From the NCBI GenBank assembly GCA_030016635.1, contig JASEJQ010000010.1, positions 1-50,946 on the forward strand: 50,946 nt of DNA. The letters run 5' to 3'. Shown one piece after another: positions 1 through 50,946 of the stretch. Both the position numbers and the translations under genes were made by a program. The notes under the pieces are model-generated. The model was not told the origin of the DNA. It did no database searches and saw only the letters and a list, made by a program, of their open reading frames with translations. The DNA comes from Thermoanaerobacteraceae bacterium. Lineage in GTDB: Bacteria; Bacillota; Thermoanaerobacteria; Thermoanaerobacterales; UBA4877. The number at the start of each line of letters is the position of its first letter. Position 1 is the first letter of the stretch.

Positions 1-54
1 AGGTGCATAGATGTTGCTATCATTCGTGGAATACTGCTTTGTACACTAAAATCA
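1..54 (+). repeat. Right-end fragment of the dispersed ~200 bp structured repeat (copy 0)
   Basis: The first 18 bases match the right end of the copy at 49556-49753 at all but one position (GCATAGATGTTGCT is shared exactly). Weaker similarity continues to about base 54, including a shared ACACT-AAAT stretch, so this copy and the 49.6 kb copy may form a subfamily with a longer right flank. The rest of the copy lies outside the window. Confidence 0.6.
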
Positions 55-108
55 ATATTGATTATATTGTATGATTATCAAAGAAAGTAACTAACAGACA
101 ATGAGGAC

Positions 109-1083
109 TTGTTGCAGAGAAATATTGAAAAGATACTAAAGAAAGGACATAGATATCCTATGGCCATTGTTTCAATAATAGGTCGGGGTGGTAAGACAAC
201 TATAAAAACGATGCTGGAGGGTGTACTGAAGGATGCTGAGGTATATGAGGGGATAACTGATAAGAAATGCGATTTAATAACTGTGGCAGGCCTGGCCAGG
301 CCGCTTAAAAAGGAACTTCTCTATTCTACCTCTGCATCCATGATAGTTGCCAATGCCGATGCTAATTACAGATTTAAAATACCTTATGCAAGTGAGGTTA
401 TTGACTATGGCTTTAGCCGGAAAGCGACCGTGACTGCATCCAGTATAATTCAAGACAACTGGTGTCAAACCTTTACATGCTGCATTCAGAGGAGTATAGG
501 CACATTGAACGGAAATGTTGTGCTGCCAAAAGAATTTACAGTAAAAATGAATGTTCCGGGTAAATACAATATATATAATGCCCTTGCCTCAATATCAGTT
601 CTTATGTTATTTGACGTCAAAGAAGAGGCAATCTCAAAAACCTTATCGGAACTCAAATGTAATGGGAACATGGAGAGGATATATGACGGAGAATTCAGTA
701 TCATATACAACAAGGTAAGCAACCCATACCAGCTTTTTTCTGTTCTTGAGAGCCTTAGTGAAAATGAATTTCGAAATATACATATAGTCACCGAAAGTTT
801 TAATAATATAAATCCGAGTTTAAGGAAAAAAATTGCGGATGTACTGCAGGAATGGTATTCCATATATAACTATACCCTGCATATAGTAAATGACGGTAGC
901 GGTGGTCAATCAAACCTTATGGAACTCTTAGAAGATCGCAATATGGAATATCAATTTGATAAAATTGATGAAGTAATTAAAGATATATTAAATAATGCGG
1001 GAAAAGGTGATAGAATTATCTTACTGGGCAGCGAGAAAACTAAAAATTACTGGGCGGACTTTTTTAATATTATGAAAGAATAA
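109..1083 (+). CDS. Short Mur-ligase-like protein (MurE/MurT family fold)
   Basis: This 324-residue protein resembles the ATP-dependent Mur ligases that join amino acids or peptides to UDP-sugar precursors. A P-loop-like stretch IIGRGGKTT lies near residue 23 (usual form GTNGKTT). It is followed by an NADAN segment near residue 82, the central-domain motif PGKYNIYNALAS near residue 150, and GNMERI near 184 (usual form GRME). The C-terminal signature that normally reads DYAHNP is degenerate (YNKVSNP). Bona fide MurE is about 490 residues, so the N-terminal substrate domain is missing. The start is TTG at 109 with a weak GAGGA site just upstream. Substrate unknown; it could be a diverged or non-catalytic ligase. 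Neighbours (SSB-like protein, cobO) do not point to a pathway. Confidence 0.6.
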   Translation: MLQRNIEKILKKGHRYPMAIVSIIGRGGKTTIKTMLEGVLKDAEVYEGITDKKCDLITVAGLARPLKKELLYSTSASMIVANADANYRFKIPYASEVIDYGFSRKATVTASSIIQDNWCQTFTCCIQRSIGTLNGNVVLPKEFTVKMNVPGKYNIYNALASISVLMLFDVKEEAISKTLSELKCNGNMERIYDGEFSIIYNKVSNPYQLFSVLESLSENEFRNIHIVTESFNNINPSLRKKIADVLQEWYSIYNYTLHIVNDGSGGQSNLMELLEDRNMEYQFDKIDEVIKDILNNAGKGDRIILLGSEKTKNYWADFFNIMKE

Positions 1084-1151
1084 GGTATATTTACCTTCTC
1101 CCTTTAATATTATTATGATTAGGAACTTACGATTGAAAGGGGGAGTGAAAA

Positions 1152-1781
1152 ATGCTAGGGAGTATTATAAACACTAATGTAGCTAATTTGAACGGTACTA
1201 TTGCTTCAGACCTTACCTTCAGCCATGAAATTTATGGAGAGCAGTTCTATAATTTTTTAATTGATGTGCCAAGATTATCGGATACATATGATCGTTTGCC
1301 GGTAATGATTTCAGAAAGGCTTCTAAATGACATAGACCTGAATATAGGGAGCAAAGTATTTATCACAGGCCAGATACGTTCTTACAACAGGATGAATACC
1401 GATGGAAAAAGCAGACTTTTGCTTTCCGTATTTTGCAGAGATATAAGAAATTCTAATGATGAAGATAATATTAAAAACCCTAATGACATATTTTTAGATG
1501 GATATCTGTGCAAAAAGCCGGTCTACAGGACAACGCCATTTGGCAGGGAGATATGTGACATTCTTCTGGCGGTAAACAGGATGTATAACAAATCCGACTA
1601 TATCCCTTGTATAGCCTGGGGAAGGAACGCCAGATTTTGTGAGAAATTTAGTGTTGGTACTCATATGAGGTTATGGGGAAGATTTCAGAGCAGGGAATAC
1701 CAAAAAAAGCTGGACGAGGAAAATGTTATAATAAGGACAGCTTTTGAGGTTTCTATTTCCAAAATGGAAAAATTGGATTAA
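1152..1781 (+). CDS. Single-stranded DNA-binding protein with two OB-fold repeats
   Basis: The 209-residue protein contains two tandem OB-fold-like halves, about residues 12-95 and 115-205. The second half carries the SSB/PriB-type signature: G-L-KP-YR-TPFGREICD-LLAVNR, then IPCIAWGRNA and a GRFQSREY stretch. Classical SSB has one OB fold and an acidic tail ending in DIPF; this protein has neither that tail nor that size, so it is a paralogue that probably binds single-stranded DNA without the usual partner-binding tip. A strong SD (AAAGGGGGAG) precedes ATG 1152. It stands alone between a Mur-ligase-like gene and cobO, with 68 bp of upstream intergenic DNA. Confidence 0.7.
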   Translation: MLGSIINTNVANLNGTIASDLTFSHEIYGEQFYNFLIDVPRLSDTYDRLPVMISERLLNDIDLNIGSKVFITGQIRSYNRMNTDGKSRLLLSVFCRDIRNSNDEDNIKNPNDIFLDGYLCKKPVYRTTPFGREICDILLAVNRMYNKSDYIPCIAWGRNARFCEKFSVGTHMRLWGRFQSREYQKKLDEENVIIRTAFEVSISKMEKLD

Positions 1782-1822
1782 TATATTTATATAAAAGAAA
1801 TTTTGGATTCGAGGTGTTACAT

Positions 1823-2353
1823 ATGAAAAAGGGTTTAATACAGGTATATACAGGTGATGGCAAGGGTAAAACTACAGCAGCCATCGGACTGGGTGTAAGG
1901 GCAGTAGGCAGGGGCTATAAGGTGGCCATGATTCAATTTTTAAAGGCCATGGAGACGGGTGAATTAAAATCCTTAGAGAGGATTTCGGGAAATTTTAAAG
2001 TCTATCGTTTTGAGGGGACTACAAAATTTTTCTGGGAAGCCAATGATGAGGAAAAAGAAATGATGAGAAAATGCGAGCGTAAAGCCTTTGAGTTTGCTAA
2101 AGAGCTTTGCAACAGTGGGAATATAGATATCCTTATCTTGGATGAGATAATGCTTGCTATGTATAATAAACTCCTGACTGTAGATGAGGTTTGCGAGTTC
2201 TTGAAAAATAAGCCAGAAAATATAGAGATAATACTTACCGGTCGATATGCTCCTCAAGAGATACTGGATGCAGCCGACCTTGTTACAGAGATGAGGCTCA
2301 TCAAGCATCCTTTTGAAAAGGGTATACCTGCAAGAGAAGGAATAGAGTTTTAG
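1823..2353 (+). CDS. cobO: Corrinoid adenosyltransferase (CobO/BtuR family)
   Basis: This protein transfers the 5'-deoxyadenosyl group of ATP to cob(I)alamin or its precursors, giving adenosyl-cobamides. It has a P-loop GDGKGKTTAA at residues 11-20, the conserved Q-F-KA segment (MIQFLKA), a Walker B-like DILILDEIMLA and the C-terminal EMRLIKHPFEKGI typical of the family. Length is 176 residues from ATG 1823, normal for CobO. An upstream in-frame GTG at 1814 lies inside the SD (GAGGTG, 1811-1816), so ATG 1823 is preferred. A bidirectional terminator follows the stop codon at once. It is isolated from other cobamide genes here, though a CobD-like gene lies at 32.2 kb. Confidence 0.9.
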   Translation: MKKGLIQVYTGDGKGKTTAAIGLGVRAVGRGYKVAMIQFLKAMETGELKSLERISGNFKVYRFEGTTKFFWEANDEEKEMMRKCERKAFEFAKELCNSGNIDILILDEIMLAMYNKLLTVDEVCEFLKNKPENIEIILTGRYAPQEILDAADLVTEMRLIKHPFEKGIPAREGIEF

Positions 2354-2381
2354 AAAATAGGCCGAAGGTCGGCCTATTTTC
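2354..2381. terminator. Bidirectional intrinsic terminator between cobO and dapH
   Basis: A perfect 12-bp inverted repeat (AAAATAGGCCGA at 2354-2365, complement at 2369-2380) with a 3-base loop. Its A and T flanks give a U-run on either strand, so it can end both the plus-strand cobO transcript and the minus-strand dap operon. It overlaps the last codons of dapH. Confidence 0.85.
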
Positions 2382-3075
2382 TTAAATCTTCCATCAGTTT
2401 TGTCTTATCCTTTGTCTTTTCGTCTACGTCCTTTACGACCCTGGCGGGGCTTCCCGCAACCACCGCATGGGGTGGTACGTCCTGTGTGACAACAGCGCCT
2501 GCAGCTACTACGGCACCTTCTCCTACCTTTATTCCCTCTAAGACTACTGAATTGGCACCAACAAGTACATTATCTCCTATGATGACCGGTGAAGCACTGG
2601 GCGGTTCAAGTACGCCTGCGACTACCGCACCTGCACCTATGTGACAGTTTTTACCTATTATTGCCCTGGCACCTATCACTGCATTCATGTCTATCATGGT
2701 ACCATCGCCGATCTCGGCTCCTATGTTTATAACAGCACCCATCATGATTACAGCATTTTTGCCTATAGATACCTGTTCTCTTATAATGGCACCTGGTTCC
2801 ACCCTGGCATCAAGGTGGGATATATCAAGCAATGGTAGGGCAGAGTTTCTCCTGTCTACCTCAATGTATACGTCCTTTATCCTATCCCTGTTGCTGTTTA
2901 TCAAATGGTTAATGCCATCAAGCTCTCCTATAAGAATCCAGAGCTGCCCATCTCCGAAGGCTTTTATGCCATCAAAATTGAGACCACTCAAATTACCGTT
3001 TATATATGCTTTTACTGGAGTTTTCTTTTTGGCCTGGCCTATATATCTGGCCAGCTCATATGCATCCATTTTCAT
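2374..3075 (-). CDS. dapH: Tetrahydrodipicolinate N-acetyltransferase
   Basis: DapH acetylates 2,3,4,5-tetrahydrodipicolinate with acetyl-CoA in the acetylase branch of diaminopimelate/lysine synthesis. The 233-residue protein has an N-terminal alpha/beta cap and, from about residue 90 to 205, left-handed beta-helix hexapeptide repeats (for example [20 protein letters not shown] and [16 protein letters not shown]). It starts 3 bases after the dapB stop, with its SD (GAGGAGGTG) inside the end of dapB, so it is the last gene of the asd-dapA-dapB-dapH operon. No desuccinylase or deacetylase gene is present locally, so the later steps lie elsewhere. Confidence 0.92.
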
Positions 3076-3078
3076 ATA

Positions 3079-3828
3079 CTACACCTCCTCTATAAGGTCT
3101 TTTATTCCATAGAGACCAGGAGCTTTCTTCACAATATATTCAGCAGCCCTTATTGCCCCTCTGGCAAAGATATCCCGCGATAGTGATGTATGTTTAATCT
3201 CGATAGTTTCTCCTTCACCTGCAAAGATAACTGTATGTTCACCAACAATACTGCCAGCTCTAATTGAGTGGATACCAATCTCATGTTTCTCCCTGTTTTC
3301 ATGGCCATATCTTCCGTATTTAAGGGTATCTCTTTCAGGCGTGTTTTCCTGTATTGCTTTTGCCAGCATTATGGCTGTGCCACTGGGAGAGTCCAGTTTT
3401 TGATTATGGTGAGCCTCTACTATCTCAACATCGAAATCCTTAAGCAGCCTGGCTGCCATAGAGACAAGACTGGCAGTAACTGCCACGCCAATGGAGGTAT
3501 TGTACGATTGAAAAATAGGAATAACTTCAGAGGCTTTTCTGACAGCAGATATTTCCTCATCAGAAAAGCCTGTAGTGCATATTACAAGAGGAAGACCCTT
3601 TTTCAGCGCTCCATCTAAAAGATCATATATAGCAGAATGATTTGAGAAGTCTATGCATACATCAGCATCCTCAAGAACATCACTTAAGGAATGATAGATA
3701 GGTACATCTCCAGAAGCATCACTTTTATTTATACCAGCAACTACTCTGTGTTCTTTGCTTTCTGATATTATTTTGCAAATAGCCTTTCCCATTTTACCAC
3801 TTATTCCTTGTATAATTATCTTTAGCAT
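3079..3828 (-). CDS. dapB: 4-hydroxy-tetrahydrodipicolinate reductase
   Basis: DapB reduces the DapA product to tetrahydrodipicolinate with NAD(P)H. The 249-residue protein shows the nucleotide-binding loop GISGKMGKAI at residues 8-17. The family signature around the catalytic histidine, EAHHNQKLDSPSGTA, lies at 138-152, with His140-His141 and Lys144. The SD is GAGGTG just before ATG 3828. It lies 21 bp downstream of dapA in the same operon. Confidence 0.95.
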   Translation of the reverse strand: MLKIIIQGISGKMGKAICKIISESKEHRVVAGINKSDASGDVPIYHSLSDVLEDADVCIDFSNHSAIYDLLDGALKKGLPLVICTTGFSDEEISAVRKASEVIPIFQSYNTSIGVAVTASLVSMAARLLKDFDVEIVEAHHNQKLDSPSGTAIMLAKAIQENTPERDTLKYGRYGHENREKHEIGIHSIRAGSIVGEHTVIFAGEGETIEIKHTSLSRDIFARGAIRAAEYIVKKAPGLYGIKDLIEEV

Positions 3829-3849
3829 ATATACACCTCAATAAGGATA

Positions 3850-4737
3850 TTATCCTACAATTGTAAACCCATATTCTACAAGCCTTGCTTTCAAAGTCTC
3901 CAAGTTTTTGGGTTCCATAGTGATGAGCGGAAGCCTTAAAGGGCCTGCATTCATACCAATGAGGTTCATGGCAGTCTTTACCGGGATGGGATTTACCTCT
4001 ATAAAGAGAGCTTTATTGAGAGGATTTAGCTTTAATTGGAGTTCACGGCTCTCTTTTACGTTTCCTTCCAGGAATCTTACCGCCATATCGTGTACTTCTT
4101 TAGGTAGTATGTTTGCAGTAACAGATATAACGCCCAGCCCACCCAAAGCCATAATAGGAACCACCTGGTCGTCATTGCCGGAGTATATGGCGAAGTCCTC
4201 ACCGCAGAGCCTGGCCACCTCAGCTATCTGGCTTATATCTCCACTGGCCTCTTTTACACCTGCTATATTCGGATGTTTTTTGAGCTCTGCTAAGGTCTGA
4301 GGGAGTATATTAAGGCCAGTCCTGCCAGGTACATTGTATATTATTATTGGTATATGGACAGAATCTGCTATCTTTGTAAAATGCTCAATCAGACCCTTCT
4401 GAGTTGTCTTGTTATAATAAGGGGTTATCACCAGCAAGGAATCCGCCCCCAGTCTCTCCGCCTCTACACTCATCTCCACACTGTGTCTTGTGTCGTTAGA
4501 CCCGGTACCTGCAATAACCGGTATCCTCTTATTTATCTTTTTTACAGTGTACTCGATAACCTCATTTTTTTCTTCATCTGTCATGGTTGAGGCTTCTCCA
4601 GTGGTACCACAGGCTATGATGGCATCGGTGGAGTTTTTCAGATGGAAATCCAAAAGTTTATCCAGCACCTCAAAATTTACACCATCATCGGTAAAGGGTG
4701 TTACCAGTGCCACACCAGAACCTTTAAATACAGCCAT
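3850..4737 (-). CDS. dapA: 4-hydroxy-tetrahydrodipicolinate synthase
   Basis: DapA condenses pyruvate with aspartate semialdehyde, the committed step to lysine and diaminopimelate. The 295-residue TIM barrel has the substrate motif GTTGE (44-48), Tyr134 in YNVPGRTG and the Schiff-base Lys162 in GVKEASGD. Its start overlaps the end of asd by 14 bp, suggesting translational coupling. This copy is the biosynthetic enzyme; a second family member at 29.1 kb has sugar-acid aldolase features instead. Confidence 0.96.
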
Positions 4738-5728
4738 TTACCAACCCCTCCTTAATTAATAATTCGGCAATCTGAACTGCATTGGTGGCAGCTCCTTTTC
4801 GTACGTTATCTGCCACAATAAACATATTAAGTCCGTTATCTACGGTATCATCCCTTCTTAACCTTCCCACGTATACCTCATCGCGGCCTGAGGCGATTGT
4901 TGCTAGCGGGTATACCTTGTTCTGTGGGTCATCCATAACAACCACGCCTGGAGCTGTAGAAAGTAAGCTGCGTACCTCATCCAGTTCAAAATCTCCCTCA
5001 AACTCTACGTTGACTGACTCGCTGTGGCAGTTTTCCACCGGTACCCTCACGGTAGTAGCAGTGACCTTAATACTATCATCTCCCATTATCTTTTTGGTTT
5101 CATTTACCATTTTTATTTCCTCTTTAGTATAACCATTATCAAGAAAATCATCTATATGCGGCAAGCAGTTATTGTAAATTGGATAAGGGAACTGCTTTGG
5201 TTCTTCGCCATTCATTGTCCTCTTAAGGTCATCCACGCCCTTTTTACCTGCTCCGGACACGGCCTGATAGGTTGATACTACAATCCTTTTTATTTTGTAC
5301 CTATCATGGAGTGGCTTTAGTGCGACTACCATTTGTATTGTAGAACAGTTGGGGTTAGCTATTATCCCATTATGCCATTTCACATCCTGGGGGTTTACTT
5401 CGGGTACTACCAGCGGAACTGTCTTGTCCATCCTCCAGCAGCTGCTGTTATCTACTACAATACATCCCCTGGTTGCTGCTATAGGGGCGAATATCTTGCT
5501 GGTGGAAGCACCGGCAGAAAACAGTGCTATATCGATACCTCTATCGAATGAATCTTCCTCCAGTTCTTCCACATTATATAACTTTCCTTTAAACTCCAAC
5601 AATGTACCCTCTGATTTTTTTGAAGCAAAAAGATACAGGTTTTTTATCGGAAAATTTCTTTCCTCCAGCACCTTTATAAACGTCCTTCCCACCATTCCCG
5701 TTGCTCCTACTACTGCTACATTGTACAT
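4724..5728 (-). CDS. asd: Aspartate-semialdehyde dehydrogenase
   Basis: Asd reduces aspartyl phosphate to aspartate semialdehyde with NADPH. The 334-residue protein carries the Rossmann motif [12 protein letters not shown] at its N terminus and the catalytic Cys128 in ANPNCSTIQ. Further family segments include a [12 protein letters not shown] stretch and a VRVPV-CHSE motif. It is the first gene of the minus-strand lysine operon and follows a lysine riboswitch with terminator; an AAGGAGGAG SD precedes ATG 5728. No aspartokinase gene is in the operon. Confidence 0.96.
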
Positions 5729-5741
5729 AAAACTCCTCCTT

Positions 5742-5770
5742 AATAAAAATAACTAGCTTTTGAGCTAGTT
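5742..5770 (-). terminator. Riboswitch-controlled terminator before asd
   Basis: On the minus strand a 7-bp stem (AACTAGC / GCTAGTT, loop TCAAAA) is followed by ATTTTTATT, 14 bases before the asd start. Its place just after the lysine aptamer makes it the expression platform. Confidence 0.85.
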
Positions 5771-5817
5771 GGCAGTTTATGGCAATATAATCCTATAGCA
5801 AGGCTACAATAAACCAC

Positions 5818-5986
5818 CAGATAGCTCTCCATCATAATAGATATGATGACAGTCCCGGGACTATTAATCCCGGTCCCAGGCACCAGATTGAGGAAGTCTG
5901 GCCCTTCGGCACCGGCTCCTTTCAATATCCTTCATAGGATTCCTCTTCCTTTGGATATTTACTATTAGACAGTGCAACCTCTATCT
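5818..5986 (-). promoter_or_regulatory. Lysine riboswitch (L box)
   Basis: The minus strand carries the conserved L-box elements in order: P1 CAGATAG with GAGGTTGCACTGTC, GAAAGGAGCCGGTGCCGAAGG, a TCTGGTGCCTGGG-like segment, GGGACTGTCATC and GGAGAGCTATCTG closing P1 (CAGATAG/CTATCTG, 7 bp). In this family lysine binding favours the downstream terminator, so lysine should switch off asd-dapA-dapB-dapH. Recognition is from the conserved core, not from a covariance search. Confidence 0.95.
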
Positions 5987-6003
5987 GTTATCTATTTATT
6001 AAT

Positions 6004-6032
6004 ATATTATCGTTTAAATTAACCTGTGTCAA
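6004..6032 (-). promoter_or_regulatory. Sigma-A promoter of the lysine operon
   Basis: On the minus strand TTGACA (6032-6027) and TAATAT (6009-6004) are separated by 17 bp. The predicted start site lies just before the L-box P1 stem. Confidence 0.8.
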
Positions 6033-6068
6033 ATTTTAATTTTGATTTTACTGCAATAACTTACTGAT

Positions 6069-6276
6069 CATGGCATATAAATATCCAAAGGTAGCCTTAA
6101 AGCGAGTCTATGATACTCTTAATGAGTGGCAAATGTAGCCGGGGCAGCAGGAAAGGACGCCTGCGCTGAGCTTAAGCCTAGGCATGGACGCCGCATGGAG
6201 GCGTACCCGGCGAAATGCAGGCAAGAATATTAGGGGATCAAGACGAGTGCTCAGGTGCCGGGATGTTATTGCCATG
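6069..6276 (+). repeat. Dispersed structured repeat, copy A
   Basis: This non-coding unit of about 208 bp is bounded by CATGGCA and TGCCATG. Inside are an outer arm GATACTCT pairing (one mismatch) with AGGGGATC, an inner arm GCCGGG/CCCGGC (6135-6140 with the segment near 6208), and three short hairpins with related loops (AAGGAC, ATGGAC, ATGGAG). Copy B is nearly the same in inverse orientation and shares an uninterrupted 30-nt block (6110-6139). It sits between the DMT transporter 3' end and the lysine operon promoter. No ORF with a credible start or codon pattern spans it. Confidence 0.85.
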
Positions 6277-6312
6277 CATATTATTGACCTTTTGCAGTAG
6301 ATTTAATTTTTA

Positions 6313-7164
6313 TCATAATAAAATCAGCCATCCGCCTGCTATGGTAAGTATTACGCCCATCATCCTGCTCTCTACATTCTCTTTTAAGATAAAGGCCCCC
6401 AGGGCTACGCTGACTATAGTAGAAAGCATCGATAGCGGCTCGGCCACACTCACCTCTATGGTCCTGATAGCAATGAGGAGGAACAAATACGTAAACGCAT
6501 TGGTAAAACCACTGGCTATGGAATACAAAGGCTTATTCCTTATAAGCAGAGGTATATCCTTCAGTCTTCCATTCAACATAAGGTAAATGAACATTATTAA
6601 AGCTACGAATACATAGACTGAAAATGAATAAAGCATAGGGCTTACCCTATTTCCTGCACTTTTATCGATAATCCTGCCGCTTGCCACAAGGAAGCTGTAT
6701 ACAAGCATATACAGGCAGGATCTGTCATTGATAATTGCCCGCAGGGATTTCAAGAAATTACCTTCCCTTTTGAGGGTGGAAGTACCATAAAATATCAGGA
6801 TTATTCCAAGCAGCTTAAATGAGGTAAACCTTTCATGTAAAAAGATAACCGATAATATAAACAGGAAAAATATATTTAGATTTCCAATGGGTGTGACCAG
6901 GGATATTTCACCTATATTCAAGGACTTAAAATAAAAAATATTGGCCAGTGAATATAAAAGTCCACTGGACAGGGCAAACAGTATAAAGGTATAGTCACCA
7001 GGGGATTCGTCAATGGCAAAAGGGAGCAAAAATAGTGCCCCAAGTCCAAAGAAAACAAATACACCATCCACATTATCCCCATCATTGCCAAGGCCCTTTA
7101 CAATAAGCCTTTCTACACCAAGCAGTATTATTCTTCCTGCCAGAGCCAAGTATGCCATACCCAT
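6313..7164 (-). CDS. EamA/DMT-family membrane transporter
   Basis: The 283-residue, very hydrophobic protein has about ten predicted membrane spans arranged as two EamA halves (roughly residues 1-130 and 150-283). The halves show typical endings such as SVIFLHERFTSFKLLGIILIFYG and GAFILKENVESRMMGVILTIAGG, which contain the conserved Glu after each fourth helix. Members export metabolites or drugs or take up solutes; the substrate cannot be read from the sequence. The gene is divergent from the chemoreceptor at 7354 and ends next to repeat copy A. Confidence 0.85.
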   Translation of the reverse strand: MGMAYLALAGRIILLGVERLIVKGLGNDGDNVDGVFVFFGLGALFLLPFAIDESPGDYTFILFALSSGLLYSLANIFYFKSLNIGEISLVTPIGNLNIFFLFILSVIFLHERFTSFKLLGIILIFYGTSTLKREGNFLKSLRAIINDRSCLYMLVYSFLVASGRIIDKSAGNRVSPMLYSFSVYVFVALIMFIYLMLNGRLKDIPLLIRNKPLYSIASGFTNAFTYLFLLIAIRTIEVSVAEPLSMLSTIVSVALGAFILKENVESRMMGVILTIAGGWLILL

Positions 7165-7267
7165 CTCATTCCTTTCCTTAGCTATTATTTATTCTGCATA
7201 AAATGAGAATTTCCTCTTTTTTATTTAACTTTTATACAGGTTAATCTGGGGTTACATTCTGTACCGC

Positions 7268-7281
7268 GACAAACGTTTGTC
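7268..7281. promoter_or_regulatory. 14-bp perfect palindrome overlapping the mcp -35 box
   Basis: GACAAACGTTTGTC reads the same on both strands and overlaps the first five bases of the -35 hexamer of the mcp promoter. The AAACGTTT core with central CG resembles LacI/GalR-type operators; the cognate regulator is unknown. Confidence 0.55.
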
Positions 7282-7305
7282 ATTTTTTGTTGAAAATAGT
7301 ATAAT
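7277..7305 (+). promoter_or_regulatory. Sigma-A promoter of the chemoreceptor gene
   Basis: TTGTCA (7277-7282) and TATAAT (7300-7305) with 17-bp spacing, about 40 bp before the mcp start. The -35 overlaps a palindrome, which suggests repression. Confidence 0.75.
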
Positions 7306-7353
7306 TAGGGGAGATTTTGTTGATGGGTTGGGAGAAAAAGGAGAGGGGATAAT

Positions 7354-9339
7354 ATGATTAGAAGCATTTATACCAGATTGGTCGCTTTTATTATTTTACT
7401 CGTCGTTTTAAGTATTGGTGCATCAGGCTATTACAGCTATTATTTAAACAGCAATGTCATGACTACACAGGTAAAGAATGAAGAGGATGCAATTTTAAAT
7501 GTCTCCGGCTACTATATCGACACCCTGCTGGCTAATTATGAAAATCAATTAAACGAGTTTGCCGCATCCGATGTTGCACTAAACTTAAGCGGTATGAAAG
7601 AGAATGAGGGACAGATACTTGATTACTTAGGCAGCTATATAAAGACAATACCCAATGCAATTAACCTGTATATAGGTACTGCAGACGGTAAGTTTTACCT
7701 CTATCCTGTCCAGGACCTTCCGGCAGATTATGACCCAAGAGCAAGGGACTGGTATAAACAGGCCAACTCTGCTTCAGGTAAAATTATATGGACAGATGTC
7801 TATAAGGATGCTGTAAGCAATAAGAATGAGATAACGGTTGCAAAACAGATAAAAGACAGTGCGGGAAACGTGATCGGTGTGGCTGGGATAGACATAGACT
7901 TAAGTTATCTGTCTGATGAACTCGGAAATATTAAGGTTGGAGATACAGGTTATGTATTCCTTATAGATAGGAATGGTGTTACACTGGCTCATCCTGATAA
8001 AAGCAACCTGGGTGTGGATATGAACCAGTATGACTGGGGAAGAGAGATACTTTCCGGTGGGAAAAGCGGCTCATTGAATTACAAATTTAACGGAGTCGAT
8101 AAGTATGCTACATATCAAACCATAGAAAGGCTGGGATGGAAGATAGTGGCTACACTCCCCTACAGTGAGATTACCGCATCCTCGTCCGGGATACTCAGGA
8201 GTTCTGTAATGTCCGGTGGAATATTTATATTGATAAGTATATTGATATCCCTCCTCATAGCGAGGAGCATTGTAAGCCCAATAAATAAATTAAAGAAATC
8301 ACTCTCATATGTGGAAAATGGTGACTTTTCTCAAAAAACGGGTTTAAAATCAAAGGATGAGCTTGGTCAGCTTGCCTCATATTTTGATAATGCTATAGAA
8401 AGTGTAAGGATGTTAATTTACGATATTCGCAATGTGGCAGAGAAGGTAAAACAGGAAACAGAGACGCTTTCGTTTTCTGTGTCACAGACAGCCAGCGCTA
8501 CCGAAGAGATAGCTAAGGCAGTGGAAGATGTGGCATCTGGTGCATCTGCCCAGGCTACAGATGTCCAGGAAATAAGCGGTGTGGTTGAAGATCTTTCTAA
8601 AAGTATAAGCAAGGTAAAGGAAGCTGCAGAAGATGTATCTATGTTATCCCATGACTCACTTCTTTTAAGCCAGGAAGGCAAGAAGGTTGTTGATACATTG
8701 GTTGAGAGAAACTGGGAAAACGTAGAGGCAAACAGAAATGTAATAAAGTCAATTAATGAACTTAACGAGAGGTCTAAGCAGATCGGCAATATAATAGAGA
8801 CGATAAATGCCATAGCCGACCAGACTAATTTACTGGCACTTAATGCTGCCATAGAGGCTGCACGGGCCGGAGAGGCTGGCAGGGGTTTTGCTGTAGTGGC
8901 TGATGAGATACGTAAGCTTGCCGAGCAGTCTTCAAAAGCGGTATTACAGGTTCAAGAGCTTATTAGCGGCATTGAGAAGAATGTAAACGACAGTGTGTCG
9001 AATGCTGAAAAGACCAAAGAAATTAATAAAGATTTAACGGAAAGTGTAAAGAATACCTCAAGTGCTTTTGCTATGATATCTGAATCTCTTGGGAAGGCTA
9101 TGAAATCTATAGAAAAAGTAATTGGTATGATGGATGAAATGAACAAACTGAGGGAAAAAGCGGTTGAGGGTGTAGATAATATATCGGCTGTTTCTGAAGA
9201 GACTGCTGCATCCTCCGAGGAAGTTTCGGCGTCTTCAGAGGAACAGAATGCAGCCTTAGAAGAGATAAATGGGTCCCTACAGGAATTAAAGGATATGACC
9301 GATAAACTGTTTGATGCAATATCGAAATTCAAGGTTTAA
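7354..9339 (+). CDS. Methyl-accepting chemotaxis protein with dCache sensor
   Basis: This transmembrane chemoreceptor signals through CheA/CheW. In order: membrane span at about residues 8-30; an extracellular double-Cache domain (about 35-275) with the typical [11 protein letters not shown] and [14 protein letters not shown] segments; a second span at about 284-304; HAMP (305-357); and a long signalling coiled coil to residue 661. The hairpin tip [20 protein letters not shown] lies near residue 505. Cache domains of this type often bind amino acids or carboxylates, but the ligand is unknown here. A strong SD (AAAGGAGAGGGG) precedes ATG 7354. No che genes are nearby, so it is an orphan receptor. 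Confidence 0.93.
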
Positions 9340-9363
9340 TTATACTGCAGTAACACACACATC

Positions 9364-9568
9364 CATGTCAATAACATCCCGGTACCTGATCGCTGGTCTT
9401 GATACTCTAAGATTCGTGTCTGCATTACGCCGGGTACGCCCCCATGCGGCATCCATGCATAGGCTTAAGCTCAGCAGGCATCCTTGCCTGCTGCACCAGC
9501 TACATTTGCCACTCATTAAGAGTATCATTGGCTCGTTTTTAGGCTGCCATTAGATGTTATATGACATG
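9364..9568 (-). repeat. Dispersed structured repeat, copy B (inverted relative to copy A)
   Basis: The minus strand carries the unit from CATGTCA (ending at 9568) to TGACATG (starting at 9370). The terminal arms differ from copy A (CATGGCA/TGCCATG) by a paired change that keeps pairing. The first internal hairpin is AGCAGGC/GCCTGCT with loop AAGGAT. It lies just downstream of mcp. Copies A and B form inverted repeats around the DMT-mcp block. Confidence 0.85.
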
Positions 9569-9695
9569 CTTAATAAGTTATTATGCGAGGTCTAATTGCA
9601 GCAGAATCCAGGTTTAATTCTCGACCTATGCTCTTTTGGTGATAGGATTAAGTATTGAAGTGGTACATGTTTGCCATATTTCGGGGGTCATTCCA

Positions 9696-9715
9696 AAATT
9701 TATTATAATAAATTT
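9696..9715. repeat. 20-bp perfect AT palindrome
   Basis: AAATTTATTA followed by its exact reverse complement, with no loop, in the non-coding stretch between repeat copy B and the cold-shock gene. The rest of 9569-9772 shows no gene or clear element. Confidence 0.5.
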
Positions 9716-9772
9716 GACATCTACTCCATATGATAAATATGCTGATATAGTTTTTCATAATCTTAAATTTAA

Positions 9773-9801
9773 TTGACCATCGTTACTTAATGTGATATTA
9801 T
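9773..9801 (+). promoter_or_regulatory. Promoter of the cold-shock gene
   Basis: TTGACC (9773-9778) and TATTAT (9796-9801) spaced 17 bp, with an extended -10 TGA before it. An inverted repeat ACCATCG/CGATGGT (9776-9782 and 9810-9816) flanks the -10 region. The predicted 5' UTR is only about 40 nt. Confidence 0.7.
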
Positions 9802-9848
9802 TAATATGTCGATGGTAATCGATTAATTTATTAGTTGGAGGTAAAAGA

Positions 9849-10052
9849 ATGAAAGGCAAGGTTAAGTGGTTTAATTCTGAGAAGGGTTACGGTTTCATAG
9901 AGAGAGAAGGAGGCCCGGATGTTTTCGTACACTTCTCAGCAATCGCAATGGATGGTTTTAAGACATTGGAAGAAGGACAGGCAGTAGAGTTTGAAATAGT
10001 TGAAGGTGCTAAAGGCCCTCAGGCCACTAATGTTACTGTTGTAAACGCCTAA
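9849..10052 (+). CDS. Cold-shock protein (CspA family)
   Basis: This 67-residue single cold-shock domain is a small cytoplasmic nucleic-acid chaperone that melts RNA structure. It shows both RNA-binding motifs, KGYGFIE (RNP1, residues 15-21) and VFVHF (RNP2, 27-31), and a MKGKVKWFN start. SD is GGAGG seven bases before ATG 9849. It is monocistronic: its own promoter upstream and a strong terminator 14 bp downstream. Confidence 0.96.
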
Positions 10053-10065
10053 ACTTCCGAAAATC

Positions 10066-10096
10066 AACCCTAACACATAACGGTGTTAGGGTTTTT
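10066..10096 (+). terminator. Terminator of the cold-shock gene
   Basis: An 11-bp stem (AACCCTAACAC / GTGTTAGGGTT, loop ATAACG) with a following T-run. Confidence 0.9.
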
Positions 10097-10116
10097 AATA
10101 TACAGGAGGGTTCATA

Positions 10117-10989
10117 ATGGGAGATTATATAGTCAAAGCTATGGTTATGGATGGGAAACTGCTTGCTTATGCATCTACTACAAGGAATACTGTAGAGGAG
10201 GCACGAAGGATACATGGTTTGAGCCCGGTGGCTTGTGCTGCACTGGGGAGGTGCCTTACAGCGGTGGGAATGATGGGAATAATGTTAAAGTCAGATAAAG
10301 GCAGCATAACGGTGCAGATAAATGGCAATGGACCGCTGGGTAATATTGTTGCATGTTCAAATTCAAAAGCAAATGTAAAAGGATATTTAAATAATCCAAA
10401 TGTTTACCTGCCGATACGGCCTGATGGAAAGCTGGATGTAGGAAGTGCTGTGGGTAGGGATGGGACTCTCACGGTGATAAGGGATCTGGGACTAAAAGAA
10501 CCATATATAGGGAAGGTCCAGCTTGTCACAGGAGAGATAGCAGACGATTTTACAGCTTACTATGCCAGGTCAGAACAGACACCATCATCAGTAGGTTTGG
10601 GGGTACTGGTGGATACTGACGGTTCATGCAAGGCCGCTGGAGGGTTTATAATTCAACTTATGCCAGATTTTCCAGCAAATATGATAGGTGTGTTGGAGGA
10701 GAAACTTGGCAAGTTATCAACCATCACTAAGTATTTAGAGTCAGGAAAAACGCCAGAGTATCTATTAAATCTTCTCCTGGGTGATATGGGCCTTGAGATT
10801 TTATACAGGGTTCCCACAATGTTTAATTGTGATTGCAGTATAGAAAAGGTAGAAAGGGCGATATACAGCCTTGGAAGGAGAGAGATTGAAAAGCTTGCAG
10901 AGGAAAACGAGCCTCTGGAGGTAATATGTGACTTCTGTGGTAAGAAGTACACAGTGGAGACGGATAAGATTAATGAGATGTTGAAGTAA
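10117..10989 (+). CDS. hslO: Redox-regulated chaperone Hsp33
   Basis: Hsp33 is a cytoplasmic holdase activated when oxidative stress releases zinc from four cysteines. The 290-residue protein has the full N-terminal domain (G-Y-G near the SDKGSITVQINGNGPLGNI segment) and the C-terminal zinc switch: Cys238-X-Cys240 and Cys271-X-X-Cys274. SD CAGGAGGG precedes ATG 10117. The next gene downstream is a decayed enzyme tail starting 9 bp after the stop, so hslO may once have been followed by, or been fused by deletion next to, an intact gene. Confidence 0.95.
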   Translation: MGDYIVKAMVMDGKLLAYASTTRNTVEEARRIHGLSPVACAALGRCLTAVGMMGIMLKSDKGSITVQINGNGPLGNIVACSNSKANVKGYLNNPNVYLPIRPDGKLDVGSAVGRDGTLTVIRDLGLKEPYIGKVQLVTGEIADDFTAYYARSEQTPSSVGLGVLVDTDGSCKAAGGFIIQLMPDFPANMIGVLEEKLGKLSTITKYLESGKTPEYLLNLLLGDMGLEILYRVPTMFNCDCSIEKVERAIYSLGRREIEKLAEENEPLEVICDFCGKKYTVETDKINEMLK

Positions 10990-10998
10990 GGGGTTATT

Positions 10999-11200
<202 letters not shown>

Positions 11201-11281
11201 GGGTAGGGACGAAAACTAAAGAATTATGGAGATAATGGGTATAAAATAGAGATAAACCAATATAAATGGAATTTTATATTT

Positions 11282-11310
11282 TTGACTTAAATATAAATCT
11301 CGTTTATACT
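11282..11310 (+). promoter_or_regulatory. Promoter of the tRNA cluster
   Basis: TTGACT (11282-11287) and TATACT (11305-11310) with 17-bp spacing, 13 bp before tRNA-Asp. Confidence 0.8.
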
Positions 11311-11323
11311 AATTATGTTAAAT

Positions 11324-11401
11324 GGCCCGGTAGTTCAGCTGGTTTAGAACGCTAGCCTGTCACGCTAGAGGTCGAGGGTTCGAACCCCTTCCGGGTCGCC
11401 A
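11324..11401 (+). tRNA. tRNA-Asp (GTC)
   Basis: Cloverleaf with acceptor GGCCCGG/CCGGGTC, anticodon loop CTGTCAC (GTC), T-loop GGGTTCGAACCCC and an encoded CCA end. Confidence 0.96.
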
Positions 11402-11407
11402 TTTTAC

Positions 11408-11483
11408 GCCCAGATAGCTCAGTCGGTAGAGCAGGGGACTGAAAATCCCCGTGTCGGTGGTTCGATTCCACCTTTGGGCACCA
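11408..11483 (+). tRNA. tRNA-Phe (GAA)
   Basis: Acceptor GCCCAGA/TTTGGGC, anticodon stem GGGGA/TCCCC with loop CTGAAAA (GAA), T-arm GTGGTTCGATTCCAC, encoded CCA. Confidence 0.96.
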
Positions 11484-11488
11484 TTTAT

Positions 11489-11564
11489 GCGGATGTAGCT
11501 CAGTTGGTAGAGCATCGCCTTGCCATGGCGAGTGTCGCGAGTTCGAGTCTCGTCATCCGCTCCA
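11489..11564 (+). tRNA. tRNA-Gly (GCC)
   Basis: Acceptor GCGGATG/CATCCGC with U73, anticodon stem TCGCC/GGCGA with loop TTGCCAT (GCC), encoded CCA. Confidence 0.96.
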
Positions 11565-11572
11565 TTTTTTAT

Positions 11573-11648
11573 GGCGACGTACCCAAGTGGCTAAGGGAGA
11601 GGTCTGCAAAACCTTTATACCCCGGTTCGAGTCCGGGCGTCGCCTCCA
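11573..11648 (+). tRNA. tRNA-Cys (GCA)
   Basis: Acceptor GGCGACG/CGTCGCC with U73 (the usual cysteine discriminator), anticodon loop CTGCAAA (GCA), encoded CCA. Last of the four-tRNA transcript. Confidence 0.96.
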
Positions 11649-11668
11649 TTACATAATTGGAAAGGTCA

Positions 11669-11694
11669 GGGTGATGCTATATCACCCTTTTTTT
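11669..11694 (+). terminator. Terminator of the tRNA cluster
   Basis: GGGTGAT/ATCACCC stem with loop GCTAT and a run of seven T. Confidence 0.9.
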
Positions 11695-11737
11695 GTATGT
11701 TTCTAAACTAATAAAATAATAAAATTTTCCCTGTGTA

Positions 11738-11765
11738 TTGAACAAAATAATAAAATGGATATAAT
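11738..11765 (+). promoter_or_regulatory. Promoter of the REC-GGDEF gene
   Basis: TTGAAC (11738-11743) and TATAAT (11760-11765), 16-bp spacing. The AT-rich leader to 11849 holds no other clear element. Confidence 0.6.
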
Positions 11766-11849
11766 GTATATAGATACGAAATGCAGCATAAAAAGATACT
11801 TGATGAATATATTATAGAGATATATGTGGTTGGGGCGGAGGATAAATAG

Positions 11850-12791
11850 ATGGAAGAGAGAAAGAAAAAGATTCTTGTTGCTGATGACTCAGTCCTCACT
11901 AACAGAATAACCTCTGACATTTTAAAAAGAGCCGGTTATGAAGTGATAAATGCTGTTGATGGGGAAGAGGCGCTTGAACTCATACAGAAGGAAAGGCCAG
12001 ACCTGCTGCTGACAGATATTGTAATGCCAAAATTGTCTGGTCTTGACGTTTGTAAAGTAATTAGAGACGACCCTGCATATAATCTGATGCCTATCATTAT
12101 CCTTACCACTAAAGGTCAGGAAGAAGATAAGCTGAAAGGACTGGAGCTTGGCGCAGATGATTACATAGTAAAGCCATTTAATGAGAAAGAGCTTCTTATA
12201 AGGGTAAAGAATTTATTTAAAAGGATTGATAGAAACCGTCTTGCCAACCCACTTACAGGTCTCCATGGCAATCTTGATATTACAATGGAAATGACAAGAC
12301 GTCTTGATACCGGAGAGAGATTTGCTGTCCTCTATATAGACCTGGACAATTTTAAAGCATTCAATGATTATTATGGTTTTTCCCGTGGGGATAAGGTGAT
12401 AAAGTTGCTGGCTGATATCATAGTGGAGGTTTGTCATAAAATTGGAAATACCAGAGATTTTGTTGGTCATATCGGCGGCGACGACTTTGTTGTTATTACA
12501 ACTATTGATAAAATGGAGTTGTTAAGCCAGGAGATAATCAATACTTTTGATAGTTCCATTAGACTGCTGTATAATGAAGAAGACCTAAAAAGAGGATACA
12601 TAGTTACACGGGATAGAAGAGGTAAAGAAATGAAATACCCTGTCATAACGGTTTCGATAGGAATTGTAGTAAATGAAGACCACAGGTTCAAAAATCCTCT
12701 GGAGATAGGGGAAGTTGCAGCAGAAGTAAAGGCGGTAGCAAAGAGCATTGAAGGCAAAAGCAATTATTTCATTGATAGAAGAAGGGGATAA
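11850..12791 (+). CDS. Response regulator with GGDEF domain (probable diguanylate cyclase)
   Basis: The 313-residue protein joins a receiver domain (residues 6-122; acidic pocket Asp12-Asp13, phosphoacceptor Asp56, Lys108 in VKPF) to a GGDEF domain (130-310). The GGDEF domain shows NPLTGL, YIDLDNFKAFND and the active-site loop GGDDF at 209-213, one conservative change from GGDEF. The inhibitory I-site RxxD is not kept (NTRD at that spot). It probably makes cyclic di-GMP when phosphorylated, without product feedback through the I-site. No partner histidine kinase lies beside it. The next gene begins 25 bp downstream. Confidence 0.88.
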   Translation: MEERKKKILVADDSVLTNRITSDILKRAGYEVINAVDGEEALELIQKERPDLLLTDIVMPKLSGLDVCKVIRDDPAYNLMPIIILTTKGQEEDKLKGLELGADDYIVKPFNEKELLIRVKNLFKRIDRNRLANPLTGLHGNLDITMEMTRRLDTGERFAVLYIDLDNFKAFNDYYGFSRGDKVIKLLADIIVEVCHKIGNTRDFVGHIGGDDFVVITTIDKMELLSQEIINTFDSSIRLLYNEEDLKRGYIVTRDRRGKEMKYPVITVSIGIVVNEDHRFKNPLEIGEVAAEVKAVAKSIEGKSNYFIDRRRG

Positions 12792-12816
12792 AACCTCCTT
12801 TTTTTGAGGTGATTAT

Positions 12817-13536
12817 ATGGGAAAAAATTACAATTATTTTCTTGTAGACTATAGAGCCAAAAAACAAATAGAGACACTAAGGAAATGGGGCATGAAAGTA
12901 ATACCGGTATATACGCACCAGCATTTGCAGCAATCTATATCCTCACATCCTGATATGCTGATATATTCCATATGTAATCAAGTAATATATGCACCGGGTA
13001 CATCATATAATACATTAAGGAATATTCAGTCATTGGGTTTTAAGATTATAGAAGGAGCTACAGCATTGACATGCAATTATCCTGGCGATATAGCATATAA
13101 TATAGCAAGAATTGGAAACAAAATTTTTCACAATCTTAAGTATACAGATTCACTCCTTAGAAACCTATTGGAAAGTTACGGATTTAAATTTGTGCATGTG
13201 AATCAGGGTTATACGAAATGCAATATATGTATACTTGGAGATAAAGCTGCTATAACAGAAGATAAGGGGATTGCCGATGTGCTTGAAAGAGAGGGGATAG
13301 ATGTTCTCGTTATACCACCGGGAAATGTGAGGTTATCCGGCTACAGAAATGGATTTATTGGTGGAGCCAGCGGTCTTCTAAGTGGTGATACACTGGTTTT
13401 TACAGGCAAGCTTTTGAACAGAGAGGTAAGAGAAAAAATTGAAAAATTTATTGAAAAACATAATTTAATTTTAAAATATTTATCTGATGATGAAATAATA
13501 GACATAGGTTCAATAATTTCTCTAAATCAGGAATGA
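12817..13536 (+). CDS. DUF6873-type GME-fold protein of unknown function
   Basis: The 239-residue protein resembles a clostridial family placed in the guanidino-modifying-enzyme (amidinotransferase/deiminase) fold. Seen features: FLVDYRA start, CNYPGDIAYNIARIG, VNQGYTKCNICILGD, ITEDKGIADVLEREGIDVLVIPPGNVRLSGY and NGFIGGASGLL, repeats of the GME propeller type. The Cys in QGYTKCN is in the usual conserved spot of this family. Activity is unknown and is not inferred. The intergenic piece before it contains an ACCTC-T-run-GAGGT hairpin that would cover its SD (GAGGTG). Confidence 0.65.
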   Translation: MGKNYNYFLVDYRAKKQIETLRKWGMKVIPVYTHQHLQQSISSHPDMLIYSICNQVIYAPGTSYNTLRNIQSLGFKIIEGATALTCNYPGDIAYNIARIGNKIFHNLKYTDSLLRNLLESYGFKFVHVNQGYTKCNICILGDKAAITEDKGIADVLEREGIDVLVIPPGNVRLSGYRNGFIGGASGLLSGDTLVFTGKLLNREVREKIEKFIEKHNLILKYLSDDEIIDIGSIISLNQE

Positions 13537-13590
13537 TAATTACAGCATAAAGAATCCGGTGGTACACATACTACAGGAGAAAGGAAGTGA

Positions 13591-14487
13591 TTGCAATTGG
13601 CTTATTTCTCCGTGACAATGAATGACAATCAAAATGAGTTTTTAAGGCAGCTTAATATTGGCTTGGCCAGTATGAATGATGGTGAATTTTTTCTAATAAA
13701 TAAACAGATGATTGATAAGAAGCAATATATATATTCGATGGAATGTATTGATGGATATATACCTACAAGAGACTCCTATCTTGCTGCGATGGATGTATTA
13801 TCTAAAACCTTAAGTAACTATATTGTTGATGTTTATGAAAAAATAATATTAAAAAAATTGATAGATAAATGCTATTACTATTTCAACAAAGAAGAAAAAG
13901 AAATAATATATAATAATGCCAGGACGCTTTCTGAGGAATACAATAAGGACCTAAGATGGTATAAAATTAGTGAGCTGGAAACAGGTATAAATGAATTTTT
14001 GCATGAAACTCAGGAAATTAATCTGGATGGTTTTTTATTTTTCAGGGGTCAAAACTATCTCAAAGACTTAAGAGAAATTGTCGACAGGGCAGTAGATGAA
14101 TACCTGATGGAAAGGGAATACAACGACTTCATAAGACTATTGAAATATTTTGTAGACCTGCAAAGCCCAAAACTGGATACAGTGAATATTATAATTAAGG
14201 ATGACACATACCAATTGCTGGATGGTGAATTGAGGGAGCTGGACAATCATTTTGTGGAATCAGCAATTCAGGATAGCATAGAAGCAGATATGAGCAAAGA
14301 TGATATATTAATAAGTTTTCTATTAACAATGGCGCCAGTAAAAATATACATTCATTCTGTGGAAAGGGCAGCAAATAAAGAGATAATAGAAACGATTATT
14401 AACGTTTTTGGTGATAGAGTATCAATTTGCTACGGATGTGACCTATGTAATAATATGAAAAGTATGACCAAAAGTAATGAAGGATAG
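13591..14487 (+). CDS. ytxC: Sporulation protein YtxC family
   Basis: The 298-residue protein matches the YtxC-like family found in spore-forming Firmicutes. Recognisable parts include NLDGFLFFRGQNYLKDLREIVD (residues 150-171), VDEYLMEREYNDFIRLLKYFVD and QSPKLDTVNIII. A C-terminal segment has CYGCDLC. Its molecular role is not known to me beyond the sporulation annotation. The start is TTG at 13591 behind GGAGAAAGGAAG. A terminator overlaps its stop codon, so it ends its transcription unit. Confidence 0.8.
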   Translation: MQLAYFSVTMNDNQNEFLRQLNIGLASMNDGEFFLINKQMIDKKQYIYSMECIDGYIPTRDSYLAAMDVLSKTLSNYIVDVYEKIILKKLIDKCYYYFNKEEKEIIYNNARTLSEEYNKDLRWYKISELETGINEFLHETQEINLDGFLFFRGQNYLKDLREIVDRAVDEYLMEREYNDFIRLLKYFVDLQSPKLDTVNIIIKDDTYQLLDGELRELDNHFVESAIQDSIEADMSKDDILISFLLTMAPVKIYIHSVERAANKEIIETIINVFGDRVSICYGCDLCNNMKSMTKSNEG

Positions 14488-14516
14488 CCAGTGGTTCAGC
14501 TATCCTTTTTATTTTT
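14482..14516 (+). terminator. Terminator after ytxC
   Basis: GGATAGC/GCTATCC stem (14482-14488, 14499-14505) followed by TTTTTATTTTT; it includes the ytxC stop codon. Confidence 0.85.
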
Positions 14517-14607
14517 ATCATGAATTGATAAAAAAATATCAAAAAATTTTTTTAAAAAGAAAGAAGGAGTTTTATTTTGTATGTAGAATATATATAATGC
14601 AAAAATA

Positions 14608-14632
14608 AAACATTATTTTATAATATGAAACA
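14608..14632. promoter_or_regulatory. IclR operator copy 1 (before its own gene)
   Basis: A 25-bp sequence identical to 15457-15481. It holds two GAAACA-like ends and a central near-palindrome ATTATTTTATAAT. It lies just before the regulator start, so autoregulation is likely. Confidence 0.75.
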
Positions 14633-14642
14633 GGTGCTGTCC

Positions 14643-15428
14643 ATGAATGACTCGTATAATGTACAGGTTTTAGAACGCACAGTAAAGGTACTAGAAGTCA
14701 TGGCAAAATATCCATATGGCATGGCCTTGACTGATATTTCTAGAGATGTAAACCTAAATAAGAGTACCGTCTTTCGCATCCTTGCAACTCTCCAATATTA
14801 TGGGTATATAATGCAGGATAATGATGGTAAGTATAAACTGGGCTATAAGTTTTTAGAACTTTCCAGCGCTGTTATGGAGAGGCTTGACATACGTAAAATA
14901 GCTCACCCGTATCTGGACGAACTATCCAGGATAACAGGCGAGGTTGTCCATCTGGTCATACTTGATGGATATGAAGGAGTCTACATCGACAAAGTAGATA
15001 ACTCCTCTGGAACAATACGTATGTATTCTCAGGTAGGGAAACACATACCACTTCACTGCACAGGTGTGGGTAAAGTTCTTCTTGCAGCAATGTCTGTTGA
15101 GGAGGTGGAAAAGGTTATCGGCCTAAAGGGTTTGCCCAAGAGAACTGAAAATACAATTACCGATGCTGGTAAATTGTTTGAGGAGCTCCAGAAGATAAAG
15201 GAGCAGGGCTATGCCATAGATGACATTGAAAATGAGGAAGGAATAAGGTGTGTCGCAGCCCCTATATTAAACTACCATGGAGAAACGATTGCAGCAGTAA
15301 GTATATCCGGTCCAACATTAAGGGTTACAAGAGAAAGAGTTCCTGAACTAGTCCATCTGCTAAAGGATTATACACTGGATATATCAAGAGAATTAGGCTA
15401 TAAAGCAAATGATGAAAATATCATCTGA
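14643..15428 (+). CDS. IclR-family transcriptional regulator of the sugar-acid island
   Basis: The protein has an N-terminal winged helix-turn-helix (about residues 5-65: LEVMAKYPYGMALTDISRDVNLNKSTVFRILATL) and a C-terminal IclR ligand domain (75-255) with HCTGVGKVLLAAM, IDDIENEEGIRCVAAPI and AAVSISGP. It is closest in style to KdgR-type regulators of sugar acids. An in-frame ATG at 14625 lies inside the putative operator, so ATG 14643 with SD CAGGTG is preferred (261 residues). The same 25-bp operator precedes dctQ 29 bp after this gene ends, so it should control both itself and the TRAP operon. Confidence 0.9.
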   Translation: MNDSYNVQVLERTVKVLEVMAKYPYGMALTDISRDVNLNKSTVFRILATLQYYGYIMQDNDGKYKLGYKFLELSSAVMERLDIRKIAHPYLDELSRITGEVVHLVILDGYEGVYIDKVDNSSGTIRMYSQVGKHIPLHCTGVGKVLLAAMSVEEVEKVIGLKGLPKRTENTITDAGKLFEELQKIKEQGYAIDDIENEEGIRCVAAPILNYHGETIAAVSISGPTLRVTRERVPELVHLLKDYTLDISRELGYKANDENII

Positions 15429-15456
15429 TAAGAAATTTCTGTGTCGGAATTTGATG

Positions 15457-15481
15457 AAACATTATTTTATAATATGAAACA
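15457..15481. promoter_or_regulatory. IclR operator copy 2 (before dctQ)
   Basis: Exact 25-bp duplicate of 14608-14632, overlapping a TATAAT hexamer (15468-15473), directly before the SD of dctQ. Confidence 0.75.
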
Positions 15482-15495
15482 AGGAAGGTGTATAT

Positions 15496-15981
15496 ATGGC
15501 AAGATTTGAAGAGTATTTTTATAAATTTTTAGAATATGTATCAGCAATTTTGCTGGTGATAATGGTTATTATAGTTTTTGCAAACGTTATATTCAGGTAT
15601 TTCTTGGATTTTTCCATTGCCAGCACAGAGGAATTATCAAGATTTATGTTCATATGGATTTCATTTATTGGTTCTGCTTTGGCTCTAAGATACAGCGAGC
15701 ATTTGAGTATTGATTTTATTACCAATATATTGCCCGATTTTATGAAAAAAGTTGTAATGATTTTTGACCAGTTTGTTGTACTGATAATTGTATCATTAAT
15801 GGGTGTAGGCGGATGGCGAATGACCATTAGTGATATGGCTGTCAGGTCATCAGCTACAGATATACCTCTTGGTTATATTGATGCTATAGTACCAATAGTA
15901 GCTATTATTATGGTATTTATTCAAATAGAAAAAATTATTGGATTTTTTATTGGCAATAAGCAATCTAAAAAGGAGGTATAA
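15496..15981 (+). CDS. dctQ: TRAP transporter small permease (DctQ type)
   Basis: The 161-residue membrane protein has four predicted spans. The usual DctQ segments are present: VFANVIFRYFLDFSIASTEELSRFMFIWISFIGSALALR near residues 26-64 and the C-terminal PLGYIDAIVPI. DctQ pairs with DctM in a sodium-driven importer. SD AAGGAAGGTG precedes ATG 15496; the stop is 3 bases before dctM. Confidence 0.92.
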   Translation: MARFEEYFYKFLEYVSAILLVIMVIIVFANVIFRYFLDFSIASTEELSRFMFIWISFIGSALALRYSEHLSIDFITNILPDFMKKVVMIFDQFVVLIIVSLMGVGGWRMTISDMAVRSSATDIPLGYIDAIVPIVAIIMVFIQIEKIIGFFIGNKQSKKEV

Positions 15982-15984
15982 AGA

Positions 15985-17256
15985 TTGTTATATATTTTCT
16001 TGATAAGTTTATTTGGACTTCTATTATTAAACATACCCGTGGCCTTTGCCCTTGCAGGCAGTTCTTTGATAATGTTACTTTCAATGAATAATACCTCCTT
16101 TGAGATAATTTCCCAGAGTATGGTAAGAGGAATAGATAATTTTACACTGCTTGCTATCCCGTTTTTCATGCTTGCTGGAGAAATAATGAATAAGGGTGGA
16201 TTATCCAGAAGAATAGTTAGATTTGCACAGTCACTTATTGGGTTTGTGACTGGTGGTCTTGGATATGTATCGGTAGTAGCGAGTATGATTTTCGCTGGAA
16301 TCTCAGGTTCTGCCATCGCAGATACATCTGCAATTGGTTCTATATTGTTTCCTATAATGAGGGATGAAAAATATAAAATGCCAAAGGCAACGGCGCTTAT
16401 TGCTGCTGCCGGTACAATAGGTCCGGTGATTCCTCCAAGCATACCAATGATATTGTATGGTGTTGTAGCAGGAGTGTCAATAGTTAAACTGTTTCTGGGT
16501 GGTGCCATTCCAGGAATTATTATAGGACTTTCATTAATGGTTGTGTGGTATTTCACATCAAGGAAAGATGGATATACTAAGGTGTCAAAACTTTCCCTAA
16601 GAGAAGTATGGGAAAGTTTTATAGATGCATTTCTGGCATTACTGCTGCCATTAATAATTCTTGGCGGAATAATCAGTGGTATCTATACGCCCACAGAGGC
16701 TGCGGTAATCGCAGTGGTATATGCTTTTATAGTTTCAACGTTTGTATATAAAGAGTTCTCCATTAAAGATATATTGCCATCATCCATAGCAACAGCTAAA
16801 GGCACAGCAACTGTCATGCTGGTTTGTGGTGCAGCTACCGCCGCTGCATATTTTATAACAATAGCGCAGATACCTGCAGCTATGTCCAGTTTGCTGTTAT
16901 CGATCTCTACCAACAGGTATGTGATACTATTTTTGATAAATATACTTTTGTTGGTGGTTGGCATGGTAATGGACTTAACTCCTGCATTGCTTATACTGGC
17001 ACCTATACTGCTGCCTGTAGTAACGCAGGTGGGTATAGACCCGATATTCTTCGGCGTTGTAATGGTTGTGAACTTGTGCATTGGGTTAATAACACCACCG
17101 GTTGGAACTGTTCTGTTTACTGCATGTGGTGTTAGTAGAGAGGATATTACAGGGGTTATAAAAAACCTATGGCCCTATTTGATAGTTATGATCGCTGTTC
17201 TATTCCTTATAACCTACGTTCCACAGTTAGTAATGTGGTTGCCAAATGCTCTATAG
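15985..17256 (+). CDS. dctM: TRAP transporter large permease (DctM type)
   Basis: The 423-residue protein has about 12 hydrophobic spans and family motifs: IPFFMLAGEIMNKGG, FAGISGSAIADTSAIG, GPVIPPSIPMILYG and NLCIGLITPPVG. It is the transport channel of the TRAP system. Start is TTG 15985 with AGGAGG nine bases before it, overlapping the dctQ end. The substrate is set by the binding protein encoded next. Confidence 0.94.
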   Translation: MLYIFLISLFGLLLLNIPVAFALAGSSLIMLLSMNNTSFEIISQSMVRGIDNFTLLAIPFFMLAGEIMNKGGLSRRIVRFAQSLIGFVTGGLGYVSVVASMIFAGISGSAIADTSAIGSILFPIMRDEKYKMPKATALIAAAGTIGPVIPPSIPMILYGVVAGVSIVKLFLGGAIPGIIIGLSLMVVWYFTSRKDGYTKVSKLSLREVWESFIDAFLALLLPLIILGGIISGIYTPTEAAVIAVVYAFIVSTFVYKEFSIKDILPSSIATAKGTATVMLVCGAATAAAYFITIAQIPAAMSSLLLSISTNRYVILFLINILLLVVGMVMDLTPALLILAPILLPVVTQVGIDPIFFGVVMVVNLCIGLITPPVGTVLFTACGVSREDITGVIKNLWPYLIVMIAVLFLITYVPQLVMWLPNAL

Positions 17257-17295
17257 AGCATTGACATAAAATCAAAAATTACGAGGAGGGGTATT

Positions 17296-18366
17296 ATGAA
17301 AAAGTATCTCAGGGTTTTAAGTACAGTCTTAATTTTAACTTTAGTTGTATCATTAGTGGCTGCTTGCGGCAGCTCACAGAGCCAGCCGCAATCTCAGCAG
17401 CAAAATACAAATCAACCAGCAGAACAGAGTTCTCAGGTACCTGCAGAAAAGAAAATTATAAAGGTTGGCATTGGACTAAACGAACAAAGTCCTCAATACC
17501 AGGGTTTGTTGAAATTTAAAGAATTAGTTGAAGGTGGTTCCAACGGCAAGTTTGAAGTGCAGCTTTATGCGAATAGCCAGCTTGGCGATGACACAAAGAT
17601 GATGCAGTCTTTGAGGATGGGTACATTGGAGATGACATGCCCATCTACAGCTCCTATTGCAGGTTTGAATAAGCAGTTTATGGTGTTTGATTTGCCTTTC
17701 CTTTTCCCAAATGAACAGGTTGCCGACAGGGTGCTGGATGGTCCCATTGGGCAAAAACTTCTGGATTCTCTTTCAGCATCGGGTATTAAGGGCCTGGCCT
17801 ATTGGGAGAACGGTTACAGAGACCTGACTAACAGTGTGAAAGAGGTTAAATCTCCTGCAGACCTTAAAGGTTTAAAGATAAGGACAATGGAAAACCCGGT
17901 ACATCTTGCAAGTTTCAGGGCTATGGGTGCAAATCCGACCCCAATGCCTTTTGGCGAACTCTTTACAGCAATGCAGCAGAAGACGATAGATGGGCAGGAA
18001 AATCCATTGACAACAATTTACCTTCAGAAATTCTATGAGGTTCAGAAGTATGTTACATTGACGCATCATTTTTATTCACCATTTGTGTTTATGATGAGCC
18101 AGAAGTTCTGGGATGAGCTTTCCAAAGAGGATCAAGATCTGATACAAAAAGCAGCTCTTGAAGCTGGTGCTTATGAGAGACAGGTAAACAGGGAACAGAT
18201 GGCTAAAATGGAACAGAATCTGAAGGATGCCGGTATGGTAGTTACTGAACTTACAGAAGAGCAGAGACAGGCATTTGTTGATGCAACAAAAGATGTGGCT
18301 TCTCAGTTTGAAAATGAAATAGGAAAAGACATCATAGCTGAGGTTATGGCAGAGATTCAGAAATAA
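17296..18366 (+). CDS. dctP: TRAP transporter substrate-binding lipoprotein (DctP type)
   Basis: The 356-residue protein has a lipoprotein signal peptide (lipobox LVAAC, Cys24) and a Q/S-rich linker to about residue 50. The DctP domain follows, with KGLAYWENGYRDLTNS, the LKGLKIRTMENPVH segment that contains the conserved carboxylate-binding Arg, and FTAMQQKTIDGQENPL. It therefore captures an organic acid outside the membrane and hands it to DctQM. Context (dehydratases, KDG kinase, KDPG aldolase) suggests an aldonate or other sugar acid. A strong hairpin follows the gene. Confidence 0.93.
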   Translation: MKKYLRVLSTVLILTLVVSLVAACGSSQSQPQSQQQNTNQPAEQSSQVPAEKKIIKVGIGLNEQSPQYQGLLKFKELVEGGSNGKFEVQLYANSQLGDDTKMMQSLRMGTLEMTCPSTAPIAGLNKQFMVFDLPFLFPNEQVADRVLDGPIGQKLLDSLSASGIKGLAYWENGYRDLTNSVKEVKSPADLKGLKIRTMENPVHLASFRAMGANPTPMPFGELFTAMQQKTIDGQENPLTTIYLQKFYEVQKYVTLTHHFYSPFVFMMSQKFWDELSKEDQDLIQKAALEAGAYERQVNREQMAKMEQNLKDAGMVVTELTEEQRQAFVDATKDVASQFENEIGKDIIAEVMAEIQK

Positions 18367-18377
18367 TGTAAGTAAGC

Positions 18378-18409
18378 ATATTGGGAAGGGAAAACCTTCC
18401 CAATATATT
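18378..18409 (+). terminator. Hairpin after dctP, terminator or mRNA stabiliser
   Basis: A perfect 12-bp stem (ATATTGGGAAGG / CCTTCCCAATAT, loop GAAAA) followed by ATTTTAAAATTTATT. The tail is not a clean T-run, so partial termination that keeps dctP mRNA above the enzyme genes is likely. Confidence 0.7.
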
Positions 18410-18450
18410 TTAAAATTTATTGTTTAAATATGGGTTTTGGAGGTTAATAA

Positions 18451-19209
18451 ATGGAATTAGTTCGATTTCAAATTGAAGATAGCACTTATTTCGGATTGTT
18501 AAAAAATAATCATCTATATAAAATCGATGGAAACATCTTTTCCGATTATATTATCACAGAAAAGACATATTCATTAAATGAGGTAAAACTTTTACCTCCT
18601 TGTGGTCCATCAAAGGTCATTGGAATAGGCCTAAACTACAAAGATGCAGTAGAAAAGGCTAATACCAGCGTACCGGTTGAACCTATAGTGTTTTTAAAGC
18701 CGTCTACATCAGTGATAGGGCCATACGACCATATAGTTTATCCTGATATGAGCAGTATGGTGACATATGAGGTTGAACTGGCGGTGATAATAGGTAAAAA
18801 AGCAAAAAATATTTCTACAGATGAAGCTTTAGACTATGTATTTGGCTATACTGTTGCCAATGATGTAACAGCTAAAGACCTTCTGGGTAAGTATGGCCCA
18901 TGGGATATTGGTAAAGGGTTTGATACATTTTTACCTTTAGGGCCAGGTATTGTGACCGATATTGACCCTGGAAATCTCAAGATAACTATGAGCCAGAATG
19001 GTGTCCTAACGCAAGATTCAAATACAGACCAGATGATTTTTGATGTGCCTCATTTAATAAGTTATGTTTCCCGTATAATGACCCTACTGCCGGGCGATGT
19101 GATTATTACCGGCACGCCGGCTGGAGCCTCTGAATTAAAAATAGGTGATGTGCTGGAGGGTAACATTGAGGGGATTGGTACCATTAGAAATAATGTGATA
19201 GGGGGATAG
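18451..19209 (+). CDS. Fumarylacetoacetate hydrolase (FAH) superfamily enzyme
   Basis: The 252-residue protein has the FAH catalytic core from about residue 50: VIGIGLNYKDAVEKA, EPIVFLKPSTSVIGP, the metal-binding YEVELAVIIGKKAKN and the terminal ITGTPAGASELKIGD. The family includes 2-hydroxyhepta-2,4-dienedioate isomerases, acylpyruvases, oxaloacetate tautomerases and 2,4-diketo-3-deoxy-sugar-acid hydrolases. The last activity fits this cluster, but the sequence alone does not prove it. It is the first enzyme after the TRAP genes and ends 2 bases before the next gene. Confidence 0.85.
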   Translation: MELVRFQIEDSTYFGLLKNNHLYKIDGNIFSDYIITEKTYSLNEVKLLPPCGPSKVIGIGLNYKDAVEKANTSVPVEPIVFLKPSTSVIGPYDHIVYPDMSSMVTYEVELAVIIGKKAKNISTDEALDYVFGYTVANDVTAKDLLGKYGPWDIGKGFDTFLPLGPGIVTDIDPGNLKITMSQNGVLTQDSNTDQMIFDVPHLISYVSRIMTLLPGDVIITGTPAGASELKIGDVLEGNIEGIGTIRNNVIGG

Positions 19210-19211
19210 AT

Positions 19212-20177
19212 ATGGCAAAATATAGAGTATATGTAACTGATTATGAATATGAAACACTGGAGAATGAGAGAAATGTATTATCTCAAATAGATGCTGATTT
19301 TATACCCTTGCAGTGTAAGACCGATGAAGATGTGATTAGCATGGCTGCAGACGCCGATGCTCTTCTGGTACAGTATGCACCTATAACTAAAAAGGTATTT
19401 GAGGAATTAAAGAATCTAAAGATAGTTGTTAGATATGGGGTTGGAGTCGATTGTGTAGACCTGAAGGCTGCTACAAAACATGGGGTGTATGTATGTAACG
19501 TGCCGGATTATGGGGTTGAAGAGGTGTCAACCCACGCAATGGCTTTAATACTGGATTCCGTAAGAAACATAACAAAAATGGCAAATATTGTCAAACGTGG
19601 AACATGGGACTATAAGCTATCAAAGCCGATATACAGGACAACAAGACTTACGCTTGGTATAGCAGGGTTTGGGAGAATACCGAGAGAGGTTGCTAAAAAG
19701 GCGAAGCCCTTCGGTTTTAATACTATAGTGTATGACCCGTATGTGAGCTCTGAGGTTCTCGAAGAGTTTGGTGTCAGAAGAGTTGATTTTGATGAACTAT
19801 TGAAGGAATCAGATATAATATCAGTTCATACACCACTCACAAAGGATACCCATCATCTTTTTAATAAAGAGGCTTTTTCTAAGATGAAAAAGGGTTCATA
19901 TATAGTAAATACATCCAGAGGGCCTGTGATCGATGGAGAGGCGTTGGCTGATGCTATTGAAGAGGGGATACTGGCCGGTGCAGCATTAGATGTGACTGAG
20001 AAGGAACCTATTGAGAGTGATAATAGACTTCTAAACTATGATAATGTTGTTATAACACCTCACATGGCATGGTACTCTGAGGAAGCCCAGGTGGATCTAC
20101 AAAGGAAAGCTGCAGAAGAGGTAGTAAGGGTATTGTTAGGGGATAAGCCATTAAATTATGTAAATATCAAAGTTTGA
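19212..20177 (+). CDS. D-isomer-specific 2-hydroxyacid dehydrogenase (CtBP/PGDH-like)
   Basis: The 321-residue NAD(P)-dependent enzyme interconverts 2-keto and D-2-hydroxy acids. It shows the catalytic Arg in NTSRGPVIDGEAL, Glu in TEKEPIES and His in ITPHMAWYS. The Rossmann loop reads GIAGFGRIPREVA, where Pro replaces the third Gly of GxGxxG. The 2-hydroxyacid DH at 23.3 kb keeps all three glycines. Substrate unknown; glycerate, tartronate semialdehyde relatives or 2-keto-aldonates are possible in this context. SD AGGGGGA. Confidence 0.85.
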   Translation: MAKYRVYVTDYEYETLENERNVLSQIDADFIPLQCKTDEDVISMAADADALLVQYAPITKKVFEELKNLKIVVRYGVGVDCVDLKAATKHGVYVCNVPDYGVEEVSTHAMALILDSVRNITKMANIVKRGTWDYKLSKPIYRTTRLTLGIAGFGRIPREVAKKAKPFGFNTIVYDPYVSSEVLEEFGVRRVDFDELLKESDIISVHTPLTKDTHHLFNKEAFSKMKKGSYIVNTSRGPVIDGEALADAIEEGILAGAALDVTEKEPIESDNRLLNYDNVVITPHMAWYSEEAQVDLQRKAAEEVVRVLLGDKPLNYVNIKV

Positions 20178-20192
20178 TGTAGGAGGATAAAA

Positions 20193-21143
20193 ATGACAGA
20201 AGTTGTTACAATTGGAGAGACTATGGTACTATTTAGCCCTATATGTACCGGTTCATTGCAGTATGTTAACTACTTTCAAAAACAGATTGGAGGAGCAGAG
20301 TCCAACTTTGCCATTGGCATAGTTAGATTGGGCCATACGGCTGGCTGGATAAGCAAGGTGGGCGATGACCCTTTTGGTAAATATCTGGTCTCCTTTATAC
20401 GGGGTGAGGGAGTGGATACAAGCAGGGTAAGGGTTGACAATGAGGCGCCCACTGCTGTGTATTTTAAAGAATTTCATGAAATGAAAGATCCAAAGGTATA
20501 CTACTACAGGGCTGGTTCAGCAGCAAGCAGGATAAGTCCTGAGGACTTAGATGAGGATTATATACGAGAGGCGAAAATCCTTCATCTTACTGGGATAACA
20601 CCTGCTCTTGGCAAAAGTGCCAGGGACACTGTATATAAAGCAATAGATATTGCCAGAAAGCACGGTCTTATCGTGAGTTTTGACCCGAACATAAGGAAAA
20701 AGCTCTGGAGTGAGGAGGAGTGCAGGAGTACCATACTGGATATTGCAAGTAAGGTCGACATAATAATGCCTGGCCTTGAAGAGGCAAGATTTTTGTTGGG
20801 AGAAGGAGACCCGGAAGACTATTGCAGAAAGTTTCTGGACATGGGCATTAAGACTGTTGCCATGAAGATGGGTAAAGATGGATGTATTGTTGCGGATAAG
20901 GGTATTATTCAGAGGGTAGCGGGAAGGGTTGTAGCCAAGGTGGTTGACCCTGTAGGTGCCGGTGATGGATTTGATGCCGGCTTTATTACGGGTATTTTAA
21001 ACGGCTGGGACATAATAGAATGTGCCAGGCTGGCAAATGATGTTGGGGCATTTGTAATTACAGTGAACGGAGATGTAGAGGGACTGCCTACAATGAGAGA
21101 AATAATGGAGCTTAGAGGCGAGTTTGATACGATTGATAGATAG
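20193..21143 (+). CDS. kdgK: PfkB-family sugar kinase, probable 2-keto-3-deoxygluconate kinase
   Basis: The 316-residue ribokinase-fold protein has the N-terminal TIGETMVLFSP, the GGAESNFAIGIVRLGH substrate segment, PNIRKKLW and the C-terminal PVGAGDGFDAGF with catalytic Asp near residue 258. The E-S-N-AIGI-RLG pattern is typical of KDG kinases. With the KDPG aldolase 1.5 kb downstream it would turn KDG into pyruvate and glyceraldehyde 3-phosphate. SD AGGAGG; 15 bp after the previous gene. Confidence 0.85.
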   Translation: MTEVVTIGETMVLFSPICTGSLQYVNYFQKQIGGAESNFAIGIVRLGHTAGWISKVGDDPFGKYLVSFIRGEGVDTSRVRVDNEAPTAVYFKEFHEMKDPKVYYYRAGSAASRISPEDLDEDYIREAKILHLTGITPALGKSARDTVYKAIDIARKHGLIVSFDPNIRKKLWSEEECRSTILDIASKVDIIMPGLEEARFLLGEGDPEDYCRKFLDMGIKTVAMKMGKDGCIVADKGIIQRVAGRVVAKVVDPVGAGDGFDAGFITGILNGWDIIECARLANDVGAFVITVNGDVEGLPTMREIMELRGEFDTIDR

Positions 21144-21169
21144 ATGTGCCAGGGGGGATATAAGGATTG

Positions 21170-22630
21170 ATGCTGTTCGCTGGATTGGATATTGGTACGG
21201 ATGGAGCAAGGATTGCAGTAACTGATGAGAAATTAAATATAAAATACACAAATTCCATAAAATACAGCACAAAATCTCCTATGGAGGGCTGGGTTGAGCA
21301 GAATCCCTATGAGATATACAACGCTGTTGTTGATATATTAAGAAACACCGGTTTGAAATTTTCATGCCAGGAGTTATGTGTGACTTTTAGTTCTACCATG
21401 CACAATATAATGGGTGTGGATGATAAGGGGGCATGCATAACTCCGCTCATAATATGGGCTGATACACGGGCAAGAGAAGAAAAGTTATATCTAGAAAAGA
21501 CATTTAAAGATTTATTTTATAAATATACTGGTTGTCCAGTACATTCCACGTATTGGCCTTCCAAGATTCTATGGCTGAAAAAACATTATTGCAATAAAAT
21601 TGCCCGTTATGTTTCCATAAAAGAGTATATTATTTACAGATTGACCGGCAGATGGCTGACGGATTTATCTGTTGTATCCACGTCTGGTATTTTTAATATC
21701 ATTGAAAAGTGCTATGATAAAAATATACTTGAGGTTCTTGGAATAACAGAAGAAAACCTCTCAGAAGTGGTTTCTGCAGGTTATTCCTTTGACTTTATTT
21801 TAGAAGGCAAAAATTTCAAAGGAGTTATGGGTGCAACCGATGGTGTACTTTCCAATCTTGGTGTGGGTGCCGTAAACAGAGATGCAGTTGTATTGACGGC
21901 TGGCAGCAGTTCTGCGGTGCGATACCTGGATAGAAGGATGGTTCTTGATGATGAGAGAAAGACGTGGTGCTACATGGTGGATGAGAAACTCTACGCTGTT
22001 GGGGAGGCCACAAACAGTGCTGGCCTGGTTTTAAACTGGGTAGCGGATGTTCTTGGATATGATGATGCAGAGGAAATGATATCGAGGTGCATTCCGGAGG
22101 TACCTTACAGGCAAAATGAGATTATATATATACCTACAATGATGGGAGAGAGAGCACCTGGCTACAATGAGTCCTTGAGAGGGCTGCTGTATGGGGTTTC
22201 TTTAAATCACAAAAAGGAAGATATTGCGACAGCGGCGTATGAGAGCATACTGTTTTTACTGAAGATGATATATGATGATGTGGTACGTGTAAGGGGTGAT
22301 TTGCCCGAGAAGATAATTGCTACAGGGGGATTAGGACTATCTGAGATTTTCATAAACCTCTTGTGCTATTTGATTGGTGATATCGGCTTTATACCAGGCC
22401 ATGAACAGAACACTGCAATTGGCGCCTGTATGATGGGCATAAAAGAGATAAAGGATATTGATTATGAAGCCCTTGCATCATATCTTCCCGAAGTAAATAT
22501 GAGACATGCTGATATCGATGCAGGGTTCAAAAGATATCTCATTGAGAAGTATGAGAGATTTAAGGAAATATATAATCTTTTAAGTGAAAATTATGAGGTT
22601 TTTAATGGCCAAGCAAAGGAGGTAAATTAA
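21170..22630 (+). CDS. FGGY-family carbohydrate kinase, substrate unknown
   Basis: The 486-residue protein has the FGGY ATPase fold: N-terminal GLDIGTDGARIAVTD, a GWVEQNPYEIYNAV segment, IIWADTRAREE, LTAGSSSAVR in the phosphate-binding region and the C-terminal IIATGGLGLSEIFINLL. It resembles gluconokinase/xylulokinase-type members. A TTG at 21167 directly precedes ATG 21170; ATG is chosen with SD AGGGGGGA. In this island it could phosphorylate an aldonate or ketose branch intermediate. It ends at the base before eda starts. Confidence 0.83.
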   Translation: MLFAGLDIGTDGARIAVTDEKLNIKYTNSIKYSTKSPMEGWVEQNPYEIYNAVVDILRNTGLKFSCQELCVTFSSTMHNIMGVDDKGACITPLIIWADTRAREEKLYLEKTFKDLFYKYTGCPVHSTYWPSKILWLKKHYCNKIARYVSIKEYIIYRLTGRWLTDLSVVSTSGIFNIIEKCYDKNILEVLGITEENLSEVVSAGYSFDFILEGKNFKGVMGATDGVLSNLGVGAVNRDAVVLTAGSSSAVRYLDRRMVLDDERKTWCYMVDEKLYAVGEATNSAGLVLNWVADVLGYDDAEEMISRCIPEVPYRQNEIIYIPTMMGERAPGYNESLRGLLYGVSLNHKKEDIATAAYESILFLLKMIYDDVVRVRGDLPEKIIATGGLGLSEIFINLLCYLIGDIGFIPGHEQNTAIGACMMGIKEIKDIDYEALASYLPEVNMRHADIDAGFKRYLIEKYERFKEIYNLLSENYEVFNGQAKEVN

Positions 22631-23266
22631 ATGTATAAGTATGAAATCTTAAATAAACTTATAGAGAATGGCATAGTGGCTATAATGAGAAAGGTGGAAA
22701 AAGACAGGTTTGACGGAGTACTAAACGCATTGATCGAGGGTGGTATTAAATGTATTGAGGTGACAGCAGACAGTGATGGGGCATTTGAGTTTATTAAAGA
22801 TATGACCTCAAAATATGGCGACAAACTATGTATAGGTGCCGGGACAATATTAGACCCTGAGACATGCAGGATGGCCATCATATCGGGTGCTCAATACATT
22901 GTGACACCAACGTTAAATTCAGATGTGGTAAAAACAGCCAACAGGTATGGGAAACCCTGCATTCCAGGGGCAATGACGCCGACAGAGATACTGACTGCAT
23001 ATGAAAACGGTGCTGAGATGGTAAAGGTATTTCCAGCCGGTTCTCTGGGTCCATCCTATTTTAAGGAGGTGCTGGGACCATTATCTCATATACCTCTGAT
23101 GGCTACTGGTGGTGTGACCTTAGAGAACATTGCCGATTTTAAAAAAGCCGGGGTAAAGGCCTTTGGCATCGGCTCTGCGCTGACTGATAAAGAAGCCATC
23201 AGGTTGGGCGATTTTAAGAAGATAAAGGATACGGCAAAAAGATTTATGGGGGTCGTTTCTCCATGA
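22631..23266 (+). CDS. eda: 2-keto-3-deoxy-6-phosphogluconate aldolase
   Basis: The 211-residue class I aldolase cleaves KDPG (or a close stereoisomer) into pyruvate and glyceraldehyde 3-phosphate. Visible features: Glu43 in CIEVTADS, GAGTILDPE (70-76), the Schiff-base Lys132 in MVKVFPAGSLGP and the phosphate loop ATGGV. SD AAAGGAGG seven bases before ATG. It overlaps the next gene by 4 bp. Downstream of kdgK it completes the phosphorylated KDG route. Confidence 0.93.
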   Translation: MYKYEILNKLIENGIVAIMRKVEKDRFDGVLNALIEGGIKCIEVTADSDGAFEFIKDMTSKYGDKLCIGAGTILDPETCRMAIISGAQYIVTPTLNSDVVKTANRYGKPCIPGAMTPTEILTAYENGAEMVKVFPAGSLGPSYFKEVLGPLSHIPLMATGGVTLENIADFKKAGVKAFGIGSALTDKEAIRLGDFKKIKDTAKRFMGVVSP

Positions 23267-24171
23267 ATGTCCTTATAACCTCAAAATCTTTCGGTCATGG
23301 TACAGATGGCATAGAGATGTTGAAAGACCTTGGCCTTGATGTACTGTATAGGAATGAAGACCTATCTAATGCTGATATATATATTGCCGGCGATGAAAGA
23401 TGCGGCAAGGAATTCTTTGAGAAGGCAAAGAATTTAAAGCTCCTCTGCAGGAGAGGCACCGGGATAGATAATATAGATGTGGAAAAGGCTCATAAAAGAG
23501 GAATAATTGTTACGAAGGTCCCCTCTGTCATGAAGGAAGCGGTGGCAGAACTGACATTTGGCCTTATGCTTATATTGTCGAGAAGATTGCTCTTAAACAT
23601 AGAAAGTGCCAGGTGCGGGCGATGGGAAAAGTCCATGGGTGCAGACCTTTCAGGCAAGACCGTAGGTATTATCGGTATGGGCGAGATAGGCAGGGAGGTG
23701 GCACATAGGGCCTTTGCCTTTGGCATGAATATAATCTATTACAACAGGAGTAGAAAAGAGAATGTAGAAAGAGAATATAATGCTAAGTATGTAGAGATTG
23801 ATGAACTGATGAGAGATGCTGACTTTATTACACTGCACCTACCGCTAAGTGGTGAGACTAAAGGGATTATTAGTAAAGAGAGACTGAGCCTAATGAAGAA
23901 TAGTTCATACCTCATCAATGTAGGTAGAGGAGCTCTGGTGGATGAGGATGCCCTTTATTCTATACTAAAAGAAGGTCGAATAGCCGGTGCTGCCAGCGAT
24001 GTTTTTATAAATGAACCTCCTCAAGGCAGCCTGCTTTTAGATTTGCCGAACTTTGTGCCGACGCCACATATAGGTTCTGCTACCATAGATACTGCTAAAA
24101 AGATGGATAATTCTGTTGTAATGGAGATTGAGAGGTTTTTAAGAGGCGAATCAAATATAAACATAGTATAG
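23263..24171 (+). CDS. D-isomer-specific 2-hydroxyacid dehydrogenase (second copy)
   Basis: The 302-residue enzyme has an intact Rossmann loop GIIGMGEIGREVA and the catalytic trio in NVGRGALVDEDAL (Arg), FINEPP (Glu) and PTPHIGSAT (His). It is only distantly similar to the 19.2 kb enzyme, so the two probably act on different substrates. ATGA overlap with eda gives tight coupling. Substrate is not clear from sequence; reduction of glyoxylate/hydroxypyruvate or oxidation of a D-hydroxyacid are both possible. Confidence 0.85.
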   Translation: MNVLITSKSFGHGTDGIEMLKDLGLDVLYRNEDLSNADIYIAGDERCGKEFFEKAKNLKLLCRRGTGIDNIDVEKAHKRGIIVTKVPSVMKEAVAELTFGLMLILSRRLLLNIESARCGRWEKSMGADLSGKTVGIIGMGEIGREVAHRAFAFGMNIIYYNRSRKENVEREYNAKYVEIDELMRDADFITLHLPLSGETKGIISKERLSLMKNSSYLINVGRGALVDEDALYSILKEGRIAGAASDVFINEPPQGSLLLDLPNFVPTPHIGSATIDTAKKMDNSVVMEIERFLRGESNINIV

Positions 24172-24208
24172 GCGTGATTTTACGGAAATAATTTAGTGAG
24201 GTATGTTA

Positions 24209-24272
24209 TTGACATGAATGGATGGGGGCTATTGTATTGAAAAGTTAATGATGCGTAACAAAGGGGGGGGGG
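24209..24272 (+). promoter_or_regulatory. Possible internal promoter and G9 tract before the first dehydratase
   Basis: The 108-bp gap at 24172-24279 is the largest break inside the enzyme genes. It contains TTGACA at 24209-24214 with a weak -10 (TTGTAT, 17 bp) and a run of nine G (24264-24272) that acts as the SD of the TTG-started dehydratase. Both readings are tentative. Confidence 0.35.
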
Positions 24273-24279
24273 TAACAAA

Positions 24280-25965
24280 TTGTATTGGAGAAGTAAAGAC
24301 ATACTGGCCAGGCCGGAATGGTCGCTAAACAGGTCACTCTATAAATCCATGGGATATACAGACGATGAACTGGATAGACCTCTTGTAGCTGTGGTAAACT
24401 CATGGAATACCATAGTGCCTGGCCACTTCATGCTCAATGATATTGCAAAAGCTGTTAAGGAGGGCATAGTTTCGGCTGGAGGGACACCTGTGGAGTTTTC
24501 TACCATAGCGGCCTGCGATGGTATAGCCCAGGGTCATAAGGGGATGAGATATATACTACCCACAAGGGACCTTATAGCAAACAGCATAGAGATGATGATT
24601 CAGGCCCACAGACTGGATGGGATGGTGCTTATAGGCTCATGTGATAAGATAGTGCCGGGTATGATGATGGCAGCGGCCAGGCTGAATATACCCGCTATAT
24701 TTATAAATGAGGGCCCCATGCCGTCAGGTATATTTGAGAAGGAGAACCCCTATGGTGGACCATTTGTGGATAGTTCTGCGGTGCAGGAGGGATTAGGAGC
24801 TTTAAAGGCAGGTAGGCTGACATTGGAGGACTACTGCATGCTGGAGGATGTGGCATGTCCTTTCCCAGGCTCGTGTGCCATGCTGGGTACAGCCAATACC
24901 ATGTGCTGTGTGGCTGAGGCCATGGGTATGAGCCTCTCTGGCAGCGCTATGATACCACCCACAGAGGCCCTAAGGCTACGTATGGCAAAAGAGACAGGAA
25001 AGGCCATTGTGCAGCTCATAGAAAAAGGCATCACTGCCAGAGATATAATAAATAAGGACTCCATAGAGAATGCAGCAAGGCTTGCCTTAGCAATAGGCGG
25101 TTCTACTAACCTTGCACTGCATATTATTGCCATAGCCTTAGAGGCGGGTGTGGAGTTTACCTTAGACGACCTGGATAGGCTTGCCCGGAAGACACCCCAT
25201 GTGGCAGCCGTTATGCCTGCAAGCCCTTATGGGTGTGCCGAGTTTTATCATGCAGGAGGCGTGCCCGCTGTGATGAAACAGATAGAGAGCCTGCTCCACT
25301 GTGATGCTCTAACTGTGAACGGCAGGACAGTTAGAGAGAACATATCTGATGTAGTAGTTAAGGACGACAGGATAATCAGGAGCATGGATAGCCCGTTCCA
25401 CAAGGACAGCGGCCTGGCCGTGCTTAAAGGGAACCTTGCACCTGATGGTTCTGTAACTAAACCTGCTGCCATACCTGAGCACCTCTGGCATTTTAGAGGC
25501 AGAGCCAGGGTATTTGACAGTGAGAGGGATGCAATAGATTATATAGAGGCAGGAAAGGTTGAGAGAGGAACTGTCCTTGTTATAAGATATGAGGGACCTA
25601 AAGGCGGGCCGGGCATGCCTGAGATGTTTAAGCCAATGAAGCTCCTTGCAGGGATGGGCCTGGCCGAGGATGTTGCTCTCATAACAGACGGAAGATTTTC
25701 AGGTTCCAACAATGGATGCTTTGTTGGCCATATCTCCCCGGAGGCTTTTGAGGGAGGCACTATAGCTCTGGTGAAAGATGGAGACATCATTGATATAGAT
25801 ATAATAAACAAGAGTTTGAATGTAGATCTAAGCGATGAAGAGCTGAATACAAGGAGGGGAAAATGGATACAGCCCGAGCCAAAGATAAAAGAGGGCTATC
25901 TGTACTTGTATTCAAAACTGGCAAGTTCTGCCGATAAGGGGGCCGTTTTGAGATATGACAAATAG
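24280..25965 (+). CDS. IlvD/Edd-family dehydratase 1 (probable sugar-acid dehydratase)
   Basis: This 561-residue Fe-S enzyme family removes water from 2,3-dihydroxy acids (dihydroxyacid, gluconate, xylonate, arabonate, phosphogluconate). Likely cluster ligands are Cys79 in ACDGIAQGH, Cys121 in GSCDKIVPG and Cys199 in PGSCAMLGTANTM. The segment NSWNTIVPGHF has Gly-His where E. coli IlvD has Cys. Conserved metal and substrate regions include AIGGSTN, GNLAPDG and TDGRFSG. The start is TTG with a poly-G SD. It overlaps the next dehydratase by 11 bp. Catabolic context argues against a role in branched-chain amino acids. Confidence 0.88.
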   Translation: MYWRSKDILARPEWSLNRSLYKSMGYTDDELDRPLVAVVNSWNTIVPGHFMLNDIAKAVKEGIVSAGGTPVEFSTIAACDGIAQGHKGMRYILPTRDLIANSIEMMIQAHRLDGMVLIGSCDKIVPGMMMAAARLNIPAIFINEGPMPSGIFEKENPYGGPFVDSSAVQEGLGALKAGRLTLEDYCMLEDVACPFPGSCAMLGTANTMCCVAEAMGMSLSGSAMIPPTEALRLRMAKETGKAIVQLIEKGITARDIINKDSIENAARLALAIGGSTNLALHIIAIALEAGVEFTLDDLDRLARKTPHVAAVMPASPYGCAEFYHAGGVPAVMKQIESLLHCDALTVNGRTVRENISDVVVKDDRIIRSMDSPFHKDSGLAVLKGNLAPDGSVTKPAAIPEHLWHFRGRARVFDSERDAIDYIEAGKVERGTVLVIRYEGPKGGPGMPEMFKPMKLLAGMGLAEDVALITDGRFSGSNNGCFVGHISPEAFEGGTIALVKDGDIIDIDIINKSLNVDLSDEELNTRRGKWIQPEPKIKEGYLYLYSKLASSADKGAVLRYDK

Positions 25966-27688
25966 AGAACTAAAGAGTCAGAAAATCAGGGAAATCGGGT
26001 CAGAGAATGACTCTTTAAGGTATGGGATGGACTGGTTAGAGGAAGACCTGGATAAACCTCAGGTCCTTGTGGAGAGTACCTATGGCCAGAGCCACCCTGG
26101 AAGTTTTCACTTAAATGGTCTGGTAGATGAGGTAGATAAGGGGGCCTGGGAATCGGGTCTGAAGCCCTCAAACTCCTATGCTACAGATATTTGTGACGGG
26201 ATAGCCCAGGGGCATGATGGGATGAACTTTTCCTTAGTTTCCCGGGAAATAATTGCCGACATGGTAGAGATACATGCCTCAGCAGAGCCCTATGATGGTC
26301 TTATGCTGATATCCTCATGCGATAAGGCAATACCAGCCCATCTTATAGCTGCAGCAAGGCTGAACATGCCCACTATCCATGTACCGGGAGGCAGCATGAT
26401 TACAGGCTTTGGCGACCTTACTCTGGAACAGGTAGGAGCTTTTGCCGCAGATTATGAAAGAGGAAAGATGACAGCAAAAGAATATGAGTTTTACAAATTT
26501 AATGCATGTCCTTCATGTGGGGCGTGCCAGTTTATGGGGACAGCCAGCACTCATCAGGTACTGGTGGAGGCGCTTGGCCTGGCCCTGCCTGGCAGTGCCC
26601 TGATACCCACAGCATTCAATGCCCTCGGCAAAATGGCACGTAAGGCAGGTAAGCAGATAAAATATCTTATTGAGAACAATATAACCGCCCACACCATCCT
26701 AACAAAAGAGGCATTTGTAAATGCCATAATGGTACATGCGGCTATCGGCGGTTCTACCAATGCCCTTTTACATCTGCCTGCTGTTGCACATGAGGTGGGC
26801 ATAGAACTGGAACCAGAACTCTTTGATGAGATAAATAGAAAGATACCCTATCTGGCTGATATAAAACCAGGAGGAAAATATCCCACAGAATATTTTTATT
26901 ATGCCGGTGGAGTACCTGCTGTGATGAGAGAGATAAAAGACTTCTTAAATCTGGATGTAATGACAGTGACAGGAAAGACACTGGGTGAAAACATGAAAGA
27001 TTTAGAGAGCAATGGTTTCTTTAAGCTTTCGGAGGGATATCTAAGCAAGTTTGGAATGGAGAGGGAAGAAGTGATAAGGCCCATATATAGTCCTATACAG
27101 TCAAATGGCTCTATAGCGATACTTAAGGGTAATCTTGCTCCTGACGGCGCTGTGGTCAAGCACTCGGCAGTATCAAAGGAGATGCTGGTGCACAAGGGCC
27201 AGGCCAGGGTATTTGACAGGGAAGAGGATGCATTAAATGCCATTTTAAAGAGGTTCATTAAACCCGGAGATGTAATCATTGTGAGATATGAAGGGCCGAA
27301 AGGTTCTGGTATGCCTGAGATGTTCTACACCACAGAAGCTCTTGCCTCAGACTCCGAGTTTGTTTCTACCACTGCCATTATTACCGATGGGAGATTTTCA
27401 GGAGCATCCAGGGGGCCGTGTATAGGTCACGTATCTCCAGAAGCTGCAGAGGGTGGCCCCATAGCCTTTGTAGAGGATGGCGACATCATCCATATTGATA
27501 TACCAGGAAGAAGATTGGACATAGTGGGGATAAATGGGGTAGAAATGTCTCCTTCTGAAATAGAGAAGGTTTTAAATGAGAGAAAGAGCAAATGGGTTAA
27601 GCCCGAAAGCAGATTTAAGTCCGGTGTGCAGGGCATATATTCAAAGCTTGCTGTATCAGCCATGAAGGGTGGATATATGGAGGTATGA
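25955..27688 (+). CDS. IlvD/Edd-family dehydratase 2 (probable sugar-acid dehydratase)
   Basis: The 577-residue paralogue has the expected Cys in ICDGIAQGH, SSCDKAIPA and CPSCGACQFMGTAST, plus IGGSTN, GNLAPDGAV and ITDGRFSGAS. It differs clearly from dehydratase 1 (for example VPGGSMITGFGD against INEGPMPSG), so the two likely act on different epimers or chain lengths. Product would be a 2-keto-3-deoxy acid. The start ATG lies inside the end of dehydratase 1 and its stop overlaps the LarA-like gene region, so all three are co-translated. Confidence 0.88.
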   Translation: MTNRELKSQKIREIGSENDSLRYGMDWLEEDLDKPQVLVESTYGQSHPGSFHLNGLVDEVDKGAWESGLKPSNSYATDICDGIAQGHDGMNFSLVSREIIADMVEIHASAEPYDGLMLISSCDKAIPAHLIAAARLNMPTIHVPGGSMITGFGDLTLEQVGAFAADYERGKMTAKEYEFYKFNACPSCGACQFMGTASTHQVLVEALGLALPGSALIPTAFNALGKMARKAGKQIKYLIENNITAHTILTKEAFVNAIMVHAAIGGSTNALLHLPAVAHEVGIELEPELFDEINRKIPYLADIKPGGKYPTEYFYYAGGVPAVMREIKDFLNLDVMTVTGKTLGENMKDLESNGFFKLSEGYLSKFGMEREEVIRPIYSPIQSNGSIAILKGNLAPDGAVVKHSAVSKEMLVHKGQARVFDREEDALNAILKRFIKPGDVIIVRYEGPKGSGMPEMFYTTEALASDSEFVSTTAIITDGRFSGASRGPCIGHVSPEAAEGGPIAFVEDGDIIHIDIPGRRLDIVGINGVEMSPSEIEKVLNERKSKWVKPESRFKSGVQGIYSKLAVSAMKGGYMEV

Positions 27689-27690
27689 GC

Positions 27691-28965
27691 ATGGGAGTTA
27701 TTGAAGAACTATTGAAGGATGTAGAAATACCAAATATGGTAAAGATAAAACAGCATTTCAAATCAGACAGGATTGCCCCTGAGGATATTCCTGATGTCAT
27801 ATATCATGAACTTCATAAGGGTGATATCCTTGAAAGGATAAGGCCAGGCCAGAAGGTAGGCATCACTGTTGGGAGCCGCGGCATAGCCAACGTAGCCTTT
27901 GTGGTAAGAGAACTGGTGAAGAACATAAAAAAAGCCGGGGCAGAGCCCTATATAATCCCTTGCATGGGGAGCCATGGCGGGGCAACAGCCCAGGGACAAA
28001 AAGAGGTATTGGAAAGCCTTGGTGTCACAGAAGAGTATGCAGGAGCACCCATCTTCTCCTCAATGGAGGTAGTAAAGATAGGTAAAACAGTAGATGGCCT
28101 TGATGTATACCTTGATAAATATGCCTCAACAATGGATGCAATAATCCTCTTAAACAGGATAAAACCACATACTGCCTTCAGGGGGGAGGTAGAGAGTGGC
28201 CTCCAGAAGATGATAGCAATAGGCCTTGGCAAACAAAAGGGCGCAGAAACATGTCATGCAGCAGGTTTTGGCGAAATGTATAAAAACATAACCCAGATAG
28301 CTGATGTGGTACTTCAAAAGGTAAACATACCATTTGCCATAGGCCTGATTGAAAACGCCTATGACGAAACAGCAAAGATAATTGCACTCAAAAAAGAAGA
28401 AATAAAGACTGAAGAACCAGAGCTATTAAGAATAGCAAAAGAAAACATGCCGCGTATCCTGTTTGACGAGATAGACGTCCTGGTGATTGACGAGATAGGT
28501 AAGAATATCAGCGGCGATGGCATGGACCCTAATATAACAGGAAGATATCCTACGCCCTATTCATCAGGCGGACCAAAGGTATCAAAAATGGTGGTACTGG
28601 ACCTTACTAAAGAGTCTCACGGCAACGGCAATGGTGTGGGGACTTCAGATTTTACAACCAGAAGATTTATGGACAAGATGAAACTTGAAGAGACATATCC
28701 CAATGCCCTGACGTCAACCGTCACTGGTCCTGTAAAGATACCCATGATATTAGAAAATGATGAGCTTGCTATAAAGGCTGCAATAAAGACTTGCAACAGA
28801 AATCCTGCCGAAGGTATAAGAATGGTGAGGATAAAGAATACACTTAAATTGGAAGAGATATGGATATCTGAGGCACTGCTTCCGCTGGCTAAGGAGAATA
28901 AAGATATCGACATAATTGATATTCCTCATGAAATGGTTTTTGACGATGAATGCAACTTATTTTAA
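27691..28965 (+). CDS. LarA-family nickel-pincer racemase/epimerase
   Basis: LarA-superfamily enzymes invert the alpha-hydroxy carbon of hydroxyacids with a nickel-pincer nucleotide; known members act on lactate, malate, other hydroxyacids and D-gluconate (C2 epimerase). All four hallmark residues can be placed: His95 in MGSHGGAT, His160 in NRIKPHTAF, Lys173 in ESGLQKMIAIGLG and His189 in ETCHAAG. They match Lp-LarA His108, His174, Lys184 and His200, and the Lys-His spacing of 16 is the same. ATG 27685 is too close to the SD (GGAGG 27679-27683), so ATG 27691 is chosen (424 residues). Next to two sugar-acid dehydratases, a hexonate or pentonate 2-epimerase role is inferred. No larB/C/E cofactor genes are in the window. 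Confidence 0.85.
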   Translation: MGVIEELLKDVEIPNMVKIKQHFKSDRIAPEDIPDVIYHELHKGDILERIRPGQKVGITVGSRGIANVAFVVRELVKNIKKAGAEPYIIPCMGSHGGATAQGQKEVLESLGVTEEYAGAPIFSSMEVVKIGKTVDGLDVYLDKYASTMDAIILLNRIKPHTAFRGEVESGLQKMIAIGLGKQKGAETCHAAGFGEMYKNITQIADVVLQKVNIPFAIGLIENAYDETAKIIALKKEEIKTEEPELLRIAKENMPRILFDEIDVLVIDEIGKNISGDGMDPNITGRYPTPYSSGGPKVSKMVVLDLTKESHGNGNGVGTSDFTTRRFMDKMKLEETYPNALTSTVTGPVKIPMILENDELAIKAAIKTCNRNPAEGIRMVRIKNTLKLEEIWISEALLPLAKENKDIDIIDIPHEMVFDDECNLF

Positions 28966-29064
28966 AATTTCTTTGTTCTCTTTACTTTAATTTAATTTCC
29001 GGTTAAAATGTAGTTAGAGGAATCGCTTTTCTGATTCCTACTATGTGCGGATGAGGTGGTTAAA

Positions 29065-29949
29065 TTGTTCAAAGGAGTTATTGTCCCAACTGTGACCCTC
29101 TTTGATGATAATAGAAAGATTGATTTTAAGGCCAATGAGGTCCAGATGAACAGGTTAATAGAGAGTGGTGTAGACGGCCTTTTCTATATGGGAACAACAG
29201 GAGAGTTTATGCATATGAACACGGAGGAAAGGAAGCAACTCATCAAGTGGGCCGTTGAGACTGCGAATAGGAGGGTCCGAATTCTGGTTGGGACAGGCTC
29301 GACAAACATTTTCGAGACAGTAGAACTTACTAATTATGCCCGAGAAGTGAGCGCAGATGCAGCTGTAGTGATTACGCCTTATTATTTGAGACTAACTCAG
29401 GAAGAGCTTTATCATTATTACAGAAAGATATTCAAACATACTGATATGCCAATACTTATATATAACTATCCTGATCTTACAGGAAATAACATATCTCCTC
29501 AAACAGTTTCCCATCTTGCCATGGAGTATGAAAATCTTGTGGGCATCAAAGAAACCATAGAGAGCGTTTCCCATATCAGGAAAATGATACTGGAGGTCAA
29601 ATCCATAAGGCCTGATTTCTCAGTGTTCTGCGGATATGACGATCACACAATCAATACCCTTATCATGGGCGGGGATGGTGTCATAGGTGCTCTTGCCAAC
29701 ATTCGCCCTGATATATTCGTATCACTGTATAAGGCATTTATTGCAGGCGACTGGGAATCCATAAGGGAGTATAATGCTAAGATATTGAAGCTCATGAGAT
29801 TATATGATTTTAATCCAGTATCTATGGTTGCCTTGAAGAAAGCACTGGAGTTACTGAATGTAAGCAGGAATCCCAAGGTGAGATTGCCCCATGCCAGCCT
29901 TACAGAGGTTGAGACCAAGGACATTCAAAGTATACTGGAGGAAATTTGA
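29065..29949 (+). CDS. DapA-fold aldolase, YagE-like 2-keto-3-deoxy-sugar-acid aldolase
   Basis: This TIM-barrel class I aldolase resembles the YagE/YjhH group that splits 2-keto-3-deoxy-gluconate or -pentonate into pyruvate and an aldehyde. It has GTTGE (43-47), Tyr133 in YNYPDLTGNN (YagE-type, not the DapA-type YNVPGRT), Schiff-base Lys162 in GIKETIES and the segment FSVFCGYDD found in that group. GTG 29056 is possible, but TTG 29065 has the better SD spacing (GAGGTGG), giving 294 residues. Last gene of the sugar-acid island; a 90-bp gap with a hairpin (29016-29038, no T-run) separates it from the LarA-like gene. Confidence 0.85.
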   Translation: MFKGVIVPTVTLFDDNRKIDFKANEVQMNRLIESGVDGLFYMGTTGEFMHMNTEERKQLIKWAVETANRRVRILVGTGSTNIFETVELTNYAREVSADAAVVITPYYLRLTQEELYHYYRKIFKHTDMPILIYNYPDLTGNNISPQTVSHLAMEYENLVGIKETIESVSHIRKMILEVKSIRPDFSVFCGYDDHTINTLIMGGDGVIGALANIRPDIFVSLYKAFIAGDWESIREYNAKILKLMRLYDFNPVSMVALKKALELLNVSRNPKVRLPHASLTEVETKDIQSILEEI

Positions 29950-29962
29950 GTAATTTCAGTTA

Positions 29963-29990
29963 TTGACAATAACTTAATATATGTTATAAT
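29963..29990 (+). promoter_or_regulatory. Promoter of thrS
   Basis: TTGACA (29963-29968) and TATAAT (29985-29990) at 16-bp spacing, with TG one base before the -10. Confidence 0.85.
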
Positions 29991-30002
29991 ATATCACAAT
30001 AA

Positions 30003-30226
30003 AAGCGATGAAGAGGAGAGTAACCCTGGGAGGCTTCAAAGAGAGAAGGTGCCAATGGCTGAAAGCACCTTTAAGCAGCGAGCAGGGTGAAGACCACCTC
30101 GAAGCTGTAGGCTGAAATTTTAGTAAGCCTCACCGGCCTGGCCGTTATCTCAATGAGAAGTAATTTAGGGTGGAACCACGAAGGCCCCTTCGTCCCTGCA
30201 TGGGATGAAGGGGCTAATTTTATTTT
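30003..30226 (+). promoter_or_regulatory. Threonine T-box leader
   Basis: The leader shows the stem I start GATGAAGAGGAGAGTA, an AGAGAG element, and a GAAGACCACCTC specifier region in which ACC (30093-30095), a Thr codon, is followed by the expected A. The T-box antiterminator sequence AGGGTGGAACCACG lies at 30167-30180. The terminator stem is GCCCCTTCGTCCC / GGGATGAAGGGGC (30184-30214) with a T-rich tail. Uncharged tRNA-Thr should promote read-through into thrS. It also contains one GGCCTGGCC word (30135). Confidence 0.95.
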
Positions 30227-30242
30227 AAAGGAGTGATTTTGT

Positions 30243-32153
30243 ATGGTTAAAGTGACATTGCCAGATGGAAGCATAATAGAAGTAGAAGAGGGTACAAGGG
30301 TAATAGATGTAGCAAAATCAATAAGCAACAGCCTGGCAAAGAATGCCCTGGGTGGCATGGAGGATGATAGGATAGTGGGGTTAAGGCATCCGCTGAATAA
30401 AGATTGCCATTTAAGGATACTCACATTTGAAGATGAAGAAGGCAGGTTGATACTAAGGCATACTGCTTCACACGTCATGGCTCAGGCGGTAAAGAGGCTT
30501 TTCCCTGAGGCGAAGCTGGCTATAGGCCCGGCCATTGATACAGGTTTCTACTATGATTTTGATATAGATAGGCCCTTTACACCTGAGGACTTTGAAGCTA
30601 TTGAGGCAGAAATGAAGAAGATTGTGGAGGCAGACTACCCTGTGGTGAGGGAGGTAAAGACCAAGGAAGAGGCCCTGCAGTTCATGAGGGAAAAGGGTGA
30701 GCCGTACAAGGTGGAACTCATTGAAGCACTGCCCGATGACGAGGTAATCACATTCTATACCCAGGGTGACTTCACTGACCTATGTGCAGGCCCGCACATT
30801 CCATCAACTGGGATGGTAAAGGCGTTCAAGCTGCTCTCTGTCGCAGGTGCCTACTGGAGGGGCGACGAGCACAACAAGATGCTTCAAAGGATATACGGCA
30901 CAGCATTTACAAAGCAGAAGGATTTGGATGACTACCTGAACATGCTTGAAGAAGCCAGGAGGAGAGACCACAGGAAACTGGGCAAGGAACTGGACCTTTT
31001 CAGCATACAGGATGAAGGACCAGGCTTTCCATTCTTCCACCCCAAGGGGATGATCTTGAGGAATGAGCTGGAGAACTTTTGGAAGGCAGAGCACGTCAAA
31101 AGGGGTTATCAGGAGATAAAGACCCCAATCATATTGAATGAGGAACTCTGGCATCGTTCAGGGCACTGGGACCACTATAAAGACAACATGTATTTCACCA
31201 CGATAGATGAGGCTACCTACGCCATAAAACCCATGAACTGCCCGGGTGCCATCCTGGTCTACAATACCCACCTGCACAGCTACAGAGAACTTCCCATAAG
31301 GCTTGCCGAGCTGGGATTGGTCCACAGGCATGAGCTATCTGGGGTTCTCCATGGACTTATGAGGGTGAGATGCTTTACTCAGGATGATGCTCACATATTT
31401 ATGACGCCTGAACAGGTAAAGGATGAGATACTGGGTGTCATAGACCTGGCTGATTATGTCTACAATCTTTTTGGATTTGACTACCATGTGGAGCTTTCCA
31501 CCAGGCCGGAAAATTCCATGGGCACCGATGAGCAGTGGAACATGGCTACAGACGCCTTGAGGGATGCTTTAGAGTCAAAGGGAATAAACTATAAGGTGAA
31601 TGAGGGCGATGGTGCATTTTACGGGCCAAAGATTGACTTCCATTTAAAAGACAGCATCGGCAGGACATGGCAGTGCGGCACCATACAGCTGGACTTCCAG
31701 ATGCCGGAGAGGTTTGACCTGGTATATATTGGGCCAGACGGGGAAAAACACAGGCCGGTAATGGTTCACAGGACAATCCTTGGCAGTATAGAGAGGTTCA
31801 TAGGAATCCTCACAGAGCAGTTTGCAGGTGCCTTCCCTGTGTGGCTGTCACCTATTCAGGTAAGGGTTATACCAATTACAGACAGGCATAAGGATTATGC
31901 TGCCTACGTAATGAACAGGATAAATGAAGCAGGGATCAGGGTGGATATGGATGACAGGAATGAAAAGGTAGGATACAAGATAAGGGAAGGCGAAATGCAG
32001 AAGATACCATACATGCTGGTTGTAGGCGATAAAGAGGTGGAGTCGAGGGGTGTCTCAGTAAGAGAGCGTAAGGGAGGAGACATGGGATCCATGGACTTGG
32101 ATGCCTTTATAGATATGGTGAAGGAGAAGATAAATACTAAGGCTATAGATTAG
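30243..32153 (+). CDS. thrS: Threonyl-tRNA synthetase
   Basis: The 636-residue class II synthetase has an N-terminal TGS domain (1-60), the editing domain (about 65-225; HTASHVMAQAVKRLFPEAKLAIGP) and the catalytic core. Core motifs include IKPMNCPGAILVYN with the zinc-binding Cys, the motif 2 region ELSGVLHGLMRVRCFTQDDAHIF and motif 3 MVHRTILGSIERFIGIL. The C-terminal anticodon-binding domain starts near residue 540 (VRVIPIT). SD AAAGGAG before ATG 30243. Controlled by the T-box upstream; followed by a terminator. Confidence 0.98.
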   Translation: MVKVTLPDGSIIEVEEGTRVIDVAKSISNSLAKNALGGMEDDRIVGLRHPLNKDCHLRILTFEDEEGRLILRHTASHVMAQAVKRLFPEAKLAIGPAIDTGFYYDFDIDRPFTPEDFEAIEAEMKKIVEADYPVVREVKTKEEALQFMREKGEPYKVELIEALPDDEVITFYTQGDFTDLCAGPHIPSTGMVKAFKLLSVAGAYWRGDEHNKMLQRIYGTAFTKQKDLDDYLNMLEEARRRDHRKLGKELDLFSIQDEGPGFPFFHPKGMILRNELENFWKAEHVKRGYQEIKTPIILNEELWHRSGHWDHYKDNMYFTTIDEATYAIKPMNCPGAILVYNTHLHSYRELPIRLAELGLVHRHELSGVLHGLMRVRCFTQDDAHIFMTPEQVKDEILGVIDLADYVYNLFGFDYHVELSTRPENSMGTDEQWNMATDALRDALESKGINYKVNEGDGAFYGPKIDFHLKDSIGRTWQCGTIQLDFQMPERFDLVYIGPDGEKHRPVMVHRTILGSIERFIGILTEQFAGAFPVWLSPIQVRVIPITDRHKDYAAYVMNRINEAGIRVDMDDRNEKVGYKIREGEMQKIPYMLVVGDKEVESRGVSVRERKGGDMGSMDLDAFIDMVKEKINTKAID

Positions 32154-32177
32154 AGCGGGGGATTTCCCCGCTTTTTT
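32154..32177 (+). terminator. Terminator after thrS
   Basis: AGCGGGG/CCCCGCT stem with a short loop and TTTTTT. Confidence 0.88.
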
Positions 32178-32207
32178 ATGGTATAATCTTGAATGGAGGT
32201 GGTATTT

Positions 32208-33296
32208 GTGTCAGGAGTAAAACATGGAGGAGATATATATTCCATAGCCAGGGAATATGGCTTTAAACCTGAGGATGTTTTAGACTTCAGCGGGAATATA
32301 AACCCGTTGGGTATGCCCGAGTCAGTAAAGAGGGCGATAATAGAGAATATCGATATCCTTTCTAAATATCCCGACCCTGAGTATCTGGATTTGAGACAGG
32401 CAATCTATGAGTACTCAGGAGTTAGACCTGAAAATATTATTGTGGGCAATGGCGGTACAGAACTGATATCCCTTTTCTTTAAGGTCTTAAACCCCAAATC
32501 CGGATTGATATTAATGCCAACATACTCTGAATATGAGAGAGAGATAAGGATAAATGGTGGGAGATACGAGTACTACAGATTAAAAGAGGAGAGAGACTTT
32601 GTACCTGAGGTGGATGATATAATAAATTGCATAGCAGGCCATGACCTTTTGGTTATATGCAATCCCAATAACCCGACTGGCCAGGCCATTTATGTAGAGG
32701 ATATGGACAGAATAGTGAAGGAGGCTAAGAAAAGAGACTGTTTTATCTTTGTAGATGAGACATATGTGGAATTTGTTGATGATGTCAACAGCGTAAGCTC
32801 TGCCGGACTTGTGGGCAGATATGACAACCTATTTATTATAAGGGGCATATCGAAGTTTTTCGGTACGCCAGGTCTAAGAATAGGTTACGGGCTGACCAGC
32901 AGCAGGGAAATTATTAATAATATGCTTTCCATAAAAGATCCATGGACAGTGAGTTCGATTGCCCAGGTAGCAGGCCAGGCCGTTTTCAGAGACATAAATT
33001 ACCAGAATGTCTCCAGAAAATGGGTAAAAGAGGAGAGAGCGTTCATACATAATGAGATTTGTAGATTTACAAACATTAAGGTCTATGATACGGATGCTAA
33101 TTTCTTTTTATGTAAGATACTAAGCAGCCACAGTGCATCTGCTCTCAGGGAATATCTGCTAAAATATGCTATAGATATAAGGGATGCAGCAAGTTTTCCT
33201 TACCTCAATGATAAATTTTTTAGATTTTGTGTACTTGATAGGAAAGGCAATGAAAAACTGATAAAACTACTTTATGATTTCTTTCAGTCGTATTGA
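32208..33296 (+). CDS. CobD/HisC-like PLP aminotransferase (threonine-phosphate decarboxylase type)
   Basis: The 362-residue fold-type I PLP enzyme begins KHGGDIYSIAREYG and has LDFSGNINPLGMPESV, the hallmark of CobD-like L-threonine-O-3-phosphate decarboxylases, which make aminopropanol phosphate for cobamides. PLP-site features are present: CNPNNPTGQ, FVDETYVEF and the Schiff-base Lys in IRGISKFFGTPGLRIGY. Histidinol-phosphate aminotransferase is the main alternative. ATG 32193 lies inside the GGAGGTGG SD, so GTG 32208 is chosen. It is alone, and its stop codon is part of the infC -35 box. Confidence 0.78.
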   Translation: MSGVKHGGDIYSIAREYGFKPEDVLDFSGNINPLGMPESVKRAIIENIDILSKYPDPEYLDLRQAIYEYSGVRPENIIVGNGGTELISLFFKVLNPKSGLILMPTYSEYEREIRINGGRYEYYRLKEERDFVPEVDDIINCIAGHDLLVICNPNNPTGQAIYVEDMDRIVKEAKKRDCFIFVDETYVEFVDDVNSVSSAGLVGRYDNLFIIRGISKFFGTPGLRIGYGLTSSREIINNMLSIKDPWTVSSIAQVAGQAVFRDINYQNVSRKWVKEERAFIHNEICRFTNIKVYDTDANFFLCKILSSHSASALREYLLKYAIDIRDAASFPYLNDKFFRFCVLDRKGNEKLIKLLYDFFQSY

Positions 33297-33321
33297 CAGA
33301 CACGATATAAAATGTTAAAAT
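33293..33321 (+). promoter_or_regulatory. Promoter of the infC operon
   Basis: TTGACA (33293-33298) and TAAAAT (33316-33321), 17 bp apart. The -35 contains the stop codon of the CobD-like gene. Confidence 0.85.
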
Positions 33322-33327
33322 AACGTG

Positions 33328-33424
33328 GAATAACAAAGTAGAAGCATCCGCTTCTCACCCGGCCTTGAGGTTACGGGTCAATACATGATTTTTGTATTGA
33401 AGCGGGTGTATTCCCGCTTTTTTG
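33328..33424 (+). promoter_or_regulatory. L20 leader with terminator (infC operon)
   Basis: Between promoter and infC lie a GAAGC-ATCC-GCTTC hairpin, a CTCACCCGG-CCTTGAGG-TTACGGGTC segment, a CAATAC/GTATTG stem and a terminator AGCGGG-TGTATT-CCCGCT-T7 (33401-33424). Position and elements match the Firmicute L20 leader, where excess ribosomal protein L20 binds and causes premature termination. Confidence 0.85.
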
Positions 33425-33451
33425 TTGGGAAAAATTAGGAGGTGTATTTTT

Positions 33452-33967
33452 ATAAGCAAAGAACTTCAGGTTAATGAAGAGATCAGAGACCGAGAGATAC
33501 GTCTTATAGATACAGACGGAAAGCAGCTTGGTATAATGTCAGCGAAAGAGGCACTATCCATAGCAACAGAAAAACAGTTGGATCTGGTCAAGGTATCTCC
33601 TGATGCTAAGCCACCAGTCTGCAAACTTATGGATTACGGTAAATACAGGTATGAGCTCAGCAAGAAGGAAAAAGAAGCCCGTAAAAATCAAAAGGTTATC
33701 AATATAAAGGAAATCAGGATGACTCCATCCATTGAAGAACACGACTTTATGGTAAAGGTCAGAAATGCTTTAAGATTCTTAGAGGATGGAGACAAGGTAA
33801 AGGTAACCATAAGGTTCAGGGGCAGAGAGTTAGACCATACGTCCCTTGCTGAAGAACTTTTATATGATTTTGCAGAAAAACTAAAAGACGTAGGAAAGGT
33901 CGAGAAAAAACCGGAGTTGGAAGGGAAAAATATGAGTATAATGATTTCACCAATTACTGCTAAATGA
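33452..33967 (+). CDS. infC: Translation initiation factor IF-3
   Basis: IF-3 checks start codon and initiator tRNA on the 30S subunit. The 171-residue protein has VNEEIRDREIRLIDTDGKQLGI, LDLVKVSPDAKPPVCKLMDYGKYRYE and the C-terminal FRGRELDH. No ATG lies near the N terminus. ATA 33452 sits nine bases after AGGAGG (33437-33442) and aligns with the usual start of the family; ATT 33446 is an in-frame alternative but too close. Non-AUG starts (AUU, AUC, AUA) are a known autoregulatory trait of infC. First gene of infC-rpmI-rplT. Confidence 0.93.
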   Translation: MSKELQVNEEIRDREIRLIDTDGKQLGIMSAKEALSIATEKQLDLVKVSPDAKPPVCKLMDYGKYRYELSKKEKEARKNQKVINIKEIRMTPSIEEHDFMVKVRNALRFLEDGDKVKVTIRFRGRELDHTSLAEELLYDFAEKLKDVGKVEKKPELEGKNMSIMISPITAK

Positions 33968-33979
33968 GGAGGAATACTT

Positions 33980-34180
33980 ATGCCAAAAATGAAGACCCAC
34001 AGGGGTGCAGCTAAACGTTTTAAATATACCAAGAATGGCAAGGTAAAAAGATATAAGGCTTATAAAAGCCATTTACTGAGCAGCAAGACCAGAAAGCGTA
34101 AGAGGAATCTGCGCAAGGCCGCACTGGTACATGCTACTGACATGAGGCGTGTGAAGATTTTATTACCATATGCAAAATAG
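33980..34180 (+). CDS. rpmI: Ribosomal protein L35
   Basis: 66 residues, strongly basic, with the family start [24 protein letters not shown] and a KRKRNLRK segment. 12 bp after infC with GAGGAGG SD; second gene of the operon. Confidence 0.98.
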
Positions 34181-34192
34181 GAGGAATTATAT

Positions 34193-34552
34193 ATGGCGAG
34201 AATAAAAGCAGGTAAGACAACACACAAGAGGCATAAAAAAATACTAAAGCTTGCCAAAGGCTATTATGGAGCCAAGAGCAAGAGATTCAGAATGGCCAAT
34301 CAGGCTGTCATGAAGTCTTTACAGTATGCATATATTGGAAGGAAACTAAAAAAGAGAGACTTCAGGAAACTCTGGATTACCAGGATAAATGCTGCAGCAA
34401 GGATGAATGGCATGTCATACAGCAGACTTATAAACGGCCTAAAGCTGGCAGGTGTTGATATCAACAGGAAAATGCTTGCTGATCTGGCTGTAAATGATTC
34501 CAGCGCATTTGCTGAATTAGTAGCGCTGGCAAAAGGAAAGCTCAATGCATAA
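34193..34552 (+). CDS. rplT: Ribosomal protein L20
   Basis: 119 residues with the family pattern [33 protein letters not shown] and [21 protein letters not shown]. It builds the 50S subunit and is the presumed repressor acting on the leader at 33.3-33.4 kb. Last gene of the operon, followed by a terminator. Confidence 0.98.
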
Positions 34553-34579
34553 AGGCCGTATGGCCTTTTATAGTTTTTA
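34551..34579 (+). terminator. Terminator after rplT
   Basis: AAAGGCC/GGCCTTT stem with loop GTAT, followed by TATAGTTTTTA. Confidence 0.7.
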
Positions 34580-34632
34580 GCATTGAAGGTGATATAATTT
34601 TAATAAATATTAGGAAATTAATAAGGCCGTGG

Positions 34633-35949
34633 ATGCAACCCACAAGGGTTGTTGTTTTCAGTTTCGGGGTATTGATAATAATAGGTACCATATTGCTTAT
34701 GCTTCCAATTTCCTCAAAAACAGGAGAAACTACACCGTTTATCAATGCGCTTTTTACTTCGACCTCAGCGGTATGTGTTACCGGTCTTGTTGTTGTGGAT
34801 ACCGGTACCTATTGGTCTACCTTTGGACAGCTTGTTATATTGGGCCTTATACAGGCAGGCGGACTTGGCACGATGACGATTGTTACACTATTTGCTCTCC
34901 TGATGGGGCGAAAGATAAGCTTGAGAGAACGGCTTACAATACAGGAGGCATATAACCAGTACAGCATGGAGGGCATAGTACGGTTAGTCAGAGAGATCAT
35001 GGGTATAACAGCTATCATAGAGGGTACAGGTGCTATAGTACTTATTTTGAGATTTATGCGCGATATGCCACCATTGAAGGCTGCATATTATGGTATATTT
35101 CATGCAGTATCTGCATTTAATAATGCAGGTTTTGATTTGATGGGCGATTTTAAAAGTTTAACCGGTTATGTGGATGATTTTACAGTAAATCTTACTGTAA
35201 TGCTGCTGATAATTATAGGTGGCATCGGCTTTACGGTTATTGTTGATGTGCTGCGACAGAAAAAGTTTAAAAAACTCACCCTTCACTCCAAGCTGGTAAT
35301 AACCATGACGGTTTTCCTGATTTTAGCAGGTGCTGGGTCATTCTTTTTGCTGGAGTATAACAATCCTGGAACAATGAAGCCGTTGGATATGAGTGGCAAG
35401 GTTCTGGCTTCATTATTTCAGTCAGTTACACCGAGGACAGCTGGATTTAACACCATATCTGAGGCAGATATGACCATAGCCAGTAAGTTTATAACTATTA
35501 TCCTTATGTTTATAGGTGCATCCCCGGGTGGCACCGGAGGCGGTATAAAGACATCAACTTTCGGCGTGATATTATTTACAGTGCTATCCATAATAGATGG
35601 AAGAGACGATACGGAGTTATATCAGAAGCGCATTCCACAGTTTGTGGTTTACAGGTCATTAGGTATTATATTTATATCTATGTGTGTGATTATTGGTACG
35701 ACTCTGGTTCTATCTATTGTGCAGCAGTCAGATTTTATCACTGAACTATTTGAGTCTACTTCTGCGTTTGGTACCGTCGGTTTAAGCCTTGGACTCACTA
35801 CTGAACTTACTACTGTAGGTAAGGCTTTTATTATATTTAATATGTATGCGGGCAGGGTAGGACCTTTAAGCTTAGCACTGGCTATAGGTCAGAGGAGAAA
35901 GAACATCAGAGGGTATAAATATCCTGAAGAAAAAATAATCGTTGGATAA
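34633..35949 (+). CDS. ktrB: Potassium channel subunit KtrB/TrkH family
   Basis: The membrane protein (438 residues from ATG 34633) has the fourfold M1-P-M2 repeats of Ktr/Trk channels, with filter-like loops TSTSAVCVTGL, SAFNNAGFDL, VTPRTAGFNTI and SAFGTVGLSLG. It forms the pore gated by the KtrA ring encoded next. No good SD precedes ATG 34633. The frame stays open upstream with RKLIRPW-like codons and an ATT (34597) five bases after GAAGGTG, so translation may begin at ATT about 12 codons earlier. Confidence 0.92.
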   Translation: MQPTRVVVFSFGVLIIIGTILLMLPISSKTGETTPFINALFTSTSAVCVTGLVVVDTGTYWSTFGQLVILGLIQAGGLGTMTIVTLFALLMGRKISLRERLTIQEAYNQYSMEGIVRLVREIMGITAIIEGTGAIVLILRFMRDMPPLKAAYYGIFHAVSAFNNAGFDLMGDFKSLTGYVDDFTVNLTVMLLIIIGGIGFTVIVDVLRQKKFKKLTLHSKLVITMTVFLILAGAGSFFLLEYNNPGTMKPLDMSGKVLASLFQSVTPRTAGFNTISEADMTIASKFITIILMFIGASPGGTGGGIKTSTFGVILFTVLSIIDGRDDTELYQKRIPQFVVYRSLGIIFISMCVIIGTTLVLSIVQQSDFITELFESTSAFGTVGLSLGLTTELTTVGKAFIIFNMYAGRVGPLSLALAIGQRRKNIRGYKYPEEKIIVG

Positions 35950-35962
35950 AGAAGGTGAAGAT

Positions 35963-36622
35963 ATGAAACAGTTTGGAGTCATTGGTCTTGGCAGATTTGG
36001 CTACAGTGTGGCTACTTCACTGTATGACATGGGCTATGATGTTCTTGCTGTAGATGTGGACGAACAGATTGTCCAGGCTATATCAGATCAGGTTACCCAT
36101 GCAGTCCAGGCTGATGCCACAGATGAGAATATAATCAAGTCCCTTGGCATAAGAAATCTGGATGTGGTAATAGTAACTATAGGATCTAATATTCAGGCAA
36201 GCATAATGGTTACAATGCTGGTAAAAGAAATGGGAGTAAAATTTGTTGTTGCAAAAGCACAGAGTGATCTCCATGCCAAGGTATTATACAAGGTGGGTGC
36301 AGACAGGGTGGTATTCCCGGAGAGAGATATGGGCATCAGGGTTGCAAGAAACCTCACTTCATCCAAGGTCTTAGATTACATTGAATTATCAAAGGATTAC
36401 AGTATTGTGGAGATAGAGCCAATGATTGAGTGGATAGGTCTTTCGTTAAGGGAGATAGGCATGCGACAGAACTATGGGCTAAATGTGGTGGCTGTAAGGA
36501 AGAACAAAGAGGACATAAAGGTATCTCCAGGGCCTGATTATGTTATAAGTGAGGATGACATACTGGTAGTAATAGGAGAAAACCATAACCTGCGTAAATT
36601 TGAGAAGAAGGACGAAAGGTAA
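35963..36622 (+). CDS. ktrA: Ktr potassium uptake regulatory subunit KtrA (RCK protein)
   Basis: The 219-residue cytosolic protein contains an RCK_N Rossmann domain (KQFGVIGLGRFGYSVATSL at the N terminus, then VDVDEQIVQ and TDE) and an RCK_C domain from about residue 135 to 219 (VVEIEP, VAVRKN, EDDILVVIG). It binds nucleotides and gates KtrB. The SD GAAGGTGA selects ATG 35963 over the earlier TTG 35942. It follows ktrB by 13 bp. Confidence 0.94.
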   Translation: MKQFGVIGLGRFGYSVATSLYDMGYDVLAVDVDEQIVQAISDQVTHAVQADATDENIIKSLGIRNLDVVIVTIGSNIQASIMVTMLVKEMGVKFVVAKAQSDLHAKVLYKVGADRVVFPERDMGIRVARNLTSSKVLDYIELSKDYSIVEIEPMIEWIGLSLREIGMRQNYGLNVVAVRKNKEDIKVSPGPDYVISEDDILVVIGENHNLRKFEKKDER

Positions 36623-37398
36623 TGATTACCATTTCGAGCAGGCAGAACCCTATTATAAAGAATGCCATTACTCTTAAACAGAAGAAATGGCGGGATGAAT
36701 ACCAAAAATATATAATAGAAGGACTGAAAAGCGTACGAGAGGCTTTAAACCATGGGGTGGATGTTGACCATATATTTATAAGTATGGGACAGCGGACCAT
36801 CATAGAAGAATTTGAGTATCTATCTGACAAAATAATACTTGTTCCTGAAAATGTTTTTCAGGAACTAAGTGATGCAAAAACACCTCAAGGGATAATTGCT
36901 GTTGCCTCTTTTTATTCCTATTCCCTGCATGATATCCTTAGGGATGGGAATATTTTTTTAGTCCTGGATATGATTCAAGACCCGGGCAATATGGGTACCC
37001 TCATAAGATCAGCAGATGCATTTGGCATAGATGGTATTTTAATCTCTATGGGGAGCTGCGATATATATAACCCTAAAGTGGTGAGGGCAACCATGGGGTC
37101 TATCTTTCATGTACCTTTTGCGTATGCTGACATAATGAAAATAGTGGAAGCCCTTAAGGAAAATAGAGTATTCACAATAGCGACAAGCCCTTATGCTGAA
37201 GATAGTATAAGGGATGTAGAGATAAAGCCTCCTGCTGCAATATTTCTTGGAAATGAGGCCAATGGGCTTAACGAGGATATTATTGAAAGATGTGATAAAA
37301 AAGTAAGAATAGAAATGAGAGGCAAAGCAGAGTCGTTAAATGTGGCCGTGGCCGGATCAATAATTATGCATGAAATTTTATTAAAAATAAATAAGTGA
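36622..37398 (+). CDS. SpoU/TrmH-family RNA 2'-O-methyltransferase
   Basis: The 258-residue protein has an N-terminal RNA-binding part (ISSRQNPIIKNAITLKQKK, KYIIEGLKSVREAL) and the knotted SPOUT domain. The SPOUT motifs are DPGNMGTLIRSADAFG (motif 1), IFLGNEANGL (motif 2) and ESLNVAVAGSIIMHE (motif 3). It methylates a ribose in rRNA or tRNA using S-adenosylmethionine; the exact site is unknown. The start overlaps the ktrA stop by one base, so it is coupled to the Ktr genes. In many Firmicutes a similar gene follows infC-rpmI-rplT, with pheS next; pheST is absent here. Confidence 0.9.
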   Translation: MITISSRQNPIIKNAITLKQKKWRDEYQKYIIEGLKSVREALNHGVDVDHIFISMGQRTIIEEFEYLSDKIILVPENVFQELSDAKTPQGIIAVASFYSYSLHDILRDGNIFLVLDMIQDPGNMGTLIRSADAFGIDGILISMGSCDIYNPKVVRATMGSIFHVPFAYADIMKIVEALKENRVFTIATSPYAEDSIRDVEIKPPAAIFLGNEANGLNEDIIERCDKKVRIEMRGKAESLNVAVAGSIIMHEILLKINK

Positions 37399-37402
37399 AA
37401 AA

Positions 37403-37446
37403 GAGGAAATTTCCTCCCTATGTCGAATATAAATAATATCTATAAT
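37403..37446 (+). promoter_or_regulatory. Palindrome, 0A-box-like site and -10 before the TAXI TRAP genes
   Basis: A perfect 14-bp palindrome GAGGAAATTTCCTC (37403-37416) is followed by TGTCGAA (37421-37427), which fits the Spo0A box core TGNCGAA, and by TATAAT (37441-37446). No -35 consensus is present, which suits an activated promoter. Confidence 0.45.
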
Positions 37447-37471
37447 ATTAGGTAAAAGGGAGGGGATTTTT

Positions 37472-38476
37472 TTGTTTAAAAGGTTTTTTGCAGTTTTGAT
37501 GGTTCTAATAATGGCAATGGCTTTGATTGCTGGATGTGGTACGCAGCAGCCAGCTCAGGAGCAAACCCAGGAGCAGGCTCAGGATCAAAAGCCTGCTGAG
37601 CAAAAGTTCTTAAACATTGCCACGGGTGGTACAGCAGGTACCTATTATCCTCTGGGTGGTGCCATGGCTGATGTCTGGAAAAACAGTATACCAGGACTGA
37701 ATCCATCAGTTCAGAGTACCGGTGCTGCTGTAGCCAACGTGAACATGCTGAGGGATGGCAGCGTGGATGTAATATTTGTACAGAATGACATAGCCTACTA
37801 TGCATTCAGTGGTGAGGAGATGTTCAAAGACAAGAAGTATGAGGACATAAGGGGACTCGCTGCTCTTTATCCGGAGACCATCCAGATTGTAGCCTTAAAG
37901 AATAAAAATGTAAAGACTGTCGCTGACCTTAAGGGCAAGAAGGTGGCCGTGGGTGCGGCGGGCAGCGGCACTGAAGCCAATGCCAGACAGATACTGGAGG
38001 CTGCAGGACTGACATACAATGACATTAATGTACAATACCTGTCCTTTGGTGACGCAGCCAATAACATGAAGGATGGAAATATTGATGCTGCTTTTATTAC
38101 TGCTGGTATGCCAACAGCTGCTGTTACGGATATCTCAGCTTCAACCGATATAAACATTGTGGACGTGAGTGATGAGGTTGCTGATAAACTGATTCAAAAA
38201 TATCCCTTCTATGTAAAGACTACTGTTCCTGCTGGTACCTATAAGGGACAGGACTCTGACATAAAGACTGTTTCTGTTATGTCTATGTTAGCGGTATCAA
38301 AGAACATGGATGAAGACCTCGCATATAACCTTACAAAGGCACTATATGAAAATACCGATAGGTTAAAGGCTGCACATAAGATGGGTGAAAAGATAACCCT
38401 CGACACAGCAAAAGAGGGTATGTCCATAGACCTGCATCCCGGTGCAGCAAAGTATTATACTGAACAGGGCAAATAG
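37472..38476 (+). CDS. TAXI-family TRAP substrate-binding lipoprotein
   Basis: The 334-residue lipoprotein has a signal with lipobox LIAGC (Cys22) and a Q/E-rich linker. The TAXI domain includes NIATGGTAGTYYPLGGAMADVW, STGAAVANVNMLRDGSVDVIFVQNDIAYYA and LKGKKVAVGAAGSGTEANARQIL. TAXI proteins deliver ligands, in some cases glutamate or dicarboxylates, to fused TRAP permeases. TTG start with AAAGGGAGGGG SD. Different in type from the DctP system at 15-18 kb. Confidence 0.93.
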   Translation: MFKRFFAVLMVLIMAMALIAGCGTQQPAQEQTQEQAQDQKPAEQKFLNIATGGTAGTYYPLGGAMADVWKNSIPGLNPSVQSTGAAVANVNMLRDGSVDVIFVQNDIAYYAFSGEEMFKDKKYEDIRGLAALYPETIQIVALKNKNVKTVADLKGKKVAVGAAGSGTEANARQILEAAGLTYNDINVQYLSFGDAANNMKDGNIDAAFITAGMPTAAVTDISASTDINIVDVSDEVADKLIQKYPFYVKTTVPAGTYKGQDSDIKTVSVMSMLAVSKNMDEDLAYNLTKALYENTDRLKAAHKMGEKITLDTAKEGMSIDLHPGAAKYYTEQGK

Positions 38477-38486
38477 TTGAGGAGGA

Positions 38487-38510
38487 CGGGCATTGATTGC
38501 TCAATGCCCG
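38487..38510 (+). promoter_or_regulatory. Hairpin set between SD and start codon of the DUF1850 gene
   Basis: A perfect 10-bp stem CGGGCATTGA/TCAATGCCCG with loop TTGC. GAGGAGGA (38479-38486) ends directly before it and ATG 38518 starts seven bases after it. Folding would bring SD and ATG to normal spacing. No T-run follows, so it is not a standard terminator. Confidence 0.7.
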
Positions 38511-38517
38511 CATATAA

Positions 38518-39003
38518 ATGAGTAAGAGAAAAATGATATATACGATTGTCTTGTCTATTTTTTTATTAGCAGGATTTTTTTTAGCCGGGACGGATGTATT
38601 AAGTGTTTATGATGTAACATCAAACAGGCTTCTTCTTGATATTCCATTGTTAGATGATAGGTTCTCATTGTGGTATATTCATTCAATACAGCTTACCCCA
38701 TCCTTTGAAAACTTTATTGTTAAAGGCAAGAAGATGATATTATATGAGACTGTATATGAAACGGTGGGTGTGGGATTGCCTTCAGTTGATGAGGGCAGTT
38801 TCTACATGAGGGATGGTAAAATGGTGATGACACTGCATAGAGAATTTGAAGAGATTCTGCTAAGAATTTATCCAAAGCCGGATAATTCTATAATAGTAAG
38901 GGGTAAAAAATACAGGCTGATGGATTATGCAGAATCTGAAGACCTTATAAGATTGAGCATCCATCGTGGTTATAATCCTCTATACTTTATTGGCAGAAAG
39001 TGA
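38518..39003 (+). CDS. DUF1850 protein of the TAXI-TRAP operon
   Basis: The 161-residue protein has one N-terminal membrane span or signal (IVLSIFLLAGFFLAG) and a DUF1850-type domain with WYIHSIQLTPSFENFIV, ETVYETVGVGLPS and the terminal LIRLSIH. DUF1850 genes recur between the TAXI binding protein and fused TRAP permease genes, so a role in this transporter is likely, but the mechanism is unknown. The start is ATG 38518; an in-frame stop just upstream excludes an earlier start. SD is separated from it by a hairpin. Confidence 0.8.
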   Translation: MSKRKMIYTIVLSIFLLAGFFLAGTDVLSVYDVTSNRLLLDIPLLDDRFSLWYIHSIQLTPSFENFIVKGKKMILYETVYETVGVGLPSVDEGSFYMRDGKMVMTLHREFEEILLRIYPKPDNSIIVRGKKYRLMDYAESEDLIRLSIHRGYNPLYFIGRK

Positions 39004-39013
39004 GGTTTATTGC

Positions 39014-40948
39014 ATGGATCACAAAGAAAATGAGGTAGTAGATATACAGGAATTCATGTCTAAGGTTGATAAGGAATCGGATTTTAGAAAATTGAAGGGT
39101 TTTGCAGGGCGTTTTGTATGGGCATTGGCAATCGCCTTTTCTGTGTTTCAAGTATATACAGCAGCCTTTGGAGTCCTGGATGCCATGATTCAAAGGTCCA
39201 TACACCTGGGCTTTGGTTTGGCCTTGATATTTTTGCTTTACCCAACAAGAAAATCGTGGTCCAGGGATAGGTTGCATTGGTTTGATGTTTTTCTGGCAAT
39301 TCTTGGAGCAGCAGCGCCGGCGTATATAATAATATTTTATAAAGACCTTGTATTAAGGGCAGGTACCGTCACAACTCTGGATATGATCGTCGGTGCAATT
39401 GGAATATTGCTGGTATTGGAAGCGGCCAGGCGTATAGTAGGCTGGCCAATGGTTATAGTTGCGCTGGTTTTTTTGGCATATGCATTTTTGGGACCGTATG
39501 TACCGGGTGACCTTGCCCATAGAGGTGTGACTGTCTCAAAACTGGTAGGTCATATGTTTTATACCACCGAAGGTATATTTGGCATTCCACTGATGGTATC
39601 ATCTACTTTTATATTCCTGTTCATTCTGTTCGGGGCATTTCTGGAAAAGACAGGGATGGGCCAGCTATTTATAGACCTGGCCAATGCCGTTGCAGGCTGG
39701 GCAGTGGGTGGTCCTGCCAAGGTTGCGGTTTTATCCAGCGCCTTAATGGGGACTATCTCAGGCAGTTCTGTGGCCAATGTGGTTGGTACCGGCAGCTTTA
39801 CCATACCTATGATGAAAAAGCTTGGCTATAAACCTGAGTTTGCCGGTGCTGTGGAGGCTGCAGCTTCTACAGGAGGACAGCTTATGCCGCCTATTATGGG
39901 TGCGGCAGCTTTCCTCATGGCAGAATTCATCGGTGTTCCCTATCTCAGGGTTGTTACAGCAGCAATAATACCTGCTGTTCTCTATTACATGGGAGTATGG
40001 ATTAGTGTTGACCTGGAGGCCAGGAAGCTCGGACTCAAAGGGATGAAAAGGGAAGACATACCGAAATTTAAGGATGTCATAATCGAAAGGGGACATTTGC
40101 TCATACCTTTGATAGCTATAATATGGCTATTAGTCAGCGGCTATACACCGATGAGAGTTGCTTTGATAGCTATTATTTTATCAGTGGTATGCAGTTTCCT
40201 AAGAAAGAATACACGCATCAGCTTTAAAGATATTGTAAATGCTTTAGAGCAGGGTGCCAGGTCTGCCCTCAGTATTGTGGCTGCTACAGCCTGTGCAGGT
40301 ATAATAGTTGGTGTTGTCACTCTTACCGGTTTGGGTCTGAAATTTGCTACGACAATGGTTGAGTTTGCCAATGGAAATCTATTGCTGACATTGATATTTG
40401 TCATGTTTGCCTCTCTTATTTTGGGCATGGGTGTGCCTACAACGGCTAACTATGTCATTACGTCTACCATAGCTGCCCCGGCGCTGATACTCATGAAAAT
40501 ACCAACTCTGGCAGCGCACATGTTTGCATTCTACTTTGGGATAGTTGCCGATATCACACCTCCTGTGGCGTTAGCAGCTTATGCGGGATCAGGTATCGCT
40601 AAGGGTAATCCAATGCAGACCGGTATAAATGCTACCAAGATTGCCATAGCTGCTTTTTTAGTGCCATATATATTTGTGTATAACCCGCAGATGCTTTTAA
40701 TTGACGCGAAACCTTTTGAAATAATATGGATGATAATCACTGCCTCAATAGGTATGTACGGCGTAGGGGCTTCTATGATAGGCTATATGGTTACCGATGC
40801 CTCTATGATAGAGAGAGTCTTAATGTTTGTAGGCGGTGTACTCCTTGTAACCCCAGGCATTGAAACGGATTTGATTGGGTTTATAATTCTTGCTGTTATA
40901 TTTATTTATCAGAGGAGAAAGAAATCTCTTAAAGTAAAGATGGCTTAA
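39014..40948 (+). CDS. TRAP transporter fused 4TM/12TM permease
   Basis: The membrane protein (644 residues from ATG 39014) joins a DctQ-like N-terminal part and a DctM-like C-terminal part in one chain. It shows FGAFLEKTGMGQLFIDLANAVAGW, SSALMGTISGSSVANVVGTGSFTIPMM, STGGQLMPPIMGAAAFLMAE and the later GMGVPTTANYVITSTIAAPAL and DITPPVALAAYAGSGIAKGNPM motifs. The ATG at 38966 lies inside the DUF1850 gene; ATG 39014 with GAGG is preferred. Last gene of the TAXI operon. Confidence 0.93.
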   Translation: MDHKENEVVDIQEFMSKVDKESDFRKLKGFAGRFVWALAIAFSVFQVYTAAFGVLDAMIQRSIHLGFGLALIFLLYPTRKSWSRDRLHWFDVFLAILGAAAPAYIIIFYKDLVLRAGTVTTLDMIVGAIGILLVLEAARRIVGWPMVIVALVFLAYAFLGPYVPGDLAHRGVTVSKLVGHMFYTTEGIFGIPLMVSSTFIFLFILFGAFLEKTGMGQLFIDLANAVAGWAVGGPAKVAVLSSALMGTISGSSVANVVGTGSFTIPMMKKLGYKPEFAGAVEAAASTGGQLMPPIMGAAAFLMAEFIGVPYLRVVTAAIIPAVLYYMGVWISVDLEARKLGLKGMKREDIPKFKDVIIERGHLLIPLIAIIWLLVSGYTPMRVALIAIILSVVCSFLRKNTRISFKDIVNALEQGARSALSIVAATACAGIIVGVVTLTGLGLKFATTMVEFANGNLLLTLIFVMFASLILGMGVPTTANYVITSTIAAPALILMKIPTLAAHMFAFYFGIVADITPPVALAAYAGSGIAKGNPMQTGINATKIAIAAFLVPYIFVYNPQMLLIDAKPFEIIWMIITASIGMYGVGASMIGYMVTDASMIERVLMFVGGVLLVTPGIETDLIGFIILAVIFIYQRRKKSLKVKMA

Positions 40949-40950
40949 GG

Positions 40951-40975
40951 AAAGGGGCTTAAAAAGCCCCTTTTA
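40951..40975. terminator. Bidirectional terminator between the TAXI operon and the NRAMP-type gene
   Basis: AAAGGGGCT/AGCCCCTTT stem (40951-40959, 40965-40973) with A/T flanks serving both converging transcripts. Confidence 0.85.
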
Positions 40976-42207
40976 AAATATGGAGAAAAACAGCAGCAGA
41001 ATGGTTAGAACTATGATAAATCCTGTGGTCAGCCATGCTATTATATTAAATATCCTGGAGTTTACATACTCTCCCATCAGTTCTTTATCATTTACCAGTT
41101 TTATTATAAAAATCAATATTACGGGGACGAGTATGCCATTTACTACCTGCGATATCAGCATCACCCTTATGAGATTTACCTTGAAGAATGTTATTATACC
41201 AGCTCCAATTATAATGAGGGTGGTATAGAGCGAATAGAAAATCGGGGCTTCAGAAAATTCGTTGTCAAGGCCGCTTTCCCAGCCAAAAGCCTCACATATA
41301 ACATAAGACGTGGATAAAGGTAATACACTGGCGGCCATCACAGAAGCACCAAAAAGTCCTGCACCAAAAAGCAGGTAAGCATACTCTCCTGCCAGCGGTT
41401 TTAAGGAGATTGCTGCATCTGCGGCTGTATTTATAGTTATTCCGTTAGAGTGCAGCGTGGCGGCAGTGGTGACAATAATGAAAAAGGCGATAATGTTGGC
41501 CATAACAGCACCTACAAAAACATCCAGTCTTTCGTACTTGTAATGCTTTATAGTTATGCCTTTATCTACAATGCTTGACTGTAGAAAGAACTGCATCCAT
41601 GGGGCTATTGTTGTACCTACCATGCCGATAAATAACTGCATAAAATTACCATCCATCTCAATGGTTGGTACCATTGTGCTTTTTAGCACAGTACCCCAAT
41701 CTGGTCTTACAATAAAGGCTGCAGCGATATATGACAAGAGTGTAATGGCGAGGGCTAAGAAAAATTTTTCTGCTGAGGAGTAGCTCCCTTTTATTATAAT
41801 AATCCATATTACTACAGCCATGATAGGGACCGATATATGTCTGCTTATCCCAAATAGTTCCATACTGGCTGCAATACCGGCGAATTCAGATATAATAATG
41901 GTTACATTGGCAATCATGAGTGTCAGCATGGCAAAAAGGTCCATTTTACACCAAACTGTTCCCTTATAAGAGCTGCAAGACCTTTACCTGTAACGGCGCC
42001 CATCCTGGAACACATCTCCTGGGCAACACATAGACTGAAGGTCATGAGGAACATTCCCCACAGCATCTTATAGCCGTATGAGGCTCCAACGCTGGCATAT
42101 GTGGCTATGCCGCCGGCATCATCTCCTGCTGCAGCGGCAATGAGGCCAGGCCCTATTATGCTAAAGAGGAAGAATATATTTTTTAACCTGTTATTTCCAG
42201 CCCGCAT
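40973..42207 (-). pseudogene. NRAMP-related (probable magnesium) transporter gene, frameshifted
   Basis: The N-terminal part (ATG 42207, reading MRAGNNRLKNIF and GLIAAAAGDDAGGIATYAS) ends early after FGVKWTFLPC. The remainder continues in the -1 frame from FAMLTLMIANVTIIISEFAGIAAS to the stop at 40973. One extra base in the five-T run (41933-41937 on the plus strand) would restore FGVKWTFFAML, the family sequence. The metal-site motifs of true Mn/Fe NRAMPs (DPGN in helix 1, MPHN in helix 6) are replaced by DDAGG and APWMQ, as in NRAMP-related magnesium transporters. The M-box upstream agrees. It may be a recent null mutation, slippage-rescued, or a sequencing error. Confidence 0.8.
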
Positions 42208-42208
42208 A

Positions 42209-43453
42209 TCAAACACCTGCCATCCTTGTAAACCATCTCCTTCTGATGGTTGAGATCTCATCAATTATATCATTCACCATTAATACACCTGAGAGTACAT
42301 TGTTTTCGTCAACTACAGGGATTGCCAGAAGGCCGTATTTTATAAACAGCTCTGCAGCATCCCTTATAGGATCTGTGTCCTTAAGTGTTATCACGTTTGT
42401 ACTCATTATATCCCTCAACATTGTGTCAGGCGTTGATACTACAAGGTCTCTTAAAGAAACTATACCCACAAGGTGTTCCTCTATGTCCTGGACATAGAGA
42501 TAATATGGTACATCCGATGAGGGTTTTAATTCTCGTAAAGTGCGCAGAGTCTCTTCTACGGTCATATCAGGAGAAAAGGAAATATACTCTGTGGTCATTA
42601 TTGAACCTACCTCGTCCTCTTCGTAATCCATCAATTCCCTTATTTCTTCAGCATTTTCAATTTCCATATGGTTCAGTATAGAATCAGCCTCTTCTTCATC
42701 GAGATTTTCCAGAAGGTCGGCAGCATCATCACTGGACATGTTTTCTATTATCTTTACGGCTTTATCCTCATAAAGGCTTTCAATTATATTTTTTTGAACC
42801 TCTGGTTCAATCTCTTCTAAGATATCTGCAGCCCTCTCTTCGTCAAGACTATTTATAAAGGTGGTTCTGTATTCACTGCTCATATCTTCAAGTATATCTG
42901 CAAGGTCTGCAGGGTGCATATTTAAAAGTTTCTTATATGGTATTACGAGTTTGAGACTGTCTTCCTCTCTCTCCAGAGGTTCCACTCCATGCCACGGTAT
43001 GAGAATATCCATGTTTATCTTTTTGCTCAGGCCAACAAGTCCAAGTCTTCTTAATAGTCCAGAAAAGCCTGTATCGACAGAATTTATATAATAATTTCCT
43101 TCTTTAGCTACAATGAGTATATCATTAACCCTGATTACCTTTTTGCCGTTAACATCTACTATTTGTTTATCCAGCAGGTTTTTTGCCAGAAATATGCCGT
43201 TGCTTTGATGTCTTGCAGATGTGGGTCGGTCAACTATAAAGGAGATATTCTTGTTTTTTGTTATTTCTAATTTTTTCCACATAAGTTCTATCTGACTGTT
43301 TCGCTTATCTCTGATAATAATAGAGACCACCCTGGGAAATTCTTCATCCAGGGTAGCATACATATCCACAAGATGGCCAAGGAGTATGCCATTTGTGTCA
43401 TATACGGGCTTAGACATAAGCCTGCTGAAATATATCTCGTTTATAATGGACAT
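42209..43453 (-). CDS. PRC-barrel / MgtE N-domain / CBS-pair regulatory protein
   Basis: The 414-residue soluble protein has PRC-barrel-like repeats in the first 150 residues (SRLMSKPVYDTNGILLGHLVDM and later KNLLDKQIVDVNGKKV). An MgtE intracellular N domain follows (about 175-285; MHPADLADILEDM, repeated AADILEEIEPE and DDAADLLENLDEEEA). A CBS pair (290-405) ends the chain. It lacks the MgtE membrane domain, so it resembles the gating half of the MgtE channel. It overlaps the operon with the NRAMP-type gene (stop 2 bases before ATG 42207). It probably senses magnesium or nucleotides for that transporter. Confidence 0.88.
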   Translation of the reverse strand: MSIINEIYFSRLMSKPVYDTNGILLGHLVDMYATLDEEFPRVVSIIIRDKRNSQIELMWKKLEITKNKNISFIVDRPTSARHQSNGIFLAKNLLDKQIVDVNGKKVIRVNDILIVAKEGNYYINSVDTGFSGLLRRLGLVGLSKKINMDILIPWHGVEPLEREEDSLKLVIPYKKLLNMHPADLADILEDMSSEYRTTFINSLDEERAADILEEIEPEVQKNIIESLYEDKAVKIIENMSSDDAADLLENLDEEEADSILNHMEIENAEEIRELMDYEEDEVGSIMTTEYISFSPDMTVEETLRTLRELKPSSDVPYYLYVQDIEEHLVGIVSLRDLVVSTPDTMLRDIMSTNVITLKDTDPIRDAAELFIKYGLLAIPVVDENNVLSGVLMVNDIIDEISTIRRRWFTRMAGV

Positions 43454-43469
43454 AAAATTCCCTCCTTAA

Positions 43470-43562
43470 TTAAGAGGGGATCCATTCCATGGGTGGGATA
43501 TGAAAACCCTCTTGATTATTATTTACACTACATCGGTATATATTACTGCCATCCGGGTCCAT
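43470..43562 (-). CDS. Small ORF of 30 codons after the M-box terminator
   Basis: ATG 43562 follows an excellent SD (GGAGGTGAGG, three bases before the ATG) and runs 30 codons to TAA 43470. The peptide starts MDPDGSNIYRC and ends HIPPMEWIPS; it has acidic residues and several prolines, including PP, and no membrane span. It lies between the riboswitch terminator and the MgtE-like gene; its stop is four bases before the SD of the next gene. It could be a leader peptide or a small partner of the transporter. No homologue was recognised. Confidence 0.5.
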   Translation of the reverse strand: MDPDGSNIYRCSVNNNQEGFHIPPMEWIPS

Positions 43563-43578
43563 GATCCTCACCTCCAAA

Positions 43579-43608
43579 TAAAAAAGTCCTTCACCGACAG
43601 TGAAAGAC
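43579..43608 (-). terminator. M-box-controlled terminator
   Basis: On the minus strand GTCTTTCAC/GTGAAGGAC (one G-U pair, loop TGTCG) is followed by TTTTTTA, directly after the M-box aptamer. Confidence 0.88.
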
Positions 43609-43619
43609 AATAAATCTTC

Positions 43620-43786
43620 CCACCGTCTGAGCTTTGGCACTATCCAGCATAGGGTTAATACCCAACTGCGTTAAGTAAAACCTTGATACGGTAATACCTG
43701 TTTACCCATTGGCATCTCTCGATGTTTCCGGGCAGCAGCCTCTATCTGGATAGGAGCCTCACCTATCGGTGAATATTTACCTTCTA
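43620..43786 (-). promoter_or_regulatory. M-box magnesium riboswitch (ykoK leader)
   Basis: The minus strand carries the M-box core in order: GATAGGTGAGGCTCCTAT, GGCTGCTGCCCGGAAACATC, GAGAGATGCCAATGGGTAAA, CAGGTATTACCG, and a closing GCTGGATAGTGCCAAAGCTC. Magnesium binding in this family favours the terminator, so high Mg2+ should shut off the MgtE-N/CBS and NRAMP-type genes. Confidence 0.95.
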
Positions 43787-43791
43787 ACGCA

Positions 43792-43820
43792 ATCTTAGCA
43801 CTTTTTGGCAGTATTTTCAA
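43792..43820 (-). promoter_or_regulatory. Promoter of the M-box operon
   Basis: Minus strand TTGAAA (43820-43815) and TAAGAT (43797-43792), 17-bp spacing. Start site falls at the first base of the M-box. 43821-43902 is the divergent upstream region of the sigma factor gene and shows no further clear element. Confidence 0.7.
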
Positions 43821-43902
43821 CAGTTTATTTAAGTTTTTTCTGTTTATCATGGACTTTTAACACTTTACATATTAAAATCAAGTATGAGAGAGGAAGGGTA
43901 TC

Positions 43903-44403
43903 ATGGATAAAGATGCTTTTCAAATTCTTATGCAGAAATATGCCAGAAAAATATACAACACCTGCTACAGGCTTGTTGGAGGATATGAAGCTGAGGATAT
44001 TTCACAAGAAGTCTTTTTAAAGATATATAAAAACATAGATAAATTTAAGGGCAGCTCAGATATATCCACGTGGATTTATAAGATAACTGTGAATACGTGC
44101 AGGGAATACTGGAGAAAAAATAAGGCGTATGATAAAAGGGTGGAACTTAAAGAGAACATCATTATGAACGATTCAAATGTGGATAAGGGAATAATAAATG
44201 ATGAATTAAAAAAATATATAGGCAAGGCTTTGGTGTCAATGGACATGGACAAAAGAGAGGCTTTAATATTGAGGGATATAAACGGACTTAGTTATGATGA
44301 AATATCAAAGATATTGGGCGTTCCCGTAGGGACAGTGAAATCCAGGATTGCTCGAGGCAGAGAATATATAAAAAAATTTTTAGAGGATCGGGAACTTTTA
44401 TGA
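43903..44403 (+). CDS. ECF-type RNA polymerase sigma factor
   Basis: The 166-residue protein has sigma region 2 (residues 10-75; GGYEAEDISQEVFLKIYKNIDKFKG and STWIYKITVNTCREYWRK) and region 4 (105-160; LILRDINGLSYDEISKILGVPVGTVKSRIARGRE), with no regions 1 or 3. It directs polymerase to a stress or envelope regulon. The next gene encodes a zinc-type anti-sigma factor, the usual pairing. SD GAGGAAGGG before ATG. Confidence 0.95.
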   Translation: MDKDAFQILMQKYARKIYNTCYRLVGGYEAEDISQEVFLKIYKNIDKFKGSSDISTWIYKITVNTCREYWRKNKAYDKRVELKENIIMNDSNVDKGIINDELKKYIGKALVSMDMDKREALILRDINGLSYDEISKILGVPVGTVKSRIARGREYIKKFLEDRELL

Positions 44404-44440
44404 ATATAATGCATCTAAATATGTGAAAAGAGGGATCAAG

Positions 44441-45313
44441 GTGAACTGCAGAGAGGTGAGAGAAAATCTACCGCTGTATGTAGATGGCACTGTAAATGAA
44501 GAAAAAGCTCTTGAAATTGAAAGACATCTGATTGAGTGTGAAGAATGCCAGATAGAGCTGGATAAATATATAAGGATAAGAGAGGCCCTGAAAAGCTTCG
44601 AGGAACTATCCCTTCCCGACGAGTACAATGAACGGCTTAAAGAAAAACTTGATAAGGCCACAAAGGCCAGGCCGCCTTTTATGAAGTATATCGCCGTTGC
44701 TGCCACAGTTGTGGTTATCTTTTCGGGTATTCGTTTGATTAGCAGCAATGGAGTTAAGGATGACAGGATAGCACAGTCGATAGAGTCAGCTGTTCCAGAG
44801 GCCCCAAAGACAGAAAACACGACTGCAGGTCAGCCTCAGGCAGAGCCATCTACTTCACAGTATGCAAAGAATAAGGAGGAGCGTGGTAATGAAGACGTAG
44901 GGACAAACGGTAGTGTCCAATCCGCCATGCCTGATGAAGCAGTACAAAGAGACGAGGCAAGTGAAGATAAAGCTGCTGATGTAAGTGGGGAGAATAATAG
45001 CATGATTACAGCGGAGAGTGCAGAAAAAGCCGGCAATGAGAATAGTACTCCTCAAACAAGTTACGGGATAGTTGCTGCTAAGAGAATGCAACCTTTAGAG
45101 GACAATGATGCAGCGATAGAGGAGATTATGAAAAAGTACAATGCTGAGATTTTGGAGCGGATAGTGGAAAATAACCGTACGGTAATAACAGTACAGGTAG
45201 ATAAGAGCAAGGAAAAGGAGTTTATGAAAGAGTTTGCTTCGATAGCAGATAAAATTGAAAAAACCGATGATGGGAATTTAAAAATATTTTTGAAGGGGGA
45301 TAAAAATGAGTAA
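44441..45313 (+). CDS. Membrane anti-sigma factor with zf-HC2 motif
   Basis: The protein (290 residues from GTG 44441) begins MNCREVRENLPLYVDGTV and has the anti-sigma zinc motif HLIECEEC (H-x3-C-x2-C) near residue 31. A single membrane span follows near 85-105 (YIAVAATVVVIFSGIRLI), then a long low-complexity Glu/Ser/Asn linker and a compact C-terminal domain of about 90 residues (IVAAKRMQPLEDNDAA to the end) outside the cell. It probably holds the ECF factor at the membrane until a signal acts on the outer domain. An in-frame GTG at 44423 lacks an SD. It overlaps the SIMPL gene by 8 bp. Confidence 0.85.
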   Translation: MNCREVRENLPLYVDGTVNEEKALEIERHLIECEECQIELDKYIRIREALKSFEELSLPDEYNERLKEKLDKATKARPPFMKYIAVAATVVVIFSGIRLISSNGVKDDRIAQSIESAVPEAPKTENTTAGQPQAEPSTSQYAKNKEERGNEDVGTNGSVQSAMPDEAVQRDEASEDKAADVSGENNSMITAESAEKAGNENSTPQTSYGIVAAKRMQPLEDNDAAIEEIMKKYNAEILERIVENNRTVITVQVDKSKEKEFMKEFASIADKIEKTDDGNLKIFLKGDKNE

Positions 45314-46037
45314 AAGGTTGTATTATACAATCACAGTGTTATTGATTGCCCTGGCGATGTTCGGTTTTGTATTGATATTTAATGCTACATGGCCTTCCAC
45401 GGCCAGCGCTGATGAGACAAAGAATGTTATAACGGTGAATGGCGAAGGGGTTATAAAAGTAAAACCGGACATGGCATATGTCAATATGGGCGTTGAAACC
45501 ATAAACAAGACAGCAAAGGAAGCACAGGATAAAAATGCCGATGCCATGAACAAACTGATTCAGGCATTGAAGGGCCTGGGAATTACAGAAGATGATATTA
45601 AAACTACAAACTACAGCATATATCCAGAGCAGTATTATGATGATAAGACGAATCAAAATATAATCTCCGGATATCATGTTACCAATATGGTTGAGGTAAC
45701 AGTAAGGGATATAAATAATGTTGGAAATGTAATTGATTCTGCAGGGGAATCCGGGGCTAACAGGATGTATAATGTTAGGTTTACTATATCCGATGACAGT
45801 GCTTATTATCAGCAGGCACTGAAGATAGCCGCTAAAAATGCTAAGGATAAGGCAGAGGGCATAGCCAAAGGGCTTGGTGTTAACCTGGGCGCGCCAGTAA
45901 AGGTTATCGAGCAAAGCTCAGGTGGGCCGATTGTTTATAATAATATTGAATATATGAAAGCAAGAGAAGCAGCCACACCAATTTCATCGGGCGAACTGGA
46001 GATAACAGCTCAGATAACCGTTGATTACAGCTTTTAA
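45306..46037 (+). CDS. SIMPL-domain (DUF541) exported protein
   Basis: The 243-residue protein has an N-terminal signal or anchor (ITVLLIALAMFGFVLIF) and a SIMPL domain: VITVNGEGVIKVKPDMAYVNMGVE, AKEAQDKNADAMNKLIQALKGLGI, DDIKTTNYSIYPEQYY and the final ELEITAQITVDYSF. Function in bacteria is poorly known; relatives form oligomeric shells or respond to stress. Co-translation with the anti-sigma factor makes it a part or target of that envelope system. Confidence 0.87.
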   Translation: MSKRLYYTITVLLIALAMFGFVLIFNATWPSTASADETKNVITVNGEGVIKVKPDMAYVNMGVETINKTAKEAQDKNADAMNKLIQALKGLGITEDDIKTTNYSIYPEQYYDDKTNQNIISGYHVTNMVEVTVRDINNVGNVIDSAGESGANRMYNVRFTISDDSAYYQQALKIAAKNAKDKAEGIAKGLGVNLGAPVKVIEQSSGGPIVYNNIEYMKAREAATPISSGELEITAQITVDYSF

Positions 46038-46068
46038 AAAAACAGGCCTATAAGGCCTGTTTTTTTTT
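46038..46068 (+). terminator. Terminator after the sigma-SIMPL operon
   Basis: AACAGGCC/GGCCTGTT stem extended by A/T pairs, loop TATAA, followed by eight T. Confidence 0.92.
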
Positions 46069-46128
46069 ACATAGTGCCAACGAAAATTTGGAAAACTAAA
46101 ATAAAATATCTCATAAATTTTTTTGCCA

Positions 46129-46158
46129 AAAAGAAGGATTTGTTATATTTACGTCGAA
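46129..46158 (+). promoter_or_regulatory. 0A-box-like motif before the FMN-binding lipoprotein gene
   Basis: AAAGAAGGATTTG and, 11 bases later, ACGTCGAATTA (46151-46161) resemble the arrangement before the TAXI gene (GAGGAAATTT then TGTCGAATATA). CGTCGAA is one base from the classical TGTCGAA but fits TGNCGAA poorly. Confidence 0.3.
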
Positions 46159-46207
46159 TTAAATAATTTGTTAAAAGAAAAATAAACAATTTCAAGGAGG
46201 GGTATTT

Positions 46208-47023
46208 GTGAAAAGATTTATAGCAGTATTTACTGTATTAATTCTGGCTATGGTCCTTGTGGCAGGATGTGGTGGACAGCAGCAACCACAGCAGTCACAA
46301 GAACAGCAGCAGGCTCAACAGCCTCAAGAGCAGACAACCGGGTTGAAAGATGGCGTGTATACAGCGGAGGAAGCTCAGTTTGATGACCACGGTTGGAAGG
46401 CCATTACCACAGTAGTAGTAAAAGATGGCAAGATTACAAATGTATTCTATGATGAGGTAAATCAGGATAACCAGATAAAGAGCCTTGATCAGGATTATGC
46501 AACAAATATGAAGGCCAAATCCGGAGAAACTCCTCTGGATGCTGTTGCGAAATTGTCAGCATCTTTATTGGAGAAACAGGATCCAGAAAAGGTTGATGCT
46601 GTAACAGGTGCTACAGGCACAACAGATAAGTTTAAATCAATAGTATCTGAGGCATTAAAGGGCTCACCGGAACAAAAAGGCGCAGGTGGGTACTATGATG
46701 GTCTATTCAAGGCCGAGGCTTCTGATTATGATGAGCACGGATATAAGGCTTTAGCAACAGTTATCATAAAGGATGGTAAAATAGCAAATGCCTATTATGA
46801 TTATCTGACAAAAGATACAGGGACGTTAAAGAGCAGAGACGAAAACTACCAGAAGAATATGAAGGATAAATCCGGTGTTTCCAGTAATGAGGCCATAGCC
46901 AAATTGATAGATTCTCTTGTTACTAAGCAGGATGCGGGACAGGTGGATGCTGTGACTGGCGCTACAGCGACATCTACTGAATTTAAAGAGTTAATGGGCC
47001 AGGCCTTGTCATACGCAAAATAA
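46208..47023 (+). CDS. Lipoprotein with two FMN-binding domains (PplA-like)
   Basis: The 271-residue lipoprotein has a lipobox LVAGC (Cys21), a Gln-rich linker to about residue 43 and two tandem FMN-binding domains (about 44-155 and 162-271). The domains read alike: DGVYTAEEAQFDDHGWKA / DGLFKAEASDYDEHGYKA and VDAVTGATGTT / VDAVTGATATS. In this family ApbE links FMN to the Thr of such D-x-x-TGAT-x-T motifs. The layout matches Listeria PplA, a surface electron carrier of flavin-based extracellular electron transfer. No ndh2, dmk or apbE genes are in the window. GTG start, AAGGAGGGG SD. Confidence 0.88.
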   Translation: MKRFIAVFTVLILAMVLVAGCGGQQQPQQSQEQQQAQQPQEQTTGLKDGVYTAEEAQFDDHGWKAITTVVVKDGKITNVFYDEVNQDNQIKSLDQDYATNMKAKSGETPLDAVAKLSASLLEKQDPEKVDAVTGATGTTDKFKSIVSEALKGSPEQKGAGGYYDGLFKAEASDYDEHGYKALATVIIKDGKIANAYYDYLTKDTGTLKSRDENYQKNMKDKSGVSSNEAIAKLIDSLVTKQDAGQVDAVTGATATSTEFKELMGQALSYAK

Positions 47024-47038
47024 AAGATTCTTTTTAAT

Positions 47039-47062
47039 GCATACCTTAATGGTATGCTTTTT
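47039..47062 (+). terminator. Terminator after the FMN-binding lipoprotein gene
   Basis: GCATACC/GGTATGC stem, loop TTAAT, then TTTTT. Confidence 0.85.
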
Positions 47063-47096
47063 GCTATAATATACTTGTACTTGGAGATGGGTTACT

Positions 47097-47423
47097 ATGG
47101 CAACCTTTGATGATTTTGAGAAACTGGATATCAGGGTTGGGAAAATAATAGAAGTGAATGATTTCCCTAAGGCAAGAAAGCCTGCATATAAGCTTACCAT
47201 AGACCTGGGTCAATTGGGGATAAAAAGGTCCAGCGCTCAGATTACAGACCTGTATAAAAAAGAGGACCTGTTGGACAGAGAGGTAATATGTGTAGCTAAT
47301 TTTCCACCCAAGCAGATTGCTGATTTTATATCGGAGGTCCTGGTGCTGGGGGTATATACAGATAAGGGGGTAGTTCTCTTAAAACCTGACAGGGATGTTC
47401 CGTTAGGCGGTAAGATTGGATAA
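47097..47423 (+). CDS. csaA: tRNA-binding-domain protein CsaA
   Basis: The 108-residue protein is a single EMAP/Trbp111-type OB domain: FEKLDIRVGKIIEVNDFPKARKPAYKL, RSSAQIT and VANFPPKQIADFISEVLVLG. These match CsaA, a small cytoplasmic dimer described as a tRNA-binding and secretion-related chaperone. SD GGAGATGGG before ATG. A TATAAT (47065-47070) just upstream may be its -10, but no good -35 was found. Confidence 0.9.
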   Translation: MATFDDFEKLDIRVGKIIEVNDFPKARKPAYKLTIDLGQLGIKRSSAQITDLYKKEDLLDREVICVANFPPKQIADFISEVLVLGVYTDKGVVLLKPDRDVPLGGKIG

Positions 47424-47493
47424 TCTTACCCATTTATTTTATATGACCTATCAACTATACTAAAGATATGGACATGAAAAAGGGGAGCTGGAT

Positions 47494-48561
47494 ATGAAAA
47501 AACTACTTTCACTGTTAATGGTTGCACTTGTTATATTTTCTTTATCATCATGTGGGAATATTCCAGCAAATCAGTCGGAAAAAGCGGATTTGGCCCAATC
47601 CCCACAGGATCAAGGCGCAGATGACAACAATAATCCACCCAAAGAGGTGCAAAAACCCATAGACTGTAGCAAGGTAAAGCCCAATGAGTTAGGACAGGTA
47701 ATGGTGCTGATGTATCATGAGATAGGTGATAAAGAGGCTGATTGGGTAAGAACACCTGATAATTTCAGGAAAGATCTTCAGACACTTTATGATAAGGGTT
47801 ATAGACTCATCTCTTTAAATGACCTGCTGGATGGGAATATAAACATCGAGGCTGGATATACACCTGTTGTCCTCACATTTGATGATGGCGACCTGGGTCA
47901 GTTTAAGGTTAAAATGGTAGATGGTAAGCCTGCACCGGACCCGGATTCTGCGGTGGGCATACTCATGGATTTTTACAAAGAACATCCTGATTTTGGCAAA
48001 GCGGCCACGTTCTATATATATCATCCGCTACCCTTTAGAGAAAGGGAATATATTGAGTATAAACTCAAATTTTTGGTGGACAATGGCTTTGAAATAGGTA
48101 ATCATACCGATACCCATGCCAGTTTGTCAAAGCTGGACGGGAATGGAATACAAAAGGAACTTGGCTTGAATGTAAAGCACACCCAGGAATATATCCACGG
48201 GTATAATGTGAACACGTTGGCACTACCCTATGGAAGTGTATCTAAAGAGTACGCAAAGTATCTTTTAGATGGTAATTATGAAGGTATAGAGTATCATAAT
48301 AAGGCTGTATTACTGGTAGGCGCCAATCCATCAAAATCACCCTATGATGTGGATTTTAACCCACTTAAGGTACCACGGGTGAGAGGCAGCGAAATGAACG
48401 TAGAGGGTCTGGGTATATATGACTGGATGAAATACTTTGACGAGCATCCAGAAAAAAGATATATATCCGATGGTGACCCTGATACCATAGTTGTGCCAGA
48501 AGGCATGGAGGATAAAATAAGCAGCGAAAAATTTACAATAAAAAAGGTTGCTACCTATTAA
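47494..48561 (+). CDS. Polysaccharide deacetylase-family lipoprotein
   Basis: The 355-residue protein has a lipobox LSSC (Cys20), a linker to about residue 55 and a NodB-type carbohydrate esterase 4 domain. Motif 1 VVLTFDDGD (near 126-134) holds the catalytic and metal Asp residues. Motif 2 EIGNHTDTHASLSKLD has the two metal His. Later ALPYGSVSKEYAKYL corresponds to motif 3. It probably removes acetyl groups from peptidoglycan or another cell-surface glycan outside the membrane. Monocistronic, with a terminator overlapping its last codons. Confidence 0.9.
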   Translation: MKKLLSLLMVALVIFSLSSCGNIPANQSEKADLAQSPQDQGADDNNNPPKEVQKPIDCSKVKPNELGQVMVLMYHEIGDKEADWVRTPDNFRKDLQTLYDKGYRLISLNDLLDGNINIEAGYTPVVLTFDDGDLGQFKVKMVDGKPAPDPDSAVGILMDFYKEHPDFGKAATFYIYHPLPFREREYIEYKLKFLVDNGFEIGNHTDTHASLSKLDGNGIQKELGLNVKHTQEYIHGYNVNTLALPYGSVSKEYAKYLLDGNYEGIEYHNKAVLLVGANPSKSPYDVDFNPLKVPRVRGSEMNVEGLGIYDWMKYFDEHPEKRYISDGDPDTIVVPEGMEDKISSEKFTIKKVATY

Positions 48562-48577
48562 TAGGGGCAACCTTTTT
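48541..48577 (+). terminator. Terminator overlapping the deacetylase gene end
   Basis: An 11-bp stem AAAAAGGTTGC/GCAACCTTTTT that includes the stop codon in its loop. Confidence 0.85.
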
Positions 48578-48615
48578 GATATTTTATTAACAAACTCAAT
48601 AAATTGTGTTAATAT
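48576..48615 (+). promoter_or_regulatory. Rex-like operator and promoter of the crt-hbd-thl genes
   Basis: TTGATATTTTATTAACAA (48576-48593) matches 12 of the 14 fixed positions of the Firmicute Rex site TTGTTAA-N4-TTAACAA. Its right half is also the likely -35 (TTAACA, 48587-48592), 17 bp before TAATAT (48610-48615). NADH-sensing repression of butyryl-CoA genes by Rex is established in clostridia; binding here is inferred. Confidence 0.6.
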
Positions 48616-48670
48616 ATATATGTATGGCACGATTCTTGCTTGTAAATCTAATGGAAAGGAGAGATAGGAG

Positions 48671-49450
48671 ATGTGGGAAAACATTATACTGGAGATGGAA
48701 GAAAGCATAGCTATCCTGACCATTAACAGGCCAAAGGCATTAAATGCCCTTAATACCAATACACTGCTGGAGCTTGATGAGGCTCTAAATGAGGTCATGA
48801 AGGATAATACAATAAGGGCATTGATATTGACTGGTGGTGGCGACAGAGCCTTTGTAGCAGGGGCGGATATAACCGAGATGAAGGACAAAAATGCCATGGA
48901 GGGAAGAGAGTTTGCCCTTCTTGGTCAGAGGGTTTTTGCAAAGCTGCAGGATATGCTCATACCGACCATAGCGGCTATCAACGGTTATGCCTTAGGTGGC
49001 GGCTGCGAGCTTGCTCTTGCCTGTGATATCAGGATAGCAAGCAGCAAGACAAAGATAGGGCAGCCTGAGGTTACACTGGGTATTACGCCGGGCTTTGCAG
49101 GCACACAGAGGCTTGCCAGGACAGTCGGCCTGGCCGTTGCCAAAGAGCTCATATTCACCGGGGCCCAGATAAATGCTGATGAGGCCTTGAGGATCGGCCT
49201 TGTCAACAGGGTGGTAGAGCCAGAAAAGCTAATGGAAGAAGCTAAAAATCTGGCGATGAAGATAGCATCCAATGCCCCCATAGCTGTAAGCCTTGCAAAA
49301 CAGGCTATTAACAAGGGCATAGATGTTGACCTCAATACAGGAATGGCCTATGAGGCAGAGGTGTTTGGTCTATGCTTCTCTACCAAGGACCAGAAGGAAG
49401 GCATGACTGCCTTTGTTGAAAAGAGGAAAGCAGAATTCAAAAATGAATGA
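48671..49450 (+). CDS. crt: Enoyl-CoA hydratase/crotonase
   Basis: Crotonase hydrates crotonyl-CoA and 3-hydroxybutyryl-CoA in the butyrate pathway. The 259-residue protein shows NRPKALNALNTNTL, the oxyanion-hole AFVAGADITEMK, GYALGGGCELALACDIRIAS with one catalytic Glu and IGQPEVTLGITPGFAGTQRL with the second. SD GGAAAGGAGA. First gene of the unit, followed by repeat copy C rather than by bcd-etfBA as in many clostridia. Confidence 0.94.
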   Translation: MWENIILEMEESIAILTINRPKALNALNTNTLLELDEALNEVMKDNTIRALILTGGGDRAFVAGADITEMKDKNAMEGREFALLGQRVFAKLQDMLIPTIAAINGYALGGGCELALACDIRIASSKTKIGQPEVTLGITPGFAGTQRLARTVGLAVAKELIFTGAQINADEALRIGLVNRVVEPEKLMEEAKNLAMKIASNAPIAVSLAKQAINKGIDVDLNTGMAYEAEVFGLCFSTKDQKEGMTAFVEKRKAEFKNE

Positions 49451-49555
49451 TTTTGAGACATCGTCAATAATTTAGTATGGGATTATCGTGTATGAATTGG
49501 GGACATGTGTACGAAATTAGAACATGATTCTGATGTAAGCTCTAATGGAGTATAA

Positions 49556-49753
49556 CATGCAACATCAAATGCATCCTTAAAGTGAGTCCATGATACTCTT
49601 AATAAGAGGCAAATGTAGCCGGGGCATCTGGCATGGACGCCAGATGAGCCGACTTGAGGCATGGACGCCGAATGGAGGCGTATCCGGCGGAATGTAGACA
49701 CGAATGATAGAGTATCAAGACGAACGCCTAGGCGCATAGATGTTGCTGGCATG
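49556..49753 (+). repeat. Dispersed structured repeat, copy C (between crt and hbd)
   Basis: This 198-bp copy is bounded by CATGC and GCATG, with inner arms AACATC/GATGTT and GATACTCT/AGAGTATC. Its first internal hairpin is CATCTGGC/GCCAGATG with loop ATGGAC; copies A and B have a different stem sequence at the same place but stay paired. It shares GGCAAATGTAGCC and GGCATGGACGCCG blocks with copy A. The copy lies in the 351-bp gap inside the presumed crt-hbd-thl operon, on the sense strand; the remaining gap sequence shows no gene. Confidence 0.85.
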
Positions 49754-49801
49754 ATGATATGGACTTCTTACACTGAAATTAAAACATAGGAGGTATGAAG
49801 A

Positions 49802-50946
<1,145 letters not shown>

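Follow-up and report, generated by a model that had tools for sequence, protein, structure and literature searches.

In the window analysed here, a stretch of 50,946 nucleotides, a 30-codon open reading frame (uORF) between an M-box riboswitch and a Mg2+ transporter operon is likely to encode a regulatory leader peptide and, following the M-box, to form a translational Mg2+ attenuator. The best reading of the related loci is that this attenuator is used either with an M-box or alone. Short M-Asp-x-x-Pro leader peptides form a widespread, apparently undescribed class in clostridia, and they probably serve as a second, translation-based Mg2+ sensor that controls access to the start site of the transporter genes.

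All parts of the locus lie on the minus strand, in the order M-box, terminator, Shine-Dalgarno (SD) sequence, 30-codon ORF, SD, PRC/MgtE_N/CBS gene and Nramp gene. The aptamer of the M-box (ykoK) Mg2+ riboswitch (43611..43777) matched RF00380 over its full length (147.3 bits, E 1.5e-33). Both features of the M-box class were present, a score above the gathering threshold and an intrinsic terminator (GTCTTTCACTGTCGGTGAAGGAC and T tract, 43577..43608) with a 10-bp stem (43608-43586) and a T run. The uORF (MDPDGSNIYRCSVNNNQEGFHIPPMEWIPS, 43470..43562) comprises ATG, 30 codons and TAA; the sequence upstream contains its SD, GGAGGTGAGG (43566..43575), and its stop codon lies 2 nt from the SD of the next gene, AAGGAGGG, or 4 nt from GGAGGG within it. 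Of the 30 residues of the peptide, 4 are Pro, 2 are Asp and 2 are Glu, with Asp2-Pro3-Asp4 at the start, and a Pfam search found no match to any family. The first-pass annotation had correctly described a 30-codon ORF with a strong SD right after the M-box terminator, ending four bases before the next SD, and its wording of a proline-rich, partly acidic peptide was fair. The first gene of the controlled operon (42209..43453) encodes a PRC-barrel/MgtE_N/CBS protein (Pfam PF05239, PF03448 with E 1.7e-30, and PF00571), and the next one (40973..42264) an NrmT-like Nramp transporter (PF01566 on both halves). NrmT, as described in PMC4072509, is a Mg2+ transporter related to Nramp and accompanied by an MgtE-like ancillary gene, and the same succession of an MgtE_N/CBS ancillary gene and an Nramp-related transporter was found here, with the Nramp frame broken by 1 nt. 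DNA alignment with the intact gene of a second genome of the family, G001, placed this missing base near 41935 (41944-41923, minus strand), where it splits the gene into two ORFs; it is either an assembly or sequencing error or the mark of a broken transporter in the source genome. Elsewhere in the window, a TwoAYGGAY RNA (RF01731) at 49577-49730 (+) scored barely over the gathering score (45.7 vs 43).

Apart from the source genome, G001 was the one member of the family that the analysis found. It has the same operon, with a CBS protein 86-87% identical, and its uORF also has 30 codons: MDPDGSNIYRC is unchanged, codon 4 carries a silent change and the far end differs. The wider sample comprised 161 M-box loci, spread over 90 related genera of the same phylum, in which the uORF was picked blind to its residues, by SD strength, start codon and a length of 10-90 aa ahead of the first long gene. 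A short SD-preceded ORF was present at 108 of these loci, and collapsing by genus and N-terminus left 75 distinct ones; the main genes at these loci (n=111) served as baseline for codon 2 and the motif. Codon 2 was Asp or Glu in 53/75 distinct uORFs against 16/111 main genes (Fisher p 4e-15), and an acidic residue in residues 2-6 together with Pro in 3-8 occurred in 46/75 against 4/111 (Fisher p 5e-19). Typical starts were MDSGP, MDPDP, MDGDPSP, MDTDPDG, MDDPYPG, MDAGPS and METDPG. Such starts were found ahead of four kinds of gene, namely NrmT, MgtE, CorA and P-type ATPase, the last three classes being assigned from first residues and gene lengths rather than by profile search. The 30 codons and MDPDGSNIYRC kept in G001, and the position and motif recurring in about 50 genera, indicate that the uORF is more than a chance sequence. 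The first-pass annotation had suggested looking for a conserved peptide at the same place in M-box operons of related clostridia and regarded a lack of conservation as evidence against its reading; what the codon 2 counts revealed is a conserved N-terminus, and selection at codon level was clear.

Since the lysine and TPP riboswitch loci of the same genomes were without the motif, a generic effect of any riboswitch was rejected. Among 60 such loci, 9 had a short SD-preceded ORF, and the acid/Pro motif occurred in 0/9 of these. At the lysine riboswitch loci L130-L133, L139 and L140, all from one genus, an 8-codon ORF (MSMCKIGS or MSMCKLDS) with an 8-nt SD match was observed about 21 nt past the lysine aptamer, and it may be a chance sequence of the expression platform. 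The acidic uORF was absent in about 40 of the 90 M-box genera, indicating that the translational layer is common and not universal. Furthermore, in a subgroup ahead of P-type ATPases the motif was rich in Asp and Gly and without Pro. The second M-box of the source genome (L038, G000:C98) is followed by a uORF, MDDGGNSMNGGSTGICN..., with the same strong SD and, at a long distance, by an 881-aa gene resembling a P-type ATPase. Relatives start MDGGGSS... and are Asp/Gly-rich without Pro, and their leader segment GGTATATGTAAT has a complement recurring further down.

The association with the Mg2+ transporter operon was also seen from the side of the protein. A single CBS protein as query gave no relatives, while an alignment of five relatives recovered 474 in the profile search. 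As a set independent of the first, 80 loci with organism names were taken from the search with this five-protein alignment and 60 of them examined (43 Firmicutes and 17 from other phyla). An SD-led acid/Pro uORF preceded the CBS-NrmT operon in 35/43 of the Firmicutes loci, which belonged to Clostridium, Caloramator, Pelosinus, Desulfosporosinus, one Paenibacillus and others, with starts such as MESGPCGGR, MENGPYGGR, MEGGPLSRR, MDSGPEH and MDPDPS; the 17 loci from other phyla, which also carry the CBS gene, gave one candidate uORF. In 12 of the 35 uORF loci (L268, L269, L271, L274, L276, L282, L292, L293, L297, L307, L318 and L328) no M-box match was found in the upstream DNA examined, even at E 0.5. 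For several of them a promoter-like site was located 34-125 nt upstream of the uORF, so near that an M-box would hardly fit in between, if at all. The peptide module is thus separable from the riboswitch, and the idea that the uORF is a mere accessory of the M-box was disfavoured by the same 12 loci.

The 35 named leaders also indicated at which level selection acts. The entropy of codon 2 was 0.19, 0.19 and 1.95 bits at positions 1, 2 and 3, and its usage was GAT 12, GAA 10, GAG 6 and GAC 6; all four GAN codons were used, indicating that the acidic residue itself is conserved and that the peptide is under selection. Codon 5 was CCN in 32/35. In the window, codons 2-5 (43548..43559) encode Asp-Pro-Asp-Gly, which on the codon 2 counts and the codon-position entropy of the homologues we propose as the Mg2+-sensitive pause or abort motif. 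Two features of MgtL/mgtQ-type leaders were found, a Mg2+ transporter gene immediately preceded by a short uORF with its own SD, and one or more early acidic residues, usually with proline, selected as peptide. The conserved portion of the uORF comprises the first 4-6 residues only, while the length varies from 14 to 85 aa and the C-terminus is free to vary. Within 12 genomes of one genus, GTGGAGGGGTGCTAA inside the uORF was conserved as DNA while its frame varied, so that it is read in all three frames (WRGAN, CGGVL and VEGC-stop); this segment, element 1 of the pairings described below, is therefore conserved as RNA. Conservation of RNA only was accordingly rejected for codons 2-5, from the codon-position entropy, and accepted for element 1. 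Its complement, element 2, is located either at the uORF end or beyond it and can also pair with the SD region of the main gene (element 3). In the same 12 genomes the pairing of elements 1 and 2 (1:2) was standard in 180/180 pair cells with one double compensation, while slid controls reached 44-57%; the covariation within the genus is weak by itself, as 76/500 shuffles reached the same.

Around the SD of the transporter operon, alternative hairpins were predicted. Element 1 (AAGAGGG, uORF codons 17-19, 43507..43513) can pair with element 2 (CCCTCTT, the last uORF codons, 43472..43478) in an anti-sequestering hairpin of -17.2 kcal/mol. Element 2 can instead pair with element 3, the SD AAGGAGGG of the CBS gene (43460..43467), through CCCTCTT:AGGAGGG, and this hairpin 2:3 (-10.1 kcal/mol) would hide the SD. 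The corresponding values in G001 were -24.9 and -12.6 kcal/mol. In addition, element 0 (ATGGACCC, 43555..43562) pairs with GGGTTTTCAT (43509-43500), in the region of element 1, in the predicted minimum-energy fold, so the untranslated leader is predicted to fold as 0:1 + 2:3; 0:1 was also part of the minimum-energy fold of the MDSGPY-type family. As a side observation, hairpin 2:3 (43478-43460, minus strand) also scores as terminator-like, with a 7-bp stem followed by AATTTTATGT, and it directly covers the CBS gene's SD and start. The arrangement was assessed by a switch test, in which element 2 had to pair with the SD as well as with a segment further upstream, inside the uORF or close to it, and the best such element was scored against dinucleotide shuffles of the leader. 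Singly, the window gave p 0.02 and G001 p 0.005. Among 60 M-box loci, 18 were below 0.05 and 42/60 were not (combined p ~1e-12), and in the named set 14/35 were below 0.05 (combined p 5e-12), both combined values being rough because related loci are not fully independent. Most single loci beyond the NrmT operons failed the three-element test individually. The element sequences differed strongly among lineages while their complementarity was retained. Prediction and comparison thus point to a third feature of the MgtL/mgtQ type, mutually exclusive RNA structures that link the uORF to transporter expression.

From these comparisons we infer that the uORF is translated and that Mg2+ is the signal to which its translation responds, by pausing or by drop-off. 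With ample Mg2+, ribosomes would get past the Asp/Pro codons at the start of the uORF and on to element 1, which they would cover; element 2 would then pair with element 3, the SD would be closed and translation of the transporter operon would stay low. When Mg2+ is low, the early acid/Pro motif (codons 2-5) may make ribosomes pause or drop off, as shown for enteric MgtL and mgtQ, and element 1, typically at codon 14-20, would be free to capture element 2 and expose the SD. High Mg2+ would mean off at both layers: the M-box would end transcription and the peptide would limit translation. The first-pass annotation had considered a second, translational layer by such an acid- and proline-rich leader after the riboswitch, and comparison at the level of sequence strongly supports it, with the predicted hairpins tying the uORF to the SD. 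The weakest mechanistic step for the source locus is the position of the uORF stop within 2:3, 2 nt from the next SD. Re-initiation from there could favour translation and change the sign of control, and the terminating ribosome could alter the result by re-initiation or by occlusion; the sign given above would thus be provisional for this compact locus. The simple scheme in which complete translation is followed by hairpin 2:3 fits families with spaced elements, and was set aside as not clean at the source locus with its stop within 2:3. Several loci have a uORF overlapping the main gene and must work differently from a three-element switch. At L043, L044, L072, L081, L040 and L206 the uORF crosses the MgtE or CorA start out of frame, and at such loci (e.g. 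L043, L044, L040) a ribosome that continues along the uORF could directly impede the start of the main gene.

The adjacency of stop and SD in the source locus and G001, where they adjoin or overlap, permits re-initiation, and the arrangement could thus be one of plain translational coupling, with the CBS gene re-initiated from the uORF stop and the early residues not being Mg2+ sensors. We consider this unlikely, since it leaves unexplained both the conserved acid/Pro start with its free third codon positions and the strong tie to Mg2+ transporter loci, and many loci have a uORF stop 30-100 nt from the next SD or a uORF overlapping the main gene. The residues might also be read through something else than Mg2+ on the ribosome, namely the charging of tRNA for Pro or Asp or the status of EF-P, as proposed for Salmonella mgtP. 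Proline is frequent at codon 5, mgtP was described as responsive to charged tRNA-Pro (PMC8092293), and EF-P was reported to affect mgtA translation (PMC6460261). However, there is usually a single proline beside the acids, conservation is highest for the acid at codon 2, and the free exchange of Asp and Glu fits charge rather than one tRNA; this reading is therefore quite improbable.

That the ORF encodes a small protein, a subunit or regulator of the transporter, would agree with its strong SD and its first position in the operon, and in M. tuberculosis an M-box is followed by a conserved uORF without an assigned function (PMC12810186). But conservation does not extend over the full length: 4-6 N-terminal residues are kept among lengths of 14-85 aa, a Pfam match is lacking, and within one genus the C-terminus is read in different frames. 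The small transporter subunit offered as an alternative in the first-pass annotation was therefore not upheld, and we give a small protein very little credence. Elements 0-3 give stable hairpins, as would be expected if the ORF were due to chance and the RNA hairpin were all that is conserved, but the codon-position entropy at codons 2, 4 and 5 and the strong SDs in nearly all cases make this hardly credible. The preferred reading remains that of a leader peptide acting as translational attenuator.

Our searches of the open literature, which takes in few subscription journals or preprints, brought up no previous description of acid/Pro leaders following M-boxes in Firmicutes. Mg2+-dependent destabilisation of the ribosome by acid/Pro nascent chains is a regulatory sensor known from enteric bacteria. 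We lean towards the view, somewhat beyond an even balance, that Gram-positives (Clostridia and some Paenibacillus) have a large class of Mg2+-sensing nascent peptides, M-[DE]-x-[G/D]-P, which arose independently, serves all four importer classes (NrmT, MgtE, CorA and MgtA) and is either stacked behind an M-box or replaces it. If this is true, ribosome destabilisation by early acid/Pro residues would be a general bacterial Mg2+ sensor and no enteric speciality. The loci with both elements would represent a natural two-layer sensor, first of transcription and then of translation, and in part a peptide would have replaced a riboswitch. It would also suggest that assays of M-box control confined to mRNA have missed half of the regulation.

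Among the systems described earlier, C. acetobutylicum Ca_c0685 is alike in having an M-box (RF00380) with an NrmT operon, made up of an MgtE-like CBS gene and an Nramp gene (PMC4072509). In the accessible part of that study the transcript alone was measured, by S1 mapping, and no leader ORF was named (PMC4072509); a translational layer would, on that part, have escaped notice. In M. tuberculosis, short ORFs (uORF1 and uORF2, rv1805A) likewise lie between the M-box and the operon, with sequestration of the SD (PMC12810186). However, compared by description, uORF1 is poorly conserved, uORF2 is a regulated conserved gene, and sensing through Asp/Pro was not proposed. Salmonella mgtQ, an 8-aa uORF between mgtC and mgtB, shares the acidic codon 2 and the strong SD; its Asp2 and Glu5 act with alternative stem-loops that free the RBS of mgtB (PMC8092293). 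In mgtQ and, by prediction, in the clostridial leaders, one of two alternative sets of stem-loops (1:2 + 3:4 vs 2:3) hides the RBS of a Mg2+ transporter gene, with control at the level of translation. But mgtQ is enterobacterial, belongs to an operon under PhoP without a riboswitch and has no sequence homology to the clostridial module, which follows an M-box or occurs by itself and belongs to NrmT, MgtE, CorA and MgtA genes. MgtL of enteric mgtA has an EPDP motif at which ribosomes drop off at low Mg2+ (PMC11282234). It resembles the clostridial leaders in its very early Asp/Glu-Pro motif (EPDP vs DPDG, DPDP, DGDP and DSGP) and in the Mg2+ transporter gene downstream, and here too translation is expected to abort at low Mg2+. 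The target of MgtL is a Rho-dependent terminator, whereas the target here would be the SD of the next gene, with an M-box and its intrinsic terminator upstream. The likeness to MgtL and mgtQ is one of layout, across different phyla and with no homology demonstrable to either; given the different operon context, it is more likely due to convergence. If clostridia share the principle, a ribosome-based metal sensor would have evolved repeatedly by convergence, from unrelated sequences and beside a riboswitch for the same ion.
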